Shown: positions 1 to 36,693, counted from the stretch's first letter. The stretch: 36,693 nucleotides of DNA from an uncultured bacterium (GCA_949293265.1 CASFCK010000016.1:1-36693), one strand, 5' to 3'. Translations and numbers: made by a program. The notes: a model not told the origin generated them from the sequence alone.

Positions 1-417
1 AAGAATAATGTGTGGCCGTAGTCACTTCAACTTACTAAAAAGCAAAGTGATACGGCTAGAATTTATGACATAAATCAACTAACATCGGAAAGAACCATTC
101 TTATTTTAGCGCCAACAATCAATTTTTAAAAAGTTAAAAATTCGCATATATATCATATTAACAACATATTAATAATGCCTCCTTTTCATATATTAAAGTA
201 TAAATATAACAATATTACTATTAAAATAATTGTGATAGTATAAAGTTTTGTAAAAATCTTCTCTAAAATTAAAAATATTAACTAAATTCCTAATACCAAA
301 GACTTTAAAAAGCGTTTTCTAATCGAATGATAATATGAAATTAGTTGTAGGTCAAACAAGCTAATTATTAAGATTTTCTTGTTTGTAAAAGATTTGTTAC
401 TTATTAAATTTTAAAAA
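1..417. other. Gene-free stretch with possible structured RNA
   Basis: I see no convincing protein gene here. Bases 15-57 form a long hairpin (GCCGTAGTCACTT pairing with AAGTGATACGGC, one bulge), 61-75 form a second (ATTTAT/ATAAAT, 3-base loop), and 1-6 can pair with 97-102 (AAGAAT/ATTCTT), which together give a three-way-junction shape. On the minus strand a strong GGAGG (178-182) precedes the short ORFs at 153-167 and 106-156, so the stretch could be the leader of a gene lying beyond base 1. An inverted repeat CAAACAAG/CTTGTTTG at 353-385 is a further possible terminator or operator. The rest is AT-rich sequence in which I see nothing. No RNA family was recognised. Confidence 0.3.
106..156 (-). 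other. Possible 16-residue leader ORF
   Basis: The minus strand carries GGAGG at 178-182, then an ATG (165-167) opening a 4-codon ORF whose TGA overlaps a second ATG (154-156). That second ATG opens a 16-codon ORF ending at 106. Downstream on the same strand come the hairpins described for 1-102. The layout (ribosome binding site, tiny ORFs, hairpins) resembles leader-peptide attenuators, but the regulated gene would be outside the window and the ORF is short enough to be chance. Confidence 0.2.
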
Positions 418-449
418 ACGTCAAATCTAGGTAACCTAAATTTTGACGT
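418..449 (-). terminator. Rho-independent terminator of the 459-947 gene
   Basis: An inverted repeat ACGTCAAA...TTTGACGT, with further pairing of CTAGG/CCTAAA near the loop, lies just past the stop codon at 459. On the minus strand it is followed by a run of six T. Confidence 0.85.
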
Positions 450-458
450 CTTATTTTA

Positions 459-947
459 CTATATATATAATGAGCTTAAGAAATACTTTCTATTGCCAAT
501 TATTTTAATTTCAATAGTTTCATTTATAATTGTAATACCATATTCTTTAGCTAATTTAATAATTAAATCATTAATTAAAGTAATGCTTTTATTATCATTT
601 GGTAATAATTCTATTTTAGCAGTAATCTTATTATTTTTAATAAATGTAAATAATTCTTCTATTACTTTTATTATGTTTTCTTTATTTAATAATATATTAT
701 CAGGACTTAGAGAAGATTCTACTTCTCCTAATGATAAGTAAATTTCTTCTAATTCTAAAGCATTAGTCATACTCTTTACTAAATCTTTAATTCCTATTAA
801 ATCTAGATTTCCTTTAGCAAAATTTATAACTTCATTATTAATTTTCAATTTATTTAATACATAATTGTATACCGGATAGAATTCCCCTTTTGAATATACA
901 AGATTCATCATTTTATAACTTCCGAAAACACCAATTCTTTTTTTCAT
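459..947 (-). CDS. Hypothetical protein, 162 aa
   Basis: I do not recognise this protein. The start is the ATG at 945-947, with GGAGG eight bases upstream (956-960); the reading frame stays open five codons further but only to a TTG lying on the Shine-Dalgarno itself. The product starts MKKRIGVFGSYK and has no signal peptide or membrane segment. Alternating hydrophobic strands and charged helices suggest a small soluble alpha/beta fold; the IYLSLGE segment mid-protein is faintly reminiscent of SGNH-type hydrolases, but no catalytic Ser or Asp-His motif is evident, so I assign no function. It has its own promoter (TTGACA-N17-TAAACT) and terminator, so it is a monocistronic unit, divergent from the DUF1836 regulator gene. 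That regulator may control it, which is inference from position only. Confidence 0.75.
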   Translation of the reverse strand: MKKRIGVFGSYKMMNLVYSKGEFYPVYNYVLNKLKINNEVINFAKGNLDLIGIKDLVKSMTNALELEEIYLSLGEVESSLSPDNILLNKENIIKVIEELFTFIKNNKITAKIELLPNDNKSITLINDLIIKLAKEYGITIINETIEIKIIGNRKYFLSSLYI

Positions 948-995
948 TGTTGCATCCTCCAATTTATAAGATTGTTACATCTAGTTTTCGATACT

Positions 996-1024
996 AGTTT
1001 ACATCAATTGCATTGTGTTGTCAA
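996..1024 (-). promoter_or_regulatory. Sigma-A promoter of the 162-aa gene, with possible operator
   Basis: On the minus strand, TTGACA (1019-1024) is separated by 17 bases from TAAACT (996-1001). The -35 box is perfect and the -10 box weaker. Just downstream, an inverted repeat CTAGT-N7-ACTAG (981-997) overlaps the -10 box and could be an operator. Confidence 0.6.
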
Positions 1025-1030
1025 CTGTTT

Positions 1031-1071
1031 TTGAAATATGATTTGTAATTTTTAATATTTTATGTTAAAAT
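1031..1071 (+). promoter_or_regulatory. Promoter candidate for the DUF1836 gene
   Basis: Two overlapping sigma-A-like pairs are visible: TTGAAA (1031-1036) with TAATAT (1053-1058), spacing 16, and TTGTAA (1043-1048) with TAAAAT (1066-1071), spacing 17. The first leaves room for the Shine-Dalgarno at about 1079-1085, so it is the more practical choice. Confidence 0.45.
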
Positions 1072-1094
1072 ATCTTAACGAGGAGTTGAATTTT

Positions 1095-1691
1095 ATGTTT
1101 GATGTAAATGAAAGTCTTAAAAATTGGTTAAAAAAATTTGAAGAATTTAAATTAATTGATTATAACAAATTACCAGATATAGAACTATATATGGATCAAA
1201 TACTAACCTTAATTCAACGACAATTGGGTATATTTACTTATAGTTCATTTGATAAATTACTAACTTCTTCAATGGTAAATAATTATGTTAAAGGTAATGT
1301 TATCCCGGCCCCAATATCTAAAAAATATAATCGTGAGCATTTAGCTTTATTAGAAGAAGTTTGTACATTAAAACAAGTTTTATCAATAGCCGAAATTAAG
1401 CAAATAATCGATTCTACATATAATAATGGTAATAATAGTGATGTGTTTACAGCTTTTCAAACTAAATTTGATAAAGCTAATAACGAGGCTATTAATATAG
1501 CTAAAGATAAATTAAATGATATCGATTCTAATAACACTAATACTTTAAATGAATTAGCTTTAGAATTAAGTTTAATTGCTAATGCATATATTTCAATAGC
1601 CAAACGAATTTTATATTATACTAAGCATTATGAAAATATACTTAATGAAGATGAAGAACATAAAGATAAGAAAAAGAAAAAGGATGAATAA
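1095..1691 (+). CDS. DUF1836 family (MerR-like HTH) protein, 198 aa
   Basis: The product resembles the DUF1836 family, small putative DNA-binding proteins of Firmicutes with a MerR-like helix-turn-helix. The family pattern is visible in order: LPDIELYMDQ near residues 28-37, then SSMVNNYVKGNVIPAPISKK (MerR-like recognition segment and wing), then YNREHL and LKQVLSIAEIKQII. The C-terminus is a Lys/Glu/Asp-rich tail. I place the start at the ATG at 1095 because GAGGAG lies at 1079-1085 just upstream; the frame is open eleven codons further, to 1062, but that ATG falls within promoter-like sequence and has no binding site. The target is unknown. It is divergent from the 162-aa gene and convergent with the GGDEF-EAL-like gene, sharing the large hairpin at 1694-1767. 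Confidence 0.8.
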   Translation: MFDVNESLKNWLKKFEEFKLIDYNKLPDIELYMDQILTLIQRQLGIFTYSSFDKLLTSSMVNNYVKGNVIPAPISKKYNREHLALLEEVCTLKQVLSIAEIKQIIDSTYNNGNNSDVFTAFQTKFDKANNEAINIAKDKLNDIDSNNTNTLNELALELSLIANAYISIAKRILYYTKHYENILNEDEEHKDKKKKKDE

Positions 1692-1693
1692 AT

Positions 1694-1767
1694 AAAATGG
1701 TACTAGAGGAGAGGACAGTAAGTTGACAGTAAAAACTCAACTTGCTGAGCACTTCTAGTACCATTTT
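1694..1767. terminator. Large nested bidirectional terminator
   Basis: An outer 14-bp stem (AAAATGGTACTAGA at 1694-1707 with its complement at 1754-1767) encloses an inner 10-bp stem (AGTAAGTTGA at 1718-1727 with TCAACTTGCT at 1737-1746, one mismatch). The plus strand continues in a T run and the minus strand ends in TTTTATTT, so it can end both convergent genes. The intervening arm is purine-rich (GAGGAGAGGAC). Confidence 0.75.
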
Positions 1768-1829
1768 TTATTATTGTGAAAGTAATACATATAAGATTTA
1801 ATAGTGAAGAAATTGAAATATTAAAAAAT

Positions 1830-4800
1830 TTATTCATCCTTTATTTTTTCGATTAATTCTTCAATTTTATAAGTTTTAGAATAGGCCTTACCAAATATAT
1901 ATTTAATGTTAGCCGCTTTTATCAAACTGATATCTTCTTTGTTATCTACATTCCCTAAATATATGCATACATCAAAATTTTTAAGGGCTTCATTTATTGT
2001 TTCTAAATTAGTAATATTTAATTTATTTAAATCTAAATATAAGTTTTTACATTTATTATTAAAAATATCATAAATGTTGCGAGTGATTATTTTTATTTTA
2101 TTGTTTTGTAATAAGTCTAGGTTAGTTGAATAGCTATCAACAATTATACTTAACACCTCTGGTGGGATTTTAAAAAATTGCAGTTCCGTTAAAACAAAAT
2201 CTGCAAATTTATCATCTATCACTTTGTTTGAAAATGCTGATATTACTTCAACATAGACCTTATCTGCAGCATATAGTTGTTTTAATTGTTGGCACAAGGC
2301 TGTAAGTTTATACTTGTGATATAATTCTAATTTATGATGTTTTGTTAAAGTTTGTTCTATTTCATCTTCATAAATATTTAAATTTGGAATATTTAATTTA
2401 ACTATATAACCATAAACTTCCATATTAATGATATCTACTAATTGTTGATAATTAATTCTTATTTGATTATTCAAGATGTTTTCTCTTAAAGTAATATATT
2501 TTTCTCTTTCTTTAAAATGACTTTTATAGCTTTTAAAATTATGATAGGCGATTCGGTTATAACTATCTGTATCTAATAGTGCATTACTAGCATAATCAAT
2601 TATGTTAAGAATCTCTTTATTTTCAGGTTTAGCTTTAAGATAAACACCCATCCTAAATATTGGATAAACACTATATTTTAAATCTATAAAACCATTATCT
2701 AAGAACTTTAAAATTCCTTTTAATAAGCTTTCTTCTTTTCGCTTATCATTAAAATCAATTAATAATAAAGAAAAGTTATAATCATCTAGCATATAATAAC
2801 TAACATTGAGATAATGAGCTAAATAAGTTTTAAGATTTTTGTATAATAGTTTTAAGAAATCTGTATAAAATAAGTTACCATATAATTCTTTATATTCTTT
2901 TATTTCATCACTAGAAAAAACGGCTAAACTAAAGCGTTTATCTTTTGTTTTCTCCAAGTCTAAATAAAGCTTATTCACTGTATAAAAACCTGTATTTTGC
3001 CATATATAGGCTTTATCTAAATTCATATTTTCTCTATTTATATTATCAGTTTCATCTATTAATATCGATACTAGATTATAATTTGATTCATTAATATAAA
3101 CATAATATATTTCTTTTAAATATCTAACTATATTATCTTTTACATATTTGTAACTGATTACTTGATTATTTTTCGGCTCATTATATAATTTTTTAATAAA
3201 GTCTTTATATTTATTAACTTCATTAGGTGCTAAATAATTATAAAATTCATCTAGCGTAATTTCATTATCAATCCTAAGTATTCTTCTAGCTTCACCAGAT
3301 AAATATATATTTTGATCGATTATCTTTTTTAGGCCATAATAAAAATTACTTATTAAATAATTATTTAATGCATGTTGATCATTTAATTTTAAACGATATA
3401 TTTCTTCTTTTATTTTAAGATTTAAAACTTCTCTAAATAAAGTAAATATTTCATAATTATTATTTTTAGCTAAAAAATCATTATCAGCTATAATTTCCAT
3501 TACTCCTAATATTTCATTATTAGAAGTTATAATGAATTCAGCAACAAAATTATTAACAAAAATTTCATTTGTAAAAATATCTATTTTATCTATTAAAAGT
3601 TCTTTATCTAAAACAAAGTCTTCTTTTCTTTCATAGCTATATTTTATTAAACTGTCTGGAATTTCTTGATAGGTTCTATCATATAATTTATTGTTTTTAT
3701 ATGTATGTAAATAATATTCATTAGCTTTATATATCAAATTAAATTTAACGACATTATAGTTTTTCTCTAAAATATATCCAACATCTCTTAATATATCTCT
3801 TAGTCTATAATTTTCTTTATTAAAGGTATGTATTAGTTTACGTAAAACTTCATTATTTTCACTTATAACATATTGATTAAATTTATTGACTACTACTTCT
3901 TCTTTAATAATAATTTTATCATTATGTTTTTTATCTTCTTTTATGATTTCTGGTATTATATAAACTTCTTTTTTCTCTTTTGGCTTATCGGCTTGTTTAG
4001 TTAAAATATTTTTTATTATTTCTTCATAAAACTTAATTGAATAATTATTTTCTAATGCTTTGTATAGTTCTAGCGCGGTTTTGGCAAAATCTAAAGACTC
4101 ATTCGTATAGTTATCTTTTAACAAGTCACTATATTCACTTTCGACTATACTAGCTTTACGATAGGATTTTTGCTTTATAAAAATTTTTATTTGAATTGTT
4201 GCAGCTTCAAGTTTGTAATTTGTTGGTAAACTTTCTTCTTGTAAATAATTTTGTAATAATTCTTGACACTTTTCTTCTAGATTCAAGTAATAATAGATTT
4301 TTATTGTTTTTAAATTTAAATTATTTAGGCCTACTGTATCTAAATTTTTTTCATAAATAGAAATCAATTTTGTTCTAACATCTAAAAACAAATCCGTATT
4401 TTTTAAATCATATGCTAGATTAAGTAATTCTGTTAAAGCATTAGTTTTACTTTTTAGATCTAAATCATAATCTAAATAGTTTTTTAGTTCAATGACAGCT
4501 TCATTATTATTTTGACAAGCTTTATAATACATATATTTATCATAATGTAATTCATTTAAAGCACTAGCTTTTAAATGATTACTTTTTATTTGTAAATATT
4601 TTTCGTATTCATCTAAGCGCTTAACTTTTAATGTTAAAGCCATAATTGTATTACAAATTAAAACTATTTCTTCATCATTTAAGGTATCAAAATCTATCAC
4701 ATAACTATAAATTTGTCTTAATGAATCGTTAATCTTTGGACTAATTAATAGTTTATGACTCAACAGTTTTAAATAATCTTGTGAATTTTTAGTTAATTTA

Positions 4801-4871
4801 GCTAAGGCTTTATCTATTTTTTTGATATTTTCCTTACTATAATCTAGATTTAATAATTCTTCTAATTCCAT
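1830..4871 (-). CDS. TPR/GAF/PAS protein with degenerate GGDEF and EAL domains, 1013 aa
   Basis: This large soluble protein has no membrane segment. In order I see a helical TPR-like repeat region (about 1-290), a charged linker (290-335), a GAF-like domain (340-490), a PAS-like domain (500-615), a GGDEF-like domain (625-775) and an EAL-like domain (790-1010). Family knowledge: GGDEF domains make and EAL domains degrade cyclic di-GMP. Here the GGDEF signature position reads LDDYNFSLLL (residues 695-704) and the EAL signature position reads YGYIVKL (820-826). The usual acidic metal ligands and the DDFG motif are not evident, so both domains look catalytically dead. The likely role is a sensor or scaffold that may bind a nucleotide or a partner. 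The gene overlaps the end of rdgB by 10 bases, so the two are probably co-transcribed. The domain calls come from pattern alone, made without a profile search; the EAL call is the better supported of the two. Confidence 0.7.
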   Translation of the reverse strand: MELEELLNLDYSKENIKKIDKALAKLTKNSQDYLKLLSHKLLISPKINDSLRQIYSYVIDFDTLNDEEIVLICNTIMALTLKVKRLDEYEKYLQIKSNHLKASALNELHYDKYMYYKACQNNNEAVIELKNYLDYDLDLKSKTNALTELLNLAYDLKNTDLFLDVRTKLISIYEKNLDTVGLNNLNLKTIKIYYYLNLEEKCQELLQNYLQEESLPTNYKLEAATIQIKIFIKQKSYRKASIVESEYSDLLKDNYTNESLDFAKTALELYKALENNYSIKFYEEIIKNILTKQADKPKEKKEVYIIPEIIKEDKKHNDKIIIKEEVVVNKFNQYVISENNEVLRKLIHTFNKENYRLRDILRDVGYILEKNYNVVKFNLIYKANEYYLHTYKNNKLYDRTYQEIPDSLIKYSYERKEDFVLDKELLIDKIDIFTNEIFVNNFVAEFIITSNNEILGVMEIIADNDFLAKNNNYEIFTLFREVLNLKIKEEIYRLKLNDQHALNNYLISNFYYGLKKIIDQNIYLSGEARRILRIDNEITLDEFYNYLAPNEVNKYKDFIKKLYNEPKNNQVISYKYVKDNIVRYLKEIYYVYINESNYNLVSILIDETDNINRENMNLDKAYIWQNTGFYTVNKLYLDLEKTKDKRFSLAVFSSDEIKEYKELYGNLFYTDFLKLLYKNLKTYLAHYLNVSYYMLDDYNFSLLLIDFNDKRKEESLLKGILKFLDNGFIDLKYSVYPIFRMGVYLKAKPENKEILNIIDYASNALLDTDSYNRIAYHNFKSYKSHFKEREKYITLRENILNNQIRINYQQLVDIINMEVYGYIVKLNIPNLNIYEDEIEQTLTKHHKLELYHKYKLTALCQQLKQLYAADKVYVEVISAFSNKVIDDKFADFVLTELQFFKIPPEVLSIIVDSYSTNLDLLQNNKIKIITRNIYDIFNNKCKNLYLDLNKLNITNLETINEALKNFDVCIYLGNVDNKEDISLIKAANIKYIFGKAYSKTYKIEELIEKIKDE

Positions 4872-5449
4872 TTTCTAGCCAACTTTCTTAAAATTGGTTT
4901 TAAAGCTCTTAAAGCTTTAGCCCGGTGTGATATAGCGTTTTTTTCTGCCATAGTTAATTCTGCCATTGTTTTTTTAAATTTAGGAATATAAAAATACGGA
5001 TCATAACCAAAACCATTATTTCCCCGACCTTCTAAAATTATTTTTCCCCAAACTTTACCACTTTTAGTATAAGTTTTACCATTTGGTAGAGCTATTGCAA
5101 TTACAGCTTCGTAGTAAGCTTTTTTGTTTTTTACATTTTTTATATTAGCTATAAGTTTTTGATTATTAGCTTGATCATTATGATCTTTAGCATATCTTGC
5201 ACTTCTTACTCCAGGTTCTTTATTTAAACCTATACAACACAATCCTGAGTCATCCGCAATGCTTATAACTTGATATTTTGAAGCGATGTATTGGGCTTTT
5301 TTTATCGCATTACCTTTAAATGTGTCTTTATCTTCAATTGCTTCATCTGCTATATTTAATTCTTTTAATGATTTAAAATTTAAATTATCATAAATAGCAG
5401 CAATTTCTTTGATTTTATTTTGATTGTTACTAGCTATTACAAAAACCAT
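4862..5449 (-). CDS. rdgB: XTP/dITP diphosphatase (RdgB/HAM1 family), 195 aa
   Basis: This enzyme hydrolyses non-canonical purine nucleoside triphosphates (XTP, dITP, ITP) to monophosphates and pyrophosphate, keeping them out of DNA and RNA. Family motifs are all present: ASNNQNKIKEI at the N-terminus (the substrate loop), ADDSGL with the catalytic Asp, EGRGNNGFGYDPYF, and the C-terminal SHRAKAL. I choose the ATG at 5447-5449 because the family begins right before ASNN and this gives the usual length of about 195 residues. A GTG eleven codons upstream (5480-5482) is in frame but lies only one or two bases from the GGAAGGA Shine-Dalgarno. A hairpin (5456-5476) sits between that Shine-Dalgarno and the chosen ATG. 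The 3' end overlaps the following GGDEF-EAL-like gene by 10 bases. Confidence 0.92.
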   Translation of the reverse strand: MVFVIASNNQNKIKEIAAIYDNLNFKSLKELNIADEAIEDKDTFKGNAIKKAQYIASKYQVISIADDSGLCCIGLNKEPGVRSARYAKDHNDQANNQKLIANIKNVKNKKAYYEAVIAIALPNGKTYTKSGKVWGKIILEGRGNNGFGYDPYFYIPKFKKTMAELTMAEKNAISHRAKALRALKPILRKLARKWN

Positions 5450-5455
5450 AATTAC

Positions 5456-5476
5456 GTCGAGTAGCCTAAACTCGAC
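5456..5476 (-). repeat. Hairpin in the rdgB leader
   Basis: A perfect 6-bp stem GTCGAG/CTCGAC with a 9-base loop lies between the Shine-Dalgarno (5484-5490) and the chosen rdgB ATG (5447-5449). If folded it would shorten the effective distance between them. Confidence 0.6.
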
Positions 5477-5733
5477 TTTCACATCCTTCCTAATAAATTT
5501 ATCGGCTAGCCTCTATTTAATCTTGCCATATTGATTTAAGATTAACTCTTGCTAGTAAGTCCTTATTATCTTTTTTATATCTATCGAGCATATAATTATT
5601 TTACTTTATATTACGACTTATATGATTCAATAATTTTCTACTTAGCTTAAAGACTATAGAATCACGTCTCTTAAGTTATGTGCACAAAACTAGCACACCA
5701 TTAATTTATATTGTATCATATTTTTCATTTTTG

Positions 5734-5742
5734 TGTTATAAT
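5734..5742 (+). promoter_or_regulatory. Extended -10 promoter of the CPBP-coaD unit
   Basis: TGTTATAAT (TG at 5734-5735, TATAAT at 5737-5742) is a perfect extended -10 box. No good -35 box stands at 17 bases; TTGTAT at 5711-5716 is 20 bases away. Transcription would start near 5749, just before the GGTGAT ribosome binding site. Confidence 0.6.
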
Positions 5743-5763
5743 ATATTAAAATGTGGTGATATT

Positions 5764-6534
5764 TTGCGAATTTTAAATAATAAGTATTTTAAATCACTTT
5801 TAGCAATAGCCATTTATGTTTTATTTATGTTTGTTTTAAGTGATTGTTTAGCTCAATTTACTAAATTTATTTTTAAATATGATTTTTATATGTCTATTTT
5901 AGATATAGCATCTAATGCCTCTTTATTTTATAAAGAAGCTAATAATTATTTAATATGTCTTAATGTGTTTAACCAATACTTTATCTATTTTATCGAATTC
6001 ATTTTTTTGATTTTGATTTTATATTCTTTTTTTAAATCAGATATTTATGATTTTAAAATTAAAAAAAATAAATACACTAATTCCTTATTAATTGGCTTAG
6101 GTATTTATTTTGGAGTTAATTTTTGTGTAAATTTATTAACTATTTTTTTACAATTATTACTAAAAAAGGATTTAACATCCGTCAATCAAGCAAATATAGA
6201 ATCTATGATTAGCCCTAATAATTTATATAGCTATCTATTAGTTATTCCCATTGTTATTATCGGACCTTTAGTAGAAGAATTAATCTTTAGAAAGTGTATT
6301 TTTAATATAATTCCAAACAAGATTCTAGCTTTAATCGTTTCTTGTTTAGTGTTTGGGCTATTACATACTATCTCTTATGATTATGATTTAATTAGTTTAA
6401 TAATAATTACTCTTCCTTATTTTTTTGCTGGTGTAGCTTTTTCTTATTGTTATATAAAAACTGATAATGTTATTTGTAGTTACTTATTACATGCATTTTT
6501 AAATTTATTATCATTTATTCTTATTTTATTGTGA
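5764..6534 (+). CDS. CPBP-family intramembrane glutamic endopeptidase-like protein, 256 aa
   Basis: This is a polytopic membrane protein of the CPBP (CAAX prenyl protease/bacteriocin-processing, Abi) family. The three family motifs are present: EELIFR at about 171-176 (the paired Glu and the Arg), GLLHT with His201, and the C-terminal LLHAFLNLL with His243 and Asn247. At least six hydrophobic spans surround them. The substrate cannot be told from sequence; relatives process prenylated or secreted peptides, or act as bacteriocin-immunity proteins. I place the start at TTG 5764 because it follows GGTGAT and the promoter; the frame is open further upstream, but through the promoter itself. The stop codon lies eight bases before the coaD ATG, so the two are co-transcribed. 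Confidence 0.8.
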   Translation: MRILNNKYFKSLLAIAIYVLFMFVLSDCLAQFTKFIFKYDFYMSILDIASNASLFYKEANNYLICLNVFNQYFIYFIEFIFLILILYSFFKSDIYDFKIKKNKYTNSLLIGLGIYFGVNFCVNLLTIFLQLLLKKDLTSVNQANIESMISPNNLYSYLLVIPIVIIGPLVEELIFRKCIFNIIPNKILALIVSCLVFGLLHTISYDYDLISLIIITLPYFFAGVAFSYCYIKTDNVICSYLLHAFLNLLSFILILL

Positions 6535-6542
6535 GGTTTAAT

Positions 6543-7019
6543 ATGAAAGTTTGTTATCCTGGTTCTTTTGATCCGATTAGTAATGGGCATTTAGATATAA
6601 TTAAAAGATTAGCTGATGTTTATGACGAAGTAATAATTTTATTATCTAACAATGTTAATAAAAAATATAGTTTTACAAGCGATGAACGAAAAAAACTAAT
6701 CTTATTAGCTACTAAAGATATTAAAAACATTAAGGTAGATATTTGGGATGGTTTAGTTGTAGATTATTGTAAAAATAATAATTTAAAAGTTATGGCTAGA
6801 GGCTTAAGAAACATATCAGATTATGAAAATGAATTTAATTTATTTCAATTTAATCGTGACTTAGCTCCTAGTATTGAAACAGTTTTATTGTTTCCTTCTA
6901 GTAAAAATCAATTTGTTTCTTCATCAGCTATTAAAGAATTAGTTTTATTTAATGCTGATATTTCTAAATATGTACCTAGCGCTATAATTCAATATGTTAA
7001 AGAAAGATTTAAAAGGTAG
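6543..7019 (+). CDS. coaD: Phosphopantetheine adenylyltransferase, 158 aa
   Basis: CoaD transfers AMP from ATP to 4'-phosphopantetheine, the penultimate step of coenzyme A synthesis, in the cytoplasm. The N-terminus YPGSFDPISNGHLDII carries the nucleotidyltransferase GxxxPxxxGH signature, followed by the family blocks MARGLRNISDYENEF and FPSSKNQFVSSSAIKEL. Length matches the family (about 160). I use the ATG at 6543, which has GAGG at 6533-6536; an in-frame GTG at 6531 lies on that binding site. The gene follows the CPBP gene on the same transcript and ends in a hairpin shared with the convergent rpe gene. Confidence 0.95.
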   Translation: MKVCYPGSFDPISNGHLDIIKRLADVYDEVIILLSNNVNKKYSFTSDERKKLILLATKDIKNIKVDIWDGLVVDYCKNNNLKVMARGLRNISDYENEFNLFQFNRDLAPSIETVLLFPSSKNQFVSSSAIKELVLFNADISKYVPSAIIQYVKERFKR

Positions 7020-7032
7020 CACGCTACCTTTT
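7011..7032. terminator. Bidirectional terminator made from two stop codons
   Basis: The inverted repeat AAAAGGTAG-N4-CTACCTTTT contains the coaD stop (TAG, 7017-7019) in one arm and the rpe stop (complement of TAG, 7024-7026) in the other. Only four bases separate the two convergent genes. T-rich sequence follows on both strands. Confidence 0.85.
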
Positions 7033-7653
7033 TAAATCTAATAGTGTATTAATTCGGTTTGTACTTTTTGCAATACAAGAACCAACAATTACTGTATCAC
7101 ATAAATCTTTAACTTCACTAATAGTATCTAAATTAATACCACCATCTACAAATATTTTAAAATCATATTCCTTTTGTAATTCCTTTAAAGAGCGTAATTT
7201 ATCAATAACAGTAGTCATAAATTTTTGACCACCAAAACCAGGTTCAACGCTCATTATTAAAACTAGGTCTAAATAAGATAAATATGGTTTTATAACATCA
7301 AGACTCGTATTAGGCTTAATCGATAAGCCAACTTGTTTATTTTTAGACTTAATAGCTTTAATTGTTTGTAAGACATCACTATTACTTTCATAATGAAAAG
7401 TGATTAAATCAGAACCAGCATTAGAAAAGTCATTAATAAAATCTTTCGGATTAGTAATCATTAAATGAGTATCAAATAATACTTTAGTTTGTTTGCGTAA
7501 TGATTTAATTATTGGAACACCAAAACTTAAATTTGGAACAAAATTACCATCCATTACATCCATATGTAGATAATCTATATATGGATATAAAGGTTCTAGT
7601 TCACTTGCTAAATAGCTAAAATCAAAATCTAATATCGATAAACTTATTTTCAT
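7024..7653 (-). CDS. rpe: Ribulose-phosphate 3-epimerase, 209 aa
   Basis: Rpe interconverts ribulose 5-phosphate and xylulose 5-phosphate in the non-oxidative pentose phosphate pathway. The TIM-barrel family motifs are visible: SILDFDF at the start, HMDVMDGNFVPNLSFG with the metal-binding His and Asp, THLMI, MSVEPGFGGQKF, and VDGGIN with the second catalytic Asp, then VVGSCI at the phosphate site. Length is a little below the usual 215-225. Its ATG overlaps the rsgA stop by four bases, so it is translationally coupled as last gene of the T-box-led cluster. The pairing rsgA-rpe is common in Firmicutes. Confidence 0.95.
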   Translation of the reverse strand: MKISLSILDFDFSYLASELEPLYPYIDYLHMDVMDGNFVPNLSFGVPIIKSLRKQTKVLFDTHLMITNPKDFINDFSNAGSDLITFHYESNSDVLQTIKAIKSKNKQVGLSIKPNTSLDVIKPYLSYLDLVLIMSVEPGFGGQKFMTTVIDKLRSLKELQKEYDFKIFVDGGINLDTISEVKDLCDTVIVGSCIAKSTNRINTLLDLKR

Positions 7654-8573
7654 TTCTTCTCCTTAATAATAGTATTTAACATCCTAATATAATTATCATA
7701 TCTACTTTGCTTAACATTTATACCAATTTCTTCAATAACCGCACAACCAAGCGTATTTTTAATATGTAAGCAATCTTTAAATTTACACTTATATTTGTTG
7801 AATTCAATAAAATAATCTTTTAGTTCGTCTTTATTTATACTTTGTAAATCCAATTTAGAAAAACCTGGCGTGTCACCTAAAAAACCATTCTTAAAATGGT
7901 ATAAACTAGCAATACGCGTAGTATGTTTACCTCTTCCTAATGCTTTAGATATTTCAGCTGTTTTTAAGGTGAAGCCTGGTATGATTGCGTTAATTAAAGT
8001 TGATTTACCAGCACCAGTTTGACCTGCAACTATTGTTGTTTTTACACTTAATAAATTAACTAATTCATTAGGATAATCTTTTTTACTATTAACATAAAAA
8101 ACTTTATAGTTTAGTTTTTCATAATATGATAGTTCTTCCTTTAAAGAAAATAATTCTTGATCTGTCATTTTATCAATTTTAGAAATTACGATAATTGGCT
8201 CAATATTTTGTTTTAAAATATTTACTAAAAATAAGTCTAATAAATAGAAAGAAAAATCAGGCTCTTTAGCCGCAAAAACTAATAGTATTTGATCTACATT
8301 TGCAACATCTGGTCTAATCAAACTATTTTTACGAGGATATAAGCTAGTTATTAGCTCATCTTCTATTTCACAATAATCACCTACTTTAGGTGATAATTTG
8401 ACATTGCTTGTTTCAACTTTGTTTTTATATTTATTTTTTTGAATTTGAAAATCACTATCTTTATCTACACGGTAGTTTCTTAACCTACCTGCACAACGAT
8501 AAAATTTTGTTAAGTTGTTTTCGGTATAAACTTCATATTGGCCACTATTGATTGATATTATTCTTCCCTTCAT
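7650..8573 (-). CDS. rsgA: Ribosome small subunit-dependent GTPase RsgA, 307 aa
   Basis: RsgA is a circularly permuted GTPase that checks late maturation of the 30S ribosomal subunit. In order there is an N-terminal OB-fold region (1-90, longer than usual because of a Lys-rich insert near 35-60), the G4 motif SKID at 131-134, the P-loop GQTGAGKST at 184-192, the G3 motif DTPG at 234-237, and a C-terminal zinc knuckle with Cys263, Cys268, His270 and Cys277. The order G4-G1-G3 shows the permutation. Its ATG overlaps the rlmN stop by four bases (ATGA), and its stop overlaps the rpe start. Confidence 0.95.
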   Translation of the reverse strand: MKGRIISINSGQYEVYTENNLTKFYRCAGRLRNYRVDKDSDFQIQKNKYKNKVETSNVKLSPKVGDYCEIEDELITSLYPRKNSLIRPDVANVDQILLVFAAKEPDFSFYLLDLFLVNILKQNIEPIIVISKIDKMTDQELFSLKEELSYYEKLNYKVFYVNSKKDYPNELVNLLSVKTTIVAGQTGAGKSTLINAIIPGFTLKTAEISKALGRGKHTTRIASLYHFKNGFLGDTPGFSKLDLQSINKDELKDYFIEFNKYKCKFKDCLHIKNTLGCAVIEEIGINVKQSRYDNYIRMLNTIIKEKK

Positions 8574-9592
8574 TGTAAATATTTACTCCTAAGTTGACCA
8601 CATGCAGCAGCAATATCACTGCCTTGTTCTTTTCTTAAAGTTACGTTTATACCTTGTTTTTTTAAAGCGTCATAAAACAATCTTTGTCTTTCTATTGTTG
8701 ATCTTTTAAAAGGATTTTCTAAGACTTCATTATAAGGAATTAAATTAACATAAGCGTTCATTCCCCTTAATAAGTTAGCTAATTCTTTAGCTTCTTTTAG
8801 ATTGTCATTAACATTATTAATTAAAATGTATTCAATTGTAATCCTTCTATTAGTTTTATTATAATAATATCTTAAAGCTTTAAATAATTCTTCAATATTA
8901 TATGATCTGTTAATAGGCATTAACTTATTTCTTAATTCATTGTTTGGAGCATGTAAGCTTATTGCTAAATTTATTTGTAAAGGGAAATCTGCAAACTCAT
9001 AAATTTTTGGAACTAATCCACATGTTGAAACCGTTAAATGTCTTTGACCGATTTCTAAACCCAATGGATGATTAACGATGTTTAAGAACTTTAATAAGTT
9101 TAAATAATTATCAAATGGTTCACCTATTCCCATTACAACGATATGGGTAATTTTAATTCCTGTTAATTTTTCTACCGTTAATACTTGTAAAACCATTTCA
9201 GATACTTCTAAATTTCTAACTTTTTTCTTTAAACCAGATGCACAAAACATACATCCCATATTGCATCCAACTTGACTTGTAACGCATAGGGAATAGCCAT
9301 ATTCTTGATGCATTAAAACTGTTTCAATCAAGTTTTCGTCAGCTAATTTAAATAAAAATTTAGTTGTTCCATCGTGTGAAACATTCTTTGTTACACATTC
9401 TATACTAGGAATAATAAAATCTTGATTTAATTTTTCTTGCAGTGCTTTTTTTATATCGCTCATTAAATAAAAATCAGTAACTTTTTTACGATAAAGCCAA
9501 TTTATTAGCTGTTTAGAGCGAAATGTTTTTTCATTAATGCTTAAAAAATAATTATTAAAATCTTCTTCTGTAAAATTATATATATCAAACAT
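8570..9592 (-). CDS. rlmN: Dual-specificity 23S rRNA/tRNA adenine-C2 methyltransferase RlmN, 340 aa
   Basis: RlmN is a radical-SAM enzyme that methylates C2 of A2503 in 23S rRNA and A37 of some tRNAs. The iron-sulfur motif CxxxCxxC is at Cys110, Cys114 and Cys117 (GCNMGCMFCASG). The methyl-carrying cysteine is likely Cys331 in AAACGQL near the C-terminus. GIGEPFDNY is the SAM-contact GEP motif. A GGAGG lies seven bases before the ATG and overlaps the end of the permease gene. In many Firmicutes prpC and prkC lie between rlmN and rsgA; here the two genes overlap directly. Confidence 0.95.
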   Translation of the reverse strand: MFDIYNFTEEDFNNYFLSINEKTFRSKQLINWLYRKKVTDFYLMSDIKKALQEKLNQDFIIPSIECVTKNVSHDGTTKFLFKLADENLIETVLMHQEYGYSLCVTSQVGCNMGCMFCASGLKKKVRNLEVSEMVLQVLTVEKLTGIKITHIVVMGIGEPFDNYLNLLKFLNIVNHPLGLEIGQRHLTVSTCGLVPKIYEFADFPLQINLAISLHAPNNELRNKLMPINRSYNIEELFKALRYYYNKTNRRITIEYILINNVNDNLKEAKELANLLRGMNAYVNLIPYNEVLENPFKRSTIERQRLFYDALKKQGINVTLRKEQGSDIAAACGQLRSKYLQ

Positions 9593-9602
9593 TTTAGACC
9601 TC

Positions 9603-11912
9603 CTAATCTACAGCTTTTAATGACTCAACCATTTCTACCTTTCTAACAAAAGTAGACATAATAACATTTACTATAGTTCCAAATACTGTCGTTAATAAGA
9701 CAGTATATATATAAGATGAAGAATCAATTTTATAAATATATGATAATAAAGGGTTTTCATTTATAACTAAGACCGCATACATTAAAGGATATCCTAAAGC
9801 TAAGCCTATTAATGAAGCGAAAACAGTTAAAATGACTATTTCTAATAAGAAGGAAAAGGCAATTTCTTTTATAGTAAAGCCTAAAACTTTTAAAGTGGCA
9901 ATATCCTTAATTCTTTCTTTAAAATTAAGTAATGCTAAATTATATAAAACTACTATAGCTAGTAAGATAGCAAATATTTTAACTGTATTTGTCATAACCC
10001 TAATTGAACTTAATCTATCTTCAGCCTGTAATTTTAAATTATCAATTGTCATACCATAATTAATTCCATCTAATTTTAAAGCCTTTTCTAAAACTAAATC
10101 TTGTTTCGTTTCATCATATAACCTAATCCAACAATTATTTGGTAATAAATCAATTATACCATTAGCGCTAGAAATAAATATACCTTGCGAAAAAGATATA
10201 TCAATAACTTCTGTTATAATTATTTCATAAGCAACCTGATTATAAATAAAAGTGATTTGATCTCCTGCTTTTGCCCCAATTTCTTTAGCCACTTTACTAG
10301 ATATTAAGCAACTTTCTTCATTATATTTAGGAACAAATATTTTACTGTTTTCTGGTAGAATATATAAATATGAAGAAATCATTTTTGACTTTAAAATATT
10401 GACTTGAGTCTTATTATATTCATCGACATCCTTAATTTCTTCGATTGCCATTAGTTCTACCAATTTAGATTCATTACTATTATAACTTAATCCTACATCA
10501 TAAGGGATTAATCTTAATTCTGTGTTAATGCTGTTATCTAGAGTATCTTCGATACCAAAACCGCATAACAATAAAGCTGAACACCCCATAACACCAAAAA
10601 CAACCATTAAGGTACGACTGATTTTTCTTTTCATGTTTCTTAAGGCCATTTTTAAAGTTAAAAAATGGTCTTTTTTAGTTGGTAATCTATCAAATAATGT
10701 TTTTTTCATATGATAGCTATTATCACCTCTAATACTAGAAGCCGGAACTTTCTTTAAAATATTATGAAGGGCTAAAATAGCTGTTAGATAAACTATTATT
10801 ATTAATAGAATTACACTAATTAAATAAAATGGTCTAAAAAAAGGTGTAGATATTGTAGGTAATTGGTATAAAATATTATACTTTTGATTCATTATCGGAG
10901 GAATTATTAGTGGTCCTATAATCATTCCAACAATACTACCGATAATACATAAGATGATAAATATATTTGTATAATGGGCTAATATTTCTAAATTTGAATA
11001 ACCTAATGCTTTTAATAGGCCTATATTTTTTTGTTCTTTATTAATTAATTCAGAAATAGAAGTCAATATTATTAATAAAGCTACTAAATAAAATATAACC
11101 GGGAAAATATATAATAATTTTTTTGCTTGATCAATATCTGATTCAATATTTAGATTAGAAGGTAAGTTTGGTCTTGTTAATGCAAAGAGATTATCATAAT
11201 TAGAACTTATGTATTCAATTATATTTGTAATATTTGGGCTTTTAATTAAGATTTGATTATACAAACTAGGTAAGAGTGATAAAAATATATCTTCGCCGAT
11301 TAAATTATTAGAATATTGACATAAACTTTTAGCGATAGCTTTTTCACCAATATAGATAAAACTTGATAGATATTCACTATTATCTAGTGCTTCAGGGTGA
11401 GTCATAGTACCTGAAATAACAAATTCTAAATTAACATCAGTAAAACTGTTGTTAAAAAGACTAATTTCCGGAATATTAAATATAAACGTCTCGCCTACTT
11501 CTAATTCATTACGAATTAAAAAGTTTTCATCAACTAAAACCATATCACTAGTTAATGTTTCAACTGACATATATGCAGGCTTAGAAATTGTAGAATTGTC
11601 ATTAAATGTTGCGACTAAACCATTTTTTGAATTAATTATTCCGTTTAAATATAGTCTTTCTTCATAATCTACATTTTCTGTATCTAAATAATTAGTTATT
11701 TCTTTATTATTGCTATTTGTCAAAACTATTCCATCAGCCATATTACTTAATTCATAAATATGGTTAACTTTATATTTAAAATCTTGCCAATTTGCATAAA
11801 TACCTGTAAATAAAGATACTGCTAAAATAGCTATGATAATTACTGTTATATATTGTTTAATATTTTCTTTAATTTCTCTTAGACCTTTTTTTAACAAGAC
11901 ATCTTTTACCAT
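9603..11912 (-). CDS. FtsX/MacB-type ABC transporter permease, 769 aa
   Basis: This is the membrane subunit of an ABC transporter of the type VII (FtsX/MacB/LolC) group. It has two FtsX repeats: a first membrane span near residues 20-40, a large extracytoplasmic domain (about 41-265), three spans (about 268-390), a cytoplasmic linker, a further span near 435-455, a second extracytoplasmic domain (about 460-640), and three C-terminal spans. The EQKNIGLLKALGYS and KDIATLKVLGFT segments are the coupling helices that contact the ATPase. Such proteins act as mechanotransmitters for peptide, lipoprotein or drug export rather than as classical importers. The substrate is not evident. The gene start overlaps the ATPase stop by seven bases. 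Confidence 0.88.
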   Translation of the reverse strand: MVKDVLLKKGLREIKENIKQYITVIIIAILAVSLFTGIYANWQDFKYKVNHIYELSNMADGIVLTNSNNKEITNYLDTENVDYEERLYLNGIINSKNGLVATFNDNSTISKPAYMSVETLTSDMVLVDENFLIRNELEVGETFIFNIPEISLFNNSFTDVNLEFVISGTMTHPEALDNSEYLSSFIYIGEKAIAKSLCQYSNNLIGEDIFLSLLPSLYNQILIKSPNITNIIEYISSNYDNLFALTRPNLPSNLNIESDIDQAKKLLYIFPVIFYLVALLIILTSISELINKEQKNIGLLKALGYSNLEILAHYTNIFIILCIIGSIVGMIIGPLIIPPIMNQKYNILYQLPTISTPFFRPFYLISVILLIIIVYLTAILALHNILKKVPASSIRGDNSYHMKKTLFDRLPTKKDHFLTLKMALRNMKRKISRTLMVVFGVMGCSALLLCGFGIEDTLDNSINTELRLIPYDVGLSYNSNESKLVELMAIEEIKDVDEYNKTQVNILKSKMISSYLYILPENSKIFVPKYNEESCLISSKVAKEIGAKAGDQITFIYNQVAYEIIITEVIDISFSQGIFISSANGIIDLLPNNCWIRLYDETKQDLVLEKALKLDGINYGMTIDNLKLQAEDRLSSIRVMTNTVKIFAILLAIVVLYNLALLNFKERIKDIATLKVLGFTIKEIAFSFLLEIVILTVFASLIGLALGYPLMYAVLVINENPLLSYIYKIDSSSYIYTVLLTTVFGTIVNVIMSTFVRKVEMVESLKAVD

Positions 11913-12607
11913 ACTATTTCACTGACTTCCTTAATATCCTTATTTAATTCATCTTTAATAATTTTACCATCATTAATATGAATAATACGGTCAGCCACTT
12001 GAGCTATTTTAGCATTATGCGTAACCACTATTACAGCACTATCTTCTGTTTTAGCTAAATCTTTTAACAATTGAATTATATTTTTACCTGTTTTACTATC
12101 TAATGCCCCTGTAGGTTCATCACATAATAGTATTTCTGGTTTCTTCACTAAAGCACGAGCTATACTAACTCTTTGTTGTTCACCACCTGATAGAGTAGAT
12201 GGGAAATTATTTATTCTATCTTTTAATCCAACTTTATTCAAAACATCTAATGGATCTAAAGTATTATTTAAATATTTAGTTGCTAAGATTACATTTTCTA
12301 AAGCTGTAAGGTTATTCATCAAATTATAAAACTGAAAAACAAAGCCTATTTTTTCTCTTCTAAAACGAGCTAATTCTTTGTTGTTATACTTACATACATC
12401 ATTACCATTTATTAAATATGAACCACTAGTAGCAACATCCATTCCACCTAATATATTTAAAACTGTGGTTTTGCCTGCTCCACTTGGTCCTAATATTACT
12501 ACAAATTCTTTTTTGTTTAAGTCTATATTAATATCATCAAGTGCTTTTACTAATGTTTCATTTTCACCATAATATTTACAAATATTATTTAAACTTATAT
12601 ATGACAT
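11906..12607 (-). CDS. ABC transporter ATP-binding protein (LolD/MacB type), 233 aa
   Basis: This is the ATPase partner of the permease. All nucleotide-binding motifs are visible: Walker A GPSGAGKTT (about 40-48), Q-loop in FVFQFYNLM, signature LSGGEQQRVSIARAL, Walker B LLCDEPTGALDS and the switch His in VVTHN. The sequence type, with the short GDE-like insert and the GALDS after Walker B, is that of LolD/MacB/SalX proteins. It starts two bases after the pheT stop, with GAGGTAGGT inside the pheT end as ribosome binding site. It is therefore part of the T-box-led cluster. Confidence 0.92.
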   Translation of the reverse strand: MSYISLNNICKYYGENETLVKALDDINIDLNKKEFVVILGPSGAGKTTVLNILGGMDVATSGSYLINGNDVCKYNNKELARFRREKIGFVFQFYNLMNNLTALENVILATKYLNNTLDPLDVLNKVGLKDRINNFPSTLSGGEQQRVSIARALVKKPEILLCDEPTGALDSKTGKNIIQLLKDLAKTEDSAVIVVTHNAKIAQVADRIIHINDGKIIKDELNKDIKEVSEIVW

Positions 12608-12609
12608 AC

Positions 12610-14982
12610 CTACCTCAATTTAGCTTTAAAGTAAAAATCTAAACGATTTAATAGTGAGTTTATAATTTTATCTACATCTTTAGTTTCTAAAGTTTTTTCT
12701 TTATCATTAAATAACATCTTTATAGCTAATGATTTCTTATTTTCACCTAAACTATCATCCTCATATAAATCAAAGACATCAAGATTAATTAGATACTTTT
12801 TAGTTACCATTTTAACTACATCTAAAACTTCTTTTGCGGTTACATTTTTATCTATAACTATTGCTAAATCGCGCTCTATTGAAGGATATTTAGAAATCAC
12901 ACTATATTTTATTTCGCTAGCATAATCTAACACTTTATCTAAGTTTAATTCAAATACATATGTTTCCTTTAGATCATGTTCTTTTCTGAATTTAGGATGA
13001 ATTCCTGCAATAAAGCCAACATATAAATCATTTATATATATCTTAGCTGCTAAACCTGGGTGATAAGTGTTTTTTATATCTTTATATGCTTCATATCTAA
13101 ATTCGATATTTAGCTTTGAAGCTAATAAATCTAATATGCCTTTAACAAAGAAGAAATCTATTTTTTGACTTTTACCTTGCCATAAGTTAGCACTAAATGT
13201 TCCACTAAAACCGCCTGCTAACATTAATTCTTCATTTGTTAAAGTATATCTCTTTCCTATTTCAAACAAGGCTAAATCGCTATTTTGTCTTGCTAAATTG
13301 TAATTAATAGCATTAATAATTCCATTTAATACGCTAATACGCATATATGCTCGGTCGTTAGTTAATGGCATTAAAACTTTAATTGGATTTTCTATTTCTT
13401 CAACATTATATAAGTTTAAAGTTTCTTGACTCACTAATGAATAAGAAACAGTTTCATTTAAGCCTAAATTAGCAAGTAGCGTTCTAATACTTCTAATATA
13501 ATTTTGTTTTGTTGTTAAATGTCCTACTTCTTGGGATAAGGAATTTGTAGTTGGAATGTTTTCATAACCAATCATTCTAGCTATATCCTCACAAATGTCA
13601 GCAAAAAAGTTTTCTAAATCCATTCTTCGAGCTGGAATTTCGATATGGTAAGTTAAATTTTCTTTTTTATAGTCATATCTAAGACGATCAAAAATGGCTT
13701 CAATTTCTAGATCTGTTAAATTAGTTCCTAAAAAATTATTAATTTTATTAGTTGTAACATCAACATATTTAGCGGTATATGGTTTTCTTACTACTTTTAT
13801 GATATTACCAACTACTACCCCACCTGCTAAATCTATTATTAATTGACTTGCCATATTTAAAGCTCTTTCTATTCTTGATTGACAAGCTGTTCTTTCAAAT
13901 CTCATAGATGCTTCGCTTTTGAGATTTAGACGACTAGATGTTTTTCTAATAGCCATTGGATCAAACATTGCAGCTTCTAAAACAATACTTGTTGTTTCTG
14001 GTAATACTTCCGAATTTAGACCACCCATTATACCACCTAAACCGATTGGTTTTTTGCCATCAGTTATTAAAATATCATTAGGCTCTAATTCTCTTTTTAC
14101 TTCATCTAAAGTTGTAAATTCTTTAATATCTTTAGCTTCTTTTATAACAATGTTATTGCCAACAAAATTATGATCGTAGGCATGCATCGGCTCACCTAAG
14201 GCAATCATAACGTAATTAGTTATATCAACGACGTTATTAATTGGTCTTATTCCTGATGCGATTAAACGCATTTTTAACCACATAGGTGATTCTTTTATCG
14301 TTATTCCTTCTATTAATCTAGCTTGATATTCATAACATAGATCTGTTTCAATTTGAACTTTAATAGGATTTAACATTTTAGTTTCCTTTACTTGATAAAT
14401 AGGAATATATAAATCACGATCTAAAGCACTAGCTACATCATATGCTACACCTTCAATTGATAACAAATCAGAACGATTACTTGTAAGTTCTAAATCTATA
14501 ATAGTATCATCTAATCCTAAGGCTTTAATTGCATCTTCTCCAACTTTTGCATCAGCTGGTAAAACATATATCCCTGCTTTATACTTTTCATCTATTAAAC
14601 GTTCTTCAATACCAAGCTCACTAAGTGAACAAATCATACCACTAGATTCTACCCCTCTAACCTTGCTAACCTTAATAGTTCCGCCTGGTAATATAGCTCC
14701 TGGTAGTGCTACTATAACTTTTTGATTTGCTGCTACGTTAGGTGCACCGCAAACAATAGTTTTTATTTCTTGTCCAACATTAACTTCGCAGATATGTAAA
14801 TGGTCGCTATTTGGGTGATTTTGGCAGGTTTTAACTTCACCAACAACTAAATTTGTGGCTGATGATAGTTTGCTCATTGTTTCAATTTCTGAAACATGTA
14901 GTGATATTTGATTATATAATTCTTCTTCACTTATATCAGCTAAATCAACATAGTCTTTTAACCAATTTAATGAAACTCTCAT
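12610..14982 (-). CDS. pheT: Phenylalanyl-tRNA synthetase beta subunit, 790 aa
   Basis: PheT is the large subunit of the alpha2-beta2 synthetase that charges tRNA-Phe, and it also carries the editing site. Visible domains in order: the N-terminal EMAP-like tRNA-binding domain (about 39-150, with VGEVKTCQNHPNSDHLHICEV), the B3/B4 editing region (about 210-390), B5 (about 400-470), the catalytic-like core with ENPIKVLMPL, and the C-terminal FDX-ACB domain (KYPSIERDLAIVIDK onward) that grips the tRNA anticodon stem. Length is close to the usual 800. The ATG overlaps the pheS stop by one base (TAATG), showing translational coupling. Confidence 0.97.
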   Translation of the reverse strand: MRVSLNWLKDYVDLADISEEELYNQISLHVSEIETMSKLSSATNLVVGEVKTCQNHPNSDHLHICEVNVGQEIKTIVCGAPNVAANQKVIVALPGAILPGGTIKVSKVRGVESSGMICSLSELGIEERLIDEKYKAGIYVLPADAKVGEDAIKALGLDDTIIDLELTSNRSDLLSIEGVAYDVASALDRDLYIPIYQVKETKMLNPIKVQIETDLCYEYQARLIEGITIKESPMWLKMRLIASGIRPINNVVDITNYVMIALGEPMHAYDHNFVGNNIVIKEAKDIKEFTTLDEVKRELEPNDILITDGKKPIGLGGIMGGLNSEVLPETTSIVLEAAMFDPMAIRKTSSRLNLKSEASMRFERTACQSRIERALNMASQLIIDLAGGVVVGNIIKVVRKPYTAKYVDVTTNKINNFLGTNLTDLEIEAIFDRLRYDYKKENLTYHIEIPARRMDLENFFADICEDIARMIGYENIPTTNSLSQEVGHLTTKQNYIRSIRTLLANLGLNETVSYSLVSQETLNLYNVEEIENPIKVLMPLTNDRAYMRISVLNGIINAINYNLARQNSDLALFEIGKRYTLTNEELMLAGGFSGTFSANLWQGKSQKIDFFFVKGILDLLASKLNIEFRYEAYKDIKNTYHPGLAAKIYINDLYVGFIAGIHPKFRKEHDLKETYVFELNLDKVLDYASEIKYSVISKYPSIERDLAIVIDKNVTAKEVLDVVKMVTKKYLINLDVFDLYEDDSLGENKKSLAIKMLFNDKEKTLETKDVDKIINSLLNRLDFYFKAKLR

Positions 14983-15995
14983 TATTTAACCCCCTTGAAT
15001 TCTTTTAAGAAACGTAAATCATTATTATAGAAATTTCTAATGTCTTCTATTCCATATTTTAACATAGTTATTCTTTCTATTCCGACCCCAAAAGCAAAGC
15101 CTTGTATTTCATTTGGATCATAACCACACATTTCTAAAACATGATGATTTACCATCCCAGCTCCTAATATTTCTATCCAACCTGTATTTTTACACATTGA
15201 ACAACCTTTTCCACCGCATTTATGACAAGAAACATCTACTTCAACAGATGGTTCAGTAAATGGAAAATAAGAAGGACGAAGTCTAATTTTTCGATCTTCA
15301 CCTAACATTTTCTTAGCCATTTCTAATAATGCACCTTTCAAATCTGCTAAAGTAATATTATGTCCTAAGACTAAGCCTTCACATTGCATAAATTGATGAG
15401 AGTGAGTCGCATCATCGGCATCACGACGATAGGTTTTACCTGGGCAAATGATTTTAATCGGTTTACCCTTTTTTTCTAACATTGTTCTTACTTGAACTGG
15501 TGATGTTTGACTTCTTAATAATAATTCTGGATTAATATAAAACGTGTCTTGCATATCTCTAGCTGGATGACCCTTTGGTAAGTTTAATTTTTCAAAACAG
15601 TATTCGTCCGTTTCGATTTCTGGTCCTTCAGCTACTTCATAACCTAAACCTATATATAAATTTTCCAAATCGATAATTGTTTGATTAAGAGGATGAATAG
15701 TTCCTAAATTAAATTTATAACTTGGCATTGTTACATCTTTTGTTTCTTTAATTATTTCTTCATTAATTAAAGCTTCTTTTAATTCATTCTCTTTAGCTAA
15801 TAATAATGACTCTATTTCTTTTTTTAAGATATTTATTTCTTGTCCTAATTGCTTTTTTTCTTCAGGAGAAAGACTTTTCATATCTTGCATTTTTTGGCTA
15901 ATTAATCCTTTTTTGCCTAAATAATTAGTTTTTAATTGATTTAATTCTACTAAATTGTTGATTTGTTTTAATTCTTCTTTTAATTTTTCAATCAT
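14982..15995 (-). CDS. pheS: Phenylalanyl-tRNA synthetase alpha subunit, 337 aa
   Basis: PheS is the catalytic subunit of phenylalanyl-tRNA synthetase (class II). The N-terminal coiled coil (about 1-90) binds the tRNA; the class II motif 2 region is RDADDATHSHQFMQCEG and motif 3 is GFAFGVGIERITMLKYG. I place the start at the ATG at 15993-15995, with AGGAG seven bases upstream; the frame is open 39 codons further, but this extension runs straight through the T-box and its terminator hairpin and would not be protein. The resulting 337 residues match the family. Expression is controlled by the T-box leader just upstream. Confidence 0.97.
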   Translation of the reverse strand: MIEKLKEELKQINNLVELNQLKTNYLGKKGLISQKMQDMKSLSPEEKKQLGQEINILKKEIESLLLAKENELKEALINEEIIKETKDVTMPSYKFNLGTIHPLNQTIIDLENLYIGLGYEVAEGPEIETDEYCFEKLNLPKGHPARDMQDTFYINPELLLRSQTSPVQVRTMLEKKGKPIKIICPGKTYRRDADDATHSHQFMQCEGLVLGHNITLADLKGALLEMAKKMLGEDRKIRLRPSYFPFTEPSVEVDVSCHKCGGKGCSMCKNTGWIEILGAGMVNHHVLEMCGYDPNEIQGFAFGVGIERITMLKYGIEDIRNFYNNDLRFLKEFKGVK

Positions 15996-16020
15996 ATTTA
16001 TGCTCCTTTTTTCCAAAATA

Positions 16021-16047
16021 AAAAAGTCCTTAGAAAAATCTAAGGAC
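16021..16047 (-). terminator. T-box terminator hairpin
   Basis: An 8-bp perfect stem GTCCTTAG/CTAAGGAC with a 6-base loop is followed by six T on the minus strand, 26 bases before the pheS start codon. It forms when uncharged tRNA-Phe is scarce and competes with the antiterminator containing the T-box core. Confidence 0.93.
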
Positions 16048-16200
16048 GAAAAACCGTGGTACCACCTTAATTCTAGAATAAATTCTAGCCCTCTAAATGT
16101 TAACGCCACCAACGGGTATGATTAGTACCAATTCGAAAAACGAACTTTCAAATGCTGGTAATGAAATATCTCACCACTATTTCTCTCTGTAAATACCACT
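16021..16200 (-). promoter_or_regulatory. T-box leader of pheST
   Basis: The conserved core AAGGTGGTACCACGG is at 16054-16068 (minus strand), directly followed by the terminator hairpin. Its UGGU bulge can pair with the ACCA end of a tRNA that has discriminator A, as tRNA-Phe does. Upstream are an AGAGAG GA-type motif (near 16181-16188), GGTGAGA, and a TTC triplet (16163-16165) followed by ATTACC, which is the expected layout of a specifier loop; TTC is a Phe codon. The sequence between AGTGGTA at about 16194-16200 and TACCA at 16156-16160 is only about 45 bases, shorter than a canonical Stem I. The 5' end of the RNA is uncertain. Confidence 0.92.
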
Positions 16201-16225
16201 ACATTTTACTCTTTTTTTCTAAAAA

Positions 16226-16618
16226 TTAATATCCTCTTCTATTTCTTACTGCACCAGAAATTAAACGTGAAACTAACCAAATAATAAATGGAATTACAAA
16301 TAAGCAAATACATTGGATCATTGTATCATTTTCAGCGATAAATTTTACACTTTGCATACTTTCATGACGCATAACAACTGTAGATACTTGAAGTGGTAAT
16401 GCATATGCATAATGACAATATTTTTCCATCCATTCACCGGCATTAACCATCCATTCAGTTGTTCCAGCATAATTTGCAAAAATAAAGTAAACACCTGCCA
16501 TAATAGTATACCATGCAAATGTTACTATTGCCCCGTGAATAAAATTAAACCTTCTTGCAGTGAAAGTACCAAAAAGTAATGGTAAAATAAAACAAATGCA
16601 GCAAATTAATGTAACCAT
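16226..16618 (-). CDS. Unrecognised small membrane protein, 130 aa
   Basis: I do not recognise this protein. It has three hydrophobic spans (about 1-18, 28-50 and 100-120), an extracytoplasmic-looking middle segment (51-99) rich in Trp, Met, His and Tyr (WMVNAGEWMEKYCHYAYALP), four cysteines clustered in the hydrophobic ends, and a basic tail RNRRGY. The ATG has a perfect GGAGG at 8 bases (16627-16631). It lies directly before the pheS T-box, with no visible terminator between, and after the dnaJ terminator. It may be transcribed into the T-box leader or independently. No function is assigned. Confidence 0.75.
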   Translation of the reverse strand: MVTLICCICFILPLLFGTFTARRFNFIHGAIVTFAWYTIMAGVYFIFANYAGTTEWMVNAGEWMEKYCHYAYALPLQVSTVVMRHESMQSVKFIAENDTMIQCICLFVIPFIIWLVSRLISGAVRNRRGY

Positions 16619-16645
16619 AAATCCATCCTCCTATTTATTACCTAT

Positions 16646-16651
16646 ATTATA
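16646..16651 (-). promoter_or_regulatory. -10 box for the 130-aa membrane protein gene
   Basis: A perfect TATAAT on the minus strand lies about 30 bases before the ATG. No clear -35 box is present at 16-18 bases, so this is a partial promoter call. The remaining sequence to the dnaJ terminator is AT-rich without other recognisable signals. Confidence 0.4.
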
Positions 16652-16785
16652 TTATCATTTGCTATAACTTTATGTGAAAAAACTATGAATTGTTAAAAAC
16701 ATAAAATTATTTCTTTAAGGGTATTATACAACAATTATTTTTTAAAATCTATATATAAAATGATATATTTATAAAAAATCAAAAA

Positions 16786-16810
16786 AATAAAAGGCTTTTT
16801 GCCTTTTATT
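16786..16810 (-). terminator. Terminator of the hrcA-dnaJ operon
   Basis: A perfect 10-bp stem AATAAAAGGC/GCCTTTTATT with a 5-base loop is followed by a T run on the minus strand. The dnaJ stop codon (16806-16808) lies inside the upstream arm. Confidence 0.9.
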
Positions 16811-17927
16811 TAAATAGATTTTTAAATCCTTCTTTAAAATTGTCCCAAGCTGATTTTTTTTCTTTTTTCTCAACTTGATCTAAAGATTTAAACAATTCAA
16901 TTTCTTCTTTAGATAAATTAGTAGGAGTAATTACCTTAACTGTAACATATTGATCTCCTCTACCAATTCCCTTAGGATTTTTTACGCCTTTGCCTCTAAT
17001 TTTAAAGACCGTACCGCTTTGAGTACCTGCAGGTATTTTTACTTTTTCCGCTTCCCATAATGTAGGAACTTCGATTTGATCTCCTAAGGCAGCTTGCGTA
17101 AATGAAATTGGAACTTCTAGATATATATCATTGTTTTCCCTTTTAAATGTTTTATGTGGTAAAACATTAATTGTGATATATAAATCACCATTAGGACCAC
17201 CATTTTGTCCGGCTCCCCCACAACCTTCAAGGCGAAGAGACATTCCTGATTGAATACCTTCTGGTATTTTTAATTCAATATCTTTAACTTTTCTTACATG
17301 ACCTGTTCCGTTACATACATCGCACTTTTTAGTGATTTCTTTACCTGTACCATGGCATCTAGGGCAAACACTTTGGGTTTGTGTCATTCCAAATATTGTT
17401 TGTTGACGTCTTAAGATATAGCCTGTACCATGACAATCAGGACAAGTGTGTATATCATTTTTAGAATAAGCACCTGAACCACCACACGCCGTACATGGCT
17501 CATCTACAGAAACTCTTATTTTCTTAGTTGTTCCATAAACCGCTTCTTCGAATGTGATATTCATTTGCTTTTCTAAATCTTCACCTTGGCGAGCTTGATT
17601 TGTTTGTCTAGTTCTACCGCCGCCAAAGAAAGAGTTAAATATATCTTCAAAGCCACCAAAGCCACCACTAAAACCACCAAAGCCACCTGCAGAGCCAAAT
17701 CCTTGTGGACCAGCAGAACCAAAACGATCATATTGAGCTCTTTTTTGCTCATCAGATAGAGTTTCATATGCTTCGTTTATTTCTTTAAATTTTTCTTCAG
17801 CACCTGGTTCTTTATTTATATCTGGATGATATTTTTTAGCTAAAGTACGATATGCTTTTTTTATTTCATCTTGTGATGCTGTTTTAGATACACCTAATAT
17901 CGCATAATAATCTTTATTATCTGGCAT
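16806..17927 (-). CDS. dnaJ: Chaperone protein DnaJ (Hsp40), 373 aa
   Basis: DnaJ delivers unfolded substrates to DnaK and stimulates its ATPase. The J domain is at 1-70 with the HPD tripeptide in KKYHPD; a Gly/Phe-rich segment follows (about 75-115, [13 protein letters not shown]). The zinc-finger domain has four CxxCxGxG repeats ([32 protein letters not shown]), and the C-terminal substrate-binding domains follow. This is a full-length type I DnaJ. It lies 57 bases after dnaK with a GGAG binding site, preceded by the imperfect intergenic hairpin at 17960-17981. Confidence 0.97.
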
Positions 17928-17959
17928 ATATATTCTCCTTCCATATCATTAAATAATTA

Positions 17960-17981
17960 AAGGGGCGTATAAACGCCTCTT
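17960..17981 (-). terminator. Weak dnaK-dnaJ intergenic hairpin
   Basis: AAGAGGCGT pairs with ACGCCCCTT with one mismatch, then TTTAATTATTT on the minus strand. The T run is broken, so it is probably a partial terminator or an RNA-processing/stability hairpin that lowers dnaJ relative to dnaK. Confidence 0.45.
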
Positions 17982-17984
17982 AAA

Positions 17985-20412
<2,428 letters not shown>

Positions 20413-20424
20413 TTACATGACCTC

Positions 20425-21438
20425 CTATTTATATATTTTTGGTAAACTATTCGCCAAATATTCTAAAATAGGCACAACAGTTTTATAATTCATTCTTAAA
20501 GGCCCGACTGCAACAATAGTTCCGTATTCAAACATATCTAAGTAATATGGAATACTAATAACTGCACAATCTGGCAAACCTATGTTTTTATTATCTTGTC
20601 CAAGTTTAATTTGTAAACCTTTTTTATTGCTGTAAACTAGTTCATTAACTCTTGTATCATCTACTACACTAACAAACCTTTGCATAACCTGATAATCTTT
20701 AAATTCCGGTTGGCTAAATAATGGTGTCATGCTAGATTTATAGCATTCATTATTTAAAAAGCTTGCAAAACCTTTAATCATGAAATTTAATATGTCATCA
20801 CGATAATCAACAATTTCTCTAATGCGTGGTTTATTAGCTTCTCTTTCTAAAATATTTCTAATTTCATAAATTTCTTGATCATACATAGCTACATCAAACA
20901 TTGACATAATTCTTAGTAAATCATCCATTTTGAAATCTTTTGGGACATTAATTCTTTGACTTCTAACAACACCTTGACTTGTTACTATTAACAAAAGGGC
21001 ATCGCGTTCATTTAATGGAATAATTTCCATCTTTTTAACTTTAGCATAACAAGCATTAGAACCAACAACTGCAATATAACAACCTGTTGTTTTAGCAACA
21101 TAATTAATTATATCTTCAATTATAGTTTCCTTAGTTAAAAGTTTGTTAGATAAGATATTATTGATAACTTTATAAACATCTTTAACTTCATCATCACGAG
21201 TTAATAAATTATCAACATAAAATCTAAAGCCTTTTTCTGAGGGAACCCGTCCACTTGAAGTGTGGGTTTTTTCTAAATATCCCATTTCTTCTAAAGCTTG
21301 CATATCATATCTTAAGGTAGCTGAGCTAAAATTAAGATATGGTTTATTAGTCAAAAGTTTAGATCCTACAGGTTCACACGTCAAAACAAATTCTTCAACG
21401 ATTGCTTTAAGGATCAATTTTTGCCTATCTGTAATCAT
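20425..21438 (-). CDS. hrcA: Heat-inducible transcription repressor HrcA, 337 aa
   Basis: HrcA binds CIRCE operators and represses class I heat-shock genes. It has an N-terminal winged helix (about 1-85, with ITDRQKLILKAIVEEF and GSKLL...SSATLRYDMQALEEMGYLEKTHTSSGRVPSEKGFRFYVD, the family hallmark) and a GAF-like C-terminal domain ending in GPLRMNYKTVVPILEYL. The ATG at 21436-21438 is preceded by GGGTGA. It is the first gene of the hrcA-grpE-dnaK-dnaJ operon and so likely represses itself through the two CIRCE-like sites upstream. Confidence 0.97.
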   Translation of the reverse strand: MITDRQKLILKAIVEEFVLTCEPVGSKLLTNKPYLNFSSATLRYDMQALEEMGYLEKTHTSSGRVPSEKGFRFYVDNLLTRDDEVKDVYKVINNILSNKLLTKETIIEDIINYVAKTTGCYIAVVGSNACYAKVKKMEIIPLNERDALLLIVTSQGVVRSQRINVPKDFKMDDLLRIMSMFDVAMYDQEIYEIRNILEREANKPRIREIVDYRDDILNFMIKGFASFLNNECYKSSMTPLFSQPEFKDYQVMQRFVSVVDDTRVNELVYSNKKGLQIKLGQDNKNIGLPDCAVISIPYYLDMFEYGTIVAVGPLRMNYKTVVPILEYLANSLPKIYK

Positions 21439-21452
21439 TAATGTTCACCCAC

Positions 21453-21479
21453 TTTGCACTCTTCTACCCGATGTGCGAA
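21453..21479 (-). promoter_or_regulatory. Second, degenerate CIRCE operator
   Basis: Read on the plus strand, TTTGCACTC-N9-ATGTGCGAA matches the CIRCE consensus TTAGCACTC-N9-GAGTGCTAA at 14 of 18 positions with the exact 9-base spacer. It overlaps the predicted transcription start (near 21476) and lies 14 bases before the hrcA ATG. Confidence 0.65.
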
Positions 21480-21482
21480 CTT

Positions 21483-21511
21483 ATTATATACTTTTGTCTT
21501 GGCACTGTCAA
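21483..21511 (-). promoter_or_regulatory. Consensus sigma-A promoter of the hrcA operon
   Basis: A perfect TTGACA (21506-21511) is separated by 17 bases from a perfect TATAAT (21483-21488) on the minus strand. The -35 box lies within the upstream CIRCE element, so HrcA binding would block RNA polymerase. Confidence 0.93.
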
Positions 21512-21525
21512 TACATTAGTGCCAA
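21499..21525 (-). promoter_or_regulatory. CIRCE operator of the hrcA operon
   Basis: TTGGCACTG-N9-TAGTGCCAA differs from the CIRCE consensus by a compensating A-to-G/T-to-C pair that keeps the symmetry, and at the innermost positions. The symmetrical core is TTGGCACT/AGTGCCAA. It overlaps the -35 box. Confidence 0.9.
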
Positions 21526-21540
21526 AAATATAAAATAAAA

Positions 21541-21561
21541 TACCGAGTTTTAAGCTCGGCA
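21541..21561 (-). terminator. Terminator of the Clp-type operon
   Basis: GCCGAG and CTCGG arms (loop about 7 bases) lie 18 bases after the stop of the 385-aa gene and are followed by TATTTTATTTT on the minus strand. The downstream sequence then runs into the CIRCE/promoter of hrcA. Confidence 0.75.
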
Positions 21562-21578
21562 TTAGTTTAATATTTAGA

Positions 21579-22736
21579 TTATAGTTCAATATATAGATAA
21601 TTTTTTAAATTGTTATACTTTAAATCATAATTGTTTAGTATTTCATTAGTGTAATCATATTTTTTCAATTTATTGGTTAAATAATCTAATTTATCTGTGC
21701 TTATATTGGCATTAACCTTAATATAAAATGGTAGAGTATTTTCAAAAACATCAAATTTTTGTTTAAAATCTTTATTATCTACATTAAAAGTATACATGCC
21801 GATATTAATTAAATTATCACCAGTATAGTAAGGGTCATTAACTAAAATAGAACCAATTTTTATAACGGGATAATTAGCATTATTACGCAAAACAAATATT
21901 GTCTCAATATGTTCTAAACAAGCTTTAATATTTTTATATTTAAAAAATGCTTGTCTAGCTTTTCGCAGTTCGAGTTTATCTTCTATAGCAAACAAATTAG
22001 CATTAGCAAATTTAGGTATAAATAAATGATAGGTATTTCTAACATTATAAGCATATAATACAATATATGACGTATTATCATCTTTATTTAAGTATAATAA
22101 AACTCTATCTGCTAGAGGACTATTAGTTCTATTATCTATATTACCATAAACCAATTTAGAATTAGTTAAATCAAGTTTAGAATTATCAAGAGGATTATAT
22201 AGCGTAATATTACTTAAATCTTCTAAAATATAATTATTATCTTTTAAGATAAGATTGTATTGATTAATAAAGGCGAGAGGATCAAATCTATCGACTAAAA
22301 TAGCTAAAATGTCATCACTTTGTTCTTTGATTTTTTCTAAATAATTCAAAGGCGGAGTAACTGATTCTGTTTTGCCGCTTTTATAGTCATTTAAAAAATT
22401 AATTAATTCCTCTATCTTAGACGTAATAATAGGATCATTTAGTTCTTTTTCACTATATTTTGTTAATTCTTGAAATAATTTTGTCACATAAGGATTTTTA
22501 ATCTCTACTTTATTTACTTCTACATTAAGTAAATCAGACCAATTAACATTCTCTAACTTAGAAGATAAGTTGTCTGATAAATCTTTGAATTTATCAAGCA
22601 TATCTTCAGGCATCTCGCTCATAAATTTATTTAATTCATCATATATTTCGTTAGCATCGCCATTAAGTTGGGGCCTTTTAACATTTTTAGGCTTTTTATC
22701 TTCAAATAAAGAATCATCTAAATTCTTAATTGCCAT
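21579..22736 (-). CDS. Unrecognised protein in Clp-type operon, 385 aa
   Basis: I do not recognise this protein. It has no signal peptide and no membrane segment, and is rich in Asn, Asp, Lys and Leu. The N-terminal quarter (about 1-135) is acidic and helical (ANEIYDELNKFMSEMPEDML, repeated amphipathic helices), while the rest (about 140-385) alternates strands and loops, with many Tyr and Asn. There is no catalytic motif that I can name. It starts four bases after the ClpP-like stop, with GGAG inside the end of that gene, so it is the third gene of an AAA+ unfoldase/peptidase operon. A role as adaptor, regulator or substrate of that protease is inference from context only. The terminator at 21541-21561 follows. 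Confidence 0.75.
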   Translation of the reverse strand: MAIKNLDDSLFEDKKPKNVKRPQLNGDANEIYDELNKFMSEMPEDMLDKFKDLSDNLSSKLENVNWSDLLNVEVNKVEIKNPYVTKLFQELTKYSEKELNDPIITSKIEELINFLNDYKSGKTESVTPPLNYLEKIKEQSDDILAILVDRFDPLAFINQYNLILKDNNYILEDLSNITLYNPLDNSKLDLTNSKLVYGNIDNRTNSPLADRVLLYLNKDDNTSYIVLYAYNVRNTYHLFIPKFANANLFAIEDKLELRKARQAFFKYKNIKACLEHIETIFVLRNNANYPVIKIGSILVNDPYYTGDNLINIGMYTFNVDNKDFKQKFDVFENTLPFYIKVNANISTDKLDYLTNKLKKYDYTNEILNNYDLKYNNLKNYLYIEL

Positions 22737-22740
22737 ATAA

Positions 22741-23340
22741 TTACTCCTTATTTAATTCTTTAACAAATTCTTCCAAAACTTTAGTATTCTTTTTAACTGG
22801 TTTTCTTATTGCATCTATTAAGCCAAATTCTAAAGCTTCATCAGAATTCATCCAAAAATCATAAGTAGCAATCTTCATTAATTCATCTTCTGACTTACCT
22901 GTTTTAGCACTTAATATTGCAAATAAACGTTTGTTTAATTTTTCATCAAACTCAATTGAATTCTTTAAAACTCTAAATTTTCCTTCAACACCTGTAGCTA
23001 ATTCATGAATCATAAATTGCGCATTAACTGAGCCATAAGCATAGTCACATACTGAGCTAATTATCGTTGCCATTGAAGCACATAAACCAGTGTTAAAAGC
23101 AACGACTGGATTAGGAATTTCTCTTATTTTATCGACAATAGCGAAACCATCTAATACGCTACCACCACCAGAACAAATTTCTAATTTAATAACCGCATTA
23201 GGATCATCATTAGCTAAAACATCTAAAAAAGATGTTACTCTTTGAGCCATTTGTGTATTTATTTCTCCGTCAATTTTAATAATTCTTGATTGGAGTAATT
23301 GTTCTTCAATATTCCATACATTTAATTTAGTTTCTTCCAT
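22741..23340 (-). CDS. ClpP-like serine peptidase, 199 aa
   Basis: This is a divergent member of the ClpP (S14) family, the barrel-forming peptidase that degrades proteins fed by an AAA+ partner. The catalytic triad is complete: Ser89 in GLCASMA, His112 in MIHEL, and Asp161 in TYDFWMNSDEALEFGLID; the spacing is close to that of E. coli ClpP. The strand loop usually reading NSPGGS is CSGGGS, and the usual IHQP after the His is IHEL, so substrate contacts are altered. The start is the ATG at 23338-23340, nine bases after GGAGG; an ATG three codons upstream abuts that site and is too close. It overlaps the AAA+ gene by 14 bases. It could be the only ClpP or a second, dedicated one; the window cannot tell. 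Confidence 0.85.
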   Translation of the reverse strand: MEETKLNVWNIEEQLLQSRIIKIDGEINTQMAQRVTSFLDVLANDDPNAVIKLEICSGGGSVLDGFAIVDKIREIPNPVVAFNTGLCASMATIISSVCDYAYGSVNAQFMIHELATGVEGKFRVLKNSIEFDEKLNKRLFAILSAKTGKSEDELMKIATYDFWMNSDEALEFGLIDAIRKPVKKNTKVLEEFVKELNKE

Positions 23341-25561
23341 TTTTTTCATCCTCCTGTAATACTTTCTTTAAAACAGCCAATTTAACTACATGATCTAAAT
23401 TACGAGCTCCAAAATCATGAATATTAGCTTCTTCTTTGATTTTTACTAAATCGGCTTTACTAAATTTACATGTTCTACCGGATAATTTTTCATATTTTTC
23501 TTTATAACGTTTAATTAAAGCATCCGTAACTTTATCATCTAGGCGATTAAATACAATAATTTTATCGATTCTACCTAAAAATTCTGGTGAAAAATGATTG
23601 TTAATTGCATCAATTGCCGATTCATTATCACCTTTACCAAGACTCATAAAGGCAGTTCCTTTTTTATTAGTAGTACCAAATCCTAAATTGGTTGTGAAAA
23701 TAATTATCGCATTACGAAAGCTAACTCTATTCCCACCCTTATCAGCAGCGTAACCTTCATCTAGAATATTTAATAGGGCTTTAAAGACACTGCTATGTGC
23801 CTTTTCAATTTCATCAAACAATACAACACAATTAGGGTTTTGTTTAACTTTAGCTAAAAAGTCACTAGTTTGTTTAAATCCAACATAACCAGGATCACTT
23901 CCAAATAAGTAATTAACTGCCGTTTCTTGTTGTAGTTGTGAACCTTCAACGACGACTAAATTTTTGTCACTACCTGTGAAGTTTTTAGCTATTAATTTAG
24001 CAGTAAAAGTTTTACCGGTCCCACTTGGCCCAGCAAATAATAAACTACACTTTGGCTTTTCCGGGTCCACAATATTATATTCAATCATATTTAAATAATT
24101 TAATACGTCTTTTAAGGTTTCTTTTTGACCTAGAACGTTTTCTTCTAATTCCTTTTTAGTATCTAAAACTTTAGTATCAGACATATTAATATTAAATTGA
24201 ACTTTTATAGAATCAATAACATCATCTATTTTAACTTCTTTATCATTTTCTTTACATACCTTAGAATAAGCAAACGCGCTTTCTAACATAGTTAAAGCTT
24301 TATCAGGGTTTGCTGAATGCATATTATATTGTAATGACAAATCATAGATTTTTTCAATTAATTCTTCATGCATAACTTTAGCAAAAAATTCTTCATTGAT
24401 CGCTAAAGTTTCTCGCATTATAGTCATCGTTTCTTCTTTAGTTGGTTCTTCAACTAAAACTTTAACAAAACGTCTAGAAATAGCTTTATCTTTTTCTAAA
24501 TATTCATTAAATTCATCATTAGTTGTAGCTCCAATAACTTGAATATCGCCTCTTGATAAATATGGTTTAATTATATTGGCCGCTGTTAAATCACCTTCAT
24601 TACCTCCAGAACGAGTTAATGTGTGCATTTCATCAATAAATAAAATCACATTATCAAGTTTAGATACAGTGTCTAAAATATTTAAAATTCTTTGTTCAAA
24701 TTGGCCTCTAAATTGGCTACCAGCCACTAAGGCATCAATATGCATTTCATAAATAACCTTATTCCTTAAATCAACAGCTAAATCCTTGCTTTGATTATTA
24801 ATCGCTAAAGCCAACATATGAACCAAAGTTGTTTTACCTGTCCCGGCTGGGCCTACTAAAACAGCTGATTTTTTTGTTCTACCTGACAAAGCGATTTGTA
24901 AAGCTAAAAATTCTTGTTGCATACCAACTGGATGCATTTCCTTATGTTTAGAAACATATTTATTAATATTAGTTAAATATTTTTTTAACTTGTCATCTTC
25001 TAAACTTTTAATTTCTCTAATGCTATATTTAGCCATACTACTAGTAAAGTCATTATATAAAGCTAAAACATCAAAGCCATTAATTGGTAGTTTATTAGCT
25101 GGAGTATTATTTAATACAGCTTGTTCATAAACATGTTGCATGATAAGATTACATTTATCTAAAACATTAAATAATTCATAATCTTTGTTTATAAACAAAC
25201 AAGTAATTAAATCAGTTACTTCCATTGTGTTTTCATCTTCGCTTGCTTTCTTTTTTAATTCATCAATAACATTTAACATATCATCCGCTAAAGTGGTATC
25301 AGTATCAAAAGGTAATTTTTCATTGTTATAATGAATAGTATTATAAGCATCATCTATTAAAACATAATTCAATTTATATTTTTCTAACAAGTTGAATAAA
25401 TCAAATTTTAAATCAGCATATTTCTTATCTTTTATAGTAGAAACAAAATTGATAATCGCTAAAAATACAATAGCTGTATCAATAGTTGTTAATCCTTTAT
25501 TTAAACTAATCATACTAGCTTCATCTAATATTTTATTAATATCGGCACTTAAAACTTTCAT
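23327..25561 (-). CDS. ClpA/ClpC-like Hsp100 AAA+ unfoldase, 744 aa
   Basis: This is a double-ring AAA+ unfoldase. An N-terminal helical domain resembling Clp_N (about 1-150, divergent) is followed by D1 with Walker A GPAGTGKTT (237-245), pore loop GSQFRGQFE (281-289) and Walker B ILFIDEMH (306-313). D2 has Walker A GPSGTGKT (511-518), pore loop GSDPGYVGF (554-562), Walker B VLFDEIEKAH (580-589) and sensor 2 GARNLD (718-723). No ClpB/ClpC middle coiled coil is visible, which makes it ClpA-like. The loop that in ClpA carries the ClpP-docking IGL is here near residues 636-642 and reads TAFMSLG, not a standard tripeptide. It overlaps the ClpP-like gene, so the two are a likely machine. Confidence 0.88.
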   Translation of the reverse strand: MKVLSADINKILDEASMISLNKGLTTIDTAIVFLAIINFVSTIKDKKYADLKFDLFNLLEKYKLNYVLIDDAYNTIHYNNEKLPFDTDTTLADDMLNVIDELKKKASEDENTMEVTDLITCLFINKDYELFNVLDKCNLIMQHVYEQAVLNNTPANKLPINGFDVLALYNDFTSSMAKYSIREIKSLEDDKLKKYLTNINKYVSKHKEMHPVGMQQEFLALQIALSGRTKKSAVLVGPAGTGKTTLVHMLALAINNQSKDLAVDLRNKVIYEMHIDALVAGSQFRGQFEQRILNILDTVSKLDNVILFIDEMHTLTRSGGNEGDLTAANIIKPYLSRGDIQVIGATTNDEFNEYLEKDKAISRRFVKVLVEEPTKEETMTIMRETLAINEEFFAKVMHEELIEKIYDLSLQYNMHSANPDKALTMLESAFAYSKVCKENDKEVKIDDVIDSIKVQFNINMSDTKVLDTKKELEENVLGQKETLKDVLNYLNMIEYNIVDPEKPKCSLLFAGPSGTGKTFTAKLIAKNFTGSDKNLVVVEGSQLQQETAVNYLFGSDPGYVGFKQTSDFLAKVKQNPNCVVLFDEIEKAHSSVFKALLNILDEGYAADKGGNRVSFRNAIIIFTTNLGFGTTNKKGTAFMSLGKGDNESAIDAINNHFSPEFLGRIDKIIVFNRLDDKVTDALIKRYKEKYEKLSGRTCKFSKADLVKIKEEANIHDFGARNLDHVVKLAVLKKVLQEDEKNGRN

Positions 25562-25585
25562 TTTATTTTTCCTCCTTAGTTGCTA

Positions 25586-25594
25586 ATTATAGCA
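25586..25594 (-). promoter_or_regulatory. Extended -10 promoter of the Clp-type operon
   Basis: TGCTATAAT on the minus strand (TATAAT at 25586-25591) lies about 15 bases before the AGGAGG of the AAA+ gene. No strong -35 box is visible, as expected for extended -10 promoters. I see no CIRCE or CtsR-like heptad repeat nearby. Confidence 0.65.
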
Positions 25595-25625
25595 AAAAAA
25601 ATAAAGTTTGGCTATAAATACGAAA

Positions 25626-25644
25626 AAGAAGTCTAAGACTTCTT
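25626..25644 (-). terminator. Terminator of the MBL-fold gene
   Basis: A perfect 8-bp stem AAGAAGTC/GACTTCTT with a 3-base loop is followed by a T run on the minus strand; the stop codon (25633-25635) lies within it. Confidence 0.88.
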
Positions 25645-26238
25645 TAAATACGGATTATTTTTCTTTTCATCTTTAATGGAAGTCAACTCATCATGGCCAG
25701 GATAAACCTTAATTTCGTTTGGTAATTTGGCTAATTTAAGTAAACTATTTTGCATATCAAATATATTACCTGTCGGAAAATCTGTTCTACCTATGCTATT
25801 TTTAAATAAAGTATCCCCACTAAATAAAACATCATTATATTTATAACAAACAGAGCCATTAGTATGACCTGGTGTCAAAATAACTTGAAAAACAAACTCA
25901 CCTATTGTGATAATAGATTTATCTTCAACCAAGTTAGTATTTAAATCTCCTTTTTTATAAGGTGTTTTTAAACCTAACATTTTGTATAAACTTGTGTTTG
26001 AATCATATAATTTACTTTCATCTAAACCCGATATATAAATAGGTACATCTAAGAAATTTATTATCCCACCGATATGATCAACATGACCATGAGTTATTAA
26101 GATAGCTAAAACTTGATATTTTTGTTTTATTAACTCGCTAGCTATATCCATACCTGGGTCAACAATAATGCATTCATTGCCTTTAATAATTAAATATGTG
26201 TTAACCCCAAAGATTCCATTGACTATTTTTTTTATCAT
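25633..26238 (-). CDS. MBL-fold hydrolase, glyoxalase II-like, 201 aa
   Basis: This is a metallo-beta-lactamase-fold hydrolase of the glyoxalase II/YcbL-YqgX type. The metal motif HxHxDH is THGHVDHIGG near residues 50-59; the further ligands are in LTPGHTNGS (His), FSGDTLF (Asp) and VYPGHDE (His). These two-metal hydrolases often act on thioesters such as S-lactoylglutathione, but the short form without the C-terminal glutathione-binding domain leaves the substrate open. It starts 28 bases after the rpmG stop, past a terminator; its own promoter is not evident, and it may depend on readthrough. Confidence 0.85.
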   Translation of the reverse strand: MIKKIVNGIFGVNTYLIIKGNECIIVDPGMDIASELIKQKYQVLAILITHGHVDHIGGIINFLDVPIYISGLDESKLYDSNTSLYKMLGLKTPYKKGDLNTNLVEDKSIITIGEFVFQVILTPGHTNGSVCYKYNDVLFSGDTLFKNSIGRTDFPTGNIFDMQNSLLKLAKLPNEIKVYPGHDELTSIKDEKKNNPYLKKS

Positions 26239-26249
26239 AATAAAGAAAA

Positions 26250-26267
26250 AAGCTTTCTAAAAAGCTT
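26250..26267 (-). terminator. Terminator of rpmG
   Basis: AAGCTTT-N4-AAAGCTT is a perfect 7-bp stem followed by a T-rich run on the minus strand. It overlaps the rpmG stop codon (26266-26268). Only 11 bases separate it from the MBL-fold start codon. Confidence 0.8.
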
Positions 26268-26415
26268 ACTTCTTTTCTCTATGAACAGTATGTTTGCGGC
26301 AATGAGGACAATATTTTTTAAATTCTATACGTTCAGGAGTTGTCTTCTTGTTTTTATCTGTATAATAATTCTCATTCTTACATTCTGTACATACTAACTT
26401 TACTAAATCTCTCAT
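26266..26415 (-). CDS. rpmG: 50S ribosomal protein L33, zinc-binding form, 49 aa
   Basis: L33 is a small protein of the large ribosomal subunit near the E site. The 49-residue product starts [12 protein letters not shown] and has the zinc-binding (C+) cysteine pairs Cys9-Cys12 and Cys36-Cys39, with the family block NYYTDKNKK and the [13 protein letters not shown] segment. The ATG (26413-26415) is preceded by GGAGGG. The gene has its own strong promoter and a terminator that overlaps the stop codon. A zinc-free paralogue could exist elsewhere; this window shows only the C+ form. Confidence 0.96.
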
Positions 26416-26446
26416 AATATCCCTCCAGACATTAAATTGCTGTTTA

Positions 26447-26475
26447 ATTATAGCAAAAACCCATATTTAATGCAA
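26447..26475 (-). promoter_or_regulatory. Sigma-A promoter of rpmG
   Basis: TTGCAT (26470-26475), 17 bases, then TATAAT (26447-26452) with the extended TG one base upstream, all on the minus strand. This is one of the strongest promoters in the window, fitting a ribosomal protein gene. Confidence 0.88.
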
Positions 26476-26482
26476 GCAAAAA

Positions 26483-27304
26483 TTAAACTGAACTTAAATT
26501 TTTAGAGATGAGTTGACCCTTATACATACAATCAACTAAGATAAGTTCAAACTTAAATGGGTCTAGACTATGCATTTTAATAAAATTTAATTTAATCTTA
26601 CTATTGAAAATACAATTTTTAAATAAAGCTTTAGGATATACTTTATATCTAGCACCACTAGGATACCAAGGCCTTCCTAAATAAATATCATAATTAGCTT
26701 GAACTTTAAATATGCAATCAAAGAATTTAAATCCATCTTCATAAATTTGATACGTATTAGGTGCAATAATATATCCATTGTTTAACGATTCAATTATACA
26801 ATTGTGAAACTCACAATTTGCACTACCAAAAATATAGTCAACGTCACCACAAATATAGCAATTGTTAATTTTAATATTATTACCTAAATCAATATAGAGT
26901 GTGTCTTGTTCAGAATGAAATGAACAATTATTTAGCTCAATGTTTGAAGCTTCACTTTTGAAGGCTACTGCTTGTTGATTTTTTTTGCTTTTTTCTTTAC
27001 GGTGAGCATTAATAAAAACTATACCTTGGGCTTTAAAGTTGTCTGCTCCTTCTTTTACTGTAAAGGTTGCACTACCTGTAGTTCCTACTAATTTTTGGCC
27101 ATCTCCACCTAATTCAGGTGGTAAAATTTTACCATGATAATCATCATAAATAATTTTAGCATCTTCACCAATAATTGTAATATTAGGTTTAGTTATATAT
27201 ATTTTTTCGTTGAAAATTCTAGTTCCTAAAAACAAGGTTTCAAATTCATCTAAATTAGTTAATGCTTCATTTAAAGTTATAGTACTATTAGATATATCTA
27301 CCAT
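26483..27304 (-). CDS. Pectinesterase-like (CE8) enzyme without signal peptide, 273 aa
   Basis: Pectinesterases remove methyl esters from galacturonate in pectin. The right-handed beta-helix family motifs are all visible: GTTGSATF (74-81), NQQAVAF (109-115), QDTL (133-136), GDVDYIFG (153-160) and LGRPW (209-213). These include the catalytic pair Asp134 and Asp156 and Arg211. No signal peptide or anchor exists, so it should act in the cytoplasm on imported, short oligogalacturonides. I prefer the ATG at 27302-27304, one base after the lacI-type stop; a GTG three codons upstream is the alternative. Neither has a strong Shine-Dalgarno, so translation is probably coupled to the regulator gene. 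The family is typical of plant-associated or gut bacteria. Confidence 0.85.
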   Translation of the reverse strand: MVDISNSTITLNEALTNLDEFETLFLGTRIFNEKIYITKPNITIIGEDAKIIYDDYHGKILPPELGGDGQKLVGTTGSATFTVKEGADNFKAQGIVFINAHRKEKSKKNQQAVAFKSEASNIELNNCSFHSEQDTLYIDLGNNIKINNCYICGDVDYIFGSANCEFHNCIIESLNNGYIIAPNTYQIYEDGFKFFDCIFKVQANYDIYLGRPWYPSGARYKVYPKALFKNCIFNSKIKLNFIKMHSLDPFKFELILVDCMYKGQLISKNLSSV

Positions 27305-27305
27305 T

Positions 27306-28286
27306 TTATGCACTTTCTTTAACGTTTAATTCACAATTTAAAATCACATCACTAGTTTTAGCTTCTGGATTTTCTATTAATTCTCTTAAACTTGTAGCAC
27401 TAGCAATAGCTGTTTCATAAACCTTATTATCAATAGCTGTTAAGGTCGGATTTGTTAATTCACAATATTTAGAATCATCAAAACCAATAACTAAACAATC
27501 TTTACCAACCTTAATTCCTGCATTAACTAAAGCTCTAATTGCACCCATAGAAATTAAGTCTTCACCACTAATTATAGCTTCAACATAAGGACAGTCAAAT
27601 AATATTCTTTTAGTAACATCATACCCACTAAATAGATCGTTTGTATGATAAATTAAAGGTGTTAACATTGCTTCATTCATGGCTTTTTTATAGCCTTCAA
27701 CTTTACTTAATGCTGATTGATTATTACCATATTGGATATATGCTATTTGTTTACAATTTTTATTCACTAAATATTTAGTACCATTATAAATACCTTTTTG
27801 ATCATCAACATATATTGCTCGATTGCGATTAACATTAATCTTACCATTAGTAGAAACAACCGGAATGTTATGAATACTTTTTAAGACTTCAACTGATTTA
27901 TTGATTTCATTGAAGATTGAACCAACAAAAATCATACCATCAACTTGTGTTGATACATCAGCAATATATTTAAACATTGGGGCAAGTTCACCAGATGTAT
28001 TGCAAATAATAGTACGGTAGCCATATTTAGATAATTCCTTATCAATATAATAAGCTGCATAAGCATAGTGTGGCATTCTAATATCCACCACAAATACAGC
28101 AATAGTTTTAAGGGAATGAGAAACTAAAGCCTTAGCTATTAAACTTGGCTTATAATTGTATTTATCTATTACCTCTTCTATTCTTTTCCTTGTATCTGGT
28201 TTAACATTTTTACCATTTAAATATCTAGAAACTGTTGAAATGCTTGTGTTTGCTTCTTCAGCTATAGTGTAAATATTTATTTTCAT
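27306..28286 (-). CDS. LacI-family transcriptional regulator, 326 aa
   Basis: This regulator has the LacI/GalR layout: an N-terminal helix-turn-helix (about 5-25, YTIAEEANTSISTVSRYLNG), the hinge helix (PSLIAKALVSHSLK), and a periplasmic-binding-protein-like ligand domain (about 60-326; VDGMIFVGS, VEAIISGEDLISMGAIRAL, VIGFDDSKY). Its ligand is probably a sugar or sugar acid linked to the pectinesterase gene, which follows with a one-base gap. The start ATG (28284-28286) is preceded only by a weak GTGAG. Inverted repeats at 28297-28321 and 28360-28388 lie upstream and could be operators for self-control. Confidence 0.92.
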   Translation of the reverse strand: MKINIYTIAEEANTSISTVSRYLNGKNVKPDTRKRIEEVIDKYNYKPSLIAKALVSHSLKTIAVFVVDIRMPHYAYAAYYIDKELSKYGYRTIICNTSGELAPMFKYIADVSTQVDGMIFVGSIFNEINKSVEVLKSIHNIPVVSTNGKINVNRNRAIYVDDQKGIYNGTKYLVNKNCKQIAYIQYGNNQSALSKVEGYKKAMNEAMLTPLIYHTNDLFSGYDVTKRILFDCPYVEAIISGEDLISMGAIRALVNAGIKVGKDCLVIGFDDSKYCELTNPTLTAIDNKVYETAIASATSLRELIENPEAKTSDVILNCELNVKESA

Positions 28287-28296
28287 TTAACTCACG

Positions 28297-28321
28297 TATA
28301 ATAAATATGGAGTTTATTATA
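28297..28321. repeat. Perfect inverted repeat before the LacI-type gene
   Basis: TATAATAAA-N7-TTTATTATA, a 9-bp perfect inverted repeat. On the minus strand it includes a TATAAT that may be the -10 box of the regulator gene, so a protein bound here would block its promoter. It lacks the central CG common in LacI-family operators. Confidence 0.5.
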
Positions 28322-28359
28322 CCATATTTATTAATTCCCCTTTCTTTTAATTTAATAGG

Positions 28360-28388
28360 TTATAACATCTATACAATAGATGTTATAA
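28360..28388. repeat. Perfect 12-bp inverted repeat in the lacI-ispG gap
   Basis: TTATAACATCTA-N5-TAGATGTTATAA is a perfect 12-bp inverted repeat. No T run follows on either strand, so it is more like an operator than a terminator. It lies between the divergent LacI-type and ispG genes. Confidence 0.6.
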
Positions 28389-28498
28389 TATAATTGCACT
28401 GTGGATCTCTCCTCATATTTTTATGTCAACCTAATTATAAAATATAATTTAAAAAAATCAAGTAAAGACCGCTTAATTACTGCTAATTAGAAGAATAA

Positions 28499-28527
28499 TT
28501 TAGATTTTTATTATTTTGTGATATAAT
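28499..28527 (+). promoter_or_regulatory. Promoter of ispG
   Basis: TTTAGA (28499-28504), 17 bases, TATAAT (28522-28527). The -10 box is perfect; the -35 box matches three of six. GAGG precedes the ATG at 28564. Confidence 0.65.
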
Positions 28528-28563
28528 AATTTTAACATATTTTAAATTTGAGGATGATGATTT

Positions 28564-29601
28564 ATGTATAAAAGAGAACAAACTATAAACTTTAAAGTTA
28601 AAAATTTGAGCTTTGGTGGTAATAATAATATCTATATTCAAAGTATGACAAACACAAAAACTAAAAATGTCGTTGAAACAATTAAGCAAATAAATAAGCT
28701 AGCTGAAGCTGGTTGTGATATTATTAGGGTTGCCGTTTTCGATAAGGAAGATGCTATAAGTATTGCTAAAATCAAAGAAAACATTAGTATTCCTTTAGTT
28801 TGTGATATTCATTTCGACCCTGAACTTGCTATACTATCTATTTTAAACGGGGCAGATAAAATTAGATTAAATCCTGGTAATATCTCAAATAAAGATAAAA
28901 TTAAAGAAATTGTTAAATTATGCAAAGAAAGAAACATTCCGATAAGAATTGGTGTTAATGGTGGTTCCCTTCCAAAAGATTTACCAAGGACTAAAGAAGG
29001 AATTATTGAGGCAGCTAAGCGGCATATCAAAATATTAGAAGAGTTAGATTTTCATAATATTTGTCTTTCATTAAAAGCTAGTGATATCGATTTAGCCTAT
29101 GAAAGCTATAAATTGGCTGCTGAAACTTTTAATTATCCTTTACATATCGGTATTACAGAAGCGGGAACTGATTTTTCTGGTTTAATTAAAAGTTCAATCG
29201 GTATAGCTAAAATATTAAATCTAGGTATTGGTAATACAATTAGAGTTTCTTTAACATCTGATCCACTACTAGAAGTTAGAGCCGCTAGAGAAATATTAAA
29301 GGATTTAAAATTAAAAACTAATATTCCTAATTTAATTAGTTGTCCTACTTGTGGTAGAATTCAATATAATATGATTCCTATTGCTAGAGAAATTGAAGAA
29401 TATTTAAGTCACATTAATAAAAACATAACCGTAGCTGTTATGGGATGTGCTGTTAATGGACCTGGTGAAGCAAAAGAGGCTGATTTAGGTATAGCTGGTG
29501 GAGTTGGTGAAGCTTTATTATTTAAAAAAGGCCAAATTATAAGAAAAATAAAAGAAAAAGATATAATAAGCGAATTAAAAAAGGAAATAGATAAATTATA
29601 A
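28564..29601 (+). CDS. ispG: 4-hydroxy-3-methylbut-2-enyl diphosphate synthase, 345 aa
   Basis: IspG is an iron-sulfur enzyme of the MEP pathway of isoprenoid synthesis. The TIM-barrel part carries IYIQSMTNTKT near the start, RLNPGNI and RIGVNGGSLP. The C-terminal part holds the [4Fe-4S] cysteines in SCPTCGR and MGCAVNGPGEA, plus the conserved Glu in the second motif. Length matches the short bacterial form (about 345-370). It stands alone with its own promoter, and a hairpin shared with the convergent histidine kinase gene follows. Its presence shows that this organism makes isoprenoids from pyruvate and glyceraldehyde 3-phosphate. Confidence 0.96.
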   Translation: MYKREQTINFKVKNLSFGGNNNIYIQSMTNTKTKNVVETIKQINKLAEAGCDIIRVAVFDKEDAISIAKIKENISIPLVCDIHFDPELAILSILNGADKIRLNPGNISNKDKIKEIVKLCKERNIPIRIGVNGGSLPKDLPRTKEGIIEAAKRHIKILEELDFHNICLSLKASDIDLAYESYKLAAETFNYPLHIGITEAGTDFSGLIKSSIGIAKILNLGIGNTIRVSLTSDPLLEVRAAREILKDLKLKTNIPNLISCPTCGRIQYNMIPIAREIEEYLSHINKNITVAVMGCAVNGPGEAKEADLGIAGGVGEALLFKKGQIIRKIKEKDIISELKKEIDKL

Positions 29602-29642
29602 AAAGCTAATTATGGCTAATTCAAGCCATAGTTAGCTTTTTT
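29601..29642. terminator. Bidirectional terminator between ispG and the kinase gene
   Basis: AAAAGCTAA-TATGGCT pairs with AGCCATA-TTAGCTTTT with one mismatch and a 6-base loop. A T run follows on the plus strand and TTTTTA on the minus strand, so it ends both convergent transcripts. It touches the stop codons of both genes. Confidence 0.9.
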
Positions 29643-31287
29643 AATTAAACTTTATTTCTATTCTAGTTCCATGATTAAGTTCACTTTTTAATATGATTTG
29701 ATAGCCAAATTTTTCACAAATATGCTTAACAATAGCTAAGCCTAAACCTGTACCACCAATGTCTTTAGATTTAGCTTTATCTACTCGGTAAAATCTTTCA
29801 AATACACGATCAATAGAATCTTTAGGAATACCAATTCCGCTATCTTCTATAATGAAACCGTCTTTATTTAAAACTATATCTATCGTTCCATTTGTTACAT
29901 TATATTTTATTGCATTATCTATTACATTTGATAATAAAGTTTCTATTTGATTGCGATTACAATTAATTATTAAATCGGTTATATCAGCTTTAATAGTTAT
30001 ATTTTTATTATCAATCTTAGTTTGATAACTTTTTAATATTTCTTTTAAAATATTTGCTATATTTTCATTTGTTAATTCATAATTTTGTAAAAATTCTAAA
30101 TTAGATAATTCTAACATATCAATTATGATTTGATTCATTCTATTTGCTTCTTTTAGTATTCTTAAAGATGCTGCTTTTATTTCTTCTTTATCTTCAATAA
30201 TACCATTTAATATCATTTGTTCATATCCTATTATTGAAGTTAATGGACTTTTAAGCTCATGGCTTGCATTGGCAAAAAAGTCTTTTTTAACTTGTTCAAT
30301 TTTTTGCTTTTCTGTGATATCTTTTAAAGATATTAGCGTTTGAAATGAGGCAAAAGGAATAATGCTAACATCATAGATCTTATTTTCTATTTGAATAGAA
30401 ACCATTTCTAATGTTCGATTTTTTAAATTACTCTCTATAGTATTTAACATGGTAGTGTTTCTAAACAAATATAAATAATTTTTACCTAAAATGCTATCTT
30501 TATTAACCTTAAAAGTATTTAATGTCTTATCATTAACTGAAGTAACAATATCTTCTTTTAATAATATTAAACATTCATCAATAGCTTGAATTATAGTTTC
30601 ATTTTTAATATTTTCGTCTTTAATTTGACTTATTTTTGTGTTAATTAAATTTTTTATATCAGCAATAATTTCTGGTAATTGATCAACAGTATCTGTACTT
30701 ATAGAAACGTTGTTGTCACATACTAAAGCTAATTCATTAAGTTTTTGATTAACGGGTTTTAACATTCGTTTTGATAAAACAAATAAGAAAAACACTTCAA
30801 TAATAAATAAGCCAGCAATTGCTAAAATAGCTATTACCGCAAATATAACATTAGCTGTTGTAAAATAAACCGTATCAAACGAGATTCGTAAATATGTGTT
30901 ATCACTAATAACCGCTATATACATCATTTTTTCATCTGTTGAATCAGATTTTCTAATAATGGCTTCACCTAAATTTATTATTTCTTCTCTATTTAAATGA
31001 TTATCTAATTTATCGATATTATATTTTAATTTAGAATCATATATAACATTGCCTTCTAAGTCAATAAATGTAATTCTTAGATCGTCATCTAAAGAAATCA
31101 TTTTATAGGAAACTTCTTCATAATTATCGCCGTCAAAATAAGACACAGCAACATCAAGATAAATATTTATTTCTTCAATGGCTTTATTTTTGTTTTCATT
31201 AGAGATTAAAGAAAGAGATATAACATAAAGAAGCAAAAGGGCTATTAATGATATGATTGATGAAAAAAGAATCATTCTTTTTTTCAT
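29641..31287 (-). CDS. phoR: PhoR-type sensor histidine kinase, 548 aa
   Basis: This is a membrane-bound histidine kinase. It has a first membrane span (about 6-29), an extracytoplasmic domain (30-140), a second span (about 143-172), a HAMP-like linker, a PAS-like domain (about 225-330), the HisKA domain with phosphorylated His343 in ASHELKSPLT, and the HATPase domain with N-box NVIDNAIKY (around 454-462), DSGIGIP (482-488) and GGTGLGLA (511-518). It starts inside the last codons of the response regulator gene (4-base overlap). Placement at the end of the pst-phoU operon identifies it as the phosphate-sensing kinase; kinase function itself is clear, the signal is inferred. Confidence 0.9.
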   Translation of the reverse strand: MKKRMILFSSIISLIALLLLYVISLSLISNENKNKAIEEINIYLDVAVSYFDGDNYEEVSYKMISLDDDLRITFIDLEGNVIYDSKLKYNIDKLDNHLNREEIINLGEAIIRKSDSTDEKMMYIAVISDNTYLRISFDTVYFTTANVIFAVIAILAIAGLFIIEVFFLFVLSKRMLKPVNQKLNELALVCDNNVSISTDTVDQLPEIIADIKNLINTKISQIKDENIKNETIIQAIDECLILLKEDIVTSVNDKTLNTFKVNKDSILGKNYLYLFRNTTMLNTIESNLKNRTLEMVSIQIENKIYDVSIIPFASFQTLISLKDITEKQKIEQVKKDFFANASHELKSPLTSIIGYEQMILNGIIEDKEEIKAASLRILKEANRMNQIIIDMLELSNLEFLQNYELTNENIANILKEILKSYQTKIDNKNITIKADITDLIINCNRNQIETLLSNVIDNAIKYNVTNGTIDIVLNKDGFIIEDSGIGIPKDSIDRVFERFYRVDKAKSKDIGGTGLGLAIVKHICEKFGYQIILKSELNHGTRIEIKFN

Positions 31288-31949
31288 AAGTCTAGTTTAT
31301 ATCCTTTGCCATAAATAGTTTTGATTAAATCGTCATTAGTTTTCTTTCTAATTGATTTAATATGCATATCTAATGTCCTCGTTTCAAAAGCAAAATCAGC
31401 ACCCCAAATTTTCATGAATAAATCTTCTCTTGTTAAGACTCGCCCATTATTTTCAACTAACAACATTAATATATCAAATTCTTTATTTGTTAAGCTAACT
31501 TCTTTACCATTATACATACATTCTCTTTTCAAAGGATCAAGGATTAAATCCTTTAGAGAAATTGGGCTTATTTTCCTTTTATGACGCCTTAATTTAGCAT
31601 TTACTCGCGACATTAATTCTAATAGATCAAAAGGCTTTTCAATGTAGTCATCTGCACCTAAATCAAGGCCTTCTACTTTATCTACAAGCATATGTTTAGC
31701 ACTAACGATTATGATATCAATATCATCATTAGCACTATCTTTTCTAATGATTTTAAGTAGTTCTAAACCACTATAATCTGGTAACATTAAATCTAGTAAT
31801 ATTAAATCAGGTTTAGTTTCTTTAAATGCCGTTAAGAAGTCTTTACCATTACTAAAAGTTTTAACTTCATATCCTTGTTTTGATAAAGTTTTATTTATTA
31901 TTTGAGCTATATCTCTATCATCTTCAATTGAATAGATAACAAATGCCAT
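31284..31949 (-). CDS. phoB: PhoB/PhoP-type response regulator, 221 aa
   Basis: This is an OmpR-family response regulator. The receiver domain (1-120) has the acidic pocket Glu9-Asp10-Asp11, phosphorylated Asp53 in LLDLMLPD, Ser83 and Lys105 in IEKPF. The C-terminal winged helix (about 130-221) shows LTNKEFDILMLLVENNGRVLTRE and the family end GKGYKLD. It lies between phoU and the kinase gene, so it is the likely regulator of the pst operon in response to phosphate. In Bacillus the same role is called PhoP. A 22-bp-spaced direct repeat upstream of pstS may be its target. Confidence 0.92.
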   Translation of the reverse strand: MAFVIYSIEDDRDIAQIINKTLSKQGYEVKTFSNGKDFLTAFKETKPDLILLDLMLPDYSGLELLKIIRKDSANDDIDIIIVSAKHMLVDKVEGLDLGADDYIEKPFDLLELMSRVNAKLRRHKRKISPISLKDLILDPLKRECMYNGKEVSLTNKEFDILMLLVENNGRVLTREDLFMKIWGADFAFETRTLDMHIKSIRKKTNDDLIKTIYGKGYKLDL

Positions 31950-31961
31950 TTAAATCACATC

Positions 31962-32600
31962 CTAATATATTTTTTTGTCTTTATAAAATCCACTTTCTAT
32001 ATAAATAACCCATTCACTAATATTAACTGAATGATCAGCTATTCTCTCTAAATATTTTACTACTAAAGTACTATAAATTGCAAAAGGTAAATAATTTTCA
32101 TCTTCTTTATTAGGATGAGCTAGTTCTTCAACAATATTTTCATATGTTTTATCTACATAGTCATCGGCATCTATTACTTCTTGAGCTAATTTAATATCTG
32201 AATTAATATATGAATTTACTGATTTTTTTAACATATCAATAACATATTGGGCTAATTTATCAATGCTTTCAAGATGTTTAGTAATGCCTTGGACTCCTTT
32301 TAATTTATTACTGAAAGTTATTATATCTTCAGCATGATCACCAATTCGTTCTAAATCTGTAACTAGTTTTAAAATACCTGTTACTTGCTTTAAATCAGAA
32401 GCATATGGTCTTTCTCGTAATAAAATTGTTAAACACATTTCTTCAATTAATCTTTCAAATTTATCAACTATATCATCATTTACTATATCTTCATTTTTAC
32501 CTAAATAATTATTTATTGATAAATTTATATTATCTACTACTACATCGCTCATTTTTAAAACCATTTGTTTTAGGTTTTCTATTTCGTCAATTAATTTCAT
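31962..32600 (-). CDS. phoU: Phosphate signalling protein PhoU, 212 aa
   Basis: PhoU links the Pst transporter to the PhoR kinase and limits phosphate uptake. The protein is all helix with two PhoU repeats (about 1-105 and 106-212); DLERIGDHAEDI and LERIADHSVNISEW are the paired metal-binding E/DxxxD signatures of the two repeats. I take the ATG at 32598-32600: the frame is open for 32 more codons, but those overlap pstB and do not resemble PhoU, while MKLIDEIENLKQMV is the family N-terminus. The Shine-Dalgarno is weak (AAGG at about 13 bases), so coupling to pstB (gap of four bases) is likely. Confidence 0.95.
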   Translation of the reverse strand: MKLIDEIENLKQMVLKMSDVVVDNINLSINNYLGKNEDIVNDDIVDKFERLIEEMCLTILLRERPYASDLKQVTGILKLVTDLERIGDHAEDIITFSNKLKGVQGITKHLESIDKLAQYVIDMLKKSVNSYINSDIKLAQEVIDADDYVDKTYENIVEELAHPNKEDENYLPFAIYSTLVVKYLERIADHSVNISEWVIYIESGFYKDKKIY

Positions 32601-32604
32601 AATT

Positions 32605-33351
32605 TTAACCAAACCTTCCTGTAATATAATCTTCCGTTCTTTTGTCTTGAGGATTTTTAAATAATTCAGTTGTATCATTAAACTCAACCATTTCACCTAA
32701 CAAAAAGAAAGCTGTTTTATCTGAAATACGTGTAGCTTGTTGCATATTGTGAGTTACTATTACTATCGTATATTCTGTTTTTAATTCCGCTATTAATTCT
32801 TCTATCTTTAAAGTAGCTATTGGGTCTAGTGCTGATGTAGGTTCATCCATTAATATAACTTCAGGTTTCATAGCTATTGCTCGCGCTATACAAAGCCGTT
32901 GTTGTTGTCCACCTGATAAACCTAAAGCATTATCTTTTAGCCTTTCTTTAACTTCATCATATAAACTAGCTTTTTTTAAAGCATCAATTACTATTTCTTG
33001 TAAAGCAGCTTTATTTTTAATGCCACTACATCTTGGCCCATAAGCTACATTGTCAAAAATTGACATTGGAAATGGGTTTGGTTGTTGGAATACCATCCCA
33101 ACCCTAGTTCTTAAATCGATTGGATTCATTTCTTTTATATTTGCTTCTTTAAATAATATTTCACCATCAATTTTACAATTAGGAATTAAATCATTCATTC
33201 TATTTAAACACCTTAGTAAAGTTGATTTGCCACAACCAGAAGGGCCAATAAAAGCCGTTACTTCATTTTTGTTTATATTCATATTAACATTTTTTAATGT
33301 GTGTTTTTCCCCGTAAAAAAGGTTTACATTTTTTATTTCAAAATCATACAT
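32605..33351 (-). CDS. pstB: Phosphate ABC transporter ATP-binding protein, 248 aa
   Basis: PstB powers high-affinity phosphate import. Motifs: Walker [10 protein letters not shown], the PstB-typical [11 protein letters not shown] after it, Q-loop [12 protein letters not shown], signature [14 protein letters not shown], Walker [14 protein letters not shown] and the switch His in VTHNM; the C-terminus has EDYITGRFG, as in the family. It starts three bases after the pstA stop. Confidence 0.97.
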
Positions 33352-33354
33352 AAT

Positions 33355-34605
33355 TTATACCGCCATTTTATTCATTTTCTTAGACAATAATTTTACTAAA
33401 ATAGAGAGAATTAAAACTACTATTAAAATAAAGATCGCAATTGCTGTTGCGCCACCATAATTTGGATTTTCACCTTGCATAATAGACCAAATATGAACTG
33501 CTAAAGATGTACTTGCTCCTGTTACATTTATACTATCTTGAATACTTGTACCCATGACAAATATCAAAGCCGCAGATTCACCAATAATTCTTCCGATTGA
33601 TAACAACGTAGCTGTTAAAATACCTGGTATTGAATTAGGTAAGATAACTTTGAAAACCGTTTGTGTTTTACTAGCTCCTAGTGCTAAACTAGCCATTGTA
33701 TATGACCTAGGAATTACTAATAAACTTTCATTAACTGTTTTAATGATTGTTGGTAATAATATAATTGTCATGGTGAATGCTCCAGCTAAAATACTATACC
33801 CGTTTGTATTAAAAGTTCCATCACAAAAAGGAATAAATATCAAAGCCCCGCAAAAACCAAATATAATGCTTGGGATACCTGATGTCATATCAATCATAGT
33901 CGTTATTATCGTTTTAATCAAACCGTCTTTAGCATATTGAGTTAAAAATATTGAAGTTAATATTCCGATAGGTAAAGCAATAATCAATGTTATTAAAATC
34001 AAATAAAGGGTTGTAATTAAACTACCTCGTGCTCCACCACCAGAAGTTTTACATTCCATTTGCGAAATTATTTTTGCTTTATCTAGGGCTTCTGCCACTT
34101 CGCTAGCTCCTTTATTTGCCCCAATAACATTGGTAAAATTACTATCGTTTTTGTATCTAATAGTATCTAGACGATCTCCAATTTCGACAACGTATTCACC
34201 TTCTCCACTCGTTTTTGAGGCATGACGTAATGGAGAATTAGAAGCAATATAGGTAACAACTACACATTCTTTATTAGCTGTATCAACACTATCAGTTAAG
34301 GCTATTCCATAACGTGATACAAAATATGACCCTTCAATTTTAGGATCAGTAAAGGTTAGAGTATCGTCATATTCACAAGTTATAGTTGTTAAACTTTCTT
34401 TATTATCTGAAATTAATAACTCTAAAGAAAAAGCTGGTGCGCCTTTTATTAAAACATATAAAATAATACCACCTAAAATAATCACTAAAAACAAACTTGA
34501 AAAATAAGTAGGGATTAATTTTAAGATGTCAGAAATTCTTTTTCTTTTTAAATTTAATTTAGGCTTATTTTCGATATTTATTGAATTTTCATTAAGCTTG
34601 TTCAT
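33355..34605 (-). CDS. pstA: Phosphate ABC transporter permease PstA with large insertion, 416 aa
   Basis: PstA is one of two membrane subunits of the phosphate importer. The core is normal: TM1 (about 35-55), then five spans from about 198 on, and the EAA coupling loop ASLALGASKTQTVFKVILP (about 305-323). What is odd is a segment of about 135 residues (56-190) between TM1 and TM2, where most PstA proteins have a short loop. It is predicted to lie outside the membrane, is rich in Ser, Thr, Asp and Tyr, and contains Cys77, Cys114 and Cys185. This brings the protein to 416 residues instead of about 280-300. The start overlaps the pstC end by 14 bases. Confidence 0.93.
   Translation of the reverse strand: MNKLNENSINIENKPKLNLKRKRISDILKLIPTYFSSLFLVIILGGIILYVLIKGAPAFSLELLISDNKESLTTITCEYDDTLTFTDPKIEGSYFVSRYGIALTDSVDTANKECVVVTYIASNSPLRHASKTSGEGEYVVEIGDRLDTIRYKNDSNFTNVIGANKGASEVAEALDKAKIISQMECKTSGGGARGSLITTLYLILITLIIALPIGILTSIFLTQYAKDGLIKTIITTMIDMTSGIPSIIFGFCGALIFIPFCDGTFNTNGYSILAGAFTMTIILLPTIIKTVNESLLVIPRSYTMASLALGASKTQTVFKVILPNSIPGILTATLLSIGRIIGESAALIFVMGTSIQDSINVTGASTSLAVHIWSIMQGENPNYGGATAIAIFILIVVLILSILVKLLSKKMNKMAV
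33660..33693. repeat. 34-bp repeat shared with pstC (copy in pstA)
   Basis: This segment matches 34906-34939 at 33 of 34 bases. It encodes the EAA-loop residues of the permease (LALGASKTQT in both proteins). Confidence 0.75.
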
Positions 34606-35524
34606 AGCGTGTAATTACCTTCTTTACTATAGTTAAAATAACATTTACTACTAAAATAGTTACTATTAATAATATACCAACACTAAACCTGATATCATAA
34701 GTTATACCGCTAGATTCATGTATACCCATCATCATAGTTGAAGTTAAGGTACGTGTCGTATCAAACAAATCCCAAACCGGTCCATAACTATTGTTTCCAC
34801 AGACCATTGAAACTGCAGTAGCTTCTCCAAGAGCTCTACCAACACCCAGAATTAAGGCCGCCATTATACCAGATTTTGCCCCACTCATTACAATTTTAAA
34901 ATCAGTTTGCGTTTTACTAGCTCCTAGTGCTAAACTAGCTTCAATAACCGGCTTTTTAACGGCTTTCATACTAGTTACGCTTAGCATTGTAATTGTAGGA
35001 ATCATCATAATAGCTAAAACAATTACCGTTGATAAACCGGTAACACCACCAGCTGTTTGAATACTAAAGAACATAGCAAAATCGCGAACTATAGGGTTAA
35101 TTACCCCACTACCGAATAAACCAAAAATTATCGATGGGATTGCAGCTAGTAATTCGACAACATTTTGTAATACTATTGCCAGCGGTTTTGGAGCTATTCT
35201 TACGATAAATAAAGCTGATAATACCGAAATTGGCAAGGCTATTAATGTAGCCAAAAAAGTTAAATAAAGCGTATTTACTAAAGCACCTAGTGCTCCATAA
35301 TTTAAATTAGTCCAAGTTGTTGAAGTTATAAAGGTTATAAAACTCGCTTGAGTTAATCTTCCATCGGTTTTAGGGTAAGTGTTAACAAATGGTTTAATAC
35401 CTTGTATTAATATAAAAATAATGATAAAAATGATACTTGATGCAGCAACAATAGCTACCAATAGAAAAAATATTTTGAAAATTTGGTCAAAAACAGTTTT
35501 CTTTTTAGAACTAGTCAAATCCAT
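34592..35524 (-). CDS. pstC: Phosphate ABC transporter permease PstC, 310 aa
   Basis: PstC is the second membrane subunit of the phosphate importer. It has six membrane spans: one near 18-42, and five from about 80 to 305. The EAA coupling loop ASLALGASKTQTDFKIVMSGA and the family segment ELLAAIPSIIFGLFG (about 125-139) are visible. Length is the usual 300-310. It follows pstS after the hairpin at 35545-35567 and overlaps pstA by 14 bases. Confidence 0.96.
   Translation of the reverse strand: MDLTSSKKKTVFDQIFKIFFLLVAIVAASSIIFIIIFILIQGIKPFVNTYPKTDGRLTQASFITFITSTTWTNLNYGALGALVNTLYLTFLATLIALPISVLSALFIVRIAPKPLAIVLQNVVELLAAIPSIIFGLFGSGVINPIVRDFAMFFSIQTAGGVTGLSTVIVLAIMMIPTITMLSVTSMKAVKKPVIEASLALGASKTQTDFKIVMSGAKSGIMAALILGVGRALGEATAVSMVCGNNSYGPVWDLFDTTRTLTSTMMMGIHESSGITYDIRFSVGILLIVTILVVNVILTIVKKVITRYEQA
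34906..34939. repeat. 34-bp repeat shared with pstA (copy in pstC)
   Basis: Matches 33660-33693 at 33 of 34 bases; the only difference is at a third codon position and is silent. It encodes the EAA-loop residues. Confidence 0.75.
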
Positions 35525-35544
35525 AATTTCTCCTTTATAATCAC

Positions 35545-35567
35545 AAAAAAGGCCATTGGCCTTTTTT
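35545..35567 (-). terminator. Attenuating hairpin between pstS and pstC
   Basis: AAAAAAGGCC/GGCCTTTTTT, 10 bp with a 3-base loop, followed by T-rich sequence on the minus strand. Located after the pstS stop and before pstC, it should end most transcripts after pstS and so give more binding protein than permease, as is known for binding-protein-dependent importers. Confidence 0.85.
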
Positions 35568-35582
35568 ATTTAGTTTTACACT

Positions 35583-36587
35583 CTATAAGTTTTCCCATCT
35601 AGTTACTTCACCAGTAAATATTTTAACTAAAACTTCTGGTGTTACATTAGTAATTGATGTGTTAGCAGGATTTATAATAGCTACTATACCATCTTTACAA
35701 ATCATACCATATGTCCCTTCTGCTGCTGTTTCATCAGCATTTAATTCTCTTGATAAGAAACCTATTTCTAATGCGCTTGTACCATTTGCACCTGAACCTT
35801 GAGTGTTCTTATATGCATCACCTGAACCTGTATGATTATGAATAGCATTAAATCCTTTAACTTGTTCAGCAAAAGCAGCTGTTAATGCTTCAGCTATTTT
35901 TTCTACTGATGTAGAACCACCTAAATGGATGTCAACTTTAACATTTTGTTCTGTTAACGCTAATGCTTGTTTTACATCTTCATTTGTAGTTTTTAATTCA
36001 TTCCATTCAGGGGCTGAATCTATATCAGTCATTAAGATACCATCATTTGCTGAAATGATTGTTAAACCTTCTTGGCTTGTCATAAATGCTAAGAATGCTT
36101 TAACCATTGTTGCTTCATTTTCAGTCATATCACTATCTTTAGCTACTACATAATTGAAGTTACGAGATAATTTATATGAACCATTTTGAACATTTTCAAT
36201 AGTTGCTTCAACACCCATATAATTTAGGCCTTTTACTGAATCATCAGTAAGTACTGAAGATAATGATGCATAACCAATCGCATAATCATCTTGTGATACT
36301 TTTTGTATCATATCACCATTTGATGAAACTTCTACCTTATTTTTAGATAATACATCATCATCTTTTACAGCATCTTTAAGATTAATTGCTGTAAAGAAAC
36401 CATCACGAGTACCACTTTCAGTATCTCTTGTATAAATCATTACATTTTTTGATAAATCAAAACTACTAGTTTCGCCACCATTACTAGGTTCATCACCATC
36501 ATTTGGCTTTTCTGTATTGTTTGTACAACCTACTAAAGCTAAACCGCAAACTAATGCACTTGTTAAACCTAAAATAAATTTTTTCAT
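35583..36587 (-). CDS. pstS: Phosphate-binding lipoprotein PstS, 334 aa
   Basis: PstS captures phosphate outside the membrane and hands it to PstCA. The N-terminus MKKFILGLTSALVCGLALVGC is a lipoprotein signal with lipobox LVGC and Cys21 as the lipidation site; an Asn/Asp/Glu/Ser-rich linker (22-43) follows. The binding-protein domain (about 45-334) has DTESGTRDGFF near the start of the domain and GSTSVEKIAEALTAAF in the middle; these glycine/serine/threonine loops bind the phosphate in the family. The two halves appear in swapped order relative to typical PstS: the segment resembling the family N-terminus (GSTSVEKIAEALTAAF then a second TGSGDAYKNTQGSGANGTS loop) sits in the second half. It is the first gene of the pst-pho operon, with GAGGAG before the ATG. 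Confidence 0.93.
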   Translation of the reverse strand: MKKFILGLTSALVCGLALVGCTNNTEKPNDGDEPSNGGETSSFDLSKNVMIYTRDTESGTRDGFFTAINLKDAVKDDDVLSKNKVEVSSNGDMIQKVSQDDYAIGYASLSSVLTDDSVKGLNYMGVEATIENVQNGSYKLSRNFNYVVAKDSDMTENEATMVKAFLAFMTSQEGLTIISANDGILMTDIDSAPEWNELKTTNEDVKQALALTEQNVKVDIHLGGSTSVEKIAEALTAAFAEQVKGFNAIHNHTGSGDAYKNTQGSGANGTSALEIGFLSRELNADETAAEGTYGMICKDGIVAIINPANTSITNVTPEVLVKIFTGEVTRWENL

Positions 36588-36612
36588 TACTTACTTCTCC
36601 TCGTATAATAGT

Positions 36613-36641
36613 AAGTGTAAGAATTGGTTACTCTTACACTT
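36613..36641. repeat. 10-bp inverted repeat upstream of pstS
   Basis: AAGTGTAAGA-N9-TCTTACACTT, perfect over 10 bp. It lies about 25 bases before the pstS ATG, and may be a leader hairpin or an operator. Within one arm TTACAC/TTACTA repeats are visible on the minus strand. Confidence 0.6.
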
Positions 36642-36645
36642 CTAA

Positions 36646-36675
36646 GATTCTAGATATTTTTTATCTTGATTCTAG
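36646..36675 (-). promoter_or_regulatory. Candidate Pho-box direct repeat
   Basis: CTAGAATC occurs twice on the minus strand (36646-36653 and 36668-36675), starts 22 bases apart, that is two helical turns. OmpR-family regulators such as PhoB/PhoP bind direct repeats with 11-bp periodicity. No convincing -35 box lies near, as expected for an activated promoter, but the sequence is not a known Pho-box consensus. Confidence 0.35.
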
Positions 36676-36693
36676 TAAACAAGAATAATAGCT

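Follow-up and report, generated by a model that had tools for sequence, protein, structure and literature searches.

A genus-specific, strongly modified ClpCP-like operon of uncultured bacteria with an orphan third component

Introduction

The ClpC-ClpP protease of Bacilli, which works with MecA or a similar adaptor, consists of an unfoldase with two AAA+ rings and an N-domain and of a serine peptidase of the ClpP type. In the proteobacterial ClpS-ClpA-ClpP system the unfoldase has no M domain, and its gene adjoins that of a companion (clpS precedes clpA in E. coli). In known ClpP, the axial loop, the QXT motif and the sensor residues gate the pore and stabilise the tetradecamer (PMC9035409, PMC7112952). 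A standard Clp protease is taken to have an IGF loop, axial loops, a QXT motif and an oligomerization sensor.

The operon described here lies in a 36,693-nucleotide stretch of DNA from an uncultured bacterium (GCA_949293265.1 CASFCK010000016.1:1-36693; hereafter the window). It codes for a two-ring unfoldase with an N-domain, a ClpP-type serine peptidase and a third protein, here called X, and as in the proteobacterial system the unfoldase is without an M domain and has a companion gene nearby. An earlier note on this DNA had taken the trio for a dedicated degradation machine, possibly distinct from the housekeeping ClpXP/ClpCP. A literature search found no paper describing the operon. We conclude that the operon is real and specific to its genus, and that it encodes a ClpCP-like system which is strongly modified and includes an orphan third protein.

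Results

Three coupled genes with their own putative transcription signals

The trio is a single, tightly coupled operon, read on the minus strand from position 25561 to position 21579 (Table 1). With the conserved MEETK start (position 23340), the unfoldase and peptidase genes overlap by 14 bases and the gap between the peptidase gene and X is 4 bases, so that the ORF coordinates bear out the arrangement given in the earlier note. The single promoter and single terminator claimed there also have their counterparts, one promoter-like site and one terminator-like hairpin. The preceding gene ends in a terminator-like hairpin that the promoter-like site directly follows; a TATAAT is present at a similar place before the operon in all seven trio-bearing genomes. 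The neighbours of the operon are hrcA-grpE-dnaK and the gene of a metallo-beta-lactamase-fold hydrolase. Since the trio has its own promoter-like site and terminator, and hrcA is preceded by CIRCE-like repeats and a perfectly matching promoter sequence of its own, the trio looks like a transcription unit separate from hrcA-grpE-dnaK.

Three other ideas about the operon were discarded: control by HrcA, because the CIRCE-like repeats lie before hrcA and none lie before the operon; a foreign base composition, because the GC3 of the trio genes resembles that of the neighbouring genes; and a defence system, for which PADLOC gave general AAA matches only.

Table 1. Positions of the operon's genes, motifs and putative signals in the window
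Feature	Position	Strand	Size, basis or remark
Two-ring AAA+ unfoldase, ClpC/ClpA-like	23327..25561	-	744 aa; AAA_2 and AAA Pfam matches, PDB, tree
Divergent ClpP-type peptidase, MEETK start	22741..23340	-	199 aa; PF00574, 1.6e-34
Peptidase ORF with upstream ATG at 23349	22741..23349	-	202 aa
X, genus-restricted	21579..22736	-	385 aa; without significant match in the collections searched
N-terminal peptide of X, M[AP]IKNLDxSLF, residues 1-11	22704..22736	-	9 of 11 columns invariant
TAF, unfoldase residues 636-638, at the ClpA IGL loop column	23648..23656	-	gap-free alignment
Codon of catalytic Ser89, peptidase	23074..23076	-	aligned to the canonical nucleophile; invariant in the genus
Promoter-like site, TAGCCA-17-TATAAT, extended -10	25586..25614	-	10/12 consensus, TG before the second hexamer
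Intrinsic terminator-like hairpin after X	21539..21563	-	

The trio is kept together within the genus

The genus sample consisted of eight genomes, that of the window included; the genomes of the relatives are titled uncultured Acholeplasmatales, and absences rest on draft metagenome assemblies that are 89-99% complete. The coupling that the earlier note had seen in one genome holds among the relatives: seven of the eight have the trio, with an unchanged gene order, one genome (G070) is without all three genes, and X was never found unlinked, the trio being complete in all seven genomes that have any part of it. The unfoldase/peptidase overlap measures 14 bases in five of the six genomes in which it was determined and 8 bases in the other, and the gap before X is 2-4 bases. 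The clpP gene of G062 is interrupted by a 19-base difference.

X adjoins hrcA in the window and in G062, other genes intervene in G017, G023, G007 and G048, and the gene after X varies among genomes. That the trio is constant while its neighbours on the hrcA side vary points to its retention by selection, and a chance association is unlikely, given that order and spacing are kept in 7/8 genus genomes with dN/dS values of 0.01-0.26. Across the order, any ClpP match was obtained in 24 of 88 good genomes; the trio-bearing genus sits in an order where most of the genomes sampled have none.

A ClpC-like unfoldase with an altered docking loop

The unfoldase comprises two ATPase modules (Pfam AAA_2, 4e-48, and AAA, 5.8e-26), both complete, with Walker A and B motifs (GPAGTGKT, LFIDE and GPSGTGKT, VLFDE) that are invariant in the genus. 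The M domain is absent. The best PDB matches are ClpC1/ClpC, and the score against the ClpA equivalog TIGR02639 is 391.6 bits, below the cut-off of 993. Identity within the genus is 75-99%, with a dN/dS of 0.01-0.15. The ClpP-docking loop itself is present, unlike in the ClpB-like protein of the same genome, and TAF replaces its [LIV]G[FL] motif (IGF/IGL), in a column that aligns without gaps to the IGL of E. coli ClpA; the segment KKGTAFMS is invariant in the unfoldases of seven genomes.

The N-domain (residues 1-185) has diverged and is helical in a low-confidence model. No Pfam match to Clp_N was obtained there at E 5; a pairwise profile comparison with Clp_N was collinear with an E-value of 8e-4, but a probability of 24%. 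The N-domain is also the least conserved region of the protein (0.60-0.65 versus 0.86 in the AAA rings).

A ClpP-type peptidase that keeps the catalytic centre

The peptidase matches Pfam CLP_protease (PF00574) with an E-value of 1.6e-34 and 119.9 bits (cut-off 20.2), that is, 120 bits here versus 200-292 for canonical members of the class, and scores 88 bits against the canonical ClpP equivalog TIGR00493, whose cut-off of 308.6 is not reached. Residues S89, H112 and D161, which align with the canonical Ser-His-Asp triad, do not vary within the genus. The axial N-terminal loop is missing: the protein has only about 8 residues before the stretch that aligns with the canonical AYDIYSR, and in the four genomes checked in-frame stops lie at most about 10 codons upstream of the start. 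The QXT motif is missing as well, with KFR where canonical ClpP has QAT, and so is the Asp/Glu-Arg of the oligomerization sensor, with Thr159-Tyr160 instead. As judged from the sequences, both unfoldase and peptidase are altered at their presumed mutual surface (TAF in the one; axial loop, QXT and sensor in the other).

Within the genus the peptidase is 90-95% identical, with a dN/dS of about 0.05-0.09. A ClpP profile built for the genus gave 441-449 bits on its own members and at most 103 on the other genomes of the class sample, and in the tree the stem branch measures 6.2 changes per site, the members differing by 0.02-0.07. The long stem, together with the high identity and the low dN/dS, points to an old burst followed by strong constraint rather than to continuing drift.

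X is restricted to the genus

X has no significant match in Pfam, NCBIfam, PHROGs, PADLOC or the PDB sequences. In 346 genomes of the class no convincing relative was found outside the genus (the next best hit had 17 bits), and there was none among GTDB contigs outside the genus, viral contigs, phages or plasmids. No Pfam or NCBIfam match connects it to known Clp adaptor families (MecA, ClpS, SspB and others), and no homology to Clp_N was found. Its structure model is poor (mean pLDDT 56) and confident only around residues 146-243; whole-model Foldseek searches with it gave no significant match. Identity within the genus is 42-88%, and a dN/dS of 0.09-0.26 shows that X is a real, constrained gene, under purifying selection but evolving faster than the unfoldase and ClpP.

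Conservation is uneven along the protein. Mean identity is 0.89 in residues 1-11, 0.38 in a variable linker (12-30), 0.33 in 121-145, 0.61 in 146-245, which holds 32 invariant columns, and 0.66 in 361-385. The N-terminal peptide was not found in other proteins of the window or of the genus stretches compared. A peptide of this kind, carried on a variable linker ahead of folded regions, is the arrangement of a tethered adaptor, of which SspB is an example in mirror orientation, and just as much that of a degron; the invariant peptide might with equal likelihood serve in docking to ClpP or in localisation. The low conservation of the unfoldase N-domain, seen in as few as seven sequences, would be compatible with X and that domain changing together.

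The operon ClpP is the only ClpP of the assembly

PF00574 matches a single place in the window's genome, so that the operon ClpP is the sole ClpP of the assembly; a second clpP, which the earlier note had thought worth looking for, was searched for in this genome and not found. The AAA_2 matches in the genome are the operon unfoldase, a ClpB-like protein of 703 aa, Lon and a replication-type ATPase. ClpX, HslU and a second ClpC are not among them, and the ClpB-like chaperone is the only other Clp-type double-ring ATPase found. In the sister genera clpP is canonical and adjoins gapA and ung, and a short ClpC with Clp_N is encoded at an unlinked site; the gapA neighbourhood of clpP also occurs in another family of the order (G004). 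Neither this clpP nor the short ClpC was found in the window's genome. The operon appears to be the sole Clp protease of the genus, in place of the canonical clpP and the short ClpC.

Because the genome has no second ClpP, ClpX or ClpC, the trio does not supplement a housekeeping Clp. The earlier view of a machine distinct from ClpXP/ClpCP thus holds for several key motifs, which do differ, but the genome has no housekeeping Clp for it to stand beside. As for the contrary possibility named in the note, that this is the only ClpP/ClpC pair and has a standard housekeeping profile, it is the only pair, but it is far from the standard motifs.

A link with trans-translation was also considered. G070, a genome without the operon, has the same tmRNA tag (ANTHLFARNNNMSVQLAC), which is hence not tied to the operon's machine; this idea was rejected. 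With the same tag in a genome that has no trio, another route, perhaps Lon, probably disposes of tagged proteins.

Discussion

The best reading of the operon, which we hold with middling confidence, is a private ClpCP-like protease with X as its genus-specific adaptor. We infer the complex of the proteins, the degradation of proteins by that complex and any role of X, and the parts of this reading differ in strength. Homology and the conserved catalytic motifs make it very probable that the unfoldase acts together with the peptidase as an ATP-dependent protease. From gene order, X probably acts on this protease, and it may well be an adaptor or specificity factor. A hexameric double-ring unfoldase would thread proteins into a chamber of the ClpP type, rebuilt at its surfaces for docking and ring assembly. 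X, co-translated with both, would work on the operon's machine only: held on a flexible linker, the invariant peptide at its N terminus would dock onto the unfoldase, probably onto the N-domain, which changes equally fast, and the conserved alpha/beta region at its C terminus would hold a substrate or regulate engagement. The operon appears to take the place of the canonical clpP of the gapA locus and the short ClpC of the sister genera.

Other roles for X have to be weighed. It might serve the peptidase as a structural or activating subunit, much like an obligate cofactor of the chamber, by replacing the axial loops or stabilising the two ClpP rings; exactly the pore-gating and ring-holding features (axial loop, QXT, sensor) are missing from this ClpP, and X always comes directly after clpP. 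We consider this unlikely, because X evolves much faster (42-88% identity versus 90-95% for ClpP), which suits an exposed specificity role better than that of an obligate stoichiometric subunit. Its more radical form, a three-component Clp of new architecture in which X is an obligate subunit for gating or assembly and ClpP and unfoldase dock otherwise than by an IGF loop in a cleft, seems rather improbable. X might also be the dedicated substrate of a machine that chiefly controls its level, with the N-terminal peptide as the degron. A degron, too, can take the form of a conserved terminal peptide with a disordered-looking linker behind it, and fixed co-expression would provide feedback, but the middle and the C terminus of X have conserved parts too, substrates are not usually co-translated with their protease, and X has no recognisable effector domain; we regard this as fairly unlikely.

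The remaining alternatives concern the origin of the Clp pair. That an ordinary housekeeping pair drifted in a fast-evolving genus and an unrelated gene was caught in its operon would agree with the operon being the only Clp protease and with the tree tests, which do not reject the genus ClpP as sister to the canonical ClpP of the family (p-AU 0.467), a value with which a vertical burst and a transfer would both be compatible. It is made quite improbable by the unfoldase, which groups with M-domain-less ClpC of other families of Bacilli (support 95/88), with weak rejection (p-AU 0.028) of its union with the short ClpC found in the family, by the conservation of the peptidase (90-95%, dN/dS about 0.05-0.09), which speaks for an old burst and then constraint instead of ongoing drift, and by X, kept with the Clp genes in 7/7 genomes despite exchanged neighbours. 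Capture from a virus of a head-maturation protease and a jumbo-phage ClpA is suggested by the PHROGs scores (147 bits for head maturation protease versus 120 for Pfam; 488 bits for phage ATP-dependent protease versus 392 for ClpA), and a first ClpP tree joined the peptidase to long phage branches, a placement that the tree's own warnings mark as unreliable. We find such a capture highly improbable: a 100/100 branch separates the peptidase from two head-protease rows, the unfoldase groups with ClpC of Bacilli and not with phage ClpA, no capsid gene is among the immediate neighbours, and viral contigs hold only distant relatives of unfoldase and peptidase, and no X.

Under the preferred reading of a private protease with its adaptor, X is a candidate adaptor family identified from operon logic alone. 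A ClpP that retains the catalytic centre and none of the standard interface features is highly conserved in the genus and kept with a genus-specific partner, and the operon is a natural test of which of these features are dispensable and of whether a third protein can substitute for them.

Phage head maturation proteases and jumbo-phage ClpA are divergent members of the same superfamilies and give the highest PHROGs scores, but the operon has no virion genes beside it and occupies another place in both trees, and the phage systems have no third gene. The clpP of the gapA locus and the short ClpC of the sister genera belong to the same bacterial family, and common descent of ClpP is not rejected; there, however, clpP and ClpC are unlinked, the ClpP motifs are canonical, X is absent and the short ClpC has a degenerate second AAA ring. 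Compared with ClpS-ClpA-ClpP, X is a 385-aa protein encoded after clpP and without a match to the ClpS family, and in the tree ClpA is not the closest relative of the operon unfoldase. From ClpC-ClpP of Bacilli the operon differs in that the unfoldase gene is in one operon with those of the peptidase and X, the N-domain is not recognised as Clp_N, TAF stands for IGF, and ClpP is without axial loop, QXT or sensor Arg. X is unrelated by sequence to MecA and the other adaptors, but an adaptor is probably common to both systems.

Side observations around the Clp operon and in the sister genera

In G062, a member of the genus, clpP is interrupted through a 19-base difference, and despite this split the unfoldase is 99% identical to that of the window. 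The interruption could be either a real loss or an assembly error.

Two tandem CIRCE-like inverted repeats precede hrcA in the window, and several members of the genus have such a pair at this place. Two genomes (loci L047 and L048) share one insert of three genes between hrcA and the gene for X, the 385-aa protein; the products are of 241, 346 and 388 aa, and their starts are almost identical between the two, whereas the flanking genes differ more.

In the sister genera (L057 and L059), another type of clpP adjoins genes for a TraG/T4SS coupling protein and an unknown protein of 530-539 aa; this clpP apparently sits inside a conjugative element.

Coordinates of the features
Feature	Location
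Interrupted clpP, G062	L046:3020-3579
CIRCE-like repeats	window 21453-21525
Three-gene insert	L047:7726-10784; L048:4987-8048
Second-type clpP region	L057:9007-12858; L059:4983-8842
Short ClpC	L100:5893-7827; L099:5334-7313; L170; L171
tmRNA tags	L147-L162

The second AAA ring of the sister genera's short ClpC is apparently dead: in L100 it reads GNN-EGLK where the Walker A motif GPxGxGKT is expected, and KNFDKA in place of DEIEKA. This protein is possibly a pseudo-ATPase Clp unfoldase.

Within the genus, the tmRNA tag is identical whether or not a genome carries the Clp operon. Most tags of the family end in cysteine (QLAC, YAYAC), in contrast to the usual LAA.
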